From: Caldicellulosiruptor hydrothermalis 108
Lineage (GTDB): Bacteria; Bacillota; Thermoanaerobacteria; Caldicellulosiruptorales; Caldicellulosiruptoraceae
Length of the DNA stretch: 64,000 nt
Assembly (NCBI RefSeq): GCF_000166355.1
Contig: NC_014652.1
Coordinates: forward strand, 340,001-404,000
Reading direction: 5' to 3'
Shown: positions 1 through 64,000 of the stretch, piece after piece
Layout: every line of letters starts with the position of its first letter
Position numbering within the stretch: the first letter of the stretch is position 1
Notes under the pieces: generated by a model
What the model was told of the DNA's origin: nothing
Database searches by the model: none
What the model saw: only the letters and a program-made list of their open reading frames with translations
Translations under genes and position numbers: made by a program

Positions 1-1602
<1,602 letters not shown>

Positions 1603-1660
1603 GTGAGCTTTCCACCTATTCACTTGCGAGGCTGCTTAAAAAATGAATATAGGTAACAAA

Positions 1661-1776
<116 letters not shown>

Positions 1777-1852
1777 TTTTTTATTTTTGTGTATATGTGT
1801 TAAATGTTTAACAATGTCCATGATAAAAAGAGTTCAGAACTTGTTTTGTATT

Positions 1853-2800
1853 TCAAAAAGCAAAATTCTCACTTGGTACTGGTACCTTTTCAAGTATCTC
1901 GTTTATCACATCTGACGACTTTGCATTTTTGATTATATATTGATTTTTGAGAAGTATCCTGTGGCTGAGGACAAAAGGAGCTAAGTACTTGACAAAATCA
2001 GGAAGAACAAAATCGTAGCCTCGGACAGCAGCAAGGCTTTGCGATGCACGCATAAGAGCAATGAAGCTTCTGTTACTTGCAGGAAGCTGAACCATTTCGT
2101 GTTCTCTTGTGCTTTGACAAATTTCGTATATATAAGATAGAATATCTTCGTTTACATACACCTCTTTTATCTTTTCCTGAATCTTTATTACCTCATCCTT
2201 GGCTACCACAGGTTCAATACTATCGAGAGGATTTTTTTCTCTGAACCTTGTGAGCATCTGGATAGTCTCTTCTTTGTTTGTGTATCCTAAACTGAGCTTT
2301 ATCAAAAACCTGTCAAGCTGCGCCTCAGGGAGAGGATATGTTCCCTGGATTTCAATGGGGTTTTGAGTAGCAATAACAAAAAATGGGTCTTCTAACTTAT
2401 GTGTGATACCGTCAATTGTCACCTGTCTTTCTTCCATGCATTCAAGAAGACTTGACTGTGTTCTCGGAGTTGCCCTGTTTATTTCATCAGCCAGCAGTAT
2501 ATTTGTGAAAATTGGACCTGGTCTGAACTCAAACTCTTGCATTTTCATGTTGAAGTAGTATATACCTGTCAGATCTGATGGCAGAAGGTCTGGTGTGAAC
2601 TGAATTCTTTTGAAACTGCAATCTATAGATTTTGCAAGAGCCTTTGATAGCATTGTTTTTCCTGTGCCCGGGACGTCCTCTAAAAGAACATGCCCACCTG
2701 CAAAGAGAGATGTTATTACAAGCTCAATCTGTACATCTTTTCCAACAATTACTTTTGATATATTTTGAATAATTTTTTTTGCTACACTTGCTATCTCCAT
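1853..2800 (-). CDS. MoxR-family AAA+ ATPase
   Basis: A 315-residue AAA+ ATPase of the MoxR family. The Walker A motif GTGKT sits near residue 45, the Walker B motif LLADEINR near residue 107, followed by sensor-like and arginine-finger regions. MoxR proteins act as chaperone-like ATPases that insert cofactors or remodel partners, normally beside a DUF58 (VWA-like) protein. Here the gene is transcribed towards the rRNA operon and ends about 75 bases from the 5S end, so no DUF58 or transglutaminase partner follows it. Family assignment is firm; the partner and substrate cannot be told from this window. Confidence 0.9.
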   Translation of the reverse strand: MEIASVAKKIIQNISKVIVGKDVQIELVITSLFAGGHVLLEDVPGTGKTMLSKALAKSIDCSFKRIQFTPDLLPSDLTGIYYFNMKMQEFEFRPGPIFTNILLADEINRATPRTQSSLLECMEERQVTIDGITHKLEDPFFVIATQNPIEIQGTYPLPEAQLDRFLIKLSLGYTNKEETIQMLTRFREKNPLDSIEPVVAKDEVIKIQEKIKEVYVNEDILSYIYEICQSTREHEMVQLPASNRSFIALMRASQSLAAVRGYDFVLPDFVKYLAPFVLSHRILLKNQYIIKNAKSSDVINEILEKVPVPSENFAF

Positions 2801-3069
2801 TTTTCATTCCTACTTTCCTTTTTATATTTTATATTAAAAATTTTGACCTTTCTATGTTTTATTTAAACTTACATAGTCTGCCTACAAGATTATTTTACCT
2901 CTTTTAAAAAGCTATTTCAATCAACTGTTAACGTTTTAGATTTACAAAATGTAAAGTGTTGTTTTATCAAAAATGTGCAAAAACAGGTTAAAAATTTGTA
3001 TACCCATAACTTAACAAACTAAGATACAATATAGTTGTGTAAACAATTTCATAAGGAGGGTATTAGAAA
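2801..3069. other. AT-rich divergent intergenic region
   Basis: About 270 bases between the divergent MoxR and VOC genes. It should hold both promoters. The ribosome site TAAGGAGGG just before 3070 belongs to the VOC gene. No clear repeats, RNA genes or further reading frames are visible. Confidence 0.5.
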
Positions 3070-3525
3070 GTGGCAAACGAAAGATTAGGTACAGACGTTA
3101 TTGTACAAATAGGGATAATTGTGAAGGATATAGAAAAGACAGCAAAAGATTTTGCTGAATTTTTTGGTGTTGACATGCCCCAGATAATTGTAACTGAAGA
3201 GTATGACAAAAGTCATACACAGTACAAAGGAAAGCCTACAAATGCCAGAGCAAAGCTCGCATTTTTTAGAAATTTCAAGAACGTAGAGATTGAGTTAATT
3301 GAACCAGACGAAAATCCTTCTACATGGAGAGAATTTTTAGAAACTCACGGTGAGGGTATTCACCATATAGGTGTATTTGTAAAGAACATGGATGAGAAGA
3401 TTGAAAATCTTAAAAAAGAAGGAATTGAGGTTGTTCAAAAAGGGGATTACACAGGTGGAAGATATGCCTACATGGATAGCACAGATAAGCTCAAATTCAT
3501 CTTAGAGCTTTTAGAGAACTTTTAA
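3070..3525 (+). CDS. VOC-superfamily (glyoxalase/epimerase-like) protein
   Basis: A 151-residue protein starting at GTG 3070 behind the strong ribosome site AAGGAGGG. It has two betaalphabetabetabeta halves typical of the vicinal oxygen chelate fold: the first begins with VQIGIIVKDIEKTAKDF and the second with IHHIGVFVKNMDEKIENL. The layout resembles methylmalonyl-CoA epimerase and glyoxalase I, metal enzymes of similar length. The neighbouring ThuA-like gene follows after 30 bases and is probably co-transcribed, which hints at a sugar-related substrate, but this is inference. The true reaction is unknown. Confidence 0.75.
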   Translation: MANERLGTDVIVQIGIIVKDIEKTAKDFAEFFGVDMPQIIVTEEYDKSHTQYKGKPTNARAKLAFFRNFKNVEIELIEPDENPSTWREFLETHGEGIHHIGVFVKNMDEKIENLKKEGIEVVQKGDYTGGRYAYMDSTDKLKFILELLENF

Positions 3526-3555
3526 AATATTTTTGGGGAAGTGGGGAGTAAGAAT

Positions 3556-4200
3556 ATGAAAAGAATCTTAGCTTTGGTTGGAGATTTTTACCACAGTCAT
3601 GACAACCTGCTCAAAGCCTTAAAGCAAGCCACAAATGCTGCTTTAGATAACTGCGAGATAATAGATGCATCTATTGAAAACTTTGAGGAGTTTCTTTCTC
3701 AAAACCCGGATGCAATTGTAATCTCTGCAGAGAACAGGGTAAATCCACAAGACGAAATTGTAAAGTGCTGGATGACAGAGCAGGTGGAAAAGAGAATAAA
3801 AGAGTATGTCGAAAGCGGAGGAAGGCTTTTTGTATGGCACTCAGGGCTTGCCTCATACCCTGAAGAAGGAGAGTTTTGCAAACTTGTAAAAGGATATTTT
3901 AAGTTTCATCCAGATAAGCACAAGCTTGTGAGATATCATTCTTTACATGAAGCTACTCTTGATGGCAAAAAATTTGATTTTGAAATTATGGATGAACACT
4001 ATTTTGTTTTTTGCGACAAAGACAATACCAATATCTATCTTTACTCTGAATCAGAGGACGGCAGTTCAATTGCAGGATGGTGGCACAATTTTGGCAAGGG
4101 CAAAGTGGTTGCATTAACTCCTGCTCACAGAGAAGATGGGCTTTTAGATAATAACTTCCAGGAACTTCTCAAAGCAGTTTTGACCATTCTTTTCAAGTAG
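3556..4200 (+). CDS. ThuA-like (trehalose-utilisation family) protein
   Basis: About 214 residues with a class I glutamine-amidotransferase-like ThuA fold: the motif GGRLFVWHSG in the middle and, near the end, GWWHNFGKGKVVALTPAHRED, which is the typical family ending. ATG 3556 is preferred over the in-frame GTG at 3541, because the purines GGGGAGTAAG sit at the right distance before it. ThuA domains occur beside sugar dehydrogenases and hydrolases; ThuA itself acts in disaccharide 3-keto oxidation. The substrate here is unknown. An intrinsic terminator follows at 4231. Confidence 0.7.
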   Translation: MKRILALVGDFYHSHDNLLKALKQATNAALDNCEIIDASIENFEEFLSQNPDAIVISAENRVNPQDEIVKCWMTEQVEKRIKEYVESGGRLFVWHSGLASYPEEGEFCKLVKGYFKFHPDKHKLVRYHSLHEATLDGKKFDFEIMDEHYFVFCDKDNTNIYLYSESEDGSSIAGWWHNFGKGKVVALTPAHREDGLLDNNFQELLKAVLTILFK

Positions 4201-4230
4201 GACTTTCAAAAATATAAATAAGACTTTTTC

Positions 4231-4269
4231 AAGGGCTTGTCCGGCTACAGCTTAGGATAAGCCCTTTTT
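4231..4269 (+). terminator. intrinsic terminator after the ThuA-like gene
   Basis: Arms AAGGGCTTGTCC (4231-4242) and GGATAAGCCCTT (4255-4266) form a GC-containing stem followed by T residues. It separates the VOC/ThuA unit from the mannoside cluster. Confidence 0.8.
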
Positions 4270-4278
4270 AAAAAACAA

Positions 4279-4307
4279 TTGACAGAATATAAAAAAACAA
4301 TTAATAT
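4279..4307 (+). promoter_or_regulatory. sigma-A promoter of the mannoside cluster
   Basis: TTGACA at 4279-4284, a 17-base spacer and TAATAT at 4302-4307 form a near-consensus vegetative promoter 60 bases before the epimerase start. It is the first promoter after the upstream terminator. The LacI regulator encoded two genes on probably acts here, but no obvious palindromic operator was recognised. Confidence 0.7.
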
Positions 4308-4369
4308 AGAAATATAAAGTGAACGATTAAGTAACCTATTTACTAAACTTTTAAGTGAGCTGGTGAAAA

Positions 4370-5542
4370 ATGGATATTACAAGGTTTAAGGAAGATTTAA
4401 AAGCTCATCTTGAAGAAAAGATAATACCATTTTGGCAAGGTTTAAAAGATAATGAATTTGGCGGCTACTATGGATACATGGACTTTAATCTCAATGTTAA
4501 CAGGGAAGCTCAAAAAGGTTGCATTTTGAACTCGAGGATATTGTGGTTTTTCTCAGCATGTTACAATGTGCTGAAAAATGAAAAGTGCAAAGAGCTGGCT
4601 TTTCATGCGTTTGAATTTTTAAAAAACAAGTTTTGGGACAAAGAGTATGAAGGACTTTTCTGGAATGTATCCCACAAAGGTGTGCCCGTTGATGTGACAA
4701 AACATGTTTATGTTCAGGCTTTTGGCATATACGGACTTTCGGAGTACCATGAAGCATCTGGTGACAAAGAAGCTCTTCATTTGGCAAAGAGGCTTTTCGA
4801 GATTTTAGAGACAAAATGCAAAAGGGAAAATGGATACACAGAACAGTTTGAGAGAAACTGGCAAGAAAAAGAAAACAGGTTTTTGAGCGAAAATGGAGTA
4901 ATTGCCTCAAAGACAATGAATACGCATCTTCATGTACTGGAGAGCTACACAAACCTCTACAGGGTTTTGAGAACTGAAGATGTGTATGAGGTTCTTGAAT
5001 GGATTGTAAGACTCTTTGTTGACAAGATTTACAAAAAAGGAACAGGTCACTTCAAGGTATTCTGCGATGATAACTGGAACGAACTCATAAGAATGGTATC
5101 ATATGGACATGATATTGAGGCAAGCTGGCTTTTGGACGAAGCTGCCAAGTATCTAAAAGATGAGAAGTTAAAGAAGCAGGTTGAAAAGCTTTCGCTGGAG
5201 GTTGCAGAAGTATCTTTACAAGAAGCCTTTGATGGGCAAAGCCTTATAAATGAAAAGGTAGAGGACAGAGTTGACAGAAGCAAAATCTGGTGGGTTGAAG
5301 CAGAGACGGTAGTTGGATTTTTCAATGCATATCAAAAGACAAAAGAGGAAAAATATTTAGATGCAGCCATCAAGACATGGGAGTTCATAAAAGAGTATCT
5401 TGTTGACAAAAGAAAAAACTCTGAGTGGCTGTGGAAGGTAGATGAGAATTTAGAAGCTTTGGATATGCCAATTGTTGAGCAATGGAAGTGTCCATATCAC
5501 AATGGCAGAATGTGTTTGGAGATAATAAAAAGGGTTGACTAA
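4370..5542 (+). CDS. cellobiose 2-epimerase
   Basis: A 390-residue (alpha/alpha)6-barrel enzyme of the N-acylglucosamine 2-epimerase family. I recognise it as a close homologue of the characterised C. saccharolyticus cellobiose 2-epimerase: same length, and the N-terminal MDITRFKEDLKAHLEEKIIP and C-terminal MPIVEQWKCPYHNGRMCLEI agree. The enzyme interconverts glucose and mannose at the reducing end of beta-1,4 disaccharides. Conserved histidines of the active site appear in THLHVLESY and SYGHDIEASW. With the GH130 phosphorylase downstream it would turn beta-1,4-mannobiose into mannosyl-glucose for phosphorolysis. Cytoplasmic, no signal peptide. Confidence 0.93.
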   Translation: MDITRFKEDLKAHLEEKIIPFWQGLKDNEFGGYYGYMDFNLNVNREAQKGCILNSRILWFFSACYNVLKNEKCKELAFHAFEFLKNKFWDKEYEGLFWNVSHKGVPVDVTKHVYVQAFGIYGLSEYHEASGDKEALHLAKRLFEILETKCKRENGYTEQFERNWQEKENRFLSENGVIASKTMNTHLHVLESYTNLYRVLRTEDVYEVLEWIVRLFVDKIYKKGTGHFKVFCDDNWNELIRMVSYGHDIEASWLLDEAAKYLKDEKLKKQVEKLSLEVAEVSLQEAFDGQSLINEKVEDRVDRSKIWWVEAETVVGFFNAYQKTKEEKYLDAAIKTWEFIKEYLVDKRKNSEWLWKVDENLEALDMPIVEQWKCPYHNGRMCLEIIKRVD

Positions 5543-5645
5543 AAGTTGCGAGCTTGACCCTGTAAAGTTACAAAGAAATAAAGTATAATAGAAAGTAAAA
5601 AAGAAAAGGCTTGTAAAGCCTTATTTGAAGGGGAAAAAAGGTACA

Positions 5646-6653
5646 ATGGGCAAGAGAGTTACCATGAAAGATATTGCCGAAAAGCTTGGTGTTTCAAAGG
5701 TAACAGTGTCAAAGGCGCTCAAAGACAGCCCCGATATTAGTTCATCCCTGAAAGAAAAAATCATTAAGACTGCCCAGGAGATGGGTTACATCTACAACGC
5801 AAAGGGAAGGATGCTAAGAGAGAACTTGACATATTCCATCGGTGTGATATCTTCAGAAAAGTATTATGGCAAAGACGACTATTTCTATATAGACCTTTAC
5901 AAGCATCTTTCAAACAGTTTAGAGAAGCTTGGCTTTACAACAACCTTTAACATTATAAGCCAGTCAGATGAAAATGAACTATCTGTCCCCAACGCGCTTT
6001 TGGAACAGAAGGTAGACGGTGTTGTTATTTTGGGTCAGATGAGTCTTGACTATATTCAAAAGATTTTAAGTTACAATTACCCGACAGTGTTTTTAGACTT
6101 TTACTGTGACAAGTTTAACGTTGACTGTGTCATCACAGACAACTTTTACGCAACATACGAGATAACCAACATGCTAATAGAGCAGGGTCACACCAAAATT
6201 GGGTTTGTAGGGAACATCTACGCAACAAGCAGTATCCAGGACAGGTTCCTGGGCTTTTACAAGGCGCTTTTGGAGAACAAGATAGATCTCAACAAGGACT
6301 GGATAATAAAAGACAGGGATGACAACAACAATTTCATAGATATTGTATTGCCCAAAAACCTTCCAACGGCATTTGTTTGCAACTGTGACAAGACTGCCTA
6401 TCTTACAATAGAAAAGCTCAAATCAAGTGGGTACAAGGTGCCAGATGATGTATCAGTTGTTGGGTTTGATGATAGTCTCCATGCAGTGCTCTCACAGCCC
6501 AAAATTACTACAGTCCGTGTGAATTTGGAAGAGATGGGCAGAAGAACAGCCAAGATGATGGTTGAAAAGATAAAGCAGGGTGAGAAGCATTATGGCAAAA
6601 TGCTCATAAAAGGCAGGATTATCATAAGAGAGTCGGTCAAGGCTTTAAAATAA
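5646..6653 (+). CDS. LacI-family transcriptional regulator
   Basis: About 335 residues. The N-terminal helix-turn-helix (MKDIAEKLGVSKVTVSKALK, with GYIYNAKGR as hinge start) is followed by a periplasmic-binding-protein-like sugar-sensing domain ending in FDDSLHAVLSQPKITTVRV, typical of LacI/GalR. ATG 5646 is chosen over an in-frame TTG at 5625 because AAGGGG precedes it at a normal distance. It lies between two mannoside enzymes in the same direction, so it most likely controls this cluster in response to a sugar. Effector unknown. Confidence 0.88.
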   Translation: MGKRVTMKDIAEKLGVSKVTVSKALKDSPDISSSLKEKIIKTAQEMGYIYNAKGRMLRENLTYSIGVISSEKYYGKDDYFYIDLYKHLSNSLEKLGFTTTFNIISQSDENELSVPNALLEQKVDGVVILGQMSLDYIQKILSYNYPTVFLDFYCDKFNVDCVITDNFYATYEITNMLIEQGHTKIGFVGNIYATSSIQDRFLGFYKALLENKIDLNKDWIIKDRDDNNNFIDIVLPKNLPTAFVCNCDKTAYLTIEKLKSSGYKVPDDVSVVGFDDSLHAVLSQPKITTVRVNLEEMGRRTAKMMVEKIKQGEKHYGKMLIKGRIIIRESVKALK

Positions 6654-6724
6654 CACTTGGTTAACATGGTCGGGTAAAATTTTAAGTTCACATAAATCAA
6701 AAAATATGGAGGAGGAAAGAACTA

Positions 6725-7711
6725 ATGGATGTTAAAATTATAGGGCAATCACTTCCAAACATGCCTTGGGAAGAAAGACCAAAAGACTGCAAGGACATTG
6801 TATGGAGGTCTAAACACAACCCAATTATCAAGAGAAACCAGGCAAAAGATGCAAACAGCATCTTCAACAGCGCAGTGGTTCCGTTCAAAGATGGGTTTGC
6901 AGGTGTTTTCAGGGTAGATGACAGGGCAAGAAGAATGAACATCAGACGTGGTTTTAGCAAGGATGGTTATAACTGGGAAATTGATGATGAGCCAATAGAT
7001 TTCATCCAGCAAACAAGAGACCCGCTTGTAAGTGAGTACAAGTACGACCCACGAGTAACTTTCATAGAGGATAGATACTATATCACATGGTGTAATGGCT
7101 ATCACGGACCGACAATTGGTGTGGGCTATACATTCGACTTTGAAAAATTCTATCAGATTGAAAATGCATTTTTGCCATACAACAGAAACGGTGTACTTTT
7201 CCCAAGAAAGATAAACGGCAAATACGCTATGCTTTCCCGCCCATCAGATACGGGGCACACAGCTTTTGGTGACATATTCTACAGCGAAAGCCCTGATATG
7301 ATTCACTGGGGCTGCCACAGACATGTAATGTCAGCAGGCTACACACCTTGGCAGTCGCTCAAGATTGGTGCAGGGCCAACACCAATTGAAACAAGCGAAG
7401 GGTGGCTTTTGATTTATCACGGAGTGCTACTTTCTTGCAACGGGTATGTGTACAGCTTTGGTGCAGCACTTTTGGACTTAGAAAAACCATGGATTGTAAA
7501 GGCAAGGTCAAAATCTTATCTTCTTTCACCACAAGAGTATTATGAATGTGTTGGCGATGTTCCAAATGTAGCATTTCCATGCGCAACACTTTGCGACGCT
7601 AGCACAGGAAGGCTTGCAATATACTATGGCGGTGCTGACACTGTTGTAAACCTTGCTTTTGCTTATGTTCAGGATATAATTGACCTTCTCAAAAGAGAGA
7701 GCCAGGAATAA
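6725..7711 (+). CDS. GH130 beta-mannoside phosphorylase
   Basis: A 328-residue five-bladed beta-propeller protein of glycoside hydrolase family 130. Recognisable features include [20 protein letters not shown], which holds the catalytic aspartate region, [21 protein letters not shown], and the ending [14 protein letters not shown]. Family members phosphorolyse beta-mannosides to alpha-mannose 1-phosphate. The short length fits the mannooligosaccharide-type subfamily better than the longer (about 390 aa) mannosyl-glucose phosphorylases, but the exact substrate is not settled. The neighbouring epimerase would supply a reducing-end glucose. RBS GGAGGAGG precedes ATG 6725. Confidence 0.88.
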
Positions 7712-7739
7712 CAAAAATATTGATGATAAAAACATACAA

Positions 7740-7777
7740 AAAAAGGCCGGCAGCAGAACAAGGCTGCTGGCCTTTTT
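7740..7777 (+). terminator. intrinsic terminator after the GH130 gene
   Basis: A 15-bp stem, arms AAAAAGGCCGGCAGC (7740-7754) and GCTGCTGGCCTTTTT (7763-7777) with one wobble pair, ends in T residues. It separates the enzyme genes from the transporter genes. Confidence 0.88.
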
Positions 7778-7961
7778 GATTTTGTGATGTTTTCCAAACT
7801 TGAAATTGGTTTATTTACTGGTAAAGTAAAATCTAAAATCTGCGGTATAAAATATTAAGTTTCTCGGGTTGTTAAATATGCACCACAAATTTTATAATGA
7901 ACATGTAGTTGTTTTGCAGTTTTTCTATACAAAAATTACATTCTAAAAAGGAGGATTGATT

Positions 7962-9608
7962 ATGTTTAAAAGAAGAGTTGCTTTATTGGTTGCTATTGCC
8001 TTTTTGATGACCATCATTGTTCCGGGGTTTTTCAGTGCTCCAACAAAGGCAGTAGCAGCGTCCAAAAACCCAATAGTTTTTAAGATTTATTGGGGTGATT
8101 CTAACGCAGAGCCGGTTGATGTGTGGAAGACACCAATTGGTAAAAAGGTTGAACAGATCACAAGTGTACGGCTCCAGTTTGAGTTTATTGTCGGCAGTGA
8201 CGAGGAAACAAAGGCAGGTATCATGCTTGCAAGTGGCGACTTGCCGGACTTAATCAATGCGCACAATGTTGTAAACAAGTTTATTGAAGCAGGAGCTTTA
8301 GTTCCGCTGGATAATTACATTGCTAAGTACGGCAAGAACATCAAAAAGTGGTATGATGCAAAAGCGCTTAAAAAACTCAAATATCCAAAGGATGGGCACA
8401 TTTACTATCTCACACCTTTCAGAGAAGAATCTGACCCGCTGTATTCATTTGCTGGTTTTTGGTTGCCTATATACGTTCTGAAAGAGATCAAATGGCCAGT
8501 TGTAAGAGATATTGACACATATTTCAAGATCGTAAAAGACGCTGTCAAGAAACATCCAACATACAATGGAAAGCCAACAATAGGTTTTACAGCGCTGACT
8601 GACAGCTGGAGAATTTATGTACTGATGCAACAGCCGCTAAGGCTTGAAGGCTATCCAAATGATGGTGGCTGGCTTATTGACGAAAAGACAGGTGTTGTAA
8701 AAGACAGCTATACAATGCCATATGCAAAGACATATTACAAGATACTCAACCAGATGTGGAACGAAGGTCTTCTTGACAAAGAGATGTTCTCACAAAACTA
8801 TGACCAGTACTTAGCAAAGATTTCGTCAGGTAGGGTTGTTGGTTTTTATGATGAAAGATGGCAGATACAATCTGCAATAGATTCTCTTGAAAAACAAGGA
8901 TTATATGACAGAATTCCGATTGCAATGCCAGTGCTCAAAAAAGGTGTAAAGAGAGATAGATACAACGTAGTTACAATGGGAACAGGTGCCGGAATATCAA
9001 TTACAAAGAAGTGCAAAGACCCGGTTGCAGCGTTCAAGTTCTTGGACAGAATGGCTGGCGAGGATATCTTGAAACTCATCAACTGGGGTATTCAGGGCCA
9101 GGACTACTATGTAAAGAATGGTAAGATGTACAAGAATGCAAAACAGATTCAAAACTACATGAGTCCAGATTACAGAAAGAAACAGGGTATTGGCGGAAAT
9201 ATCTGGTTTGCATTCCCAAGACCACCGTTTGACTGGACATATTCAGACAAGAGCGGAAAGATTTCTTGGGACTACTCAGACCAGGCATTAGAGCAGAGGT
9301 ACAAACCATATGAAAAGGAAGTTTTGAAAGCTTATAAGATTAAGTCGTTCAAAGACTTGTTCTCACCAACATGGAACTCACCGTACGGATATGGCTGGGA
9401 TATCAAGCTTCCAGATGACCTGCAGGCAATCCAGAACCAGGCTGATGACTTGCAAAGAAGGTACATCACAAAAGCTATAATGGCAAAACCAGGTGAGTAC
9501 GATAAGATCTGGAATGAATACCTCAACAAGATGAAGAAGATTCCTATCAAGAAGGTAATCGACTTTAGACAAAAAGAGATCCAGAGAAGACTCAAAGAGT
9601 GGAACTAA
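7962..9608 (+). CDS. extracellular sugar-binding protein of an ABC transporter
   Basis: About 548 residues, starting at ATG 7962 behind AAAAAGGAGG. The N-terminus has a positively charged start and a hydrophobic signal segment ending near APTKAVAA, followed by a large solute-binding domain of the LplA/family 1 type used for oligosaccharides. Unlike most Gram-positive binding proteins there is no lipobox cysteine in the signal region, so it should be released or held by other means. Two permease genes follow; no ATPase gene is present, as usual for CUT1 systems that share an MsmX-type ATPase. The likely ligand is a beta-mannoside, inferred from context. Confidence 0.85.
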   Translation: MFKRRVALLVAIAFLMTIIVPGFFSAPTKAVAASKNPIVFKIYWGDSNAEPVDVWKTPIGKKVEQITSVRLQFEFIVGSDEETKAGIMLASGDLPDLINAHNVVNKFIEAGALVPLDNYIAKYGKNIKKWYDAKALKKLKYPKDGHIYYLTPFREESDPLYSFAGFWLPIYVLKEIKWPVVRDIDTYFKIVKDAVKKHPTYNGKPTIGFTALTDSWRIYVLMQQPLRLEGYPNDGGWLIDEKTGVVKDSYTMPYAKTYYKILNQMWNEGLLDKEMFSQNYDQYLAKISSGRVVGFYDERWQIQSAIDSLEKQGLYDRIPIAMPVLKKGVKRDRYNVVTMGTGAGISITKKCKDPVAAFKFLDRMAGEDILKLINWGIQGQDYYVKNGKMYKNAKQIQNYMSPDYRKKQGIGGNIWFAFPRPPFDWTYSDKSGKISWDYSDQALEQRYKPYEKEVLKAYKIKSFKDLFSPTWNSPYGYGWDIKLPDDLQAIQNQADDLQRRYITKAIMAKPGEYDKIWNEYLNKMKKIPIKKVIDFRQKEIQRRLKEWN

Positions 9609-9637
9609 TTGGTATTTTAGAGTTTAGCATTTTAAAG

Positions 9638-9673
9638 CTCACGGAACACCTAATTCTACAGGTGTTCCGTGAG
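9638..9673 (+). terminator. strong hairpin between binding protein and permease genes
   Basis: Perfect 13-bp arms CTCACGGAACACC (9638-9650) and GGTGTTCCGTGAG (9661-9673). The following sequence is only moderately T-rich (TATTTAG). It may act as a partial terminator or an mRNA-stabilising hairpin that lets the binding protein be made in excess over the permeases. Confidence 0.65.
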
Positions 9674-9719
9674 TATTTAGTTTAATTGACCCTACAAGCT
9701 TTTAAGGAGGAAAAGGAAG

Positions 9720-10646
9720 ATGCAGTCATCTAAGAAAGGAATCTGGGCAACAATCTACAACCAGCGCCAGCTAATTGTTCTTACATTTCCTTTTTTGATT
9801 ATGGTGCTGATTTTTAACTACTTTCCACTGTGGGGCTGGCTACTAGCTTTCAAAGACTACAAACCTTATCTTGGTTTTCAAAATTCAGAGTGGGTTGGAT
9901 TCAAAAACTTTGCAGACCTATTTTCAGACGTTTATTTTTTCCAGGCGCTTAGAAATACCTTGGTCATAAGCTGTTTGAAGCTCATTTTTAACTTTTTGTC
10001 ATCCATTACGTTTGCAATACTTTTGAATGAGATTAAAAACATGCTGTTTAAAAGGACAGTGCAGACAATTTCGTACCTTCCACACTTTGTTTCATGGGTT
10101 GTTGCGGCAAATATTGTATACACAGTGCTTTCACCTGACTATGGGATAATAAACGAACTTCTTGTCAAATTCCATATTCTAAAAGAACCAATTAACTTTT
10201 TGGGCGAACCTCAATATTTCTGGTTCATTGCACCAATTACTGAGGTTTGGAAAGAGATGGGCTGGAACGCAATTATATACTTGGCTGCAATGACAAACAT
10301 CGACCCCCAGCTTTATGAGGCTGCAAGCATAGACGGTGCAGGCAGGCTAAAGAGAATATGGTATATAACCTTGCCAGGTATTCTACCAACTGTCAAGATT
10401 CTTCTTATCATGAACGTTGGATGGATTTTGAACGCTGGGTTTGAACAGATGTACCTTTTGCAAAGGCCATCAACTTTAGACTATTCAGATATCCTTGAGA
10501 CGTACATCTTAAGATATGGTATTGGCAGTGGAAGATGGTCATATGCAACAGCAGCTGGTATTTTCAACTCAGTTGTGAGCTTGATTCTGGTTACAACTGC
10601 AAACAGAATAGCATCTAAAATTGGCGAAGGCGAAAGGGTATTTTAA
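9720..10646 (+). CDS. ABC sugar transporter permease, LplB type
   Basis: A 308-residue membrane protein with about six transmembrane helices. The first helix motif (LIVLTFPFLIMVLIFNYFPL) and the cytoplasmic EAA loop (YEAASIDGAGRLKRIWYITL) are typical of the LplB/MalF-like permease of CUT1 oligosaccharide importers. RBS AAGGAGG precedes ATG 9720. It pairs with the next gene. Confidence 0.9.
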   Translation: MQSSKKGIWATIYNQRQLIVLTFPFLIMVLIFNYFPLWGWLLAFKDYKPYLGFQNSEWVGFKNFADLFSDVYFFQALRNTLVISCLKLIFNFLSSITFAILLNEIKNMLFKRTVQTISYLPHFVSWVVAANIVYTVLSPDYGIINELLVKFHILKEPINFLGEPQYFWFIAPITEVWKEMGWNAIIYLAAMTNIDPQLYEAASIDGAGRLKRIWYITLPGILPTVKILLIMNVGWILNAGFEQMYLLQRPSTLDYSDILETYILRYGIGSGRWSYATAAGIFNSVVSLILVTTANRIASKIGEGERVF

Positions 10647-10673
10647 AAAACTTTACTGAGAGGTGTTCTTGAA

Positions 10674-11576
10674 GTGCAGACATCAGCAAAGTACAGGACA
10701 ACAGAGGATTTAGTCATTGACATTGTGGTATACACAGTCATGATAATCGTGATGATTGCAACACTCTATCCTTTTTGGAATATACTTGCTATTTCTCTTA
10801 ACGATGCGCTTGATTCCATAAGAGGTGGAATATATCTGTGGCCAAGAAAATTTACACTTAACAACTATAGAGTCATCCTCAGCAATCCTGACATATACCA
10901 TGCAACCCTCATATCAGTTTTGAGAGCTGTTATAGGAAGCCTCACAAATGTTCTTTCATGTTTGATGGTTGCATACGCAATTAGCCGAAAGGACTACATA
11001 TTCAGAAGGTTTATCTCCAAAGTTATAGTGTTTACAATGTATTTTAGCGGTGGTCTTATTCCCACCTACCTTCTTATGAAAAACCTCCACCTTGTTGGAA
11101 CGTTCTGGGTATACATTTTGCCTGGTATGGTAAGTGCGTTCAATATAATTGTGATAAGAAGCTATATAGACGGACTTCCTCAAAGTCTTATTGAATCAGC
11201 CAAGATTGACGGTGCAAGCGAATACAGGATACTTTTTCAAATTATTATGCCGCTTTGTCTTCCGGTTTTAGCAACTGTAACGCTTTGGGTTGCGGTTGGT
11301 CAGTGGAATGCATGGTTTGATACATTCCTGTATAACTCCGGCAAGCCAGAGCTTTCTACTTTGCAATTTGAGCTTCAAAAGATATTACAGTCTGTTCAGT
11401 CTGCATCAACCAACCCTGACTTCTCAGCATCACTTACATCATCAGGTAGAACTGTAACACCAACTGCTATTCGTGCAACCATGACAGTTGTTGCAACACT
11501 GCCCATACTTTTTGTATATCCGTTCCTGCAAAGATATTTCATACACGGTCTTACAATTGGTAGTATAAAAGAGTGA
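10674..11576 (+). CDS. ABC sugar transporter permease, LplC/MalG type
   Basis: A 300-residue membrane protein starting at GTG 10674 after GAGAGGTG. Six predicted helices and the EAA loop ESAKIDGASEYRILFQIIMP identify the second permease subunit. It ends with the usual LplC tail (FLQRYFIHGLTIGSIKE). It forms the channel with the preceding gene product; the binding protein at 7962 delivers the sugar. Confidence 0.9.
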   Translation: MQTSAKYRTTEDLVIDIVVYTVMIIVMIATLYPFWNILAISLNDALDSIRGGIYLWPRKFTLNNYRVILSNPDIYHATLISVLRAVIGSLTNVLSCLMVAYAISRKDYIFRRFISKVIVFTMYFSGGLIPTYLLMKNLHLVGTFWVYILPGMVSAFNIIVIRSYIDGLPQSLIESAKIDGASEYRILFQIIMPLCLPVLATVTLWVAVGQWNAWFDTFLYNSGKPELSTLQFELQKILQSVQSASTNPDFSASLTSSGRTVTPTAIRATMTVVATLPILFVYPFLQRYFIHGLTIGSIKE

Positions 11577-11624
11577 AGAAGAGTGTGTTATAATTAAATC
11601 AATATTCTCTTAGCTTAAAAGAAG

Positions 11625-13427
11625 ATGGAAAGATTCATGCGCAAAGTAATTAAGATTATAAACGATATTCCTCTGTTTAAGAAGATATTTTCCATATTTT
11701 TTATATTTGTTTTTATTCCACTTTTGATTTTGAGTAGCCAATTTATCTCGCAGATTTATTTTTATATAAACGATAAGCTCCGCAGCCAGCTTGAAAATGC
11801 GTCAAATATGACAATTTCGAATTTCAAGAAAGCCATTGAGCTTGCAATCAATCTTGCGTATACTATATATTCGGACCCAAGGGTAATTGAGACTGTGAAC
11901 AACCGTTACTCATCTGTTGAGGAATTTTATGATGCGTACGAGAAGAACATAAAACCCATACTTCAAAACGCAAGAATACTCTATCCGCAGATTTCGCAAA
12001 TAACCATATACTGTGACAATCCTACCATACTGAATGCAGATGGGCTTGCATTTTTGACAGAGGAATATAAGAAGTTTTTTCAAAAAGGAGAAAAAGAGGG
12101 TAAAAATCTCTATGTGCTAAGTGGTCTTGAGAATGAAAAGCCGTATGTTTCTATTGTGCTAAATCTCAACTTTTATGAGCAATATGTACCCAAATACCAG
12201 CACAGCACAATTAAAAAGTTTTTAAGAATTGACCTGAACAGAGTTTATCTTAACAGTATTTTGAGCACGTTTAAAGATGGTCATATATTTATAGCAGATG
12301 AAAAAGACACAGTATATTTTAGTGACCTTTTGTATTACAATCAGGTTGGAAGACTCAGCGACATTTTGAAGGAAGAGAAAAATCAAACAATTGTGTCTGA
12401 AAAGCTTCTATCAACAGAGCTTCCTTACTTTGAAAACTGGAGATATATTGTGACAACAAACAATAGTGGAATATCAAAAAGGCTGCTTGAACATCAGAGA
12501 AATTATCTTGCAATTGTGGTTTTATGTTTTACACTTGCGTTTTTTGCACTCTTTTTAATAGTAAATTCGGTGGTAAATAGACTCTCGATTTTAGCAAGAC
12601 ACATAAAAAAAGCAAGAAAACAGCAGTTTGAAAGCATCAATATTGAGGCCGGCAAAGATGAGATAGGCCAGGTTATTGAAGAGTTCAATATCATGGCACA
12701 AAAGATAAAAGAGCTTCTTGAAAAGGAAATAAAATATGAGCTAAGACAAAAAGAACTGGCGCTGGAGAAGAAACAAGCAGAGATAAATGCGCTACAAAGC
12801 CAGATAAATCCTCATTTTCTTTTTAACACCTTAGAGACAATCCGCATGAGAAGTATGCTCAAAAAAGAGTTTGAAACAGCCAATACCATAAAACTTCTTG
12901 CAAAGCTTTTAAAACGAAGCATAAGATGGGAAAACGACCTTATAACAATTGAAGAAGAAATTTCGTCTATTTATGATTACCTTGAGATACAAAAGTACAG
13001 GTTTGGGGAAAAGCTAAAATTCGAGATTGATGTAGAGGAGGATGTAAAATCAATAAAGATACCCAAGATGACAATACAACCTCTTGTTGAGAATGCATGT
13101 GTTCATGGGATAGAAAATAGCAAGGGTGAAGGAAGGATTGTGGTCAAGGTTTTCAAAGAATGTGATGTGATAGCAATAACCATTGAGGACAATGGCAAAG
13201 GCTTAGAGGATAATAAGATAACAGAACTCTTGCGTTCTGTAAAAGGACTTTCATCTGACAAGGCAAGTAGTGTGGGGCTTAAAAATGTTTTTAGAAGACT
13301 TGAGCTGTTTTATGACAAAGATTTTAGCTTTGACATATTAAGAGGCCAGCTTGGGGGATTAAAAGTTGTGATAAAAATTCCTAACAAGAGGGACTTTGAA
13401 GATGCTGTACAAAGTGTTGATAGTTGA
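11625..13427 (+). CDS. YesM-like sensor histidine kinase
   Basis: A 600-residue membrane kinase: first transmembrane helix near residues 18-40, an extracellular sensor domain to about 290, a second helix around 295-315, a HAMP segment, a coiled coil, then the His_kinase domain with the phospho-acceptor motif NPHFLFNTLETIR and an ATP-binding N box around PLVENACVHGIEN and EDNGKGL. This class senses extracellular sugars and pairs with AraC-type YesN regulators, here the next gene. The start ATG 11625 has only a weak ribosome site; ATG 11637 is an alternative. Confidence 0.88.
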   Translation: MERFMRKVIKIINDIPLFKKIFSIFFIFVFIPLLILSSQFISQIYFYINDKLRSQLENASNMTISNFKKAIELAINLAYTIYSDPRVIETVNNRYSSVEEFYDAYEKNIKPILQNARILYPQISQITIYCDNPTILNADGLAFLTEEYKKFFQKGEKEGKNLYVLSGLENEKPYVSIVLNLNFYEQYVPKYQHSTIKKFLRIDLNRVYLNSILSTFKDGHIFIADEKDTVYFSDLLYYNQVGRLSDILKEEKNQTIVSEKLLSTELPYFENWRYIVTTNNSGISKRLLEHQRNYLAIVVLCFTLAFFALFLIVNSVVNRLSILARHIKKARKQQFESINIEAGKDEIGQVIEEFNIMAQKIKELLEKEIKYELRQKELALEKKQAEINALQSQINPHFLFNTLETIRMRSMLKKEFETANTIKLLAKLLKRSIRWENDLITIEEEISSIYDYLEIQKYRFGEKLKFEIDVEEDVKSIKIPKMTIQPLVENACVHGIENSKGEGRIVVKVFKECDVIAITIEDNGKGLEDNKITELLRSVKGLSSDKASSVGLKNVFRRLELFYDKDFSFDILRGQLGGLKVVIKIPNKRDFEDAVQSVDS

Positions 13428-14439
13428 AGATGAGGTATTTATGAGAGAAGGACTAAAAAACTTGATTGACTGGAAAGAACTTGGGTTTGAGATAGTCGGA
13501 GAGGCAGAAGATGGAATTTCAGCATTTGAGTTTATGAAAAAGATGCAGGTTGACGTGCTCATCAGCGATATCAAGGTTCCGCTTTTAAGTGGCCTTGACC
13601 TTATCGAGAAGGTTAAAAGGGAGATAAAAAACCCGCCTGAAGTGATAATTATCAGCGGGTATGCAGATTTTGAGTATGCAAAAAAAGCTATCCAGCATGG
13701 TGTTGTAAATTACATATTAAAGCCCATTGAAGAAGAAGAGCTTGTAAACACGCTCCTTAAAGTGAAATCAAATCTCAAAAAAAAGGAGCTAATTAAAGAA
13801 GACAGAAGCCTGCTTGCACTTGAGAGAAGCTTTAAAGAAACGATAGAAAGTAGTAACATCAAAATAGAAAATGGAGTTTATGTTGGAATGGTCTATTTTA
13901 AAGAAATGTCGAGCTGGCTTAGTCTCTATCTTGATGAGAGAATAGAAAATATATTGTCAAGGATAAAAGAGTGTTTTGATCAGCTAAAAAAAGAAGGACT
14001 CATGTATGAATTTTCAGAGGTTGAAGGCAAGTACTACGTAGTTGCAACCTCTGAAGAAGATATAAAAAAGGCATATCAGAGCATAAAAAAGATGGTGGAC
14101 TTTGCAACAGAGATTGTGTTTGCTTTTTCAAGAAAGATTTCAAAATGGACTCAATTTTTTGATGCCATTTACGAGGCAGCATACTCTCTAAACTTTGTAC
14201 TTTTTTACAATCAGACAGGAATTACATTTTATAGTAGCAGCCTGCCCAATTCAAAAGAGCTTTTGTATTCAAAGGAATATGACAAAAAACTCATTTTGGC
14301 TATCGAAGAAGATAGTCAGAACCTACAAAAGATAATTAAAGAAATGATGGAGGATATTAAAGAAGGAAGGTATCAGCTTGACTTTTTGAGGACATATTTG
14401 AGCTTTGTAGTGGTATCTATAAGCTCTTATTTTAAGTAG
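13402..14439 (+). CDS. YesN-like response regulator, receiver half (gene split by frameshift)
   Basis: Receiver domain with KVLIVEDEVFMREGL at the start, phospho-acceptor Asp in DVLISDIKVPLLSG and the lysine in ILKPIEEEEL, then a linker domain. The frame stops at 14439, before the DNA-binding domain. That domain follows in the +1 frame up to 14908, so the gene carries an apparent one-base frameshift near the TTTT run at about 14430. ATG 13402 overlaps the kinase gene end and is preferred over TTG 13396 because the RBS AAGAGGGA is better spaced. Confidence 0.8.
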   Translation: MLYKVLIVEDEVFMREGLKNLIDWKELGFEIVGEAEDGISAFEFMKKMQVDVLISDIKVPLLSGLDLIEKVKREIKNPPEVIIISGYADFEYAKKAIQHGVVNYILKPIEEEELVNTLLKVKSNLKKKELIKEDRSLLALERSFKETIESSNIKIENGVYVGMVYFKEMSSWLSLYLDERIENILSRIKECFDQLKKEGLMYEFSEVEGKYYVVATSEEDIKKAYQSIKKMVDFATEIVFAFSRKISKWTQFFDAIYEAAYSLNFVLFYNQTGITFYSSSLPNSKELLYSKEYDKKLILAIEEDSQNLQKIIKEMMEDIKEGRYQLDFLRTYLSFVVVSISSYFK

Positions 14440-14482
14440 GATAGGACTCAATTTAGAAGATGAGATAGAGTACTTTTCAGGC

Positions 14483-14908
14483 TTGAGGCTGGGATTTTCA
14501 AACGTTGAGGAAATAGAAAAAAGTATGCTAAAGTTTTGTGAAGGGATACTAAACAAGTTTAGGCATTGGAAAACTAGCCTATCTAACGGTATCATGAGTG
14601 AGCTTGAAAAGTATATAAAGGAAAACTATAACAAGAACCTGACATTGAAATCTGTTGCGCAAAAGTTTTATCTAAATCCTGTGTACTTGGGTCAGCTTTT
14701 CAAAAAGCATTATGGGATGTATTTCAACTCTTATTTGCAAAAAATTCGTGTTGAAGAGGCAAAAAGGCTTTTGATGTCCACAAACATGAAAATATACGAA
14801 ATCTCGCAGGCAGTTGGGTACAACGACGCAGACTATTTCATCAAGTGCTTCACAAAACTTTGCAATATGACGCCTAATCAGTTTAGGAAAAAGTACAGAA
14901 AAGTATAA
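14483..14908 (+). CDS. AraC-type DNA-binding half of the split YesN-like regulator
   Basis: The C-terminal 100 residues are a double helix-turn-helix of the AraC family, ending in VGYNDADYFIKCFTK and MTPNQFRKKYRKV. The same frame is open from about 14423 and reads LSRIGLNLEDEIEYFSG before ATG 14483, which joins naturally to the preceding receiver half. This is therefore the C-terminal part of one regulator of about 500 residues. Whether it is translated on its own is unclear, since no good ribosome site precedes 14483. Confidence 0.75.
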   Translation: MRLGFSNVEEIEKSMLKFCEGILNKFRHWKTSLSNGIMSELEKYIKENYNKNLTLKSVAQKFYLNPVYLGQLFKKHYGMYFNSYLQKIRVEEAKRLLMSTNMKIYEISQAVGYNDADYFIKCFTKLCNMTPNQFRKKYRKV

Positions 14909-14910
14909 AA

Positions 14911-14960
14911 AGAAGGCTGGGACTTTTGCAAAAAGCACATTCCCAGCCTTCTTTTGTTTT
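14911..14960. terminator. bidirectional terminator between yesN-like gene and metE
   Basis: Arms AGAAGGCTGGGA (14911-14922) and TCCCAGCCTTCT (14941-14952) are followed by TTTGTTTTT on the plus strand and by T-rich sequence on the minus strand. It can end both converging transcripts. Confidence 0.85.
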
Positions 14961-14980
14961 TATGTGAGAAAGAAGGATTG

Positions 14981-17254
14981 CTATAAGTTATTTCTGACTT
15001 CCCACACTGCAAGAACCATATTTTGCAATGTTGGCATAACTTCTTCTTCCTTTCTGGTTTTAAGACCGCAGTCAGGGTTCACCCACAGCCTGTCTTTCCC
15101 AACCTTTTCTATCATCTTTAAAATGAGCTTTTTCATCTCTTCCTTTGATACAATTCGAGGTGAATGCACGTCAAATACGCCAGGACCTACATCTGCTTTT
15201 AAACTACTTTTGTTTATGCTGTCAAGCAAGGTGAAATCAGATTTAGCTGCCTCAAAAGTTATAACGTCCACATCCATCTTTGCTATTTCGTCTAAAAGCT
15301 CGTCAAAGTTGCTGTAACACATATGCGTGTGGATTTGCGTCTGTGGTTTTACCTTTGAACATGTGAGCCTAAATGCCTTTATTGCCCATGATAGATATTC
15401 ACTGTGCTGGCAGCGCCTGAGCGGAAGCTTTTCAATCAGTGCTGCCTCGTCAATCTGAATAATCTTTACACCTTCTCTTTCAAGCTCCAAAACCTCTTCT
15501 TTTATTGCAAGAGCAAGCTGAAAAGCTACATCTTTCAATGGAATATCTTCGCGAACAAACGACCAGTTGAGGATTGTCACTGGTCCTGTCAAGATCCCTT
15601 TTACAGGCTTTGAAGTCAAGCTTTGTGCGTATTTTATATATTCCACAGTGAGTGATTTTTTTCTTTTAATGTCAGAAAATATTATAGGAGGTTTTACACA
15701 TCTTGTGCCGTATGACTGAACCCAGCCGTTTTGAGTAATTAAAAACCCTTCCAAGTTTTCACCGAAAAACTCTACCATGTCATTTCTTTCGTATTCGCCG
15801 TGGACAAGCACATCAAGCCCGATTTCTTCTTGAAGCTTTATTACCCTTTCAATTTTGGATTTTATAAAGCTTTCATATTCATCAAATGTTATCTCACCTT
15901 TTTTGAGTTTGCTTCGAGCGGACCTTACATCTTGGGTTTGTGGGAATGACCCAATTGTTGTTGTCGGAAGCTGTGGGAGCTTTAAAACCTCTTTTTGAAG
16001 CTTGATTCTCTCTTCAAAACATGGTTTTCTTTCAAAATCATCCTCTGTAAGATTATTTACAGCTGTGCTGACATCTGATAGTTTGTTTTTATTCAGCTCT
16101 TCGAAAAGCTGAGCATTTTGAAGATAGATGCTGTTTGCAGTAAAGTTTTCTTGAGAAAATAAAAGCTTTAGCTCAGACAGCTCTTTTAGCTTTTCCTCAG
16201 CAAACGCTAAAAACTTCTTTTTATTGCTGTCAAGCTGTGTTTCGAACTTCAAAGAGTATGGCACAAAGAGTAAGGAACATGATGTTGAAATTACAATGTT
16301 TTTCTTGTCAACAAAGGAGGAGAGCATATTTAAGAGCTCAAGCGTATTTTTGTAGTTATTTTTAAACACATTTCTGCCGTTTACAACCCCGGCAACCAGG
16401 AGCTTTTCCTGTGGAAAACCAAATTTTTTAATGAGCTCTAAATTGAACTTTCCATCAACAAAGTCAAGGCCGATTGCGTCAAAGTCAAGGGATATTATCT
16501 TTTCGAAGCAGTCTCTGACATCTCCAAAATAGGTCTGAAGAAGTACTTTTAGCTTTCCTTTGTGAAGAAGAAGGCTGCGGTAGAAACTTTCAAAAAGATC
16601 TATGTCTTTTGCACTTAAGTCTGTGACAAGTATTGGCTCATCTATCTGAACAAACTCACAACCGAGATTTTCAAACCTTTTTAGGATTTGAATATATACA
16701 TCAAGCAGCTTTTCCCAGAAAGATTTGTCGTACACATCAACATTTGATTTTTTGGAAAGCTTCAGAAAAGTAAGAGCACCCATTATCACCGGTTTTGTCT
16801 TGATTCCTATCGAAAGTGCTTCGACAAATTCATCAAAAGGTTTTGTCGATGAAAGCTCAAATTTGGTCTTTTCAGTGATTTCTGGCACAAGATAATGGTA
16901 GTTGGTGAAGAACCACTTTTTCATTGGCAAAGCTTTAAGGTCAATGTTTTGGTCTTGATATCCCTTTGCAAGGGCAAAGTAGAGCTCAAGCTCATCTGAG
17001 AAAAAAGCTTTGTATTCCTCGGGTATTGAGCCTACAAGCATTGCATGGTCTAAAAAAGTGTCATAGAACGAAAAGTCATTTGATGGTATCAGATCAACAC
17101 CATACTCTTTTTGAAGTTGCCAGTGAGTCTTTTTCAAGGTTTTTGAGTTTTGAATAAGCTCTTCTTTTGAAAGCTTTTTGTCAAGATAGCTCTCAACCCA
17201 TTTTTTAAGTTCTCTATTCTGGCCTATTCTTGGAAAACCAACAACTGAAATCAT
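14981..17254 (-). CDS. metE: cobalamin-independent methionine synthase
   Basis: A 757-residue protein with the two-barrel MetE layout. The N-terminus VGFPRIGQNRELKKWVE and the C-terminal half (TTIGSFPQT, VHGEYERNDMVEFFGE, the zinc ligand region HMCYSNF and the closing WVNPDCGLKTR) are diagnostic. It transfers the methyl group of 5-methyltetrahydropteroyl-triglutamate to homocysteine. RBS TAGGAGG lies just upstream. A cobalamin riboswitch precedes it, so the B12-free enzyme should be made only when B12 is scarce. Confidence 0.97.
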   Translation of the reverse strand: MISVVGFPRIGQNRELKKWVESYLDKKLSKEELIQNSKTLKKTHWQLQKEYGVDLIPSNDFSFYDTFLDHAMLVGSIPEEYKAFFSDELELYFALAKGYQDQNIDLKALPMKKWFFTNYHYLVPEITEKTKFELSSTKPFDEFVEALSIGIKTKPVIMGALTFLKLSKKSNVDVYDKSFWEKLLDVYIQILKRFENLGCEFVQIDEPILVTDLSAKDIDLFESFYRSLLLHKGKLKVLLQTYFGDVRDCFEKIISLDFDAIGLDFVDGKFNLELIKKFGFPQEKLLVAGVVNGRNVFKNNYKNTLELLNMLSSFVDKKNIVISTSCSLLFVPYSLKFETQLDSNKKKFLAFAEEKLKELSELKLLFSQENFTANSIYLQNAQLFEELNKNKLSDVSTAVNNLTEDDFERKPCFEERIKLQKEVLKLPQLPTTTIGSFPQTQDVRSARSKLKKGEITFDEYESFIKSKIERVIKLQEEIGLDVLVHGEYERNDMVEFFGENLEGFLITQNGWVQSYGTRCVKPPIIFSDIKRKKSLTVEYIKYAQSLTSKPVKGILTGPVTILNWSFVREDIPLKDVAFQLALAIKEEVLELEREGVKIIQIDEAALIEKLPLRRCQHSEYLSWAIKAFRLTCSKVKPQTQIHTHMCYSNFDELLDEIAKMDVDVITFEAAKSDFTLLDSINKSSLKADVGPGVFDVHSPRIVSKEEMKKLILKMIEKVGKDRLWVNPDCGLKTRKEEEVMPTLQNMVLAVWEVRNNL

Positions 17255-17296
17255 CTTACACTTTCAACCTCCTAACTAAAATTTTTTCTTATGCCC

Positions 17297-17360
17297 AAAA
17301 CAAAATGGGCCTTTACTGCCGCCAAAAAAGGCTCAAATTGCGTCAAGGCAGTAAAGACCC
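17297..17360 (-). terminator. riboswitch-linked terminator before metE
   Basis: On the minus strand, GGGTCTTTACTGCC (17360-17347) and GGCAGTAAAGGCCC (17320-17307) form a long stem followed by ATTTTGTTTT. It lies between the cobalamin riboswitch and metE and is the likely expression platform that stops transcription when B12 is bound. Stem and T tract are seen; the switching is inferred. Confidence 0.7.
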
Positions 17361-17517
17361 ATCACTACCATTTTCAAAAAGCTTGTGCTTTTAAAATGCT
17401 TTTTTTAAGAGGCAGAAAAGCTTTTAAAAATAAGGTACATAAGGGGCTAAAAAAGGACAAAATACCCCTTCTTGGTCTTTACCACCTTGACTGTTCTTCC
17501 CACCGAAGACAGTACAA

Positions 17518-17745
17518 GGCATCTCAAGCAGGCAGGTCTCCTGGCTCGCACCTCATCCAAAGCCCTCTTTGGCCTTCCCAGAAGACAAGCTCCACTTCCA
17601 AAAGAGGAACCACACCTTCCAGTGGCAAAAGTTATTTGAGGACTTGTCAGTGCTCACAGTAGCGGGGGCTGCAGCGGATTTTCACCGCTTTCCCTATTAA
17701 GCCGCCAAATGGCAGCACCTGCTTGATAGGTAAAAGGCCTGTTGC
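17518..17745 (-). ncRNA. cobalamin (B12) riboswitch
   Basis: Read on the minus strand it shows the standard elements in order: AGGTGC near the 5' end, the core AATAGGGAA, GGTGAAAATCC, CAGCCCCCGCTACTG, the B12 box GCCACTGG, and the closing GAGCCAGGAGACCTGCC. It lies about 260 bases upstream of metE in the same direction. A frame that runs through this region on the plus strand is a chance ORF. Confidence 0.95.
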
Positions 17746-18139
17746 AAATATTTAGTTTTTTTATTTGTATTGCATATTTGCAATGAAAATTGACAATTGC
17801 ATTTATGCAATGAATTTTATATCAAACATGTTAATTGAAAAGTTAGGAGTTGTCAATATATAAAAAGACTACGGAAATTTTTATCTATAATTCGGCACAG
17901 ATTATAAAATTATTTCTATTTAAGATTTGATTGGAAAATGGATGAGGATATTAAAATTTATAATTTTATAAAAAGCAAGATTATGTTGCATAGTTTTTCG
18001 GGAAAAGTTATAATAAAATACAATAAATTTTTAAAATAGTAAACAATGTGTCGAAAAATGTCGAAATTTTTTTTTGAAAATGCTTAACTTATGTATAGCA
18101 CTTTAAAAAAAAGATAAGAAACAGGAGGTGTCTTAACAA
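17746..18139. other. AT-rich intergenic region between riboswitch and OLD nuclease gene
   Basis: Nearly 400 bases of very AT-rich sequence between divergent units. It should contain the metE promoter on the minus strand and the OLD nuclease promoter on the plus strand. TTGCA/TGCAA words recur around 17743-17815. A short repeat TGTCGAAAAATGTCGAAA lies near 18050. No gene was seen. Confidence 0.5.
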
Positions 18140-19870
18140 GTGAAGATCAAAACGGTTTTTATTCATAATTTTAGATCAATAAAAGATGGTAAATTTGATT
18201 TATATGATTATAATGTATTGGTAGGTAGCAACAATTCTGGTAAATCTAATATTCTAACTGCCTTGAGAATTTTTTATGAAGATGAAATTAAGTATAATGA
18301 TAGTAATGATTTTCCAAAATTCAAAACTGATGACAATGAAAGTTGGATAGAAATTGAGTATGTCTTATCAGAGGAAGAAGTGAAAAGTATTAAAAAAGAA
18401 TACGTATATGACAATAATATATTAAAAGTAAGAAAGTATTTAAAATCAGAAGATAGAAACAAGGTTAAAGCTAATCAAAGTAACATATATGCGTACGAAA
18501 GTGGTAAGCTTTCAGAAAATTTGTTTTATGGAGCGAGAAATATTTCACAAGCAAAATTGGGAACAGTGATATATATTCCCGCACTTGCAACAACAAACGA
18601 AACTTTAAAAACAACAGGACCATCTCCATTTAGAAAGTTGTTGAATTTAATAATTAAGGAATTATCAAAAAAGAGTAAATCTTTTCAAAGACTTTACGAA
18701 GAATTTGAAAAATTTAACATTAACTTGAAAAATGAGGAAACAGAAGATGGATTGTCTCTAAAAAATATAGAAAACAAAATAAATAATAGCCTTCGTGAGT
18801 GGAATGTAAAATTTAATGTCAATATAGAACCTATTGGACCTGACGAAGTAATTAAAAGTTTAGTTAAAACTAACTTTATAGATGAAACATTAAATAAGGA
18901 AATGAATGTTACTCAATATGGGTTGGGTTTACAGCGTCATTTAATTTATACACTTATAAAAATTGCTTCCCAGATAGAAAAAGAGACAGAAGAAGAATCT
19001 AATAATAAGAAAGATTTTTCGCCAGATTTCACACTTATCTTATTTGAAGAGCCTGAGCTTTTCCTTCATCCAACTCAACAGGAGATTCTTAACGTTGGAC
19101 TGAGGAATCTGGCAAGTGAAGAAAATCACCAAGTTCTTATAACTACACATTCTCCTATTTTTGTTAGCAAAAATATAGAGGAAGTATCGTCAATTATAAA
19201 ATTAAAAAGAGAAGAAGGGGTTACAAAAATATTTCAAATTACAAACGAGAAAATAGATGAATTAATAAAAAACAACAATGAATTATTCGTTATTTTAAAA
19301 AATAAATTAGAGGATCCGCAAACAGATGAGAGAATTAAAAAAAGGATTAGGGAATTGATTGGAGAAACGGAAGAAGAAAGAAGATTGGAAGAAGAATCAA
19401 TAAGGTACTTATCTTGGTTAGATTCAGAAAGATGTTGTGCATTTTTTGCTGATTTAGTGCTGATATGTGAAGGTGCTACAGAGAAGGTATTTATTGATTA
19501 TCTTATAAGAAATAAAGTGCAAAAATTAAATGAAAAAAAGATTTATGTTTTGGACGCAATGGGAAAATTTAATATTCATAGGTATATGAATTTATTCAAA
19601 GAATTAGGAATTTACCATTCTGTTTTAATGGACAAAGATGAGAATAGAAATGTTCATGAATTTGTAAATGAGTTTATTGTTAATAATAAAAATGAGTACA
19701 CAAAAAAAATAGACTTTTTTGAAAGCAATATCGAAGACTTTTTAAATGTACCTCGAGTAAAACAAGACTGGAAGAAACCTATTAATATGCTATGGCATTA
19801 CTTCCATAATAAGATAGAAGAGAAAAAGTTAGAAGATTTAATCGAGAAAGTAAGACAACTTATAGAATGA
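18140..19870 (+). CDS. OLD-family ATP-dependent endonuclease (GajA-like layout)
   Basis: A 576-residue protein starting at GTG 18140 behind AGGAGGTG. An N-terminal ABC-type ATPase carries Walker A GSNNSGKSNIL, and Walker B LILFEEPELFLHPTQQ with the H-loop TTHSPIF. A C-terminal TOPRIM nuclease domain has LICEGATEKVFIDYL and the DxD motif in LMDKDENRN. OLD nucleases such as P2 Old and GajA degrade DNA in phage defence. Length and layout match GajA, but no GajB helicase follows; insertion-sequence remnants begin 20-40 bases downstream. The function as a defence gene is inferred. Confidence 0.85.
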   Translation: MKIKTVFIHNFRSIKDGKFDLYDYNVLVGSNNSGKSNILTALRIFYEDEIKYNDSNDFPKFKTDDNESWIEIEYVLSEEEVKSIKKEYVYDNNILKVRKYLKSEDRNKVKANQSNIYAYESGKLSENLFYGARNISQAKLGTVIYIPALATTNETLKTTGPSPFRKLLNLIIKELSKKSKSFQRLYEEFEKFNINLKNEETEDGLSLKNIENKINNSLREWNVKFNVNIEPIGPDEVIKSLVKTNFIDETLNKEMNVTQYGLGLQRHLIYTLIKIASQIEKETEEESNNKKDFSPDFTLILFEEPELFLHPTQQEILNVGLRNLASEENHQVLITTHSPIFVSKNIEEVSSIIKLKREEGVTKIFQITNEKIDELIKNNNELFVILKNKLEDPQTDERIKKRIRELIGETEEERRLEEESIRYLSWLDSERCCAFFADLVLICEGATEKVFIDYLIRNKVQKLNEKKIYVLDAMGKFNIHRYMNLFKELGIYHSVLMDKDENRNVHEFVNEFIVNNKNEYTKKIDFFESNIEDFLNVPRVKQDWKKPINMLWHYFHNKIEEKKLEDLIEKVRQLIE

Positions 19871-19892
19871 AAGTTAAAAATATTTGTATAAA

Positions 19893-21546
<1,654 letters not shown>

Positions 21547-21547
21547 A

Positions 21548-21679
21548 ACTAGAGCAGAGGCTTTAGAAGAACTTTACAATGTCAACAAAACGCTTGAGGA
21601 CAGATTCAAAGAGCTTGAGCAGAGCGATGCTGATGTGTTGGATGAGTTGCAAAAGTTAAAGGAGAAGATGGGGAAGTGA
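21548..21679 (+). pseudogene. 3' remnant of an unidentified coiled-coil gene
   Basis: Directly after the IS256-like element an open frame without start encodes about 43 residues rich in Glu, Lys and Leu (RAEALEELYNVNKTLEDRF and DVLDELQKLKEKMGK) and ends at TGA 21677. It is followed by a strong terminator. It looks like the tail of a host gene whose front part was lost to the insertion. The heptad-like pattern suggests a coiled coil; family unknown. Confidence 0.5.
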
Positions 21680-21694
21680 CACAAAAATATATTA

Positions 21695-21738
21695 AAGAGA
21701 GGCTATCTGCATGATATGTTCTGGGCAGATAGCCTCTT
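21695..21738. terminator. bidirectional terminator
   Basis: Arms AAGAGAGGCTATCTGC (21695-21710) and GCAGATAGCCTCTT (21725-21738) form a long stem. On the minus strand it ends the PLD-helicase transcript; on the plus strand it ends the truncated gene at 21548. Confidence 0.8.
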
Positions 21739-21759
21739 ATAATTATTGTAAAAAGCAAA

Positions 21760-24700
21760 TTATTTAAGATACAGCGAGAGAATTATTTCTCTCTTTTCAG
21801 AATAATTTTCTTGTTGAGCAATAAAGTGTTCTTCTAAGAAACGGGATGAAATTTCTTTTTCAAAAATCGGTACTATATCAAGAGGATTTTTATTTGTTAA
21901 TTTTTCTTTTATCAAATTTGTCACATGATTAATTATTTTTTTAGGAATTGCTCCTTCTTCTATTTTATCTTTTAGTTTTAATAAATAGCTTTTTTGATGT
22001 TCACTTACCACAGGACTTTTGAGAAGGATTTTTAAGAGACTCAAAATGTATTTCTGATTTGTACTCATTTTTTGTGGTTCAATGGGAACTTCAGTTGTTG
22101 CTTCATAAAAAGCAAGTTTATTCTTTTCTAAAAGGTCGTAAAAGTTTAGAGGAATTGTTTCTTTTTGCTCATTGTTTGAACATTCTAACACTTTTGCGGC
22201 GGTGACGAAATCAACCTCTACGGGTTGTGCCTTTTCAGAGACCAAGAAGAATTTTTGCAATTTACCTTTTCGGAAGAATGTCAGCAAAAAACTTTCACCT
22301 GAGAACAGCTCTGATGATAATTGGTTGGATATCTGATTTCTTAATTTTGCTGAACGTGCTTTGGCTGGTAAATGTTTAATTTTCTCAAAAAGTTGAGGGT
22401 CTTTTTCTTTAATTTCTCTGATTATTTTAAGATATTTTAGTTCACTTTCCACCTCTTCATCTTCTTGAATAAATATTTTTGCTGAGACTAACTTATCAAA
22501 CAATTCATGGGAATCCACAGGTTCACCTTCAGTCAAAATTGCTGCATCACCACCAAGTAAGGTTAGGAATGCTTCAATTTTTGCTTTGGCAAGTTCCTTT
22601 AGTTTTATCTGATCATTTGCTTGTTTGGTTGGAAAGAAATTAAAAACATATATTGTATCAAATTTTGTATCTACTCTGTTTACACGACCTATTCTTTGGA
22701 TCATTCTTGTTGGGTTCCATGGAATATCGTAATTTATGACAACATTGGCACGATGCAAATTAACACCTTCAGATAGAACTTCAGTGGTTATAAGAATTCT
22801 ATAGTCATCTTTTTTGATTTTTGCTCTGTCGTCAAAGTTTTCAATTACTGCATCTCTATCTCTTTCTGTTGATTTTCCAGTAAAAAGAAGAATATTTTCC
22901 TTTAGAGCTCGGGAAAGATTCTCTGATAAGTATTCAGCCGTTTCTTGGGACTCTGTAAAAATGATAACTTTGTTTTTCAGTATTTCATTTCTCATAAACT
23001 CATCAATCAACTTTTCTATTTTTGGATCGCGGTTGATTTTGCTCCACATATTCTTTATACGTTTTAATATCTGCAGATCACTTTTTAAATCTTTTATAAA
23101 ATTATCTTTAAAATCTTTTGATGAATATTTTTCTGCTTTTCCTTCTTCAATGAGGGTTTGCACAAGAATGTCATCGCCATCTTCTAACAACTCAAATATT
23201 CTATTGATATACTTTTTGCTGACGTAGACATTCCCTTTCTCAAATTCTCTTATAAATCTTTCATAAGATTGGATAAATCTATCAATAGTTTTTGAAAAGG
23301 CATAAAAACTGCTTTCTAATCTTTTTACTAATAGGACTTTCATAAACCCGCCCATATTTTTTTGAGATTGCTCTTCTAATTGGCTTATCTTTTCTTTATA
23401 GTACAAGAGTGGCATATAGCGGGCATATTTTAATTCTTGAGTTATCAATCTGATTGTTTCCATGAAAATGTTATCTTCTTCTTCATTAAATTGATAAAAA
23501 AGTGGAAATGGATCTTGAACCTTGGGAAATTTGATTTTATTTTTTTTCAGATCATCAGCAAAATATTTTTCAATTTCAGATCTTGTGCGTCTAACCATTA
23601 TATGTTTTAAAATTTTTTCACGTATCAGCTTAGCATTTTCTCTTGTGACTTTTATGTATTCATCGTAGTTTTCCTGTCTATCAATGTTTTTTAATCTGTT
23701 GTTAAGCTTTGTGAAGAATGCTTCGAGATTAGCAACACCTGGAATGTTGCTTTTTCTGGGGCTTTGGAATAATTTAATAAGATTTAATATATCCATGGGT
23801 GTGTTATTGAATGGCGTGGCAGTAATTAAAATTACCCGTTTACCTCGACAAATTTCGGAAAGTTTTTTATAACCTTCTGTGTTTTCATTTCTGAATCTGT
23901 GAGCTTCATCAATGATGATGTTTTTATATTTTTCAACCCCACTTTTAAGGATATCATCGAGTTTACCTATTGATTCAAAATCGGCAGGAACAGCAAAATC
24001 AAAAAATACATTTTTCCAAGAACCAGGGTTTTTTCTATCAATCAGTTTTGGGGGAGCAATAACTAATGTCTTTCCATCTAATTGTTTTGCAAGTAGCGCA
24101 GCGATATATGTTTTTCCTAGACCCACGACGTCTGATATAAATACTCCTCCATATTTTTCCAGTATTTTTTTAGCATTCAATACAGCCTGTTTTTGGTATT
24201 CAAGTTGTTTAAAATTTTCGGGAAGATCTTCTAAATATATATCATCAATTGTCTCAAGATCCTCTTTGAAGTATTCATACAAAGTTTTAAGGTATATCTC
24301 ATATGGCGTTATATTTTCGTTAAGCCAAGTGTTTTCTTTTAGAGTTATAACAAAATCTTGAGAGACATCTACTGCTTCGTTCCACAGTTCTTCGAATTTT
24401 GCTTTAGCGTATTCATAGTCTGCGCGATTTTTTAATTCCACATTGAATTCAAGGTTATCAACAAGCCCTGAGTAAGTAAAGTTGCTTGAACCTGTAATTA
24501 CTCTTCCGACATCCCTGTCTCCTTCTTTGAATGTCATGATATAAAGTTTTGCATGCAGGGATTTAGAAGGATAAGCCCTGATTTGAAGTTTACCGTTTGC
24601 TATCCATTCAATAAATTTTTTAATTCCTTCCTCAATATCTTTGCTATCTTCAGAGTTGTCCATTTCATATTTTATAAAGTCTCTAATAGCATTTTTAGTT

Positions 24701-24969
24701 TGGTAATGAGAAAACAAACTCAATTGCTGAGCGTTTTTTAAAAACTCGAAAGCTTTTTGCTCCGTTCCAATCCCAATTAAAATTCTTATTTTCTCAGTTT
24801 TCTCTAAAGAAGGATACAAAAGATAAAACCCACTAAGATAGAAGTACCCAACTAATATATCAAAAAACTGGGTATCTTTTATCAACGTTAAAAAACGGTC
24901 TTTAAGAGTTTGTCCATCTTGATTAGTAATGAATGTAAGATCTGTTAACATTTTTGTATTGCCTCCCAA
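21760..24969 (-). CDS. PLD-nuclease/SF2 helicase fusion protein
   Basis: A 1069-residue protein. Residues 130-200 form a phospholipase-D-like nuclease half-site with SLHAKLYIM and GRVITGSSNFTYSGL. A SNF2/DEAD-like helicase follows: Walker A VVGLGKTYIAALLA near 275, DEAH box IIIDEAHRFRNE, motif III LITATPFNN, and the C-terminal lobe with VLSEGVNLHRANVVINYD and QRIGRVNRVD. The rest is uncharacterised. It lies 17 bases after the methyltransferase gene on the same strand, so they form one operon. By analogy to restriction complexes it would translocate on and cut unmodified DNA; this is inference. Confidence 0.85.
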   Translation of the reverse strand: MGGNTKMLTDLTFITNQDGQTLKDRFLTLIKDTQFFDILVGYFYLSGFYLLYPSLEKTEKIRILIGIGTEQKAFEFLKNAQQLSLFSHYQTKNAIRDFIKYEMDNSEDSKDIEEGIKKFIEWIANGKLQIRAYPSKSLHAKLYIMTFKEGDRDVGRVITGSSNFTYSGLVDNLEFNVELKNRADYEYAKAKFEELWNEAVDVSQDFVITLKENTWLNENITPYEIYLKTLYEYFKEDLETIDDIYLEDLPENFKQLEYQKQAVLNAKKILEKYGGVFISDVVGLGKTYIAALLAKQLDGKTLVIAPPKLIDRKNPGSWKNVFFDFAVPADFESIGKLDDILKSGVEKYKNIIIDEAHRFRNENTEGYKKLSEICRGKRVILITATPFNNTPMDILNLIKLFQSPRKSNIPGVANLEAFFTKLNNRLKNIDRQENYDEYIKVTRENAKLIREKILKHIMVRRTRSEIEKYFADDLKKNKIKFPKVQDPFPLFYQFNEEEDNIFMETIRLITQELKYARYMPLLYYKEKISQLEEQSQKNMGGFMKVLLVKRLESSFYAFSKTIDRFIQSYERFIREFEKGNVYVSKKYINRIFELLEDGDDILVQTLIEEGKAEKYSSKDFKDNFIKDLKSDLQILKRIKNMWSKINRDPKIEKLIDEFMRNEILKNKVIIFTESQETAEYLSENLSRALKENILLFTGKSTERDRDAVIENFDDRAKIKKDDYRILITTEVLSEGVNLHRANVVINYDIPWNPTRMIQRIGRVNRVDTKFDTIYVFNFFPTKQANDQIKLKELAKAKIEAFLTLLGGDAAILTEGEPVDSHELFDKLVSAKIFIQEDEEVESELKYLKIIREIKEKDPQLFEKIKHLPAKARSAKLRNQISNQLSSELFSGESFLLTFFRKGKLQKFFLVSEKAQPVEVDFVTAAKVLECSNNEQKETIPLNFYDLLEKNKLAFYEATTEVPIEPQKMSTNQKYILSLLKILLKSPVVSEHQKSYLLKLKDKIEEGAIPKKIINHVTNLIKEKLTNKNPLDIVPIFEKEISSRFLEEHFIAQQENYSEKREIILSLYLK

Positions 24970-24986
24970 TAGCGTAATTTATGTTA

Positions 24987-26546
24987 TCATCTTATTTTTT
25001 CTATAATTTCAATTTCTTCATTTGTTAGATCATACAATTCATATACAAGTTTATCAATTTGAATCTCAAGCTCCGAAATATTAGCAGCGGGATTCTGCTT
25101 AATTCTTGCAATAATTTCCTCAACTAAATTAACAAAAGGTTGCACATTTTTAGGTATTTTTAAAGGAAGATTTAACAGAGGTTCTTTATCAATTTGATAA
25201 TTACTTCCTTGCATTTTACCTTTATATCGCAACCAGAATTTTACAACTTTTGAGTTTAATAGCGCTGTTAAAAATTTCATATTTACTCTTTCTGTTTTAA
25301 TTATATAAAACGCAGCAGAAACATAACAATCGAAATCTGTATAAGTAAAACATGGTTCTACACATTTACGTAAAGCAATTATTTTTTCTCCTTTAAAGAA
25401 TTTTTCATCTCTAGCTCTGTGTAAACCATAAGGTTTATTATCCGAGGTTATAACTTGCTGAAATTTATCTAAGTGCTTTTTTATGTTAGGGTATGGTTCA
25501 ATAAATTTTGGATTCCTGAATTTAGAATCAGTATAAATAATCCATTTGCTATTTTTCTTTACTGCATAATATTTTTTTAGTTCCTCTGATGTATAGTAGG
25601 GTTTTATTAATTCTAATTCAGTAGGTGTAAAAGGTATTGAGTTTTTTTCTACTTCACTTAAGACAAATATACCATCGCCAACTTTGAAATTTGGACCTAA
25701 TATTTTTAGCATTTCTTTAGTTACGTAATCATGGTGTGTATGTATTCCATTTGTAATTTCGTTGTCAAGCAAGTTAAAGTTGCTCTGGTGTAATATTTTC
25801 CTTAGCAAAACTTCTATTATATCTTCGTTAAAAGTGAAAGGTTTGTCTTTCAAAATTTTTCTATTAAAACAAGGGAGCAAGTATACTATCTTCTCATTTG
25901 GCAATTTATTTAACATATCTATAATATCTTTATAGTCAGGATTTTCAACTTTTACTCTTCTAAAATCAAATTGATAATTATCGTCTTTTGAATTTTTCTG
26001 AAATATCATAATCATAGTTTGGATTTCAGATGATTCAAAAATTTTGAAGGTATAGAAATCTACCATTTGAAGAATTTTAGCATCTTCAATGATTTTTTTT
26101 CTCATTTTTTTGGCCCCAAAGCTGGTTACCCAATTATTTTGTGCAATTAATGTGATAATTCCATAAGGTTTTAGAAAATCTATTCCCTTACACGCAAACA
26201 TATACCATATATCCATTTTTCCTTGATAATATGGCGAATCACGTAATCCATCAAAGGCGCTTCGATTAATATATTCCTTGATATAAGGTGGATTTGCAAT
26301 TATTATATCGAATCCACTTTTATTGTGAAATACTTCTGAGAAATATATCTTTAAATCAAAGTATTGGAAGTTATCTGTTAGACGAGATAAAATTTCATCA
26401 ATTTGCTGTTTATAATCCATCTTTCTTTTTGAGTTTGTTTCATTGTGATAAATAGCTTTTAGAGTTTCTAATAACTTAAAATCTTTCCAATTATTGATTT
26501 CTCTTCTTATTTCCTGCAGTGAATTCCCTCTTACTACTTTATACAA
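24987..26546 (-). pseudogene. adenine-specific DNA methyltransferase, C-terminal part (gene split by IS)
   Basis: This 519-residue frame continues the gene at 27656-29446 after an inserted IS. It begins with KVVRGNSLQEI, which joins the upstream PLPNLDYKV as in other Eco57I-like enzymes (DYK-V-x-GNSL). It carries catalytic motif IV IIIANPPYIKEY, and a C-terminal target-recognition region with LNSKVVKFWLRYKGKMQGSNY. The apparent start codon at 26546 lies inside the insertion terminal repeat and is not a genuine start. Without the N-terminal motif I half the fragment should be inactive alone. Confidence 0.85.
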
Positions 26547-27658
26547 GTTGTTGAATAAATAATTATACCATTAATGTTATTATATAGAACTATAAATTAT
26601 TCCACGTGTATTTAAAAGAAAATTTACAGTTTTCAATTTTTTGAATATAGACCTCTATCAAATAAGTAATCATTATCCAGTCCACATGCCTCTTATATGT
26701 TCTAAAACCTCTTAACCTTATTTGTTCTAAATTGTATTCTCCTTTTAACTTCCCAAATAATCTTTCAATTTTTGTCCTTTGCTTATATAACCTTTGTCCT
26801 TCCTCACTTCTTAAAAATTCCATATTTTTTACCCTCAAAATATTTTTTACATTACTAAAATCCTTACTATTTCTCTTATTTACCGCCGCTACAAACTTTA
26901 TCTCAAGTCTATCTGCCACCTCAAACCACTTCGCACAATCATAACCTGCATCCGCTAATATTACTTCAGGTCCAAATATCTTAGCTTCATACAAAAGTTC
27001 TACTACTTTACTGTCATGGATATTTGCACGTGTCAACCACCATACTATAGGTATAACCTCATCTTCAACTGTTGCCAACACATGTAATTTATACCCATTG
27101 TAAAAACCTAAACTAACACATACTCCTACTTCTGCCTCTTTGTCACCCCTCGAGCTTCTCAAAGGTGTGGAATCTATAGCACAAACTTTTGTCTGCGGAA
27201 CTATTTCTCTCACTAAAATTCTTGCTATCCCTTCTATATACCCTTCTTCAATTACCTTTGCCCATTTCGAAAAATATGAATGATCAGGGCTCTTCTCTAT
27301 CCCTATAGCCTTTTTAAATTCTTCATCTTCATTTATCTTGTATTCTAATTCCCTGAAGCTGTTTATCTTGTTTTTGACTTTGTAAACAAAACAAGCTATT
27401 ATATGGCTTAGCTTAAATTTCTTCGGTCTTCCTCTCCTGCTGCTCTTTATCTTTAATCCCAGGGCTTTTATTACTTTCTCAATTGTCATAAGTATCTTTA
27501 AAAATTTTTGTTTTTGTGTTTTAATAAAATTAGACATTGCCATCCTCCTTTGTTAGGTGTTTTTAGTCTTCTCTTATCGTAATTTTACCTCAAGGAGGAT
27601 GGCTTTTTATATATCTATTTATTGTCTTTTCTGTTAATCCCTTTTATTCAACAAGCTA
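26544..27658 (-). mobile_element. complete IS (about 1115 bp) with 9-bp target duplication
   Basis: Terminal inverted repeats CAAGTTGTTGAATAAA (from 26544) and, on the other strand, TAGCTTGTTGAATAAA (from 27658) flank one transposase gene. The 9-bp target TACTTTATA is duplicated at 26535-26543 and 27659-27667. Removing the IS and one copy restores one open methyltransferase frame, so this is a precise and recent insertion. Confidence 0.92.
26590..27543 (-). CDS. IS4/IS5-type DDE transposase
   Basis: A 317-residue intact transposase. The DDE residues are visible in VCAIDSTPLR, VILADAGYDC and KQRTKIERLFGKLKGEYNLEQIRLRG. The N-terminal half holds the GRPKKFKLSHIIACFVYKVKNKINSFRELE DNA-binding part typical of transposase_11-like enzymes. 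A good ribosome site (AAAGGAGG) precedes the start. The 9-bp target duplication suggests an IS903-like or related group, but the exact IS family was not determined. Confidence 0.9.
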   Translation of the reverse strand: MAMSNFIKTQKQKFLKILMTIEKVIKALGLKIKSSRRGRPKKFKLSHIIACFVYKVKNKINSFRELEYKINEDEEFKKAIGIEKSPDHSYFSKWAKVIEEGYIEGIARILVREIVPQTKVCAIDSTPLRSSRGDKEAEVGVCVSLGFYNGYKLHVLATVEDEVIPIVWWLTRANIHDSKVVELLYEAKIFGPEVILADAGYDCAKWFEVADRLEIKFVAAVNKRNSKDFSNVKNILRVKNMEFLRSEEGQRLYKQRTKIERLFGKLKGEYNLEQIRLRGFRTYKRHVDWIMITYLIEVYIQKIENCKFSFKYTWNNL

Positions 27659-29446
27659 TACTTTATAATCTAAGTTAGGAAGCGGCTTTATATTATGTAT
27701 ATCATCCTCATCTACAATTAATGAAAGCCATAAACGAAGTTTCGCTATTTCAATAGCTCCTGAGTCTATATCAACCCCGTATAAAGAGTTTTCTATACAT
27801 TCTCTTTTAAATCTGTAAGTCGTTCTATCTGGTTCATCTATAAAAATTGACAAAATATCTCTTAATTTGATGATCTCGCTCATCATACCTACAAGGAAAG
27901 CGCCACTTCCAACAGCTGGATCGCAAACAATAATTGTAGCAAGTTTCTGGTCTATTTCTTTTGCATTATTTCGAATATTTTCTGGAAGCTTAAATTTGTA
28001 TTCTTTTGTTTCTCTTCCTACTTTTACTACTCTTGCATCATTTTCTTTTATTGATTCGCCGTATACGACAAACTGTTCAATGTCTTCTTTTGGGATTTTT
28101 CCTTCAAACTCATTTGTAAGATAATAAATCAAACTTTGTTGGCACATGTAATGGACAATTTCACGTGGAGTATAATAAACTCCATATTCCTTATTAAATT
28201 TACTTTCTTTTGCTCTATCACCTACTGATTTTAAATATTCCTTAAAATTATCTTCTCTTATAGCATTGAGTCTTTCATATGTTTTTCCAAGAAGTTCTGG
28301 ATCAATTGCTACTTCTTTTTCTAAAGGTTCATCTTCTTTTACTGTGAAGTTATATCTATCGAAAATATCCAAAATCCCATCACCAATATCTCCTTCAGGT
28401 GTTCTGTTGTTATTTGAAAATAATTCATCAGGCAAATTGATATCAATGTTTACCCAGTCGTATCCGTTCATAGGGTCAAAAAGTCCACCGTCTAAGAAAG
28501 GTATTTTACAATCAAACCTGCTATAATAATGGTCATCTGCACTTCTGTCTGTTCTCAGTGCTTCATAAAAAAGGGGTTCAAGAATATCATTAAAGAAATT
28601 TTTGTAGTCGCCATGCTTCTTTTCAAAAAGTTCTCGGATAAAGTTCTTGGAACCACTACCCCAAGCTTGATTTCTTTTTACTCCAAGCCATCCTTTCTTC
28701 TGAAGAAAATACAAAAACAAGATTTGTCCTAATAATTTTTTAGCAAAATCAACCGTACTTATATTCTTTTCTTGGAATTCACTTTTTACTTTAGGGTCTT
28801 TTTCTAAAATTTTATCAAGTTCAACCTTTAACTTTATAAATAAATCTCTATATTTTCTAAAAAATTCGTCGCTTATAGTTTCAATACTGAATGCTTCTTC
28901 TAAATCTTGTAATGTAGGTTTGTCATCACGTTCAAGAAGAGGTACAAATCTGCTTTGAGCAGTATGACTTTTTTCGTTCTTTCCAACCAAAAAAGACCAT
29001 CTTCTTGCAGGTGTTAATTCTTCTTTGATTTTGCCATTTTCATCAAATTTGTAATCCATCTTAACAAGTGAAAACCGCCAATCTTCATAAGAAGGTGCAA
29101 CAAAGGCAACAAGCGCTGCGTCTTTCAATTTTCCTCTTCGAGAACCATTCAAATACCACCTTATAAAGTTTCTTTGTAATGTTCTTGCCTTTTCTAAAGT
29201 GGTTTCTTTTTTAAGCTTGACTATCAATATATCAATTTCATGTCCATTTATGTCATAAAATTTCCCAATACGTTCCAAAGAGTTGATGTGTTCTGAAAAA
29301 GCATCAGGAATATATACGCCTGAATATATAAAAGTTTTTTCTTCTATCTCTTTTAATAAATTTTTGATAAAAAACAAAAAACTTTCTTTATCAAACGGAT
29401 TTTCAAATGTTTTTTTGACACATAACTTAGCCTGTTGTTTATCCAT
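27656..29446 (-). pseudogene. adenine-specific DNA methyltransferase, N-terminal part (gene split by IS)
   Basis: A 596-residue frame with a leading nuclease-like/specificity region, then the methylase entry motif GVYYTPREIVHYMCQQSL and SAM-binding motif I VCDPAVGSGAFLVGMM, ending with YGVDIDSGAIEIAKLRLWLSL and PNLDYKV. It stops inside the IS end. Together with 24987-26546 it makes a protein of about 1115 residues of the Eco57I/COG1002 type. The helicase gene downstream completes a two-gene restriction-modification-like operon. RBS AAAGGAGG precedes the start at 29446. Confidence 0.85.
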
Positions 29447-29601
29447 TCAAACATGCCTCCTTTTATAGAAGAAAACTTAAAGTATACTTAAATTTTTACA
29501 AATATTACAATTTATGATAAATTCATATGTTCAAAACTTATACAAATTATATCACATTATGATAGTATAATGGACACAAAAAATCTATCAACCATTTAAA
29601 A
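29447..29601. other. AT-rich promoter region of the methyltransferase operon
   Basis: About 155 bases. AAAGGAGG near 29458 is the ribosome site on the minus strand. A stray GGACACAA word at 29571 resembles the right end of the IS256-like element at 21525 and may be another scrap of it. Confidence 0.4.
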
Positions 29602-30390
29602 GAGACTTGTCAAGAATTTTGTGTCTAATTAAAGTAACGTAACTGGAAAAGTGGTTGTATTTCATAGATATGGCCATTTATCATTGGAACCGGTTTTCTC
29701 CATTTTGTCTGTTTTAAATTTTTTCTCTGGAGATAAACATTAATTTCAAGGACCTCAACGGAATTGAAATATCCACCCGTTTTTATGCGGATTTCTCAAT
29801 CAGGCTGTTGACACTTTCTACAACGTTAGTGGTATAAATATGTTTTCTTAAGGGTTCAGAATATTTAGTAAAGGCTATATAATACTCTGCTTTTTCCATA
29901 AGGAGATTCATATATCGGCTGTATCTCTCTTTGAATATATTACAAAGATTTTAAAATTTCTCAACAGCCTCATCAAATGAAGAAGAGAGCTTTATTTTGT
30001 TGAGTTCTTTGTTGAATTCTGCAGCATCGGCTTTGGTCATGGATTTACGAATATTTCTTTGAAGATGGACAAAACAGAGCTGGTGGTCAGCATAAGGATA
30101 TACAGCCTTGACTGTTTCAATTATACCTGGGAAATCATCACTGACAACTATTAAAACTTTTTTAAGACCACGGTTTACTAGATCTTCGAAGACTTTATTC
30201 CATTCGGTTCTGTTTTCTTTGCCGAAGAAGAGACTATAAATAATTTTGTGTATATAAATTAAGCCATCCTTGTTACGTATACTTATATTCTGATTCTTAC
30301 CAAGAAAGAGGCCTTTATATTTTTTACACAAAATCATTTAAAATCTCATCGATATTGAAGTTATTATTATCGAGGAGATGAGTAAGTAAG
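29602..30390 (-). mobile_element. second, internally deleted IS256-like element
   Basis: It starts with the same end GAGACTTGTCAAGAATTTTG as the copy at 20234. The minus strand encodes pieces of a related transposase: 29951-30337 contains VLIVVSDDFPGIIETVKAVYP and HQLCFVHLQRNIRKSM. Upstream of about 30240 the reading changes to unrelated sequence, and only a short N-terminal scrap (LLDNNNFNIDEILK) is left near 30345-30390. The element is dead. Confidence 0.75.
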
Positions 30391-30391
30391 T

Positions 30392-30652
30392 TTATGGATT
30401 TTTCAAAGTTTTATCATGTTCACCAATATTTCCAAGAATTATTCCATCTTCTTTGTACTGCCATGTCAGTCTTATTCCCATCGTAATGCTTGTTTCAAAT
30501 ATATCTTTTGTTCCTTGTATTTTTTTAGTTCGCAAAAAAGGGTGGTATGAATTTTGTAATAATAGTTCTAACTTTTTCTTTAGTATCTTTTTTACATCTG
30601 GTGGCAATTTGTTTACTTTTTCTTTGAAAAGTTGCGAGTAATAAATCTTCAT
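30392..30652 (-). CDS. RelE/ParE-superfamily toxin
   Basis: An 86-residue basic protein with the RelE-like pattern: MKIYYSQLFKEKVNKLPPDVKK at the start, FLRTKKIQG in the middle, and IRLTWQYKEDGIILGNIGEHD at the end. Such toxins cut mRNA at the ribosome or poison gyrase. It overlaps the upstream AbrB-type gene by ATGA, a typical toxin-antitoxin arrangement. Confidence 0.8.
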   Translation of the reverse strand: MKIYYSQLFKEKVNKLPPDVKKILKKKLELLLQNSYHPFLRTKKIQGTKDIFETSITMGIRLTWQYKEDGIILGNIGEHDKTLKNP

Positions 30653-30930
30653 TCGTCATTCAACCCCAAATCCTCAAATAACTCTTGCAACGAATTAGCC
30701 ACCATGAGTTTGCCTTCCTTGATTTCCTGTTCTACAGTTGCTTCTTCTCTTTGCCACTTCTCAGAATAAAACCATGCCTGTTCTTTTGGAACAGTGACCA
30801 CAGGTGTTAAAATTATTCTGCCGTCCTTCTCCTCTATTTGTAACAAATCACCTACTTGCAAGTTTAACTTCTTCAGAATTTGAGCTGGAATTGTCACTTG
30901 GGACTTTTTCTTTATTTCAACTATCACCAT
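30649..30930 (-). CDS. AbrB-family antitoxin
   Basis: A 93-residue protein. Residues 1-45 form a SpoVT/AbrB swapped-hairpin DNA-binding domain (EIKKKSQVTIPAQILKKLNL and LQIEEKDGRIILTP). The C-terminal tail (EQEIKEGKLMVANSLQELF) probably binds and neutralises the toxin. RBS GAGGTGAG precedes it. It should repress its own promoter upstream of 30930. Confidence 0.82.
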   Translation of the reverse strand: MVIVEIKKKSQVTIPAQILKKLNLQVGDLLQIEEKDGRIILTPVVTVPKEQAWFYSEKWQREEATVEQEIKEGKLMVANSLQELFEDLGLNDE

Positions 30931-31009
30931 TTCTCACCTCTTAAAGTTAGAAAGTTGTACTTTCTAACTTTAGTATATTCTCATTAAATAGATATGTCAA
31001 CTTTGTTTG

Positions 31010-31262
31010 TTGTAAAATTAAATGCAACAGGATAAGAAAATATTAAAGCCATAGCTTCAAACCATGTATGATATTAGTTGAAAAGACAAACCCATACACA
31101 GGAGGTTTGAAGCTATTGGTCTATGATGATAATAACACAAAGAGAAGAAGATTTAAACGCTCAAGTGAAGCAGAAAGAGGGATTATAGAAAAGCTTTCAG
31201 AATTAGGATATGGTATGACAGAGATAGTAAGGGAATTAGGCAGAAGTGCAATTAGTTGCTGC
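31010..31262 (+). mobile_element. second IS30-like element remnant, 5' part
   Basis: Nearly identical to 19893-20120: the same leader TAAAGCCATAGCTTCAAACC, then a frame from 31068 with the HTH (SSEAERGIIEKLSELGYGMTEIVRELGRSA). It breaks off at about 31250. Both copies point the same way and bracket the helicase/methyltransferase/toxin-antitoxin region. Confidence 0.75.
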
Positions 31263-31359
31263 TGCAGAGGAGAATGATTTGTTTTTATAACTTTTAAAAT
31301 GCTTGAAAATAGAAAGTTGTTCAGTATCTACTTTATTTGACTATTTATTTGTCTGATTA

Positions 31360-31411
31360 GTAAACCATTATTTTAAAATGGGTTGACAAATCTCAATGCA
31401 GAAAATATAAT
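31360..31411 (+). promoter_or_regulatory. BirA-type operator overlapping the bioY promoter
   Basis: GTAAACC (31360-31366), 14 bases, GGTTGAC (31381-31387) match the pattern of bacterial BirA operators. A consensus promoter TTGACA (31383-31388), 17 bases, TATAAT (31406-31411) overlaps its right arm, so bound BirA would block RNA polymerase. The spacing and half-sites match the site before bioB at 35291. Confidence 0.85.
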
Positions 31412-31460
31412 AAAGGAAAGATGACATTGAATAACAAAACTGAAAGGAGAGGTCAATCCT

Positions 31461-32039
31461 GTGAATACAAAAAGTATTTGCTTGGTTTCTCTCTTTGCGG
31501 CTTTGACTGCTGTGGGAGCCTATATAAAAATTCCCATTCCTTATGTACCATTTACTCTTCAGCTTCTGTTTTGTGCATTGGCAGGACTTCTTTTAGGTCC
31601 TAAACTTGGAGCACTGTCACAGGTTGTTTATGTATCAACAGGGCTTATTGGTATTCCAATCTTTGCAGAGGGCGGAGGTCCATTGTATATTTTTAAGCCG
31701 ACCTTTGGTTATCTTATTGGCTTTATACTGTGTGCATATATAGCTGGTTATATATCTCATTTGAAGCAGAGTAGAAGTATAAGCTTAAACCTTATAGGTT
31801 CGCTGAGTGGTTTGTTTGTTGTATACTTATTAGGAGTTAGTTATCTGTATGTGATTTACAACTTTTATCTAAAAATGCCGAAAACAATTAGTTGGGCTTT
31901 GTACTGGGGATTTTTGGTGTGTGTGCCTGGAGATATATTTTTATGTATTGTTGCTTCCTTTGTTGCAAAAAGATTAAAACCAATGTTAGAAAGAGTTTTA
32001 CTCATAAATACAAGATATTTACAAGAACCCCAAGAGTAG
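31461..32039 (+). CDS. bioY: biotin transporter BioY
   Basis: A 192-residue membrane protein with about six helices. The motifs AVGAYIKIPIPYVPFTLQLL, AGLLLGPKLGALSQVVYV and GLIGIPIFAEGGG are the signature of BioY, the substrate-binding component of biotin ECF transporters. GTG 31461 follows RBS AAAGGAGAGG. First gene of the BirA-controlled bioY-bioD-bioA unit. Confidence 0.95.
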   Translation: MNTKSICLVSLFAALTAVGAYIKIPIPYVPFTLQLLFCALAGLLLGPKLGALSQVVYVSTGLIGIPIFAEGGGPLYIFKPTFGYLIGFILCAYIAGYISHLKQSRSISLNLIGSLSGLFVVYLLGVSYLYVIYNFYLKMPKTISWALYWGFLVCVPGDIFLCIVASFVAKRLKPMLERVLLINTRYLQEPQE

Positions 32040-32062
32040 CTTTAATCAAGGAGAGAGGAAAA

Positions 32063-32794
32063 ATGAGTGCTGTTTACATTATTGGAACAGATACTGATGT
32101 TGGAAAGACATTTATATGTGCTGGACTTTGTTGGGCTTTAAAAGAAAAAGGATATAACGTAGGATATTTCAAACCAGTACTAAGTGGGGCTAAAAGAAGA
32201 GGAAAGATGCTAATACCTCAAGATACAGAATTTGTAGTTAATTTTGCAAAAATAAAAGGGGATATTTACAGACTCACACCATTTATATTTGAAAAACCAG
32301 CCTCTCCTCATATAGCTGCAGGGGAAGAGAATAAAGATATTGATGTTGATCAAATAAAGCAGACCTTTGATGATTTGTCAAAGGTCTATGAATTTATAAT
32401 AATTGAAGGTTGTGGCGGGTTGGCAGTTCCACTAAAAGAACAAAATAATCAGTTTTATATGCAATATCAATTGATAAAGGAAATTTGCAACAATGTTATA
32501 TTGGTTACAACAACAAAGCTGGGAACAATTAATCACACTCTCTTGACAGTTGAATTTGCAAAAGCTTACGGACTTTATTTAAAAGGAATCATAGTGAATA
32601 GGTATAAGAATGAACCTGATGAAGATAAAGTAATAAATACAATAGCAAAGTTTACCAATATTCCAATATTAGCCAAAGTAGACTTTATAAATGATTTTCC
32701 AAGTGATGTAGATGAGAATAAATTTAAAAATATTTTTAAAAAATGCTTTGATGATAGGGCAATAATGAAGATAATGGGGGTTTTTGAATGTTAA
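32063..32794 (+). CDS. bioD: dethiobiotin synthetase
   Basis: About 243 residues. The P-loop [17 protein letters not shown] and motif [16 protein letters not shown] identify BioD, which uses ATP and CO2 to close the ureido ring of dethiobiotin. The start ATG 32063 follows GGAGAGAGG; an upstream extension of the frame to 31892 overlaps bioY and is not real. It overlaps bioA by seven bases. Confidence 0.95.
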
Positions 32795-34137
32795 ATGAAT
32801 GGCAACAAAGAGATTTAAAGTATATTTGGCATCCATGCTCACAAATGAAGGATTATGAAGAATTACCACCTATCGTTATAGAGAAAGGCCAGGGAGTATG
32901 GCTATACGATGTTGAAGGAAATAGATATCTTGATGCAATTTCTTCATGGTGGACAAATCTTTTTGGACATTGCAATAAAAGATTAAATGATGCTCTCAAA
33001 GCTCAAGCAGACAAGTTAGAACATGTAATATTTGCAAATTTTTCACACAAACCAGCTATTGAATTGTCTCAAAAATTAGTTAAAATAACCCCAAATGGAT
33101 TGGAAAAAGTATTCTTTTCTGATGATGGATCAACGTCTGTCGAAGTTGCTCTTAAGATGAGTTTTCAATATCATCAACAGAAGGGGAATTATACAAAGCT
33201 CAAGTTTGCATGTTTTACAAACTCATATCATGGAGAAACCTTAGGGGCATTGTCTGTTGGAAGTATAGATCTGTATTCAAAGATATATAAACCCATTATG
33301 AAGGAATCCATAAAAATTCAAGGTCCTGATTGTTTTAGATGTAAATACCACAAAACAAGATATAGCTGCAATGTAGAATGTTTTGAAGAAGTAGAAAAGA
33401 TTTTAGAAAAGCACCATAAAGAGATTTGTGCTGTGATAATTGAGCCAATTATCCAATGTGCAGGTGGCATGAAAATTTACCCACCTAAATTTTTAAAGCT
33501 ATTGCGAGAGGTCTGCACCAGCTATGATGTTCATCTCATTGCAGATGAGGTAGCTGTTGGATTTGGTAGAACAGGAAAGATGTTTGCATGTGAACATGCA
33601 GGAATAACTCCAGACTTTTTATGTTTATCAAAAGGTTTGACAGCAGGTTATATGCCGTTGGCAGTAACACTTACCACTCAAGAAATTTTTGATGCGTTTT
33701 ATGCTGACTATGTGGAATTAAAAGCTTTTTTGCATAGTCATAGCTATACCGGAAATCCTCTTGCTTGTGCAGTTGCTTTAGAATCATTAAAAATCTTTGA
33801 GGAATACAATGTCCTCAAGAAAATAAATGAAAAAGCAACCTACCTTGAGGAGCTTGCTAGAGAAACTTTTGATAACCATAGGTTTGTGGGTGAGTATAGG
33901 CAATTTGGATTTATCGGAGCAATTGAGCTTGTTGAAGATAAGGCTACTAAAAAGGAATTTGATTGGAGAAAGAGAGTGGGATATCACATTTATAAAACTG
34001 CTTTGAAAAAAGGGTTGCTTATTCGTCCTCTTGGAAATGTAATATATTTTATGCCTCCATTTGTTATTGAAAACGATGAAATTGATTTTATGGTAAGGAA
34101 TACTCTTGAATCAATAAACCAATTTTTTGGACTGTAA
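32788..34137 (+). CDS. bioA: adenosylmethionine-8-amino-7-oxononanoate aminotransferase
   Basis: A 449-residue PLP-dependent class III aminotransferase. [11 protein letters not shown] at the N-terminus and [11 protein letters not shown] are BioA signatures; the PLP lysine is in [15 protein letters not shown] and the Asp of the PLP ring contact in [19 protein letters not shown]. It makes 7,8-diaminopelargonate. The bioF gene for the previous step is not in this window. A terminator follows. Confidence 0.96.
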
Positions 34138-34162
34138 GTTGCAGAGAGAAATCAAAAAGTTG

Positions 34163-34201
34163 AAGAGGGGCTATCCAAGAAGATTTTGGACAGCCTCTTT
34201 G
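34163..34201. terminator. terminator between converging bioA and bioB
   Basis: AAGAGGGGCTATCCAA and TTGGACAGCCTCTT form a stem with a small bulge, followed by TTTGC on the plus strand and A/T-rich sequence on the other. It lies between the 3' ends of bioA and bioB. Confidence 0.75.
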
Positions 34202-34222
34202 CATTTATTTATAATTATCTAA

Positions 34223-35233
34223 TTATTTATGCATATTGGTTTGAAATTTTAAATCCAAGGATTCCAACATCTCAATCTTCTCTCTTATTCCCATCCCCTT
34301 TGTTGTAAGATAATTTCCAACCATACAACCATTTATTCCACATTCATATGCCATTATTTCCATATCTCCAAGTGCATTTTCCTTTCCACCCGCAAGAAGA
34401 ATGGTCTTTTTTGGCAGTATAATCCTAAATAGTGCCAGGGTGATAAAAATTTCATTTTGGTCCATGATCTTCATATCTTCAAAAGGCGTGCCTTTTATTG
34501 GATTTAATATGTTGATAGGAACAGAATCAACATCTAATTCTCTTAGTTCAAATGCAAGTTTGATTCTTTCAATCATGTCCTCACCCATTGAGATTATTCC
34601 ACCGCTGCAGATTTGAAGCCCTGCCTCTTTTGCAATTTTTAAAGCCTCTTTCTTTTGCTGCTGAGTATGGGTGGAACAGATATTTTTAAAATATTTGCTG
34701 GATGTCTCTAAGTTATTGTGATACTTTACAACCCCAGCTTTCAATAACTTTTTTGCCCTTTCTTGAGTGAGAAAGCCGAGTGATGCACACAAAAGAATGT
34801 TATAATTCTTTGAGATATATGAATAGATGTCTAAAATTTTTTCAAATTCTGAGTCATTAAGCTTTTCACCACTTGTGACTAAGGAAAATCTTTTTACTGG
34901 AAAAGATATTACATTCTCAAGATACTCTGTTACCTCATCAAGCGTAGCAAGATCTTTTATCTCAATTGAACAACTGTGGTGGATAGACTGGGAGCAGAAC
35001 TTGCAGTCTTCGCTGCAAAGTCCTACCTTTGCAGGATAAATGGAACAAAGCTCAATAGTATTTTCAAAATAATGTTGTTTTATTGTATTAGCAAGGTTTT
35101 TTACTAAATCTGCATCATGTTTTGCGATTTCATAAAGCATGATTGCCTCATTGAAGTCAATGTCTTTCTCATATTCAATTATCTTTTTTTCAACTTCTTT
35201 GACAAATTGAACTGATTGAAGAAAATTCAGCAA
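34223..35233 (-). CDS. bioB: biotin synthase
   Basis: A 336-residue radical SAM enzyme. The cluster motif is [11 protein letters not shown] (CxxxCxxC), followed by family motifs [11 protein letters not shown] and [11 protein letters not shown], and the end GLSVGNYLTT-like region ([17 protein letters not shown]). It inserts sulfur into dethiobiotin. The gene stands alone, convergent with bioYDA, and has its own BirA-type operator. Confidence 0.96.
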
Positions 35234-35266
35234 TTAAATCATCTCCAAGCAAAAATGTTTAATTAA

Positions 35267-35318
35267 ATAATAGCATAGAAATTATAAATAGTAAACTAAA
35301 AATGAAATTATAGTTTAC
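35267..35318 (-). promoter_or_regulatory. BirA-type operator and promoter of bioB
   Basis: GTAAACT (35291-35297), 14 bases, AGTTTAC (35312-35318) is a palindromic BirA-like site with the same 14-base spacing as the bioY site. On the minus strand a promoter TTTACT (35295-35290), 17 bases, TATTAT (35272-35267) overlaps it. Confidence 0.8.
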
Positions 35319-35553
35319 GCATAAGAAAAATAATTGTTTTGAAGACAAAACCGAAAAATTTTTGTCCAAAATATTCAGATAAAAAATTGTTAATAACTAT
35401 CTGGATATCCTTGAAGGGAAAGTATTGAATTGATAAAACAAATGCTTTGCTTACGCTAATTCCGTGAAAGTAAGAAGTATAAAAATTTTTACACCATTTT
35501 TAGAATGCAAATTTTACACTCCAACATTTGCTAACCAACAAACCCAATAAAAA
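35319..35553. other. AT-rich spacer between bioB promoter and ICE junction
   Basis: About 235 bases of chromosomal sequence upstream of bioB, up to the tRNA fragment. I see no gene, RNA or clear repeat in it. Confidence 0.4.
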
Positions 35554-35617
35554 TGGCGGAGAGAGAGGGATTTGAACCCTCGGTACCCCTTTTGGGGGTA
35601 CACACGATTTCCAGTCG
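35554..35617 (-). other. 3' half of a tRNA-Ser gene: ICE attachment site
   Basis: Read on the minus strand, CGACTGGAAATCG is the anticodon arm of tRNA-Ser(GGA). It is followed by a long variable arm GTACCCCCAAAAGGGGTAC, a T arm GAGGGTTCAAATCCCTC and acceptor TCTCTCC-G-CCA. The 5' half (acceptor, D arm) is missing; the sequence beyond 35617 is unrelated. The integrase gene begins next to it. This is the duplicated tRNA 3' end left at one border of an integrated element; the intact tRNA should stand at the other border beyond 64000. Confidence 0.85.
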
Positions 35618-35801
35618 CATTTTCAACGCTTTATTACAGCTTTCTATCCATATCCTGCCAGTAGATTTTCTAAAAGCCTTGATTTTTCTGAATTTTAAGA
35701 ATGGAATTACTGAAAATTAATGGAATTTACCATTTCAGTTTAAGCTGTTTTCAAACTGTCGTTAGAAAAATGTTAGAAGCAAAAACTGGTATGAACTACT
35801 T
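35618..35801. other. ICE terminal non-coding region
   Basis: Noncoding stretch between the attachment core and the end of the integrase gene. It has a direct repeat ATGGAATT (about 35700 and 35720) and related words ACTGAAA/TTTCAGT. These could be arm-type integrase binding sites. No gene seen. Confidence 0.45.
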
Positions 35802-36923
35802 CTATTGGTTCTTCAGAATGTCCTCAAAAGTTTCTGCCACTTTCTTTCTCTTTTCATCAAACACATGACTGTAAATATTAAGCGTGGTGGTTATGGTACT
35901 GTGTCCCAGCCTGTCACTGATATGCTTAGGGTCAACACCGTGTTTTAATAGAATTGAAGCATGGGTGTGTCTGAGGTCATGAAATCGTATCTTTGGCAGT
36001 TTATGCTTTTCTATTGTCTTCTGGAACACTTTGGTGATATACTTCGGGTCCTGAACTCTGCCATCTTCAAACGTACATACAAAACCTTCATCATGATAAA
36101 GTTCCTTTAATTCTTCTTTCAACTTTTCCTGCTTTGCTTTCCACTCTTTTAGTTCTGATACAACCTGATTGGAAATTGCTACAATTCTATAACTGTTCTT
36201 GTTTTCTGCTTTCTCCTTGATATAAGTCTGACCGTTGATTTTCATAAATGTTTTGTTGACTGTTATGTATCCCTGTTCTAAATTTATGTCCTCCCATTTA
36301 AGTGCAGCTATTTCCCCAATCCTCATCCCTGTATAAATTGCCAGCAGCACAGGAATTCTGATGTTGGTGCCTTTGAAAATTTCCAGAGCCTTTTTTATAG
36401 TTTCTTCGTCCCAGATCGACGGTTGGTAATTTCGCTTCTTCGGTGGGTCTACATAATCAGCAGGGTTCTTTTCTAACATATCCATTTTGACTGCATAGTC
36501 TAACGCTTGATGTATTATTCGATGATGATAAAGAGCAAGAGTCGAAGAAAGCCCTTTTTCGGTCATGACATGCTGGTAATATTTTTGCAAATCCATAGGT
36601 GTGAGTTTGCCCAGTTCATACTCACCAAGGAAAGGTTTTATGTGCAGTGCAATTGAACTTGAATACGATTGAAAGGTACTAAGAGAAACCCTGTTTTTTG
36701 CTACTGTGTTGAGCCATAAGTCTAAAAGTTCACCAAAAGTCTTCTGCTCCAGTAGTTTGTTTTTATTCTGGTAGATAATGTTTAGAATCCTTGGTAATGC
36801 TTCTTCTGCTTCGGCTTTTGTCTCAAAACCACCCAGCCACTTTTGTTTGCGCTTTCCATCAACTACACCTATGTCAACAACAATGTAATATTTCTTTCCC
36901 TTTTTTGCAATATGTCCTCTCAT
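35802..36923 (-). CDS. int: tyrosine recombinase (ICE integrase)
   Basis: A 373-residue integrase. It has an N-terminal AP2-like arm-binding domain (KKYYIVVDIG.. KQKWLGGFETKAEAE), a SAM-like core-binding domain near residues 65-150, and the catalytic domain with Arg in YTGMRIGEIAALKW, HDLRHTHAS (HxxR), LGHSTITTT and the nucleophile Tyr in NIYSHV. It lies next to the tRNA fragment and should insert and excise the element there. Overlaps the ImmA-like gene by ATGA. Confidence 0.95.
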   Translation of the reverse strand: MRGHIAKKGKKYYIVVDIGVVDGKRKQKWLGGFETKAEAEEALPRILNIIYQNKNKLLEQKTFGELLDLWLNTVAKNRVSLSTFQSYSSSIALHIKPFLGEYELGKLTPMDLQKYYQHVMTEKGLSSTLALYHHRIIHQALDYAVKMDMLEKNPADYVDPPKKRNYQPSIWDEETIKKALEIFKGTNIRIPVLLAIYTGMRIGEIAALKWEDINLEQGYITVNKTFMKINGQTYIKEKAENKNSYRIVAISNQVVSELKEWKAKQEKLKEELKELYHDEGFVCTFEDGRVQDPKYITKVFQKTIEKHKLPKIRFHDLRHTHASILLKHGVDPKHISDRLGHSTITTTLNIYSHVFDEKRKKVAETFEDILKNQ

Positions 36924-37354
36924 ATTTTCAGGTACCTCCTCTTAAAGATAGCAACTTCATGTTCTATTGTAAGTGGATTAATGTTTTCAAAATCTTCATA
37001 ATTCATGCAGATAAAAGCAAAATAGTCAGCTTCAATCTCTGTTTTTGTGGTTTTCACAAATGCGTTTGTCATAAATAAGAGACGATTATACTCGTTTGTA
37101 TGGGAATTGAGCAGGTGATATAATTCATGTAATAAAGCAAACTGTCTTCCTTTTTCAGAAAGCTTTTCATTTATTACGATGTACTTATCACCATCATGTA
37201 TAAAGGAAAAACCCTGAATACAACGGGGTAACTTCCATACAAGACGAAATATATTTTCCATTGCTGCAATTTTTTCCGGGTCACGAGTACCGTACTCGGT
37301 GTCAACAAATTCAATAAAAGAAATTACTTTTTTTAATAATTGTTTGTAATTCAT
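36920..37354 (-). CDS. ImmA/IrrE-family metallopeptidase
   Basis: A 144-residue protein with the zinc protease motif ALLHELYHLLNSH (HExxH type) and the third ligand region KTEIEADYFAFICM. ImmA of ICEBs1 cleaves the repressor ImmR to switch the element on after DNA damage or quorum signals. Here it sits between the ImmR-like gene and the integrase gene in one unit, the same set as ICEBs1. Confidence 0.88.
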   Translation of the reverse strand: MNYKQLLKKVISFIEFVDTEYGTRDPEKIAAMENIFRLVWKLPRCIQGFSFIHDGDKYIVINEKLSEKGRQFALLHELYHLLNSHTNEYNRLLFMTNAFVKTTKTEIEADYFAFICMNYEDFENINPLTIEHEVAIFKRRYLKI

Positions 37355-37361
37355 TTACTTT

Positions 37362-37799
37362 TCACTCCTCTATCTCCTTATTTTCCTGTCTTTTTTCTTT
37401 AGCTTTCAGTCTAATAGCAAATGTTATAGCTTCTACAATTGCCTGTTTTACATCAGGTTCGTTGACAGGTATTCCCTTAAAATTTAAATTTTCTGCTTTC
37501 TTGATAATTTCATAAATGTCCGGTGTTTTATCTTTTTCCTCTGGGACAAGTTCTTCGTCACCAAGCTTTATTTGTCCCATACTTTCTTCTACAAGTGTGT
37601 TCAGATCAACTTTCAACGCTTTTGCTATTCTCAGAAGATTTCCAAGTGAAAGTTCGCTTTCTCCTCTTTCTGCTCTCATAATCGAAGTGGGATTTACACC
37701 TGCATAGAGAGCTAGCTGATTTATTGTCCATCCTTTTTCTTCCCTAAGTTTTTTTATTTTTAGCCCCAAGGTTCTTGCAATTTTATTCTTTTTTGCCAT
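37362..37799 (-). CDS. XRE-family (ImmR-like) repressor
   Basis: A 145-residue protein with an N-terminal Cro/CI helix-turn-helix (GLKIKKLREEKGWTINQLAL, NPTSIMRAERGESELSLGNLLRIAKAL) and a charged C-terminal half that would be the site of ImmA cleavage. It is transcribed away from the conjugation genes. It likely represses the divergent promoter at 37927. Confidence 0.88.
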   Translation of the reverse strand: MAKKNKIARTLGLKIKKLREEKGWTINQLALYAGVNPTSIMRAERGESELSLGNLLRIAKALKVDLNTLVEESMGQIKLGDEELVPEEKDKTPDIYEIIKKAENLNFKGIPVNEPDVKQAIVEAITFAIRLKAKEKRQENKEIEE

Positions 37800-37875
37800 A
37801 CACTCGCCCCCCTTTTTTCACTTTCTATTTTACATTGCATTTTAGCAGCAATACAGTATTATTGTGTTTTTTGTA

Positions 37876-37979
37876 TTGCAAAAACGCAAAGCTCATAAAA
37901 TTGCAAATTAGTATCTATAAAAAGTATTGCATAAAATCGATACTTATGATATAATACCCTTGAGATTGCAAATACGCAA
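37876..37979 (+). promoter_or_regulatory. ICE control region: promoter and repeated operators
   Basis: Two palindromic boxes, TTGCAAAAACGCAA (37876-37889) and TTGCAAATACGCAA (37966-37979), both TTGC-N6-GCAA, flank a plus-strand promoter TTGCAT (37927-37932), 17 bases, TATAAT (37950-37955). Related half-sites occur between them (TTGCAAATT near 37901) and near 37836. They are the likely binding sites of the neighbouring XRE repressor. Confidence 0.75.
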
Positions 37980-37996
37980 TAGAGAAGGTGGATTTG

Positions 37997-38191
37997 ATGA
38001 ACTACGAATACATAAGAGAATTTATAGCCAAAGTTCCGACCTACAAATTTGCTAGGTTAATAGGTGTCCACCCGAGCACTATATTCAGGATTAAACAGGG
38101 AAAGCAACCAAGCCCGGGAGTGATACTTAGAATCCTCGAAACAAAACCACAGGGTTTCGAAATTGAAAGATTTCTGGGTGAAATAAAATGA
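37997..38191 (+). CDS. small Cro/CI-like helix-turn-helix protein
   Basis: About 64 residues. The HTH is visible in YKFARLIGVHPSTIFRIKQG. ATG 37997 follows the RBS AGAAGGTGG; GTG 37988 is an in-frame alternative but lies inside that site. First gene of the rightward unit facing the repressor, so it may act as a Cro-like switch protein. Confidence 0.7.
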   Translation: MNYEYIREFIAKVPTYKFARLIGVHPSTIFRIKQGKQPSPGVILRILETKPQGFEIERFLGEIK

Positions 38192-38550
38192 ATGTTCATG
38201 AACTGATAAAAAAGATGGATGAAATTGAAAAGAGTGTAGCAGAAATAAAAAATTTACTTTACGAAATGACAAAAGAAGAAAGTAAAGGCTTTTTGACTGT
38301 CGAAGAATTGAGAAGGAAATATAGGATTGGGAAAAATTTTCTGTACTGGCTTTGTAAAAGTAACCTCGTAGATTTCAGATACTTGAACAGGAAATATTAC
38401 ATAAGCGAAAAATCATTTCTACAATATTTAGAAAACTTAAGACCAGGAAAAACAACAGCAATGCCTACAACGTCTAAAAGAGAAGAGCATAACACTAAAA
38501 TAGTTCAAATAGAGAACAAGCTTCAAAAATACTTAGAAAGTATCAAATAA
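38188..38550 (+). CDS. excisionase-like helix-turn-helix protein
   Basis: A 120-residue protein overlapping the previous gene by ATGA. A short coiled coil comes first (MDEIEKSVAEIKNLLYEM), then a MerR/excisionase-type winged HTH (FLTVEELRRKYRIGKNFLYW, FRYLNRKYYISEKSFLQYLE). In this position, beside integrase, it is a candidate Xis; direct proof is lacking. Confidence 0.6.
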   Translation: MNVHELIKKMDEIEKSVAEIKNLLYEMTKEESKGFLTVEELRRKYRIGKNFLYWLCKSNLVDFRYLNRKYYISEKSFLQYLENLRPGKTTAMPTTSKREEHNTKIVQIENKLQKYLESIK

Positions 38551-38571
38551 ACAATGGGGGAGGAGAATGCT

Positions 38572-39096
38572 ATGGCAAGAAAACTCAGCCAGGAAAAAAT
38601 TAATGAAATTCTAAGACTCTTCTATGAAGAACACAAAAAGAGAGTAGAGATACACAGAATAACAGGTGTGTCAAGACCAACAATAAACAAGTACATCAAA
38701 GAAGATCCACGCTACTGGGAAGAGGTTGCATATAGGTTACTAGAGGCAAATAATCGAAGAAAAGCTCAATGGAGAAGTTATCAACAAAAAAGAAGAGAAA
38801 GAGCGAAAAGAGAACTCTGGGATGAAACGTATGAAATTATGAAGCGTGAACATGCGCAGGCAGTGGCCGAACTTTCTTATCACAGATGGCCGTCTGTGTC
38901 CACTTTGTATGAGTTTGTCCGTTCATGTTACAGATGGGTAAGGGGGAAGTTTGTGCGAAAAGACTGTTTAGAAGACGGTACCCTTGTGCCAACAACACTG
39001 CCCAAATATATCAGACCGGTACATACATTGACAGAAGGTTTGAAAAAGAGGAGAAATACTGTGATTAATACAGCCAATAACGTCCTTGCATATTAA
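38572..39096 (+). CDS. putative DNA-binding protein with resolvase-like HTH
   Basis: About 174 residues starting at ATG 38572 after GGGGGAGGAG. Residues 5-45 look like a homeodomain-type HTH (KINEILRLFYEEHKKRVEI, HRITGVSRPTINKYIKED). The middle is very basic (RRKAQWRSYQQKRRERAKRE). The rest has no clear family. It may be a regulator or a DNA-processing accessory of the element. Confidence 0.55.
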   Translation: MARKLSQEKINEILRLFYEEHKKRVEIHRITGVSRPTINKYIKEDPRYWEEVAYRLLEANNRRKAQWRSYQQKRRERAKRELWDETYEIMKREHAQAVAELSYHRWPSVSTLYEFVRSCYRWVRGKFVRKDCLEDGTLVPTTLPKYIRPVHTLTEGLKKRRNTVINTANNVLAY

Positions 39097-39106
39097 GGTG
39101 TTTGCT

Positions 39107-39358
39107 ATGATTCAAATAACAAGACATGCCATAAAACGTTACAAGGAACGTATAATGCCCTGCTCAGACCTTGAAGCTGAACTGAATATTTTAAAAGCTG
39201 CCGTACATGGTATTCTCCTCTCCCGGAGAGGAAAGTACAAAGCTGTACAGTACGGTCCCGCCGTACTGATTATATACGAAAACGGTGGGATAGCCACCGT
39301 TAAGACTATCGAGCATGTAAAATTTTCTGGCTGGTGGAAAAAAGAAAAGATGTGGTAG
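39107..39358 (+). CDS. small protein of unknown function
   Basis: About 83 residues from ATG 39107. It begins with MIQITRHAIKRYKERIMPC, a pattern (HAxxRYxER) shared by a group of small phage and mobile-element proteins of unknown role, and ends with basic and aromatic residues. The predicted fold is compact alpha plus beta, reminiscent of RelE-like toxins but without clear catalytic residues. The stop overlaps the start of the tRNA-like element. Confidence 0.5.
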   Translation: MIQITRHAIKRYKERIMPCSDLEAELNILKAAVHGILLSRRGKYKAVQYGPAVLIIYENGGIATVKTIEHVKFSGWWKKEKMW

Positions 39359-39425
39359 GCATGGTAAAGCAACATGCCAGACTGTAGCTCTGGCGTTGTG
39401 GGTTCGTGAACCACTGCCTACCCCA
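39355..39425 (+). ncRNA. tRNA-like element with encoded CCA
   Basis: Acceptor-like arms GTAGGCA (39355-39361) and TGCCTAC (39415-39421) pair perfectly and are followed by C-CCA. An anticodon-like arm CCAGA-CTGTAGC-TCTGG (39377-39393) would present GTA (Tyr). A T-like arm GTGGG-TTCGTGA-ACCAC has a closing mismatch. The D-arm region has only 14-15 bases and does not fold well, and the large variable arm of bacterial tRNA-Tyr is missing. So this is a degenerate or mimic tRNA of 71 nt rather than a normal one. Confidence 0.45.
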
Positions 39426-39430
39426 GAAGT

Positions 39431-39500
39431 AAAGTTTGCCTTTGGAAGTTAGCCGTGTACGGGGGTTATTATACCCCTTTGCACGGCTTTTTGTGTTTTT
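39431..39500 (+). terminator. leader terminator before the conjugation operon
   Basis: AGCCGTG (39451-39457) and CACGGCT (39482-39488) enclose an inner GGGG/CCCC hairpin and are followed by TTTTTGTGTTTTTT. The preceding AAAGTTTGCC and AAGTTAGCC words recur in front of the terminator at 62371. It stands between the tRNA-like element and the first type IV secretion gene, so it may be a regulated attenuator. Confidence 0.75.
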
Positions 39501-39526
39501 TAGAGCCTGTTAAGGGGGGTGAGACT

Positions 39527-39814
39527 TTGAATGACCTGAATGGAATTGTAGAACCTGTTACACCAGAACAATTTTCAAATACACTTGCAAAACTTTTTGT
39601 TACTCTTTTACAAATTGTCCAAAATTTTATAAAACCCATAGCAGGTCTTGGTATTATGATTGCAGTACTTTTGCTTTTGGTGGGTTATGTTTTCCATGTC
39701 CAGATAGCTAAAAAGATGGGTGCTTCCATCCTTGGCGGAGTCGGTTTTGTTGTAATAATTTACCTGCTTGCGCCTTACATTTTGGGTGTCATTTACAACA
39801 CCTTTGGAAAATAA
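39527..39814 (+). CDS. small membrane protein of the type IV secretion operon
   Basis: About 95 residues from TTG 39527, chosen because GGGGGGTGAG lies just upstream; the frame extends back to 39455 but through the terminator. Two transmembrane helices (PIAGLGIMIAVLLLLVGYVF and GGVGFVVIIYLLAPYIL) with a short basic loop resemble VirB2/TrbC-type pilin subunits, but there is no cleavable signal. First gene of the secretion operon. Confidence 0.6.
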   Translation: MNDLNGIVEPVTPEQFSNTLAKLFVTLLQIVQNFIKPIAGLGIMIAVLLLLVGYVFHVQIAKKMGASILGGVGFVVIIYLLAPYILGVIYNTFGK

Positions 39815-39832
39815 AAACAGGAGGTGTTCAGG

Positions 39833-40177
39833 ATGAACAAAATTAAAAAGGTCTGGGCTTCTGTTTCAACTGCTTTGGCTTTTGCAATGCTACAGTTAAC
39901 AGCATTCGCAACAGCTGATTTTTCGGGCATTGTAGAACAAAAAGATACAAAAGCAGTTGTTCAAGATATTGTTACAAAGGTTAAAACACCAATCCAAATT
40001 ATAGCAGTAGGTGCAGCTGTTATTCTGTTTATGGTGCGAAGTGCACTGCTGGCAGCAACCCAGGATGAACATAAACAAGCACAAATAAAAAAATCATTTG
40101 GAATCATGATTATTGGCTTAATTGGCGTATTCTTTGCAGCATCAATTGTTGGTTTCATAGTCAATGCAGTTAAGTAA
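39833..40177 (+). CDS. VirB2/TrbC-like pilin candidate
   Basis: About 114 residues from ATG 39833, with RBS AGGAGGTG. A signal peptide (MNKIKKVWASVSTALAFAML, cut near AFA-TADF) is followed by two hydrophobic helices joined by a basic loop (KQAQIKKS). This is the usual layout of conjugative pilins. It is followed by a terminator, which would raise its level relative to downstream genes. Confidence 0.65.
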   Translation: MNKIKKVWASVSTALAFAMLQLTAFATADFSGIVEQKDTKAVVQDIVTKVKTPIQIIAVGAAVILFMVRSALLAATQDEHKQAQIKKSFGIMIIGLIGVFFAASIVGFIVNAVK

Positions 40178-40186
40178 ACACCCCTA

Positions 40187-40223
40187 AAAGCCCATTGGAA
40201 AATTACCAGTGGGCTTTCTTGTT
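40187..40223 (+). terminator. intrinsic terminator after the pilin-like gene
   Basis: AAAGCCCATTGG (40187-40198) and CCAGTGGGCTTT (40206-40217) with a following CTTGTTT. Likely partial, since the operon continues. Confidence 0.75.
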
Positions 40224-40267
40224 TATAAGTAGTTAAAGTTTTCAGTAAAATGGAGAGGAGTGATTCC

Positions 40268-40561
40268 ATGAGAACATTTAAAATTCCGTTGGATGAGAAA
40301 ATAGAGGACAAGGTCATAGGGGGTATCATGACATGGAAACAGTTTTTAGTGTTTGTCGTGCCTGCACTTATCGGTTTTGGCTTGTTCTCTGAGCTCAGGT
40401 TTCCCATTTGGCTTGCTGCAATACTTGAAATCTTTATCCTTGTTATAGGGTCTGCCTTTGCGTTTCTTAAAATCAACGGTGATGAACTGGATGTGTTTTT
40501 GAAAAAGCTTTACAAGTTCTACACAGGCAAAAGAACAATACTCTACAGGAGTGATGACTAA
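40268..40561 (+). CDS. PrgI-family (VirB3-like) protein
   Basis: A 97-residue protein from ATG 40268 after GGAGAGGAG. IPLDEKIEDKVIGGIMTWKQ followed by two transmembrane helices and FLKKLYKFYTGKRTILYR match PrgI/VirB3-like proteins, inner-membrane parts of Gram-positive conjugation machines. It overlaps the next gene. Confidence 0.8.
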   Translation: MRTFKIPLDEKIEDKVIGGIMTWKQFLVFVVPALIGFGLFSELRFPIWLAAILEIFILVIGSAFAFLKINGDELDVFLKKLYKFYTGKRTILYRSDD

Positions 40562-41348
40562 CATGTCAGATCTGCTCGTCATTCTTGTTGGCGGACTGTT
40601 GATACTTGGCTACAAGTTGTTTGAAAAAAGAATAAAGACAAAAGCTAATCTAATTTCTTCGAGTTCAAAAACGCAGGGAATACAAAAGGTTGATGACAGA
40701 AATCACTTAAAAAGGCTACTGGAGATAAAAAATATCCTGCCAGATGGAACAGTAGTTATGGACAACTTCAGATATGTCAGAATTTTTGGACTGTCATCGC
40801 AGGACTTTGATTTGATGAGTGAGGCTGAACAGGAAGCGTTTGAGCTAAGTTTAATGTCACTCATGCGTGCACTCGATGTACCTGTTCAATTTTTCATAAC
40901 CACCCAGCGGGTTGAAACAACCCAGCAAGTAAATGAAATTGACGGGTTTCTAACACAAAACACAGCAACTATCAATGAGAGTCTGAAAAAGTACTGCGAA
41001 ATGCTCAAAAACGAACTTTTGCAACTGCAAAAGCAGAAGGACATGTATGTGCGCAAAAGTTTCGTAAGTATCTGGGTACGGGAACAAAATGAAAAAGTAG
41101 CTTTTGAAAAACTGAACGACAGAACAAAAAAGATTATCTCACTTTTCAAAAACGCTGGTATAAAAATATACCAGCTGTCCATGCCAGAAGTACTGCAACT
41201 TTTACATGATGAATTTAACAAAAACAAAATCTTTAAAGTTGATGAAGCCATAAAGAATCATGTCCTGGATTTGTATAACTCTGGTAAGAAAGGAGTTGTT
41301 GTAGATGATTCAGTTATTGAAGAAGTCTACAGAGAAGAAACAGCGTGA
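40554..41348 (+). CDS. VirB4 N-terminal-like/TraC-like conjugation protein
   Basis: About 264 residues: one N-terminal transmembrane helix (LLVILVGGLLILGYKLF), then a soluble domain with LPDGTVVMDNFRYVRIFGLS and PVQFFITTQRVETTQQVNE. These resemble the N-terminal domain of VirB4-type ATPases, without the ATP-binding motor. The next gene supplies the motor, so the two may together form the usual VirB4 function. The two reading frames overlap by 44 bases. Confidence 0.6.
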   Translation: MTNMSDLLVILVGGLLILGYKLFEKRIKTKANLISSSSKTQGIQKVDDRNHLKRLLEIKNILPDGTVVMDNFRYVRIFGLSSQDFDLMSEAEQEAFELSLMSLMRALDVPVQFFITTQRVETTQQVNEIDGFLTQNTATINESLKKYCEMLKNELLQLQKQKDMYVRKSFVSIWVREQNEKVAFEKLNDRTKKIISLFKNAGIKIYQLSMPEVLQLLHDEFNKNKIFKVDEAIKNHVLDLYNSGKKGVVVDDSVIEEVYREETA

Positions 41349-43164
41349 AGATAAAAATCAACAGACAAAAAGCAGACTTGATAAAAATGCTCTGGGACTC
41401 TTGGACCTGGTAGTCCCTGACTGCCTGCACCTTGAAAAGGACTACATTTATCTTGGTTCAGAAAGATATGCAAGAGTGTACGTTCTGGCAGTGCACCCGT
41501 ATGAAATCAATCTAGGCTTTTTCAATTCGTTCTTTAATCTTGGACAAATAGTAATTTCAATTTATGTCGAACCTGCTGATACAGGCGAAGTGATAGTAGA
41601 CCTTACAAAGAAAATCACAAAACTGAAGTCCAATGAAATTGTGAGTATGCAGCAAGGTAAAAAACCAGACTATCGCAAAATGACCCAGGCAGAAGATTAT
41701 GAAATGCTGAGAGCAGCACTGCAGAGGGGTATCGAAAAGGTCCTGTATGTTCAGGTTTTCTTCACAATCTTCGCAGAAAGTTTAGAAAAACTAAAGGAGA
41801 AATGTGAAGAATTTGAATCACGCTGTTCTGCGTATAACATCAAACCACGCTGTCTGAGTTTCGAACAACTTGAAGGGTTGTTAACAGTGCTACCACTCGG
41901 AAATCAAAAGTACCTTGAGCATCAAAGAACATACACAACAGGTTCTGCTGCATCAACTGTCCCGGTAGGTAATACGGATGTCTACTACGAAGGTGGGGTG
42001 TTCCTGGGGTACAACCTGCTCACCGGTGCACCAGTTTTTTACAACCAGTTCGCACCAGAACTTACCGGTCCCCATATAGCTATTTTCGGTACAGTTGGCA
42101 GTGGTAAGTCCACTACAATGAAAACAATGCTCGCACGGGCAGTTGCATTTGGCTTTGCCGCATGTGTGCTGGACCCAGAAGGCGAATACGAAAAGCTTAT
42201 CAATATGCTTGGCGGGAAATATGTAAAAGTAAAGTCAGGGGAAAAGATTGGGCTAAATCCGTTTGAGCTTGAAGTAGAAGAAGATGAAGGGAAGAAATTT
42301 GTGGACATTGACTCCAAGATTTCAGAAATCAGATTTATACTTGGCATTATCTCTGAAAACTTTATTGGCAAAAAACTTGATGGAATCCAGCTGGCTATAA
42401 TTGAAAGAGCTGTCAGAAAACTTTACGCAGACAGGGGAATTGATAAAAGCCCGGAAAGCCTGTACACAAATTTTGCTACCGACAGTCAGGGCAGGTTTTA
42501 CATTGGCAAGGTAAAGAAGAAATTACCGATACTCAGCGACCTGAGAGAAGAACTACTGAAAGAGCAAGAAACACAACAACTTGCAAAAGCAATGGAAGTA
42601 TTTACAGGAGATGGAACGCTTGCTCTGTTTGACTGTGAGTCTCAGATTGACCTGCAGGAAGGTGATAGAATAATAGGCTTCAACCTGAAAGAATTCGATA
42701 AGGACCCGTTTCTGAAGTTTTTCGCAGCGGTAAATATACTCAACTGGATCTGGAACAAGTTCTCACATGCCAAGATGAGGCAACAAAAGAAGGTTGTTAT
42801 CTTCGACGAAGCATGGATGTTTACAAAGTATGAATCAACAAACGACTATCTTGAATCACTCTCACGACGAGGTAGAAAATACAGGATATCACTCATGGTT
42901 GCTTCCCAAACAATACTCGAATTTTTAAATACCCCTGCTGGTCGAACAATGCTAAATATGTGTGCAACAAAATTCCTGCTCAAACAGGAACCGGACTTAG
43001 CTCAAGAGACTGCTGAGTACTTTAAACTATCTGACGCTGCTAAAAATTTCTTGATGACCGCTGAGAAAGGACAGGGGATTCTGGTAAATTCAAAAGAAAA
43101 GGTTCTTCTGCAGGTAACTCCATTTGCATTCGAATGGGATTATGTCACAACGACAAACTTCTAA
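41305..43164 (+). CDS. virB4: VirB4-like conjugation ATPase
   Basis: A 619-residue protein. Walker A IAIFGTVGSGKSTTMKTML near 260, then ACVLDPEGEYEKL, Walker B VVIFDEAWMFTKY near 505 and SQTILEFL; the C-terminus has EKGQGILV. This is the T4SS motor of the VirB4/TraE group that drives pilus and DNA transfer at the cytoplasmic membrane. ATG 41305 lies inside the previous gene. Confidence 0.92.
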   Translation: MIQLLKKSTEKKQREDKNQQTKSRLDKNALGLLDLVVPDCLHLEKDYIYLGSERYARVYVLAVHPYEINLGFFNSFFNLGQIVISIYVEPADTGEVIVDLTKKITKLKSNEIVSMQQGKKPDYRKMTQAEDYEMLRAALQRGIEKVLYVQVFFTIFAESLEKLKEKCEEFESRCSAYNIKPRCLSFEQLEGLLTVLPLGNQKYLEHQRTYTTGSAASTVPVGNTDVYYEGGVFLGYNLLTGAPVFYNQFAPELTGPHIAIFGTVGSGKSTTMKTMLARAVAFGFAACVLDPEGEYEKLINMLGGKYVKVKSGEKIGLNPFELEVEEDEGKKFVDIDSKISEIRFILGIISENFIGKKLDGIQLAIIERAVRKLYADRGIDKSPESLYTNFATDSQGRFYIGKVKKKLPILSDLREELLKEQETQQLAKAMEVFTGDGTLALFDCESQIDLQEGDRIIGFNLKEFDKDPFLKFFAAVNILNWIWNKFSHAKMRQQKKVVIFDEAWMFTKYESTNDYLESLSRRGRKYRISLMVASQTILEFLNTPAGRTMLNMCATKFLLKQEPDLAQETAEYFKLSDAAKNFLMTAEKGQGILVNSKEKVLLQVTPFAFEWDYVTTTNF

Positions 43165-43192
43165 AAAATTAAGGGCACTTTTTTGAAAACCG

Positions 43193-43201
43193 TGGTATAA
43201 A
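43193..43201 (+). promoter_or_regulatory. extended -10 promoter before the JAMM-like gene
   Basis: CCGTGGTATAAA (43190-43201) with GGGCACTTTTTTG upstream. It matches the element-wide box GTGGTATAA also seen at 55738, 56967, 58928 and 62322, and lies 40 bases before the next gene start. Confidence 0.55.
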
Positions 43202-43237
43202 GAAAAATAGAACTAAACTTTGAAGGGGAAATGTAAA

Positions 43238-44176
43238 GTGGAACAATTTATTTCTACCATCTTCTACTGGGTCAAAAAAGTGCTGTATTTTCTCTTTGGT
43301 TCTGAAGGAATAAAGTCTTTGATTGCTATATTCTATTTCTTCACTGACAGGCAAAAATATGAACAAATAATCAACCAGATACCGGCTGTTGCACTTTCAG
43401 ACGACATAGGCACTGCTCTTGTTCTTGAGGTTATTTTGATTGCAATAGAAGCAGCAATATACATCTGGCTTGTAAAGAAAATTAGATACGCTTTTATGTG
43501 GTTGAGGCGGAACGCAAGAAGAATGCCTGTGTTCAACCTCAAACCCGGTGTTGTTCTCTGTCTTGTGCCCAGAAGAAAAATAACCATTACATCCCAGAAA
43601 GATGCAATAAGGGTCTTAAAAACCTTGAAAAACTACAACAGAAGTCTGAAGAAGTTTATACTCTGTCACGAGATTTCGATGACATTGCTGCTGGACGAGA
43701 ACAATGAACTTTTACTTGCCTGCATTGACAATCATGGCGACTGCTGGGAAGTAAATTCCATGGCACACGAAGTGGTTTATAGCTACAACACATCATTCAA
43801 CGGCAAATGCAAAAAAGTTATAGTTGCTCACACACACCCCGCAAGGGTGGACAAGAATATGGTATACATCGAAAGCACAACTTTTCCTTCTAAAAACGAC
43901 TATAATTCTTATGAGTTTATCAAACGTGCCATCCATCCTGTAAAAGTGCTCGATGACCTTGTGCTTCCAGCACTCGACCATGAACGTGTTTTCTCCATTG
44001 CAACAAATAAACTGCTCCCCAAAAAAAGATTTAGAAGATTGCCAAACATGTATTTCAGGGAAGTGTTTAATACGTTCAAAGAAGATAAAGCCCTGCATCC
44101 TACAATGATTGGAATTCGATTACTGTACAGAGAAAAAAAATATACTCCTAAAAAAGAGGAGGTTTTTGCGCGATGA
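43238..44176 (+). CDS. membrane protein with JAMM/RadC-like domain
   Basis: About 312 residues from GTG 43238. One or two N-terminal membrane segments (ALVLEVILIAIEAAIYIWLV), a basic loop, and a C-terminal soluble domain. The segment KVIVAHTHPARVDKN followed by FPSKNDYNSYEFIKRA resembles the metal-binding HxHP...PSxxD motif of RadC/JAB (MPN) domains, which can be metal peptidases. A suitable upstream glutamate is not certain. It sits between virB4 and virB6 and overlaps the next gene by ATGA, so it works with the secretion machine, perhaps as a processing protease. Function inferred. Confidence 0.6.
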   Translation: MEQFISTIFYWVKKVLYFLFGSEGIKSLIAIFYFFTDRQKYEQIINQIPAVALSDDIGTALVLEVILIAIEAAIYIWLVKKIRYAFMWLRRNARRMPVFNLKPGVVLCLVPRRKITITSQKDAIRVLKTLKNYNRSLKKFILCHEISMTLLLDENNELLLACIDNHGDCWEVNSMAHEVVYSYNTSFNGKCKKVIVAHTHPARVDKNMVYIESTTFPSKNDYNSYEFIKRAIHPVKVLDDLVLPALDHERVFSIATNKLLPKKRFRRLPNMYFREVFNTFKEDKALHPTMIGIRLLYREKKYTPKKEEVFAR

Positions 44177-46413
44177 CGAAATTTAAAAAGTTAAAATTCT
44201 CAGTCCTGGCAGTGTTGTCAGGACTCTTTCTTTTTTATCCGGTAGTTTCTTTTGCTGGTCCAGTAGACATAGGGAAAACGTTTATTACCAGCCTGTCAAA
44301 CAAGATAGTTTATGTGGGTATTGGTTTTGTAGTAATCGCTTTTATGCTGGCATTTTTAAAGCTAATGTTTACTCAAAATGAACAGGAACATGCACAGACA
44401 GCTCAATGGCTAAAATACATTGTTATTGCCTGCATTATCCTGGGAATTTTCACATCCATCATAGGGGTAATTTTAGGATTTGAACAAAAATTCACAGATG
44501 CAATGAAAGTTCTACCTTCCACTCAGCAGGGAAGTCAACCGGTAAATCAGGCGGATACCGATAAAACTATGACATGGATTGGTCTAGCATTAACATGGAT
44601 AATCAACTACTTTATACAACTTATTGAGTGGATTGGAAGACTTGCAGGTTTTAAACCACTTAATCAACTATTGTTCAACAATACTGTGTTCTCGGACAAA
44701 GAATTTAAATTTTTGCTCACATTCTACTCGTTTGCTGCAGCGTGTAGCATAGCTTTCGTCGTACTTATGGTTGGGAAAACGGCTATTCAACTTACTGTAT
44801 CAGGACTTAGTGTAAGAAAAAGAGTAAATCTAATGGAAGAAATTACAACATGGTTTCAGGTGGTATTGCTTATCGCTGCTGCACCATTGTTGTTTTCTTT
44901 CATGTTCTGGTTCTTTGAAAAACTTACTAACTGGCTGTATGCTTACGTCAAAACAGAAACAACATACTTTGGTAACGTTGAAGGAATTACAGCAAGTGTA
45001 GCAAAATTTTTCGGTTTTGGTCTGGACGAAAATAAAATTGCTCAGAACGGCTTTATAGACACACTGGCACTGGATCTTGGTACGTCTAATCCGCTCAATA
45101 CTGCGATCGTAAAACTTATATATGCTCTGCTATATTTCAAAGTTAATCTAATATTCCTGACCCGAAGAATCATACTCGGTGTGTTTTTCCTGTTCACACC
45201 ATTTGCTGCTGCTATGTGGGGAATCAAAAAAGATGCAAACGTCATGAATGTGTGGTTCGGTGAGATTATCACAAACGCTTCAATGGCATTCTTTTACGCA
45301 TTTACATTACTTGCAGTTTTGCACCTTTTTACAGCAGTAGGTCTTGATGGCTGGCTGTTCGGAGCAATAGCTATGTACTCCGTACCTAAAATAGCTGATA
45401 CACTCAGAAATCTGTTGCAAAACTACTTTGAAAGACTTAGCGGTATAGATGAAATGTCACTGGCAAATCCATTCTTCAGTGGAACTCTTGCAATGATGAA
45501 AGGTGCTCAGAACAGTTTTGTTCATGCATTTGGCTCTCAATCTAAAGCAAGTGAGTGGTCTACTTCGATAGGTTCAACCAGCGGTGGTGAGATAAATGCT
45601 GGCGGCCTGGCAGGCGGATTCAGCCCGGCAGGCGGTGGCAGCGGCAGCGGTGGTTCAGGTGCAACATTTGCTGGCTTTACTGGCAGCAGAACATTCGAAG
45701 GTGGACCAATACCGATGGGTGGTTTTTCTGGTGTGCCTGCCACTGGTGGACCTAAAATTGAATTTGCATCAACTTCAGGTTCTACTACCAGTGGTTCATC
45801 AGCAAGTCCTCTGGACAGTCTCACAGGATATAGAAATATCTACACAGATACTGACGCAACAAGAAAGGCTTTCCTGAGAAACTTAAATGCAATGACAGGT
45901 GGAAGCAAACTGTACAGGGCAGGACAATTCCTGCAAGGTGTGGGTGAGACACTGGGCAGAGACAATCCAACTTTCCAAGCCTTCTCATACTTTGCAGGTG
46001 GTATCATGAAATCAGCAGGTAGCATAAACAGGATAGGACAGGCTATAGACCTGACAACCCTTGAGCGAATGTCGCACATGCAGGAGTACAAACAACACTT
46101 TGCTAACCTTGCTCCAGTAGTCAACAAACTTACTGCTGAAGGCAAATATGGTGTTGTCATGGACGCTATAAGAAAGGGTGACGTAAGCATTCTTGCAATG
46201 AATGGTGTCACAATGACAGATGAGATTTCAAACTCTGTTTTGAAACTCTCTGAAGCATTCAAAGGCGAAAGAGAAATTACAAAGAAACAACTTGGCATTA
46301 ATGAAGTAATTGCTGCAAAAAAACTCGGACATGGTTACGAAAACTTTGAAAGGTACTTTGCACGAAAACATCCTTACAAAGACGCAGCAGAAGCGTTTAT
46401 ATTCAAAGTTTAA
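44173..46413 (+). CDS. VirB6/TrbL-like membrane protein
   Basis: A 746-residue protein. A signal-like first helix (LAVLSGLFLFYPVVSFAG) is followed by six or more further helices up to about residue 440, the polytopic VirB6/TrbL pattern. A Gly/Ser-rich stretch spans about 465-555, then a hydrophilic tail with helices. It would form the membrane channel of the type IV secretion apparatus and interact with VirB4 and the peptidase-like protein. Ends in a terminator. Confidence 0.8.
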   Translation: MTKFKKLKFSVLAVLSGLFLFYPVVSFAGPVDIGKTFITSLSNKIVYVGIGFVVIAFMLAFLKLMFTQNEQEHAQTAQWLKYIVIACIILGIFTSIIGVILGFEQKFTDAMKVLPSTQQGSQPVNQADTDKTMTWIGLALTWIINYFIQLIEWIGRLAGFKPLNQLLFNNTVFSDKEFKFLLTFYSFAAACSIAFVVLMVGKTAIQLTVSGLSVRKRVNLMEEITTWFQVVLLIAAAPLLFSFMFWFFEKLTNWLYAYVKTETTYFGNVEGITASVAKFFGFGLDENKIAQNGFIDTLALDLGTSNPLNTAIVKLIYALLYFKVNLIFLTRRIILGVFFLFTPFAAAMWGIKKDANVMNVWFGEIITNASMAFFYAFTLLAVLHLFTAVGLDGWLFGAIAMYSVPKIADTLRNLLQNYFERLSGIDEMSLANPFFSGTLAMMKGAQNSFVHAFGSQSKASEWSTSIGSTSGGEINAGGLAGGFSPAGGGSGSGGSGATFAGFTGSRTFEGGPIPMGGFSGVPATGGPKIEFASTSGSTTSGSSASPLDSLTGYRNIYTDTDATRKAFLRNLNAMTGGSKLYRAGQFLQGVGETLGRDNPTFQAFSYFAGGIMKSAGSINRIGQAIDLTTLERMSHMQEYKQHFANLAPVVNKLTAEGKYGVVMDAIRKGDVSILAMNGVTMTDEISNSVLKLSEAFKGEREITKKQLGINEVIAAKKLGHGYENFERYFARKHPYKDAAEAFIFKV

Positions 46414-46422
46414 AACCTGCAG

Positions 46423-46456
46423 CCCTGCTACTTTGAAACAGTAGCAGGGTTTTTTG
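46423..46456 (+). terminator. terminator of the secretion operon
   Basis: CCCTGCTACT (46423-46432) and AGTAGCAGGG (46440-46449) with TTTTTTGTTTTT following. Ends the transcript after the VirB6-like gene. Confidence 0.9.
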
Positions 46457-46544
46457 TTTTTGTGAAAGTACGTTCGTAATAGTTTTTGTAGTTTGGCTGT
46501 GATATTTTTCTAAGTAAACAAAATACAAAAGGAGAGATGAAAGA

Positions 46545-47093
46545 ATGCAGAAAACCGACTTCAATTCGTTTGAAATAATGGTGGATATAGGTGAGTGCTA
46601 CTCCAAAGTAGCCAAACTGCCTGACAACATAAGAGAACTATGCTCTGAACCGGAATGCATTGAAGACGCTAAGTACATGGTCGTATATGAAGACACAGAA
46701 GAAAAAATTTACCTCTGTCAAAAACACTTTGAATTTATCAGAACAAATACCTTTTGCTATGCCATTGAAAATGTGCTTGATAACCCTAAAGTGCAAGAAA
46801 TCCCGGTGGTTTTCGGAGAAGATAAAAAAGTAAAAGTGTCATACCTTGGTACAGTTGATATTGTCCACGAAACTGAAGACTACTTAAGGTCCCTGGGACT
46901 GTTAGATAGTAGCGAATCTCTGGATGTGGAAGTATTTCTCTCAATGCTGAGAGCACACGACAGAATTGCCTACGCTAATATTGTAAACGACAAAATATTT
47001 GCCTACCTTTTGGACGAGTCCAATGATGAGTATATCATCACCGAAAAAGAATGGAAAGAAATCCTGCAAAGATTGGGGGAGTATGCGTTATGA
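46545..47093 (+). CDS. unknown protein with Cys/His cluster (paralogue A)
   Basis: A 182-residue protein with RBS AAAGGAGAG. It has a possible zinc-binding module CSEPECIEDAK ... YLCQKHFEFI and a C-terminal domain ending IAYANIVNDKIFAYLLDE.. IITEKEWKEILQRL. The next gene encodes a related protein with the same order of modules. No known family was recognised. The two overlap by ATGA and are co-translated. Confidence 0.55.
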   Translation: MQKTDFNSFEIMVDIGECYSKVAKLPDNIRELCSEPECIEDAKYMVVYEDTEEKIYLCQKHFEFIRTNTFCYAIENVLDNPKVQEIPVVFGEDKKVKVSYLGTVDIVHETEDYLRSLGLLDSSESLDVEVFLSMLRAHDRIAYANIVNDKIFAYLLDESNDEYIITEKEWKEILQRLGEYAL

Positions 47094-47656
47094 CCGATAT
47101 ATTCGATAGAGCAAGAGTTGCCTTGCTTTATCCCAAAAACGACTCAAAAAGAGAGAGAATCGAATATGAAGTGTCTGACAATATGCGTTGTTCAGTCTGC
47201 GGGGAGAAAGCATACTACAGACTTTCAAAAACACCAGCGTGGTTCTGCACACGGCATTACAATCAGCTTTTAAACCGCTCATTGTGGGATTTTATTGATA
47301 GGTACCTTGTTGCAATGGATCCGCTTGCTGTTCTGTACCTTGAGTACAACGACAAAAACATTAATCTCGAAGTGTGGTTTACCGATAGGCTGATGAAAGA
47401 TATTCAATACTACTTCAGGGATGTCGGGTTTAAAAACTTAAGACTTGACAAAGAAACGTTCCTGTCAGTTGTGAGAAGTTGTAACGGAGTTGCATATGCT
47501 GACTGGATTGACAACAAACTCATAACCTTCATGGTACCTGTCCATGATTGCCTGATTACAAAACAGGAATGGGAAGAGATAAAACAAAGAGTGATTAAAA
47601 AAGGATTTTTAAAGAAAGTTCAGATAAACAACAAAAGCCCTGATTATGATTTCTAA
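47090..47656 (+). CDS. unknown protein with Cys/His cluster (paralogue B)
   Basis: A 188-residue protein from ATG 47090 (upstream extension to 47051 lies inside the previous gene). CSVCGEKAYYRLS ... WFCTRHYNQLL is a CxxC...CxxH type zinc module. The C-terminal part VAYADWIDNKLITFMV.. LITKQEWEEIKQRV mirrors the preceding protein. The pair arose by tandem duplication and may form a heterodimer; role unknown. Confidence 0.55.
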   Translation: MTDIFDRARVALLYPKNDSKRERIEYEVSDNMRCSVCGEKAYYRLSKTPAWFCTRHYNQLLNRSLWDFIDRYLVAMDPLAVLYLEYNDKNINLEVWFTDRLMKDIQYYFRDVGFKNLRLDKETFLSVVRSCNGVAYADWIDNKLITFMVPVHDCLITKQEWEEIKQRVIKKGFLKKVQINNKSPDYDF

Positions 47657-47668
47657 TCAGGGCTTGTT
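47635..47668 (+). terminator. intrinsic terminator after paralogue B
   Basis: AAGCCCTGATTA (47635-47646) and TAATCAGGGCTT (47654-47665) form a perfect 12-bp stem with TGTT following. The stem starts inside the end of the coding region. Confidence 0.8.
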
Positions 47669-47878
47669 ATACTCACGGGGGAGGAGAACACCCCCAGATG
47701 TTTGCAAACTTCTTTGAGCGCAAACTTTATTTTGGCTAACTGCATAATTTCAGTATACCAGAATAAAATGCGAACAAAAAACCGAACACAGAAAAATTTT
47801 TGCCTGTGAGAAAAGTTTCATTCTCACAGGCTTTTTTATTTTATCGGCAGCAAAAATTTAAAAGGGGGTAAGATAACT
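47669..47878. other. intergenic region with inverse AGTTTGC motifs and a terminator
   Basis: Holds GGGGGAGGAGAACACCCCC (47678-47696), then TGTTTGCAAACTTC and GCGCAAACTTTATTTTGGC, which on the minus strand reproduce the GCCAAAATAAAGTTTGC leader word found before several genes at 62.4-63.6 kb. At 47802-47842 GCCTGTGAGAA and TTCTCACAGGC with T residues form an intrinsic terminator. No gene seen. Confidence 0.6.
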
Positions 47879-48832
47879 ATGAAATGTGCCGTTGATGTTG
47901 GGTTTGGTTTTACAAAGGCAGTAAATGAAAAAGGAAAAGAAGTGATTTTCCCATCCGCAGTAGCAAAAACTTTTCTAACCGATATAGGACTTAAACCAAC
48001 CAGTGAATACTTCATAACTTATATGAACCAGACTTACGCAGTAGGAAAAGCAGCTACTCATTGCATGATAACAGAAACAAGTTTCTCAGACGACAGATTT
48101 GTATCAGAGTTTTCCAAGTTACTCGTTCTAACAGCACTTATGGCTCTTGATAGCGACAGAGAAATCGAACTTGGTCTTGGTCTGCCACTTATGTTATACC
48201 CAAAACTTAAAGAGAAAGTCAGAGACTATTTTGAGTTCGCAGAAGAGATAATTGTTGACAGCAACAACGTGGCACACACATACCACATAACAAGGTGCGA
48301 AGTTTTCCCACAGGGTGTTGGTGCCTTGTTTTCTATCGACTCTAATATTGAAAAAGGAATTTATTGCGTTCTGGACATAGGTTTTAGAACTACTGATGTC
48401 ATAGTTGTAGAAGTGAATGAAAACAACATCAATCCACTTCTCGAACTGTGCTTTACACTTGACAAAGGTATGTCAATGGCTATTGAAAAGCTCAGCATAA
48501 TCCTCGAACGAAAATATGGAGTCAGTTACGATACAAATCTTCTGCTCGATATTCATGAGCGTTCGCAGATATCCGTACGTGGCAGAAAAATAAACATCGA
48601 AGAACAAAAGAAAGAAGTCTTCAACACTATAGCAAATGACATTGTCCAGTCTATTTCAAGAAAATTACAACGTGGCTTTGACACATTTGATGGTGTATTC
48701 GTGGCAGGTGGTGGCGCTTTCAATATCGCAGCTGTTCTGCAGAAAGAGTTTGAAAATGTCCAGGTCATCTACAATGCACAGTTCGCAAACGCAAAAGGAT
48801 TTTTGAATCTGCTCAGTATACTTGATGAGTAA
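47879..48832 (+). CDS. ParM/StbA-like actin-type ATPase
   Basis: A 317-residue actin-fold protein. The phosphate-1 motif CAVDVGFGFTKAV at the N-terminus, the phosphate-2 motif YCVLDIGFRTTDVIV near 165 and the adenosine motif FDGVFVAGGGAFN near 270 are in the right order. ParM-type proteins form filaments that push plasmid copies apart. The small ribbon-helix-helix gene downstream would be its ParR-like adaptor. RBS AAAGGGGG precedes ATG. An ICE with partition genes probably persists for a time as a plasmid. Confidence 0.85.
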   Translation: MKCAVDVGFGFTKAVNEKGKEVIFPSAVAKTFLTDIGLKPTSEYFITYMNQTYAVGKAATHCMITETSFSDDRFVSEFSKLLVLTALMALDSDREIELGLGLPLMLYPKLKEKVRDYFEFAEEIIVDSNNVAHTYHITRCEVFPQGVGALFSIDSNIEKGIYCVLDIGFRTTDVIVVEVNENNINPLLELCFTLDKGMSMAIEKLSIILERKYGVSYDTNLLLDIHERSQISVRGRKINIEEQKKEVFNTIANDIVQSISRKLQRGFDTFDGVFVAGGGAFNIAAVLQKEFENVQVIYNAQFANAKGFLNLLSILDE

Positions 48833-49009
48833 TACCACTGTAAACTTTGATATAACTGAAATGGATGAATGTCAAATGCCTGCTTTGTATTACTACTATG
48901 AATTTTTTATTCGATTTTTTACTTCCAGTAATACAAAATAGCAATACAAGGTGTCTCTAACTAAGGTAACAAAAGCTCTAAAACAGTATTACGAAAAGGT
49001 GAGTCTGGA
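48833..49009. promoter_or_regulatory. candidate parC/centromere region
   Basis: Between parM-like and parR-like genes, GTATTAC or its complement and near copies recur: GTATTAC (48894), GTAATAC (48929), GCAATAC (48942) and GTATTAC (48988). Such short repeats fit a ParR binding array. Centromere function is inferred. Confidence 0.45.
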
Positions 49010-49249
49010 ATGAAAAAGACTCTGTCAGTTAAAATCGATGAAAAACATCCTATCTGGCAGGAAGAAAACAAGACCAGAGTCATTCTCGACGCACTTGAGC
49101 TGTACTACGCAACCAAAGCAGTCGTATCAGGTAGTATTAAACTGAACACAATACCTGTTAATCTGCCTTCCAGTAGTGAAAATCAAAAAGAAAACAACCT
49201 TGCAAAGAATAAAAAGGTTGTAAAGTCATTCCTCAACGCCTTCTCATAG
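49010..49249 (+). CDS. ribbon-helix-helix protein, ParR-like
   Basis: A 79-residue protein. KKTLSVKIDEKHPIWQEENK and TRVILDALELYYATK fit a ribbon-helix-helix DNA-binding domain; the basic Asn/Lys-rich tail is variable. Its position after the actin-like gene suggests a ParR-type adaptor that binds the intergenic repeats. A terminator follows. Confidence 0.65.
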   Translation: MKKTLSVKIDEKHPIWQEENKTRVILDALELYYATKAVVSGSIKLNTIPVNLPSSSENQKENNLAKNKKVVKSFLNAFS

Positions 49250-49252
49250 TAT

Positions 49253-49285
49253 AAGGCAGGGCTTAAACCCTGCCTTATTTTTTTT
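49253..49285 (+). terminator. terminator after the ParR-like gene
   Basis: AAGGCAGGG (49253-49261) and CCCTGCCTT (49268-49276), then ATTTTTTTT. Confidence 0.88.
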
Positions 49286-49317
49286 GTAGAAAAACTGCAG
49301 AAAGGAGAGAAATCAAG

Positions 49318-49935
49318 ATGAGTAATATTCCGAACGATTTCATACCACTTATTGAACACCTCACAAAATGGACAAAAGAACTTGAATTTTCTATCTACCA
49401 GATACGTGAAAGCCTGTTTGCACTTCAGTATAAAGTCAAATTCTATGCAAGCATCATCGAAGATATCCACAATTACAAAATTGACACTACCTTTTTATCG
49501 GACATAACCGAAGCAAAATACGAAGACGACATCTTAACAATCTTAATCTACGACGTCCCACCTGTCTACAAAGTCGCTACTCAGTCAGATACACTGAAAT
49601 GGAAAGAAATGATATATAACGCCCTGTCTAAACTGCCAGAAAAACCATACTTCGAAAAAGCTCATATAGTCTTTGAATTTTATGTACCACACAGCGTTTC
49701 AATCAGAGCCGACACAGATAACCGAATGCTGAAAACATTGATAAATGCACTTGTTATAGCTGGTATCATTCCTGATGATACAATGTACCATATGTCCTTC
49801 AGCTGCTTCGGTTACCCCATAGACAATATGTATTGCAAAACACTAATAAAAGTAGCGCATCCTGATAACATCCATAAAGTCATAACAGCAAAACCTGATA
49901 TAAAAATCACAAACAAAATACCAGTAAAAGAATAG
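49318..49935 (+). CDS. RusA-like Holliday junction resolvase domain protein
   Basis: A 205-residue protein with RBS AAGGAGAG. The N-terminal third is helical and unique. The rest matches the RusA pattern: IRADTDNRMLKTLINALVIAG followed by IIPDDTMYHMSFS, with the conserved acidic residues (DxDN ... DD). RusA cleaves four-way junctions. Here it may resolve intermediates of element replication or transfer. The match is remote, so the activity is uncertain. Confidence 0.6.
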   Translation: MSNIPNDFIPLIEHLTKWTKELEFSIYQIRESLFALQYKVKFYASIIEDIHNYKIDTTFLSDITEAKYEDDILTILIYDVPPVYKVATQSDTLKWKEMIYNALSKLPEKPYFEKAHIVFEFYVPHSVSIRADTDNRMLKTLINALVIAGIIPDDTMYHMSFSCFGYPIDNMYCKTLIKVAHPDNIHKVITAKPDIKITNKIPVKE

Positions 49936-49992
49936 CAGCAAAGATAATAGTAGACAATACATTACCAGTAAGATAATAGCAGTAATTCAAGA

Positions 49993-50135
49993 GATAGGAT
50001 ACAACAAGTTGTAAATTTGGAGAGTCAAAGACATTATCCAAACTTGTATCAAAGATAAACAATAACAGAAGTAAAGCATGTTGATAGCGAACATGGATAG
50101 CGAATTTGATACTTGAGACTCAGTTGTATCCTATC
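49993..50135. other. nested inverted repeats: candidate origin (oriT/dso)
   Basis: Outer arms GATAGGATACAAC (49993-50005) and GTTGTATCCTATC (50123-50135) are perfect. Inside lie TTTGGA/TCCAAA (50016-50021, 50037-50042), GAGTC/GACTC and inner arms GTATCAAA (50046-50053) and TTTGATAC (50105-50112). The centre holds a 9-bp direct repeat GATAGCGAA (50083, 50096). It is non-coding and precedes a replication-relaxation gene. This is the architecture of a transfer or replication origin; the role is inferred. Confidence 0.6.
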
Positions 50136-50171
50136 CTGAACGGTTAGGTTCGAAAAGGAAGAAAGGACTGG

Positions 50172-50212
50172 GCAGGGAAAACATTGTGTTTTCCCTGCGG
50201 AAGTAGTTTTTT
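50172..50212 (+). terminator. 12-bp perfect hairpin with T tract
   Basis: GCAGGGAAAACA and TGTTTTCCCTGC (50172-50198) with a three-base loop, followed after ten bases by TTTTTT. No gene lies directly upstream, so it would end a short transcript from the origin-like region or form part of that origin. Confidence 0.6.
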
Positions 50213-50348
50213 AAATTCTGCTACAGAGTGAAAGGCAGGGATGCGGATGTAAAGGAAGGGCAACAGGCTGGTAATGCCATAAAGTGCCAGTAGCAATATA
50301 ATTGCCAGTAGAGTGTCGACGGTATTGAAACACAGGGGGTGATTGTAA

Positions 50349-51338
50349 GTGGTAGAAATAACAGAAAGAGACAACAAATTGATAGAGAAGATAATAAAAT
50401 TCAAGATGGTACCATACAGTGTGGCGAAAGAGATATACCAAAATGAATGGGCATATTATAGACGGGTGAAGAAATTGATTGACGGAGAGATATTGAAGAA
50501 AGTGGGTGGCAGGTATTTAACACTTGACAAGGGTGGTATAGAATATGTGAATTTGGAATACATGATATGGTTTGAACCATTGAGCAATCCGACGAGCAAA
50601 GAAGTTCTGTACAGATGGGAGAACGTATTGAGAGTAGGTAACAGACCTTACATTTATCCGCATTTTACAACCTGCTGGGATTTAAAGAGTGAATCGAGAA
50701 AACAGCGTGAACAGCAGGGGAAGAAGGAGATAAGCGACAAGAATAAGGTGCTTGGGGTGGCGAAAGGCTATGCGATATTCAAGGTATCACAGAAAGCGAG
50801 CATGAAAGTATTATCTGAGATGATAGACGACATAGACGAACTGGTCGAGCACGATATACACAGGTTTGTTATTTTATGCGAAGGTGAGAAACTAAAAGAC
50901 TTTTTGCAGGTAGTGACAAAATACAGCACAAGATTAAGGGTGCAGGCATTGCACACACTGCCGTTGAGCGAATCGGGACTGCAGATAATGGACGTGATAA
51001 TAGGGATACCGGAATGGAAGCACAGGATAGCAACAGCAGTTTACAGCAATGCATTTCCCAGTAGAAATAGACTGTTTGATTTTGAAGCAGGCGGAAAGCT
51101 AGTATATATTGGGATAGATGGTGAGATGATAGGGAAGAACGCAGTAGAGAACGTATTGAAATCGAGTCCATACAGAGCAGAGATACTGTGTTTAAAAGGT
51201 CAGGAGTGGCGGTTTGAAGGGATACAGGCGAATTTGAGAACAATCACACTGCAGGAGTTTTTGAACATAGTCAGGTATGAATCGACACCCAGTAGCCAAC
51301 CCGGCAGCCAAACAAGATTTGGCGAGATGCAAGTATAG
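50349..51338 (+). CDS. replication-relaxation family protein
   Basis: A 329-residue protein from GTG 50349, with an N-terminal winged-helix region (ITERDNKLIEKIIKFKMVPY .. YYRRVKKLIDGEILKKVGGRYLTL), then an alpha/beta domain with VILCEGEKLKDFL and MDVIIGIPEW. The layout fits the replication-relaxation (Replic_Relax) proteins that occur beside VirD4-like genes in Gram-positive conjugative elements. No separate Mob relaxase is seen in this window, so this protein is the best candidate for initiating processing at the upstream repeats. Confidence 0.6.
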   Translation: MVEITERDNKLIEKIIKFKMVPYSVAKEIYQNEWAYYRRVKKLIDGEILKKVGGRYLTLDKGGIEYVNLEYMIWFEPLSNPTSKEVLYRWENVLRVGNRPYIYPHFTTCWDLKSESRKQREQQGKKEISDKNKVLGVAKGYAIFKVSQKASMKVLSEMIDDIDELVEHDIHRFVILCEGEKLKDFLQVVTKYSTRLRVQALHTLPLSESGLQIMDVIIGIPEWKHRIATAVYSNAFPSRNRLFDFEAGGKLVYIGIDGEMIGKNAVENVLKSSPYRAEILCLKGQEWRFEGIQANLRTITLQEFLNIVRYESTPSSQPGSQTRFGEMQV

Positions 51339-51353
51339 GGGGGGGTTGATAGG

Positions 51354-53231
51354 ATGAAGAAAGCGTTTGGGATTGTAGCGATACTGGTGATTTACTATTT
51401 GATGATGGCGTATTTGATAGGGATGTTCAGCGGTGCAATATCACAGGACGCATGGGAACAGCTCATGGCAGGGAAGAGTCCAAAGATAGTGATACAGACC
51501 GACCCGGTAGCAGCGCTGGGCAATGTATTTCACAGTCCAGCAGTTTTAAAGGTCTGGCTTGGTGTTGCTACTGTCCTACTGGTGGTAGCAGGAGTATTCA
51601 TATTTGCTTACAGAGACGAGTTGAAGATACATTTTGGCAAGGAAGTACCAGCAGATGAGCGTGGGACGTACGGAACAGCGGACTGGATGAAGATAAAGGA
51701 AGCGAAGAAGGTATTCAGGTTTGGCAGCGAGCAAAAAGGAATACTGCTGGGCAAGGTAAATGGACAGAGGGTAGTGCTGCCAGCAGACACGAAATACAAC
51801 AAGCACATAGCAATCTTTGGAGCACCGGGAACAGGGAAGTCAAGGACGTTTGCAAGACCGAATATTATCCAGATAGCGAAGATGGGACAGAGCATGATAA
51901 TCACCGACCCGAAAGGGGAATTGTTTGAAGACATGGCAGTGTGGCTTGAACAGCAGGGGTACGATGTGAAGGCATTGAACCTTGTCAACATCGAATGTTC
52001 GGACAGGTGGAATCCGCTGGACGCAGTAGCTGACGACATGGACGCAACAGTGTTTGCGGATGTTGTAATACGAAACACACAGGCAGGGATGAGAAAGGCA
52101 GGTGGCGACCCGTTCTGGGACAGGGCGGAGCTGAACCTGCTCAAGGCGCTGGTGCTGTACATTAAGGAGACGAGACCGGCGCAGGAACAGAATTTAGGGG
52201 AGTTGTACAGGCTTTTAGCGACGACGAACATGGCAGGGCTGCAGAGCATGTTTATGAGTATACCGAACGACCGTGCGTCAAAGATGGCATACAATATATT
52301 TGCACAGGCAAGTGAACAGGTAAGAACTGGTGTTATCATAGGACTTGGCACAAGACTGCAGGTATTCCAGAACAGGCTTGTCCAGAAAATGACAGAAGTG
52401 AGTGACATAGATTTAGAAGCACCAAAGAAAAGGAAGGTAGCGTACTTTTGTATCATAAGCGACACACATAGAGCGTTCAGTTTCTTGAGCTCACTGTTTT
52501 TCAGTTTCCTGTTTATCAAGCTTGTGAACCTGCACGATACAACAACAGATCCAGAGATAAGAGCAAGGGAAGTGTACTTCCTGCTAGACGAGTTTCCGAA
52601 CATTGGTGAGATACCGGATTTTCAGGAGAAGATAGCGACGATTCGTTCCAGGAGACTGCACTGCAGTATTATCTTTCAGAGTTTAGGGCAGCTTGAGAAG
52701 ATATACCCGCTGGACTGGGAAAACATAATAGGATGTTGTGACACGAAGTATTTTTTGGGGGCGAACGATTTGAAGACGGCGGAGTATGTATCGGAACTGC
52801 TTGGCACGAAATCAATACACACACGGTCGGTATCAAGGCAGGGCGGACTGGAAGGCCTGACAGAGATAGAACGAATAACACAGTCAGTTGGTAAAAGACA
52901 ACTTTTGACACAGGATGAAGTGCTGAGATTTGAGAACGAGAAAGCGATAGTGATGGTAAGGGGACACAAACCGTTGATAGTAGAGAAAGTTGACATAAGC
53001 GAATTGAAGGAGAGTAAACAATTAACCATCCGGGCAATAAAAGACTATTTGAGACCGTGGGCAGCAGAAGTTACTGGAAACACAACTGCAGGGCAAGTTT
53101 GCGACGCAGGAGCACAATCACAGATAAACACTGACCAGTCACAAACTACATTTACAACACCACCAGAGAATAGTGCAGATAGTTCAGAAGGGAACAAACA
53201 ACAGGAAACAGGAGAAGATGAATTGCTATAA
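51354..53231 (+). CDS. virD4: VirD4/TraG-like coupling protein
   Basis: A 625-residue membrane ATPase. Two N-terminal helices (residues 5-30 and 65-85) are followed by the TraG/VirD4 core: GTYGTADWMKIKEAKK, Walker A IAIFGAPGTGKSRTFARPNI, SMIITDPKGELFEDM, Walker B YFLLDEFPNIGEIPDF and SIIFQSLGQLEKIYP. It hands the relaxase-DNA complex to the secretion channel. The last 60 residues are low-complexity Thr/Gln/Asn-rich and end EDELL. RBS GGGGGGG precedes ATG 51354. Confidence 0.93.
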   Translation: MKKAFGIVAILVIYYLMMAYLIGMFSGAISQDAWEQLMAGKSPKIVIQTDPVAALGNVFHSPAVLKVWLGVATVLLVVAGVFIFAYRDELKIHFGKEVPADERGTYGTADWMKIKEAKKVFRFGSEQKGILLGKVNGQRVVLPADTKYNKHIAIFGAPGTGKSRTFARPNIIQIAKMGQSMIITDPKGELFEDMAVWLEQQGYDVKALNLVNIECSDRWNPLDAVADDMDATVFADVVIRNTQAGMRKAGGDPFWDRAELNLLKALVLYIKETRPAQEQNLGELYRLLATTNMAGLQSMFMSIPNDRASKMAYNIFAQASEQVRTGVIIGLGTRLQVFQNRLVQKMTEVSDIDLEAPKKRKVAYFCIISDTHRAFSFLSSLFFSFLFIKLVNLHDTTTDPEIRAREVYFLLDEFPNIGEIPDFQEKIATIRSRRLHCSIIFQSLGQLEKIYPLDWENIIGCCDTKYFLGANDLKTAEYVSELLGTKSIHTRSVSRQGGLEGLTEIERITQSVGKRQLLTQDEVLRFENEKAIVMVRGHKPLIVEKVDISELKESKQLTIRAIKDYLRPWAAEVTGNTTAGQVCDAGAQSQINTDQSQTTFTTPPENSADSSEGNKQQETGEDELL

Positions 53232-53418
53232 TGGAGTGCAGCCAGCCCAGCCAGGCAATACAGCAACACTACATCCTGCTGCGGGAACAGTCCAGACACA
53301 GGCAATAGCTGCCCAGCCACAAACTGCTTCAACGACACCACCAGTAGACAACGCTGACTGTGCTACTGGAGGGGCAACAACCGGTGCATCAGCAGCAGAC
53401 GATGAAGAATTGCTATAG
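53218..53418 (+). CDS. small low-complexity protein resembling the VirD4 tail
   Basis: A 66-residue protein from ATG 53218, which overlaps the end of virD4 in another frame behind GGAGAAG. Ala/Thr/Pro/Gln-rich (HPAAGTVQTQAIAAQPQTA) with TTPPVDNAD and the end ADDEELL, mirroring TTPPENSAD and GEDELL of the VirD4 C-terminus. It looks like a duplicated tail that became separately translated. Function unknown. Confidence 0.5.
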   Translation: MNCYNGVQPAQPGNTATLHPAAGTVQTQAIAAQPQTASTTPPVDNADCATGGATTGASAADDEELL

Positions 53419-53454
53419 GTCCTGAAGTCAAAGAACTTCAGGACCTATTTTTTT
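53417..53454 (+). terminator. terminator after the virD4 unit
   Basis: Perfect arms AGGTCCTGAAGT (53417-53428) and ACTTCAGGACCT (53435-53446), then ATTTTTTT. Confidence 0.92.
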
Positions 53455-53472
53455 CAGGGGGAGGTGAACTAC

Positions 53473-54264
53473 TTGAAGATCCCGGTACTACCATACAAGG
53501 GCGAAGTATTTGAAGAAGTAAGGTATGCACATTTTTTAGAGAAGACAGGATATACCACTACACCACTGCCGATGAAGATACTGTCTTTCGGTGCCTGCAA
53601 CTATTCATGTCCGTACTGCAAGAGAAATGGGTACAGAAAGGAAGGGAACTATATCAAAGACAGTATATGGGTCGAAACAGGTGAGATAGCAGAAAAAGTT
53701 AAGGAACATTTAATGCATGGCTATGTAATAAGACTTTCTGGCGGTGACCCGTGCTGTTTTGGTGGAGTTGCAAAGGCAATAGCAAAGTATGTGAAGAGGA
53801 AAGGGGGTATGGTCAGTATAGCACACAACGGGTCAGACCCGGAGTTTGTTCAGCAGTTGATAGACTACACAGATTTCTGGGCAATTGATTTAAAAAGCAT
53901 AAGGCCAGACAGGTTCAGAAGAATTACCGGGACAGGGAACAAAAGCAATAAATACCTGAACAATACACTGATGAGTATAAGCCTGGTATCGTGGTACGAT
54001 ATTCCAGTCGAAGTGCGCACGATAATATTCGATGACACAGAAGAAAGCGAACTGATAGAAATAGCGAAGTTTTTGAAATCCTGCGCTAATCCGAACTTAT
54101 ACTGGACGCTACGACTATACAAGGGGCAAGCAGTTGGTAAATTCAAGTCACCTGAACTGACAAAAGTAACAGACATGGCAAGACGGATAAGAGAAGCGTA
54201 TCCAGTGCTCAAAATAGGGATACGCAAAAACTGGAACGGAGAAAGTGGATTATTGACAATATAA
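53473..54264 (+). CDS. radical SAM protein
   Basis: About 263 residues. TTG 53473 is preferred because GGGGGAGGTG is well placed; GTG 53464 is inside that site. The cluster motif is CNYSCPYCKRN (CxxxCxxC), followed by a GGDPC glycine motif (RLSGGDPCCFGG), and WAIDLKSIRPDRF, VRTIIFDDTEESEL as in pyruvate-formate-lyase-activating-enzyme-like proteins. Single-domain, no substrate protein visible. An enzyme of this kind is unusual in a conjugation region; possible roles include anaerobic activation of an enzyme or RNA/protein modification. Confidence 0.8.
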   Translation: MKIPVLPYKGEVFEEVRYAHFLEKTGYTTTPLPMKILSFGACNYSCPYCKRNGYRKEGNYIKDSIWVETGEIAEKVKEHLMHGYVIRLSGGDPCCFGGVAKAIAKYVKRKGGMVSIAHNGSDPEFVQQLIDYTDFWAIDLKSIRPDRFRRITGTGNKSNKYLNNTLMSISLVSWYDIPVEVRTIIFDDTEESELIEIAKFLKSCANPNLYWTLRLYKGQAVGKFKSPELTKVTDMARRIREAYPVLKIGIRKNWNGESGLLTI

Positions 54265-54297
54265 GTAAACAAGTTTGCAGGAAGGGAGAGAAGTAAA

Positions 54298-55065
54298 ATG
54301 CAAAGCACGCAAATAAAAACAGACAAAAGAATTTATGAACTTCAGCAGGCTTTAAAAACAGGAAGGATTCTACTGGGGGAAGTGATAACAAAAGAGCAGC
54401 AAAACGGCAAATGGTATGCGGTTGTGAAATGGAAAGGACTGAGACTGTACTGTAACGAGGCAGAACTTGGACTGCAGGAGCAGGTAAAGAACAAAGCAGA
54501 TGCATTGCTCGGTGCTCTAATTGAGTTTGTGGTGGTAGCCCAGGAGAATGGCAGATTTTACATTTCAAGGGTAAAAGCGATGGAGAAGCGAAGAAAAATC
54601 TGGCAGGAGAAAATAAAGGAAGGTGATATTGTTGAAGGCAGGGTAACAGGGGTAACGCCGAGAAATGCATTCATAGAAGTGTTAGGCTATGAATTTGCTC
54701 TACCGGCAGAAGAAATGCTGTGGAATTACACAAATGATTTGAGAAGACATTTCAAGATAGCAGACAGAGTCAAGGCAAAGGTGATAAGCAAAGACCCACC
54801 GAAAATAAGCGTAAAGCAGGCATACCCGAACCCATGGGACACACCACCGTCGGTACAGGTAGGACAAGTACTTGTTGCCCCAGTAGACGCTATTGCTCCT
54901 TTTGGTTTTTTAGTCAGGCTGGATGATGGTAAACAGTGCCTGTGTCCGCCGTATTCAAATGCAAGGGAAATACCAACTATTGGGACGAGAGTGGTGGTGC
55001 AGATTCAGAGCATTGATCTTGAGAAGAGAAGGATTTTTGGTACGATACAGCGAATATTGAGATAA
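54298..55065 (+). CDS. S1-domain RNA-binding protein (ribosomal S1-like)
   Basis: A 255-residue protein with three OB/S1-type segments: GEVITKEQQNGKWYAVVKWK near residue 28, KEGDIVEGRVTGVTPRNAFIEVLG near 107, and VGQVLVAPVDAIAPFGFLVRLDDGK near 190. It resembles the central part of ribosomal protein S1. It probably binds single-stranded RNA. Following a radical SAM gene with 33 bases spacing and an AAGTTTGCAGGAAGGGAG leader, it may regulate translation of element mRNAs. Confidence 0.72.
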   Translation: MQSTQIKTDKRIYELQQALKTGRILLGEVITKEQQNGKWYAVVKWKGLRLYCNEAELGLQEQVKNKADALLGALIEFVVVAQENGRFYISRVKAMEKRRKIWQEKIKEGDIVEGRVTGVTPRNAFIEVLGYEFALPAEEMLWNYTNDLRRHFKIADRVKAKVISKDPPKISVKQAYPNPWDTPPSVQVGQVLVAPVDAIAPFGFLVRLDDGKQCLCPPYSNAREIPTIGTRVVVQIQSIDLEKRRIFGTIQRILR

Positions 55066-55081
55066 GGGGGGTGATATAACA

Positions 55082-55234
55082 TTGCAGACGAAACTCATAC
55101 CGGCAAGGGAACTACTGGACAGGTATGACAAGAGACCGGCATGGCAGAAGAAAGTAGATGATTTTGTAACGAAAGCACAGATTTTGCTTATCAAAATCAA
55201 AATAGCTTGCAAAAGAAGACATAGAGTGATATAA
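55082..55234 (+). CDS. small basic protein, 50 residues
   Basis: A short frame from TTG 55082 behind a very good ribosome site (GGGGGGTGAT). It encodes LQTKLIPARELLDRYDKRPA then WQKKVDDFVTKAQ and ends in basic KIACKRRHRVI. It directly follows the S1-like gene. The codon use looks genuine, but the short length and TTG start keep confidence moderate. Confidence 0.45.
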   Translation: MQTKLIPARELLDRYDKRPAWQKKVDDFVTKAQILLIKIKIACKRRHRVI

Positions 55235-55235
55235 T
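55207..55235 (+). promoter_or_regulatory. promoter before the 55357 gene
   Basis: TTGCAA (55207-55212), 17 bases, TATAAT (55230-55235). It starts a leader that meets a terminator at 55292 before the next gene. Confidence 0.65.
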
Positions 55236-55291
55236 ATATCCAGTAGTCGGGTAAAATGCAAGAAAAATGTATCTACAGAAATGTAAAAACA

Positions 55292-55329
55292 AAAGCTCTG
55301 GTTTTTAAAGCCAGAGCTTTTTGTTTTTG
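55292..55329 (+). terminator. leader terminator before the 55357 gene
   Basis: AAAGCTCTGG (55292-55301) and CCAGAGCTTT (55311-55320), then TTTGTTTTTG. It lies between promoter and gene, so it may attenuate it. The terminator after the gene at 55676 has the same arms. Confidence 0.8.
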
Positions 55330-55356
55330 TAGACTTTAACAGGGAGTGATGTAAAC

Positions 55357-55677
55357 ATGGCACGAAAGATTTTGTTTGAGAGTATTGACGATTATTTGCA
55401 TTTGGCAGAAAAAACATTGAAAGATGACAGATTTACAAACAGAGTTTTAAGAATGTTAAAAAAACTTCCGGCTGGCAGTAAAGGAGTACTTATCAAACCT
55501 TTTCCAGTAACTATAGAAAAGTTTCAAAAACCAAAATACAGATATGAAACCTGGCTGACGGGGCATGTTCAGTCGATGATAACAGGTGAGATACTAATGT
55601 TTTTAGCAGGTACAGACGGAACTGTTGCATGCAAAAACCAGAAAACATTTTTGGTAATCCATAGCAGGGAAAATTAA
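55357..55677 (+). CDS. hypothetical protein
   Basis: A 106-residue protein with RBS GGGAGTGAT. Basic and mixed alpha/beta, with KGVLIKPFPVTIEKFQKPKY and a C-terminal AGTDGTVACKNQKTFLVI. No family recognised. It stands alone between two near-identical terminators with a promoter at 55207, so it is regulated as a single gene. Confidence 0.5.
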   Translation: MARKILFESIDDYLHLAEKTLKDDRFTNRVLRMLKKLPAGSKGVLIKPFPVTIEKFQKPKYRYETWLTGHVQSMITGEILMFLAGTDGTVACKNQKTFLVIHSREN

Positions 55678-55715
55678 AGCTCTGGTCTCAAAAGCCAGAG
55701 CTTTTTGTTTTTTTT
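55676..55715 (+). terminator. terminator after the 55357 gene
   Basis: AAAGCTCTGG (55676-55685) and CCAGAGCTTT (55694-55703), then TTGTTTTTTTT. Same arms as the terminator at 55292. Confidence 0.88.
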
Positions 55716-55730
55716 GGGGTGGAAAAACGA

Positions 55731-55746
55731 GAAAGCGTGGTATAAC
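55731..55746 (+). promoter_or_regulatory. extended -10 promoter of the DruA-like gene
   Basis: AAAGCGTGGTATAAC, with GGGGTGGAAAAACG upstream, 30 bases before the gene. The 15-base box recurs exactly at 56961. Confidence 0.6.
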
Positions 55747-55778
55747 AATAATAGCAACCAGAGAAGGAGAAACTACAG

Positions 55779-56930
55779 ATGAGCATGGCAGTATATCAAC
55801 TTTGCTTTGCTGAGTATACAGAAGTTCTCAAGCAAGAGATTATCCAGGAGATTGAGAAGTTTCAAAAGTGTTTAAATGTAACAGATAAAGAGAGTATGAG
55901 AAAACTTCATAAACTCCCCAGATGCGAGGAAATCAAAAAGCACAGAGATTTTCTTTTCAGCGAAGGACAAAAGATAATAAACATGTTTTTCGCAGACGGT
56001 TGGGAAGTAGAACCTGAGAAAATAGACCCTGTGCTCATCCCAGTAGAGAACGATGCACAGAACAGCATATTCAAAACAGCTCGATTTACCTGGAGCTTGC
56101 CATACACAGAGGGGTACGGCAGAAGGCTAAAATTTCTGGTGTTTGATAATTTCAACGGCAAACTAATAGGCATACTTGGGTTACAGTCGCCAGTACTGGG
56201 GCTTAAAGCCAGAAACGAATACCTGGGACTTTCAAAAGGACCTGAAAAGTTGAAAGTACTGAATCGCACAATGGACATATACACACTGGGAGCCCTGCCG
56301 CCATATAATTTCCTGCTGGGTGGCAAACTCATGGTCCTTGCAGCAGTTTCAAACGAAATTAGAGAGGTTTATCGCAAAAAGTATGAAGGCAAAACAACAG
56401 AGATAGAAGGTAACAACATTGATGGAGACCTCGTCATGCTAACCACAACATCAGCATACGGCAGAAGTTCCATCTATAATAGAGTCAAATACAAAGACAA
56501 TCTCATCTGCATACCTGTGGGGTACACAGAAGGACAGGGTACACTGTTCCTGACCGGCAGTCTGTGCGAGAAAGCAAGAGAATACCTGCAAAGTAAGGGT
56601 GTGAAAGTTAAAAGTGGCTACGGAAACGGACCAAACTACAAGTTTCGACTTGCAAAGGCACTGGCAAGACAGCTAAAATTAGAAGGGATTGAAGTTGAAC
56701 TTGTAACCCACGGTGTGCAGAGAGAAGTATACGTGTTTCCACTGATTAAAAACCTGCAGGAGTACGTCAAAGCACCTGATACAACTGAACCCGAATACTT
56801 CGACTATCCGTTTTCTGACCTTGCAAGTTACTGGAAGGAGAGATATTGCTTGCCCAGAAGCAAAAGGGACACCGAATGGAAGGCATGGCGAAAAGAACAG
56901 GTGTGGCAGGACATAGCAAAGTCTTTGTGA
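55779..56930 (+). CDS. DruA-like DUF4338 protein
   Basis: A 383-residue protein of the DUF4338/DruA type. The middle has RRLKFLVFDNFNGKLIGILGLQSPV, NRTMDIYTLGALPPYNFLLGGKLM and LTTTSAYGRSSIYNRVKYKD, all typical of that family. DUF4338 proteins include DruA of the Druantia anti-phage system, whose other parts (DruE helicase and partners) are absent here; many family members stand alone in mobile elements. RBS AGAAGGAG precedes ATG. A defence role is possible but unproven. Confidence 0.7.
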   Translation: MSMAVYQLCFAEYTEVLKQEIIQEIEKFQKCLNVTDKESMRKLHKLPRCEEIKKHRDFLFSEGQKIINMFFADGWEVEPEKIDPVLIPVENDAQNSIFKTARFTWSLPYTEGYGRRLKFLVFDNFNGKLIGILGLQSPVLGLKARNEYLGLSKGPEKLKVLNRTMDIYTLGALPPYNFLLGGKLMVLAAVSNEIREVYRKKYEGKTTEIEGNNIDGDLVMLTTTSAYGRSSIYNRVKYKDNLICIPVGYTEGQGTLFLTGSLCEKAREYLQSKGVKVKSGYGNGPNYKFRLAKALARQLKLEGIEVELVTHGVQREVYVFPLIKNLQEYVKAPDTTEPEYFDYPFSDLASYWKERYCLPRSKRDTEWKAWRKEQVWQDIAKSL

Positions 56931-56960
56931 GTTTTTTAAAAAGCTGGGGGAAATTTTTTA

Positions 56961-56975
56961 AAAGCGTGGTATAAC
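56961..56975 (+). promoter_or_regulatory. extended -10 promoter before the membrane protein genes
   Basis: AAAGCGTGGTATAAC (56961-56975), identical in 15 bases to the box at 55732, with GGGGGAAATTTTTT upstream. The next gene begins about 110 bases later. Confidence 0.6.
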
Positions 56976-57088
56976 TTTAAATAGAAATGTATAATTTACT
57001 TGGGAATAAGAGATAACAGACAATCATGCCTGTTCAAGAAAATAATCAATAGCGGTTGTATTTGCTTTAGAGCAGGGAGGTGATTAGG

Positions 57089-57484
57089 GTGAAAAAAAGG
57101 ATTATTAGTATTTTGATAAAGGTGTTCCTCGGCTGCAGCATTTTAGTAACGATGCTATCTCAAAAGGGCGCGATTATAAATATATACAACAGGAACCCAA
57201 AACTGATGATACTGACGGTAATAATAATTGGGATAATAGCACTCATTGATGGTATAGTCAGGGTTATACTTCCAGTAGACACGAGCACGCTGTTTCTCTT
57301 TTACACAATTGAAATACCGCCTCTTATCTTCATTGCTCTGTCTTTTCTATATAACCCTGAGTTATGCAAACTTAATATAACTTTGCCTCTGGTTGTAGTG
57401 CTTAGCATAATATTCATTTTCACGCTTACACTTGATATAGTAGCAGAAAAACGTCAGCAACAAGTAAAAAACAACATAAGGTAA
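57089..57484 (+). CDS. membrane protein of unknown function, four helices
   Basis: About 131 residues from GTG 57089 after GGGAGGTG. Four hydrophobic helices (ISILIKVFLGCSILVTML, LMILTVIIIGIIALIDGIV, LFYTIEIPPLIFIALSFLY, LVVVLSIIFIFTLTL) and a basic tail (EKRQQQVKNN). No family recognised. Followed by a second small membrane protein. Confidence 0.55.
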   Translation: MKKRIISILIKVFLGCSILVTMLSQKGAIINIYNRNPKLMILTVIIIGIIALIDGIVRVILPVDTSTLFLFYTIEIPPLIFIALSFLYNPELCKLNITLPLVVVLSIIFIFTLTLDIVAEKRQQQVKNNIR

Positions 57485-57520
57485 GTTTATCGAAAAGGGC
57501 AAAAAGAGGAGGGGATAAAT

Positions 57521-57748
57521 GTGAAGAATGTATTTCTGGTTTGGGTTGTTGGTGTACTCCTATCAATACCTATATTCGTTATGCTTGTTCTACTGCGTGG
57601 TATAGATAACAATCTGTATTATCTCACTGTACGGGCTTTTAGTTTCTTCCTTGCATTCATAGGTATTGTTGGTTTTGTGTTGAGTATGTATTACTTTTAC
57701 AAATTTCACAAAAGTAACAATGATAAAACACAAAAGAAAATTTGTTGA
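57521..57748 (+). CDS. small membrane protein, two helices
   Basis: A 75-residue protein from GTG 57521 after GAGGAGGGG. Helices VFLVWVVGVLLSIPIFVMLV and SFFLAFIGIVGFVLSMYYF, basic C-terminus (KFHKSNNDKTQKK). Probably co-transcribed with the preceding membrane protein. Role unknown; immunity or surface exclusion are conceivable on an ICE. Confidence 0.5.
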   Translation: MKNVFLVWVVGVLLSIPIFVMLVLLRGIDNNLYYLTVRAFSFFLAFIGIVGFVLSMYYFYKFHKSNNDKTQKKIC

Positions 57749-57754
57749 GTACAA

Positions 57755-57997
57755 GGCGGTGGTAACGCCACTCTCCCCTGACAGAGTCCTGCGTGATATG
57801 TCTGTCTTGAAATCGCTTTTGATTTCAGGACAAGTGGGGAGACCCACTTAAAAGGGCGCAAGTTCCTGTTTATTGGGACAGGGGCTATGGCTTTCCCAAA
57901 TACCGCCTGCTGGGGCTGGGAAAGCCTGAAAGGCGGACTACAAATACCCCAGCCACCAAACTTGTGCAATTTTGCACAGTTTGGTTGACCAGGTCAA
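57755..57997 (+). ncRNA. highly structured non-coding region (RNA or single-strand origin)
   Basis: No reading frame with a plausible start covers it. Stems: TGTCTTGAAATC/GATTTCAGGACA (57803, 57821), AAGTGGG-GAGA-CCCACTT (57832-57849), CCTGT/ACAGG (57865, 57878), GGCTTTCCC/GGGAAAGCC (57889, 57918), CCGCCT/AGGCGG (57903, 57931), GCTGGGG/CCCCAGC (57909, 57947) and a 13-bp hairpin at 57956-57984, ending with the palindrome TTGACC-A-GGTCAA (57985). Three of the stems interleave as pseudoknots. Local GC is well above the surroundings. Strand is not certain; the GAGA tetraloop favours plus. Confidence 0.6.
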
Positions 57998-58026
57998 GAT
58001 AATAGCACTGTTTGTTATTAACGAGC

Positions 58027-58048
58027 AACAGGCGAACACGCCTGTTGA
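58027..58048. other. perfect 9-bp hairpin upstream of the HU gene
   Basis: CAACAGGCG-AACA-CGCCTGTTG, not followed by T on either strand. It lies 30 bases before the HU start and may control it or belong to the structured region before it. Confidence 0.5.
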
Positions 58049-58079
58049 AATAAAAACAAATGATGGGGGTGTATAATCA

Positions 58080-58358
58080 ATGTCCAAGGAAGAACTTATC
58101 AAAGCAATGTCCCAGAAGAGCGGTCTCACAAAGAAGGACAGCGAGAAAGCACTGAACGCACTAATTGAGAGTATTCAAGAAGCTCTTTCCAAAGGCGAGA
58201 AGATCCAGCTTGTAGGATTTGGGTCATTTGAAGTAAGGCAACGAGCAGAACGAAAAGGTCGAAATCCGCAGACAAAAGAAGAAATCATCATCCCGGCAAC
58301 AAAGGTACCTGTTTTCAAGGCAGGCAAAATGTTAAAGCGAGCTGTAATTGCAGACTAG
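58080..58358 (+). CDS. HU-family DNA-binding protein
   Basis: A 92-residue histone-like protein. The family core GFGSFEVRQRAERKGRNPQT and IPATKVPVFKAGKMLKRAV is intact, with the DNA-intercalating proline in RNPQT. RBS GATGGGGGTG precedes ATG 58080. An element-borne HU can help compaction, origin function or integrase action. A weak terminator GGCAGG/CCTGCC with TTTTT follows (58361-58386). Confidence 0.93.
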   Translation: MSKEELIKAMSQKSGLTKKDSEKALNALIESIQEALSKGEKIQLVGFGSFEVRQRAERKGRNPQTKEEIIIPATKVPVFKAGKMLKRAVIAD

Positions 58359-58497
58359 GGGCAGGGAAATGGGAACCTGCCTTTTTCAAATTTAAGAAAT
58401 ATCAAAATTTGAGCAGACTAAAACCACAAGTAGTATCTCCTGAAAACTTTACACTGAAGAGTATTTAAGATTTGTACTTGGAAAAACAGAAAAGGCG

Positions 58498-58875
58498 GTG
58501 AAAACATTGGTTCCCTCTTACTGCCGGCTTATAGTTGGTCTTCCGGAAAAAATCCAGGATGATACAATAATCATATACCATGATGAGAAATACAACGAAT
58601 ATGAAAGAGTGCACGTGTTTGAGCAGTACCTGTTTCCCGAACGAACAAGGGTGTTTGTAACAACTCTCGATTTGAATAATTTAACACTCGTCCAAAAACT
58701 GAGAAACAGAGTACGAGCGTATATCAAGAATAAATCACAACTTGATATTATCATTGTACCAGTAACCGACTTTTCTGTTCTATATGCAGACATTGTAACC
58801 ATTGCACCTTCTGTTGTTTTTGGTGAAAGAGGAAAGCGAACCTTGAATTTTTATTTTTCCGCTTCTTTATTGTAG
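58498..58875 (+). CDS. hypothetical protein
   Basis: About 125 residues. GTG 58498 and TTG 58507 are both possible starts; GGCGGTG favours 58507. Predicted alpha/beta with repeated hydrophobic strands (DTIIIYHDEKYNEYE, TRVFVTTLDLNNLTLV, LDIIIVPVTDFSVLYADIVT). No family recognised. Confidence 0.45.
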   Translation: MKTLVPSYCRLIVGLPEKIQDDTIIIYHDEKYNEYERVHVFEQYLFPERTRVFVTTLDLNNLTLVQKLRNRVRAYIKNKSQLDIIIVPVTDFSVLYADIVTIAPSVVFGERGKRTLNFYFSASLL

Positions 58876-58906
58876 ACGAATACAAGATAAGTAACAGAAC
58901 AAAAAG

Positions 58907-59016
58907 TTGATAAAAGAACAGATAAAGTGGTATAATATAATTGCAGGAAAAAGAATATTGCTAAAGAAAGTATACCCTTGGTGTTTGTTAAAACACTGAG
59001 GGTTTTTTTGTTTTTA
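58907..59016 (+). promoter_or_regulatory. promoter and attenuator-like leader of the 59039 gene
   Basis: TTGATA (58907-58912), 18 bases, extended -10 GTGGTATAAT (58927-58936). About 40 bases later a terminator, ACCCTTGGTGTTT and AAACACTGAGGGT (58974-59003), with TTTTTTTGTTTTT. It lies before the gene it should control. Confidence 0.7.
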
Positions 59017-59038
59017 GCAAGATTAAGGGGGAATTGAA

Positions 59039-59476
59039 ATGGCAAGGGGAATAGGAATTTATGATGCAACTTCATGGGCGGATGAGACGGATATAATAAG
59101 CATTGTTGCAGAGACATTATGGGACGCATATTTTGGCAGGGAGAAGTATGCTTATGCTTATTATGACAGAAGCGACAATGCAATCAAAACAGAATCCGCC
59201 GACAATATAAAAGAGGCAATCAAACAGGCAGCAAAAGACGGCAATGTGATACTATTTGTTGCATCAAAGAAAACAGCGCAAAGCGCTGTAAGAGAAGACA
59301 TAGTCAACATATTTGTTCAGGTGCACGGGATAACCGCACTGCTTGACAAAAGGCAAACAGAAGAGATGTATTATAGCTGCTTTTCCATTTTTGCAGAATG
59401 TTTATTGAAAAAGAACAAGGGGCAACTGGAGAAAGATATTCGCAGACGGCTGGGCAAAGCAATAATGGTGAAGTAG
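59039..59476 (+). CDS. hypothetical protein
   Basis: A 145-residue protein with RBS AAGGGGG. It begins MARGIGIYDATSWADETDII and has mixed alpha/beta character with VILFVASKKTAQSAVREDIV. No family recognised. Single gene behind an attenuator-like leader. Confidence 0.5.
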   Translation: MARGIGIYDATSWADETDIISIVAETLWDAYFGREKYAYAYYDRSDNAIKTESADNIKEAIKQAAKDGNVILFVASKKTAQSAVREDIVNIFVQVHGITALLDKRQTEEMYYSCFSIFAECLLKKNKGQLEKDIRRRLGKAIMVK

Positions 59477-59504
59477 AAAAAATTCATGTAGCAAAATCCA
59501 AAAT

Positions 59505-59690
59505 GGTAGTATAATAATAAACATGCTAACTAACTTCTCTTCAACAGTTCTTCTGCTTCCTAAAAAAATATTTCCAGCCCCTTTTCTGTTAACTTTTGTT
59601 TGGCTGAGTGCCAAAGGGAAGCGGAAGGACAACAACAAAAAAACAAAACAGGCAGGTTATAAAAAACCTGCCCTTTTTTATTTCCCAAAA
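59505..59690 (+). other. promoter and short transcript ending at a bidirectional terminator
   Basis: TGGTAGTATAAT (59504-59515) resembles the element promoter box. About 140 bases later GGCAGGTT and AACCTGCC (59651-59675) with CTTTTTTATTT end it. On the minus strand the same stem is followed by TGTTTTGTTTTTT and ends the 59718 gene. A frame from 59523 runs through the stem and is not convincing; a small RNA of about 170 nt is possible. Confidence 0.4.
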
Positions 59691-59717
59691 CTGTCGGGAA
59701 ATGAAACGGCATTAGCT

Positions 59718-60038
59718 TTAATTCTTCAACTCAAGAAGCCACTTCTTCCTTGTTTCATCATACGTCATGGCCTTTATGTCAGTCACATGAAGGGTGCAGG
59801 GCCGCTCCTGCGAGTTAGGATGCGTGCTCCTACCCCTGCAGAAGATAATCGGATTCTTTTTCATGTGGATCTCTACGACCCTGACCACAAGTATTTTGTC
59901 TGCCGTGTAGCAGTCCGAAGTTTTTACCAAGAACTCCTGTTCTTTGTTATGCAATTCAATCAGTTTTTCAAGATACTTCTTGATGTTTTCTGTGTTGTTC
60001 TTAAAATTCTTTTCGTCAAAATCAAAATTCTTTATCAT
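59718..60038 (-). CDS. hypothetical protein
   Basis: A 106-residue protein on the minus strand, opposite to its neighbours, with a clear ribosome site (TATGGAGG) 7-8 bases before ATG 60038. It begins with a charged helix (MIKNFDFDEKNFKNNTENIK, YLEKLIELHNKEQEFLVKT) and then has beta-rich sequence KILVVRVVEIHMKKNP and RPCTLHVTDIKAMTYDE. No family recognised. Confidence 0.6.
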   Translation of the reverse strand: MIKNFDFDEKNFKNNTENIKKYLEKLIELHNKEQEFLVKTSDCYTADKILVVRVVEIHMKKNPIIFCRGRSTHPNSQERPCTLHVTDIKAMTYDETRKKWLLELKN

Positions 60039-60274
60039 CGCAGAAAACCTCCATAAAAAATTTTTCTAATTATTAATAATTTCTGCTGCACCTACTACTG
60101 CAGGGAGCATTCTGATGGGGGGTATTCGCTCTGGGGAATACGTATCAAAAAATCATACGCTCTGCTCAAACGTATACGGTTATAAGCCCAAAAAACTGGA
60201 AATTAAATTTAACAAAAAGTTAAAGATTTTTTTGAGAAAAACTTAAGAGGGAAACAAAAATTTATGTTAAAAAT
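60039..60274. other. intergenic region with short GC-rich blocks
   Basis: Divergent promoters for the flanking genes should lie here. GGGGGGTATTCGCTCTGGGG and ACGTATCAAAAAATCATACG-like short inverted words occur near 60118-60160, and ACGTATACG at 60169. No gene seen. Confidence 0.35.
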
Positions 60275-60289
60275 ATGGAGATGATTTTC

Positions 60290-60514
60290 TTGGATGAGCT
60301 GCGAAGAAGACAATGTTTGAAATGTGATTATCTGAACAATGACATCCCGATCAACAAAAAGAAACCGAACTGCAAAGACTTTCTGAACTGCGAAGTGTAC
60401 AATGTCACAATTAAACTGAAGATGCGAATTCAATATCTGCGTGGCGAAATAGGACCTATGTTTATATGCACCAAAGATGGCTGTACAGTGGAGAATTTTG
60501 AATTTGACATTTAG
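60290..60514 (+). CDS. small cysteine-rich protein
   Basis: About 74 residues from TTG 60290 (RBS GGAGATGAT) or 79 from ATG 60275. Six cysteines in CLKCDYLNND, NCKDFLNCEV and ICTKDGCTVEN suggest metal binding or a small zinc fold. No family recognised. Confidence 0.5.
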   Translation: MDELRRRQCLKCDYLNNDIPINKKKPNCKDFLNCEVYNVTIKLKMRIQYLRGEIGPMFICTKDGCTVENFEFDI

Positions 60515-60870
60515 TCAGCCGGGCTTTTCATGCAGCCATCCCCTGCCAGAAGATTCATAACTTCATGTTTGGAACAGTTCCAGAGAAAGGTCAACATTTG
60601 TTCGCTATCAAAAAGCCAAGCACATGAAAAGCAGTTTTTTGCCTGTGTAGTCTGGGGCAGGTCAACTCAAAAGCCCGGACAGGAAACACAAAAAGCCAGA
60701 AACGCAGCAAAATCAAGGGTTTTTGACAGTTGCAAATTTGCAAAACAAATAAAGGCTCAAAAATCGCATTGCAAATATTCAGGTAATATAAAAATACCTT
60801 TCATGCAAAAATTGTTCAATGTAAGTCAAAAGCAACCGCTTTCATGGGTATTTTAGAAGGGGGGATAGGA
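60515..60870. other. region without convincing gene, contains leader repeat copy 1
   Basis: A frame from 60530 to 60856 lacks a good start and contains the repeat, so it is not called. The stretch has GCAAATTTGC (60734) and, at 60791-60855, a structured repeat: AAAATACC and GGGTATTTT flank ATGCAAAAATTGTTCAATG and a hairpin AAAGC-AACC-GCTTT. A second copy lies at 61947. Confidence 0.5.
60791..60855 (+). repeat. leader repeat, copy 1
   Basis: Shares about 50 of 54 bases with 61947-62001: ATGCAAAAATTGTTCAATGT, then CAAAAGCAAC, GCTTTCATGGGTATTTT. It precedes the gene at 60871 by some 16 bases. Long arms AAAATACC/GGGTATTTT could fold the whole unit. Confidence 0.75.
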
Positions 60871-61380
60871 GTGAACGTGAAAGATTTCTGGGACAGGTGC
60901 GTTGGTGAAATGCAGGGACTGACCGAAATTGACAGGGCAGTGTATAGTACTTTCACAGAAGACATAAAAGATGACAAACAATTTTACGAACAGTACTTGA
61001 AAGCATTTAGCATGAAATTTGATGAAAAAGAGTGCAAAACTTTTGAGGCAAGACTGGGACTGCTAGGGTACTCGGACAGGATTGCGGAAATGGTTGTTGA
61101 AAAAACTCTTGAAGATGATGAAAAACTCATTGAGTTGCTGTACAGCAGAGGAGAGATAGTTGAAGCGTTCATAAAACTGCTTGTGTGCTATGTAGTGCGT
61201 GATGTATGGAGAAAAGTACACGATACTGCTTTTGAGCTGGCAAGGAAGACAGGCGGAGAAGTATTAAGACTATTCCCCGACAGAGTTGTCTATGAAGATG
61301 AACAAAAAGCATTTAGCGACTTTTTCATGTACATGAGAAAGTACGGTTACTACCTTGCAGGAGGTGGGCAACAGCAGTGA
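60871..61380 (+). CDS. hypothetical protein
   Basis: About 169 residues. GTG 60871 or 60877 follow AGAAGGGGGGATAGGAG; the longer frame from ATG 60844 starts inside the repeat and is rejected. Largely alpha-helical and acidic, e.g. FEARLGLLGYSDRIAEMVVE and SRGEIVEAFIKLLVCYVVRD. It overlaps the next gene by four bases. No family recognised. Confidence 0.5.
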   Translation: MNVKDFWDRCVGEMQGLTEIDRAVYSTFTEDIKDDKQFYEQYLKAFSMKFDEKECKTFEARLGLLGYSDRIAEMVVEKTLEDDEKLIELLYSRGEIVEAFIKLLVCYVVRDVWRKVHDTAFELARKTGGEVLRLFPDRVVYEDEQKAFSDFFMYMRKYGYYLAGGGQQQ

Positions 61381-61940
61381 AGAGCAGAGAAGTCGAGAAA
61401 ATGATAAGAAAGCTTCCAGACAAGCACATGGAATCGAATATAGACGAAAGATTTTGTGTGGGAGATATTTTAAGCATCCTTCTCCATGAGTATTCAGGTT
61501 CTTCTCTGCTTTCAGCACTGTTGTCGCTGTACGACTGCGAATGTGCTTTTTGTACGCCACTCTACACGTGTGCCTCGGAAACAGCAGCCGTGACAAAAGG
61601 GAAACTGGGTGGGAAAGACCTGTTCAGGAAAGCTCTGCTGGACGCAAAGTACGATGGTGTGCTCCAGAAGTGGTACGAAAACCTCAGGGGAATGTCAGTT
61701 GACACATTCATAGGTTGTGTGGTCCTGAGATACCTTGGAAAACTAATACTGCTGCATATGGCAAGAGAACTGGGACAAAACGTTAATGTGAAGGATGAGA
61801 CAAGCGTGCAGGAGTTCACAGAGCGGTTGAGAAAAGAACTTTTTAGAATTGAATGGGAAGAGGCAGTACGCAGAGCGGAATTCAAAAAATGGCTGAGAGC
61901 AGAGAGGGAAGTAGATGAACCACCTGAGGATGTAGAATAA
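61377..61940 (+). CDS. hypothetical protein
   Basis: A 187-residue helical protein from GTG 61377, overlapping the preceding gene (GTGA). The Cys-rich patch CECAFCTPLYTC is notable. The C-terminal half is charged (TERLRKELFRIEWEEAVRRA). Sizes and helix content resemble the preceding protein, so they may act as a pair. No family recognised. Confidence 0.5.
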   Translation: MKSREVEKMIRKLPDKHMESNIDERFCVGDILSILLHEYSGSSLLSALLSLYDCECAFCTPLYTCASETAAVTKGKLGGKDLFRKALLDAKYDGVLQKWYENLRGMSVDTFIGCVVLRYLGKLILLHMARELGQNVNVKDETSVQEFTERLRKELFRIEWEEAVRRAEFKKWLRAEREVDEPPEDVE

Positions 61941-61946
61941 CTCCTA

Positions 61947-62001
61947 ATGCAAAAATTGTTCAATGTAGGGCAAAAGCAACTGCTTTCATGGGTATTTTTT
62001 G
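61947..62001 (+). repeat. leader repeat, copy 2
   Basis: Second copy of the repeat at 60803-60855, with four or five differences. It lies directly after the 61377 gene. A short frame follows (ATG 62012, 60 residues to 62194, after GTGGGGTG), which is too weak to call as a gene. Confidence 0.75.
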
Positions 62002-62302
62002 TGGGGTGTATATGCTGAACTCTAAACTCCAATTTCAAGAACCGGGTGTTTTCAAAAAGCCCAGATCAATACAAGGTCTCAAGCTCATGAAGATGCCGAT
62101 CCGGGCTTTTGAGCCAGCCGACCGCAGCAGCTCGGAAAGGAAAAACATAATTTTCAAAGGGGAAATTGACAATAACGAACAAATGTTCGTTTAAAGTTAG
62201 AAGGCAATCACAAAGCAGGTTTTGGACTTTTGCAACGGTGAGGCCAAGAAAAAGCCTGCTCGAAAGCCCAGAGCAACTTTCCTGCCCAGTAGCAAAAAGT
62301 TG
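62002..62302. other. region without convincing gene
   Basis: About 300 bases. The short frames here on either strand have no strong support. It is rich in GCCC/GGGC words (AAAAGCCCAGAT, AAAGCCCAGAG, AAAGCCTGCTCG). They may be decayed copies of leader or terminator pieces. Confidence 0.35.
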
Positions 62303-62425
62303 TTGCAAACAAAAGTTTTTGTGGTATAATAAAAACAGAAAGCAAATATCAAAGTTTGCCAATGAAAGTTAGCCCTGAGTTAGGAAGTAGAAACTTCCTT
62401 CTCAGGGCTTTTCGTTTTTATTGCC
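62303..62425 (+). promoter_or_regulatory. promoter and attenuator-like leader of the 62476 gene
   Basis: TTGCAA (62303-62308), 16 bases, GTGGTATAAT (62321-62330). Then GCAAATATCAAAGTTTGCC, AAGTTAGCC and a terminator AGCCCTGAG (62371-62379)/CTCAGGGCT (62401-62409) with inner hairpin GGAAGT-AGAA-ACTTCC, then TTTTCGTTTTT. The same pre-terminator words stand at 39431. Confidence 0.75.
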
Positions 62426-62436
62426 CCCACAGCTGG

Positions 62437-62466
62437 TAGTTTGCAAATCAAAGTTTGCAGGGAGGT
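62437..62466 (+). promoter_or_regulatory. GCAAA/TTTGC leader hairpin, copy 1
   Basis: TAGTTTGCAAATCAAAGTTTG then CAGGGAGG: stem GCAAA-N6-TTTGC placed directly before the ribosome site of the 62476 gene. Confidence 0.6.
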
Positions 62467-62475
62467 TAGTTTGTC

Positions 62476-63009
62476 ATGGATGTAAATACACTTTATAAGA
62501 TGTACTGCAGAAAGGGCAGAGCGAAACTAGATGATGGCAAGAAAATTTACAGGGCAGTATCCCCAGTAGCCCCTTATTACCGTAAGACAACATTTATTGT
62601 CTTCTCTAACGGTCATGTAAAGGAACTTGAAGACTACGCGTATACTTACGCAAAAAGGCTGATGGATCTTGGTCTGAGTGTACCAAGAGTGGATTATGAT
62701 GATATAGTCACAGTAATTGCGCTTCTGCCAGATGAAACAATCAAAAATATTATTGCAATCGTACAGAAATACGAACAAAAAAGGTGGCTTGATGAAGATG
62801 AAGACTATTACCTTGACAAAGCACCTACCTATGTCATTACTCCCATAGACAGCATAGAAAGAATAATTAAAACGGAAAAAAAGAAGCTAAACAAACACTT
62901 TTTTGATGAATTCAAGGAAAAGCTACAAGGAACCAGACTCGCTCTGCCCGCGCCTGCACGCAGGGCAAACATTTTTAGACGTTTGCTACTGCGGCTGGCA
63001 AGGGTTTAA
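62476..63009 (+). CDS. hypothetical protein
   Basis: A 177-residue protein from ATG 62476, RBS CAGGGAGG. Basic N-terminus (MYCRKGRAKLDDGKKIYRAV), then a mixed region with FIVFSNGHVKELEDYAYTYA and RVDYDDIVTVIALLPDE, and a very basic end (ARRANIFRRLLLRLARV). No family recognised. Behind an attenuator-like leader. Confidence 0.5.
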   Translation: MDVNTLYKMYCRKGRAKLDDGKKIYRAVSPVAPYYRKTTFIVFSNGHVKELEDYAYTYAKRLMDLGLSVPRVDYDDIVTVIALLPDETIKNIIAIVQKYEQKRWLDEDEDYYLDKAPTYVITPIDSIERIIKTEKKKLNKHFFDEFKEKLQGTRLALPAPARRANIFRRLLLRLARV

Positions 63010-63013
63010 ACCC

Positions 63014-63053
63014 TTGCCATGGAAGTTGGCAAAATAAAGTTTGCAGAAGGGGA
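63014..63053 (+). promoter_or_regulatory. GCAAA/TTTGC leader hairpin, copy 2
   Basis: TTGCCATGGAAGTTGGCAA then AATAAAGTTTGCAGAAGGGG: two alternative stems (TTGCCA/TGGCAA and GCAAA/TTTGC) before the ribosome site of the 63063 frame. Confidence 0.6.
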
Positions 63054-63062
63054 GAGAGAAAA

Positions 63063-63282
63063 ATGCACAGGGGTTATCCATACGAGTTCGAGAAGAACTG
63101 AGGAGGACTCCCGCAGGATTGAGTGGATTAGAAGACACTGGAGAATTCCTGAGAATTGGAACGTCGAGCCAGTAGAGCTAGTTGAGAGATGTTCTTATGT
63201 TCCTGGCAGTTACATCGGTTACCGCATTGTCAACGAGCAGGGACAGACAGTATACTACGGTGTGCTTCGTCCTGTGAGATAG
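63063..63282 (+). pseudogene. small protein gene with an apparent frame change
   Basis: ATG 63063 is the only start with a proper ribosome site (AGAAGGGGAG), but it reads MHRGYPYEFEKN and stops at 63099. The main frame from about 63100 to 63282 encodes EEDSRRIEWIRRHWRIPENW .. YIGYRIVNEQGQTVYYGVL. A one-base shift near AGAACTGAGG would fuse them. The longer frame from ATG 63019 starts inside the leader hairpin. Frameshift, reinitiation at GGAGG 63102, or decay are all possible. Confidence 0.5.
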
Positions 63283-63293
63283 TCTTCCTCCCT

Positions 63294-63326
63294 CTTGGCA
63301 GTTTGCCGAAAAAAGTTTGCAGGAGG
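63294..63326 (+). promoter_or_regulatory. GCAAA/TTTGC-type leader, copy 3
   Basis: CTTGGCAGTTTGCCGAA then AAAAGTTTGCAGGAGG, before the 63330 gene. Stem TTGGCA/TGCCGA is imperfect. Confidence 0.6.
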
Positions 63327-63329
63327 ATG

Positions 63330-63512
63330 ATGAAGATGTACGAAACAATTGTCGTGGGGTACACTTCCGATGGGTACTACGGTCCAATTCAGGCGGGAAC
63401 CTACGACGACCTGGAAACAGCTATAAGATTTCCTGAACTTAAGGAACATGTTGACGTTATAGCAGTTTATGTGTACGATTGCCAGGGAAAGCTGGTATAC
63501 CCCCGGAAGTAG
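63330..63512 (+). CDS. small hypothetical protein
   Basis: About 60 residues; ATG 63327, 63330 and 63336 lie in frame behind AGGAGG. It reads MYETIVVGYTSDGYYGPIQA and ends VYDCQGKLVYPRK; compact, beta-rich. The upstream extension to 63189 overlaps the previous gene. The IV/QGxxVYxG-like ending resembles the end of the previous protein (QGQTVYYG), so both may be related small proteins. Confidence 0.55.
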   Translation: MKMYETIVVGYTSDGYYGPIQAGTYDDLETAIRFPELKEHVDVIAVYVYDCQGKLVYPRK

Positions 63513-63524
63513 TATTATCTCCCA

Positions 63525-63558
63525 TTTGGCAGTTTGCCAAATACAGTTTGCAGGGGTG
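63525..63558 (+). promoter_or_regulatory. GCAAA/TTTGC-type leader, copy 4
   Basis: TTTGGCA-GTT-TGCCAAA (63525-63541) forms a perfect 7-bp stem, followed by TACAGTTTGCAGGGGTGAT, the ribosome site of the next gene. Confidence 0.65.
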
Positions 63559-63565
63559 ATATAAA

Positions 63566-64000
63566 AATGAATACTCTTATTCACAAACGTCCTGTTACAA
63601 AAGAAGAAATTAGCGAAGAAATTAGGAAATTTATTGACTACTTTGAAAAAGAGGAACTGCCGGTTATAGCGATATATGAAGCAGAAGACCTGATATATGA
63701 TCTTGCCTACTGGGCACAACCGGTACAGGACAACTGGCCACTCGGTGGGACAATATGGACGTACGATTTTGAACGTCAACAAAAAACGTACCTTGTACAC
63801 CAGAATAGTAAAATCGAAGAAGTGGATGGATTTGAGTTCTTTGAACTGCAAATATGGAAAGTTTTTGAAAAGTACCCGCAGAAACTTCTAACAACAAAGT
63901 ACATCATAGTTGCAGAAATGCACGAAAATGTAGCGTCAATCTGCTACACAGAAAATACCACAGCAGTCCAGAACAAGGTACTCGGGATAATCAGGGAAAA
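63566..64000 (+). CDS. hypothetical protein, runs off the window end
   Basis: An open frame from ATG 63566 (RBS CAGGGGTGAT) to the last base, at least 145 residues. It reads MNTLIHKRPVTKEEISEEIR, then YFEKEELPVIAIYEAEDLIY and WPLGGTIWTYDFERQQKTY. No family recognised. It is the next gene of the leader-hairpin series. Confidence 0.6.

What the first reader, a model, noticed from the sequence alone, without database searches (positions are those of the whole stretch)
57755..57997. Structured, interleaved-stem non-coding element before the ICE HU gene
About 240 bases without a credible ORF hold at least seven stems, several perfect. Three mutually interleave: GGCTTTCCC/GGGAAAGCC (9 bp), CCGCCT/AGGCGG (6 bp) and GCTGGGG/CCCCAGC (7 bp). 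A GAGA tetraloop hairpin, a 13-bp hairpin and a TTGACC-A-GGTCAA palindrome complete it. I do not recognise a known RNA family. It could be a new ncRNA of mobile elements or a single-strand origin used in rolling-circle replication of the excised ICE. All three interleaved stems can hardly form at once, so a conformational switch is possible.
Basis: partly seen in the sequence, partly recalled or inferred. Interest (0 to 1): 0.75.

Follow-up and report, generated by a model that had tools for sequence, protein, structure and literature searches.

The report
Transposon-borne triple-pseudoknot RNA leader
The odd folded stretch is the leftover right end of a TnpB-carrying transposon (IS607 family) that inserts into the ribosome-binding sites of genes, and its three interleaved stems belong to an RNA missing from the Rfam library that also sits alone, with its fold preserved, in front of housekeeping genes of many heat-loving bacteria.

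Summary
The stems are real, but the element is not specific to this ICE. It is a 5'-truncated right end of an IS607-family element (serine recombinase TnpA, ~490-aa TnpB), dispersed in 11 of 12 genomes of the genus, with relatives in other phyla. The first ~96 bases are the last codons of tnpB. Intact relatives insert in Shine-Dalgarno sequences: 30/33 left flanks end in GGAGG, 34/39 copies lie 3-20 nt before an ORF start, and 16/18 joined flanks match uninterrupted sites in sister genomes. All three interleaved stems (order A-B-C-A'-B'-C') have compensatory changes: 8/8 pairs of A, 5/6 of C, 2/5 of B. A G-U over A-C excess marks the + strand as RNA. No Rfam family matches. The same RNA occurs without detectable TnpB before unrelated housekeeping genes, mostly in thermophiles, in Bacillota, Aquificota (RNA in 85/136 genomes, up to 35 copies) and other phyla; the htpX leader keeps its pairing across 10 Aquificota genomes. 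Best reading: a transposon-carried 5' leader that genes keep after the transposon decays, perhaps doubling as part of the TnpB guide RNA. The single-strand-origin idea finds no support. Function is inferred, not shown.

The parts
57756..57993 (+). 5'-truncated right end of an IS607-family TnpB element
   Evidence: 88% match elsewhere in the own genome; aligned with 39 other long copies in the genus, ends shared at ...TTGACCAGG; tnpB, and in many tnpA, upstream in relatives
57756..57851 (+). Relic of the 3' end of tnpB, in frame to TAA (AVVTPLSPDRVLRDMSVLKSLLISGQVGRPT*)
   Evidence: tblastn 100% to TnpB residues 461-490; translation
57807..57827 (+). Hairpin TTGAAATCG..TGATTTCA, within the tnpB tail
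57834..57847 (+). GTGGG-GAGA-CCCAC hairpin; variable or absent in other copies
57861..57886 (+). Hairpin AGTTCCTGTTTATTGGGACAGGGGCT, conserved in mobile copies
57889..57897 (+). Stem A, 5' strand (pairs with 57918-57926)
   Evidence: 8 of 8 pairs counted have compensatory changes in 71 sequences
57903..57908 (+). Stem B, 5' strand (pairs with 57931-57936)
   Evidence: Compensatory CCGCC/GGCGG -> GCGCC/GGCGC and CCGCT/AGCGG
57909..57915 (+). Stem C, 5' strand (pairs with 57947-57953)
   Evidence: Compensatory GCTGGG/CCCAGC -> GCCGGG/CCCGGC, GTTGGG/CCCAAC, GCCGAG/CTCGGC, GTTAGT/ACTAAC; 98-100% paired
57918..57926 (+). Stem A, 3' strand
57931..57936 (+). Stem B, 3' strand
57947..57953 (+). Stem C, 3' strand, after the A-rich linker 57937-57946
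57956..57984 (+). Hairpin D
   Evidence: Present in mobile copies and most orphans with unrelated, pair-preserving sequence
57985..57993 (+). TTGACCAGG: right terminus with the IS607 GG; CCAGG could pair with YYTGG upstream in intact copies (absent here)
   Evidence: YYTGG in 42/44 copies
57994..58013 (+). Position of a TnpB guide in an intact element; here ordinary flank, not a gene start
   Evidence: Inference by analogy with PMC11061315 and PMC10711439

Best explanation
Shown by sequence: the feature is the right end of an IS607-family TnpB element that has lost tnpA and nearly all of tnpB. Intact relatives recombine at the GG of Shine-Dalgarno sequences (GGAGG stays on the left; spacer and start codon of the host gene stay on the right), so the right end becomes the new 5' leader of that gene. 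The right end carries an RNA domain of three interleaved stems (A-B-C-A'-B'-C') plus, usually, hairpin D. The same domain exists without detectable TnpB just upstream of start codons of many unrelated genes, and in one orthologous set (htpX leaders) its pairing is preserved. Inferred: the domain works in cis as a portable 5' leader that keeps the downstream gene expressed (ribosome access, mRNA 5' stability, or both); the gene comes to depend on it, so when the transposon decays the leader remains and is kept. In intact elements the same stretch overlaps the region expected to encode the TnpB guide RNA and may also serve as a scaffold domain. The window copy lacks the tnpB-proximal part that could form the usual guide-RNA pseudoknot and is not at a gene start, so it is probably an inactive relic.
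For: Genus-wide dispersed copies; TnpB (TIGR01765/TIGR01766 above cut-off; profile reaches Cas12f structures) and IS607 TnpA (NF033518, 1.5e-67); GGAGG at 30/33 left flanks; 34/39 copies 3-20 nt before an ORF start v 13% of random positions; joined flanks match uninterrupted sites in sister genomes for 16/18; covariation of A, B and C and strand asymmetry; 67/77 orphans have the ATG of an ORF >=60 aa within 60 nt v 18%; orphan between uxuA and the next gene in all 12 genomes of the genus; htpX leaders keep pairing in 10 Aquificota genomes without detected TnpB; copies with a tnpB hit but no A-B-C domain show the domain is separable; radA has a TnpB-bearing copy in one genus and an orphan in another.
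Against: No expression, probing or reporter data: the leader role is inferred from position and conservation. The domain is present in nearly all TnpB-bearing copies, and in 7 elements of other genera it lies wholly inside the open tnpB frame, which equally suits a guide-RNA scaffold role. Orphans do not share one gene function. That orphans descend from transposons, rather than transposons having captured an older leader, is not proved. TnpB absence was judged by tblastn in the fetched upstream DNA only (mostly 1-1.7 kb); a diverged TnpB could be missed.
Confidence: 0.6

Rival explanations
1. The A-B-C-D domain is simply the 3' scaffold of this TnpB lineage's guide RNA (omega RNA/reRNA); orphans are solo guide RNAs left by decayed elements, some used by TnpB in trans.
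For: Located at the right end next to where the guide lies, in nearly all TnpB-bearing copies; lies inside the open tnpB frame in several elements; TnpB makes its guide RNA from its own mRNA (PMC10278001), and IS607 guide RNAs need a pseudoknot beside the guide (PMC10711439, PMC11061315).
Against: Four copies with a tnpB hit lack A-B-C exactly while keeping D, CCAGG (one CCTGG) and the upstream part (L051 and L032 judged on the element sequence only); orthologous orphans keep covariation without TnpB; orphans usually lack the rest of the element; the usual pseudoknot could be YYTGG/CCAGG instead (42/44 copies).
Confidence: 0.28
2. A ligand-sensing riboswitch or protein-binding leader.
For: Compact pseudoknotted fold with a near-invariant unpaired A-rich stretch; directly upstream of start codons.
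Against: Unrelated genes (EF-G, ACP, Hsp20, Hfq, HtpX, S13, Rho, SHMT, L21, S20), up to 35 copies per genome; no match to any Rfam riboswitch.
Confidence: 0.07
3. A self-cleaving ribozyme that separates element and gene transcripts.
For: Interleaved pseudoknots, near-invariant core, scattered next to unrelated genes and mobile elements.
Against: No resemblance found to known classes in Rfam; stem arrangement differs from HDV, twister and pistol as I know them.
Confidence: 0.04
4. A DNA feature: single-strand origin or recombinase site.
For: Hairpins at a transposon end; both strands fold well.
Against: G-U over A-C excess; strand-specific placement before genes; orphans without transposon ends.
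Confidence: 0.01

Closest known systems
IS607 TnpB systems with RAGATH-18-derived reRNA (PMC11061315)
   Same: Serine-recombinase IS607 elements; RNA at the 3' end of tnpB; experimentally found TAMs AGGAG or GAGGG, matching the GGAGG left flanks seen here.
   Different: TnpB ~390 aa there, ~455-560 aa here; RAGATH-18 not matched here; their reRNA is separate from the coding sequence, here the region overlaps tnpB; the interleaved A-B-C domain is not in their description.
ISXfa1 IS607 TnpB reRNA (PMC10711439)
   Same: GG crossover, flanking nucleotide kept in the scaffold, pseudoknot between the nucleotides beside the guide and an apical loop (candidate here: CCAGG/YYTGG).
   Different: No extra interleaved domain and no stand-alone copies in 5' leaders in the sections I read.
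TldR (nuclease-dead TnpB-like repressors; PMC13418256, abstract only)
   Same: TnpB relatives and guide RNAs tied to host gene regulation.
   Different: Here TnpB keeps its RuvC residues in most copies and the orphan RNA appears to act in cis without TnpB.

Membership tests
IS607 family element | IS607-type serine recombinase TnpA | tested here: met
   In relatives: NF033518 1.5e-67, 226.8 bits v cut-off 110, plus MerR and Resolvase domains. The window copy itself is truncated and has none.
IS607 family element | Insertion by recombination at GG | tested here: met
   GG at both ends; joined flanks match uninterrupted sites for 16/18 copies
TnpB RNA-guided nuclease | TnpB domain and RuvC D-E-D residues | tested here: met
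   TIGR01765 and TIGR01766 above cut-off; D254 and E317 invariant, D387 at least 90%
TnpB RNA-guided nuclease | Score over NCBIfam guided_TnpB (NF040570) cut-off and Pfam TNB domain over its cut-off | tested here: not met
   40-58 bits v 100; Pfam TNB 17-19 v 26.3: a divergent lineage
TnpB RNA-guided nuclease | RNA-guided cleavage next to a TAM | not testable with these tools
   Only the flank (GGAGG) is known
RAGATH-18 RNA | Match to the Rfam covariance model | tested here: not met
   No hit at lax E-values
TnpB guide RNA (omega RNA/reRNA) | Pseudoknot between guide-flanking nucleotides and an upstream loop | tested here: inconclusive
   CCAGG/YYTGG possible in 42/44 copies, but YYTGG includes a conserved Trp codon; absent in the window copy
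Riboswitch | Functionally coherent set of downstream genes | tested here: not met
   Unrelated genes

The most novel reading that the evidence does not exclude
A widespread cis-acting 5' leader RNA with a triple interleaved pseudoknot, spread from gene to gene by SD-targeting TnpB transposons and then kept by host genes that depend on it after the transposon decays: a transposon-to-leader route for making conserved 5' UTRs in several phyla of thermophiles.
Probability: 0.4. Interest if true: 0.9.

Novelty: new variant of a known kind. Interest (0 to 1): 0.78.

Why it matters
It ties a biochemical fact (IS607 TnpB TAMs AGGAG/GAGGG) to a genomic one (these elements insert in ribosome-binding sites and become the gene's leader), and adds an RNA family missing from Rfam with an unusual A-B-C-A'-B'-C' topology found in several phyla, in up to 35 copies per genome, before genes such as those for EF-G, ribosomal proteins, Rho, Hfq and HtpX. 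If the leader role holds, transposon ends are a source of conserved 5' UTRs, and the question of how genes survive RBS-targeted insertion becomes directly testable.

Tried and rejected
Rfam at gathering and lax thresholds: nothing at the element (the weak Alpha_RBS hit in L436 lies just downstream, at rpsM). Blastn against plasmids and phages: no match. Empty site of the window copy: relatives of the ICE differ upstream, none found. PDB by single sequence: none. An off-by-one in my B/C structure string for A2 was corrected. Most pattern hits with longer spacing in GC-rich genomes, and 12 of 13 viral hits, look like chance coding matches. No structure prediction was run.

Full report
WHAT IS IN THE WINDOW. 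But the feature is not unique. The own genome has an 88% identical copy and a shorter match to the core. In the genus (12 genomes held, unnamed; by size and content I infer Caldicellulosiruptor) every genome has at least one match, and 11 have matches to more than the short uxuA-side core, up to 10 per genome. Aligning 40 long copies shows a shared right end...TTTGGTTGACCAGG, followed by variable sequence; the window copy and its ortholog in G002 start at the same broken point (57756), where the others continue upstream.

WHAT IT BELONGS TO. Upstream in the other copies is a ~490-aa TnpB reading into the element, and above that, in many copies, an IS607-type serine recombinase (NF033518 at 1.5e-67 for the intact one in Caldanaerobacter). 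TnpB scores over cut-off for TIGR01765 and TIGR01766, has the RuvC D-E-D residues in most copies (L006 has lost the third D), lacks a good Zn-finger match, and its profile reaches Cas12f structures. In the window, 57756-57851 is the in-frame tail of tnpB. So the finding is a 5'-truncated IS607 right end.

WHERE THESE ELEMENTS INSERT. The left flank ends in GGAGG in 30 of 33 copies whose left end could be read, with little conservation further left. The right flank reaches an ORF start within 3-20 nt in 34 of 39 copies, against 13% at random positions. Joining left flank through GGAGG to right flank after CCAGG gives what look like ordinary SD + start codon sites, and 16 of 18 such joins match uninterrupted sequence in sister genomes. 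The elements therefore insert at the GG of Shine-Dalgarno sequences. This fits the TAMs measured for other IS607 TnpBs, AGGAG and GAGGG (PMC11061315; the paper does not mention ribosome-binding sites), and the GG crossover described in PMC10711439. I found no paper in the searched library stating the SD connection; the library is partial.

THE RNA. A pattern for the core found it in other Bacillota, Aquificota, Thermodesulfobacteria, Desulfobacterota and others, mainly thermophiles. On 71 sequences stem A has compensatory changes at 8 of 8 pairs; the covariation score of the whole structure is 0.339 v 0.122 shuffled. That set fixed B and C by construction; a covariance model with only stem A as structure then found variants in which C changes compensatorily at five of six pairs (98-100% paired) and B at two of five, with the fraction paired above all 2000 shuffles for both. 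The B change at its first pair comes from one group of sequences in a single genome (G039), so B is the weakest of the three. G-U pairs exceed A-C at stem A (60:13, 27:1, 13:7), so the + strand is the RNA. The interleaving is thus real; whether all three helices coexist is open, since the 5' strands of B and C abut without a linker.

ORPHANS. Many copies have no detectable TnpB. Of 77 such copies examined, 67 lie within 60 nt of the ATG of an ORF of 60 aa or more, against 18% at random. Genes are unrelated: EF-G, acyl carrier protein, Hsp20, Hfq, HtpX, S13, Rho, SHMT, L21, S20 (NCBIfam best matches), and others by inspection. In Aquificota 85 of 136 genomes have the RNA, up to 35 matches each (stricter filters, so lower bounds; these counts include TnpB-bearing copies). 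The htpX leader is found in 10 genomes: stem A and hairpin D differ in sequence but keep pairing. In the window's genus an orphan lies between uxuA and the next gene in all 12 genomes. At radA a TnpB-bearing copy (L189) and an orphan (L204) occupy the same place in two genera.

IS THE DOMAIN PART OF THE GUIDE RNA? For: position, presence in nearly all TnpB-bearing copies, and in 7 of 13 elements measured from other genera the tnpB frame runs through the whole core. Against: four copies of the element lack exactly this domain (tnpB read upstream of two of them), and selection acts on it without TnpB. The known pseudoknot requirement could be met by CCAGG with YYTGG upstream (42 of 44 copies), a part the window copy has lost. 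I therefore regard the domain as a separable leader module that may double as scaffold.

MECHANISM AND VERDICT. Shown: identity, insertion rule, covariation, orphan placement. Inferred: that the domain preserves expression of the gene it precedes and is retained for that reason. Not shown: transcription, TnpB activity, direction of descent. The window copy itself is probably an inactive relic.

Noticed in passing
L003 1460-1570 (-), L015, L025, L052-L056, L060, L061: Orphan copy of the RNA between uxuA and a downstream gene in all 12 genomes of the genus; two genomes carry a strongly diverged version with the pairing intact.
   Followed up: partly
L014, L031, L032, L051: IS607 copies that lack exactly the A-B-C domain but keep the upstream part, hairpin D and the right terminus.
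   Followed up: partly
window 57756-57993 v L005: The element differs more between G000 and G002 (93%) than its flanks (97-98%), and L005 resembles other G002 copies: likely gene conversion between copies.
   Followed up: no
L437, L432, L374, L347, L410, L386, L345: The tnpB reading frame stays open through the whole pseudoknot core, so the sequence may be under protein and RNA constraint at once.
   Followed up: partly
L057 about 993-1039, L059 about 1001-1038: Isolated long palindromes made of hairpin D and the CCAGG terminus, without the rest of the element.
   Followed up: no
L058 992-1102: RNA copy convergent with a TnpB of a different, 402-aa lineage.
   Followed up: no
L436 537-620 (-): Weak Alpha_RBS (alpha operon leader) match just downstream of an orphan RNA, before rpsM.
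   Followed up: no
window 17514-17737 (-); 39355-39422 (+): Cobalamin riboswitch; a tRNA match barely over the gathering score (31.5 v 29).
   Followed up: no
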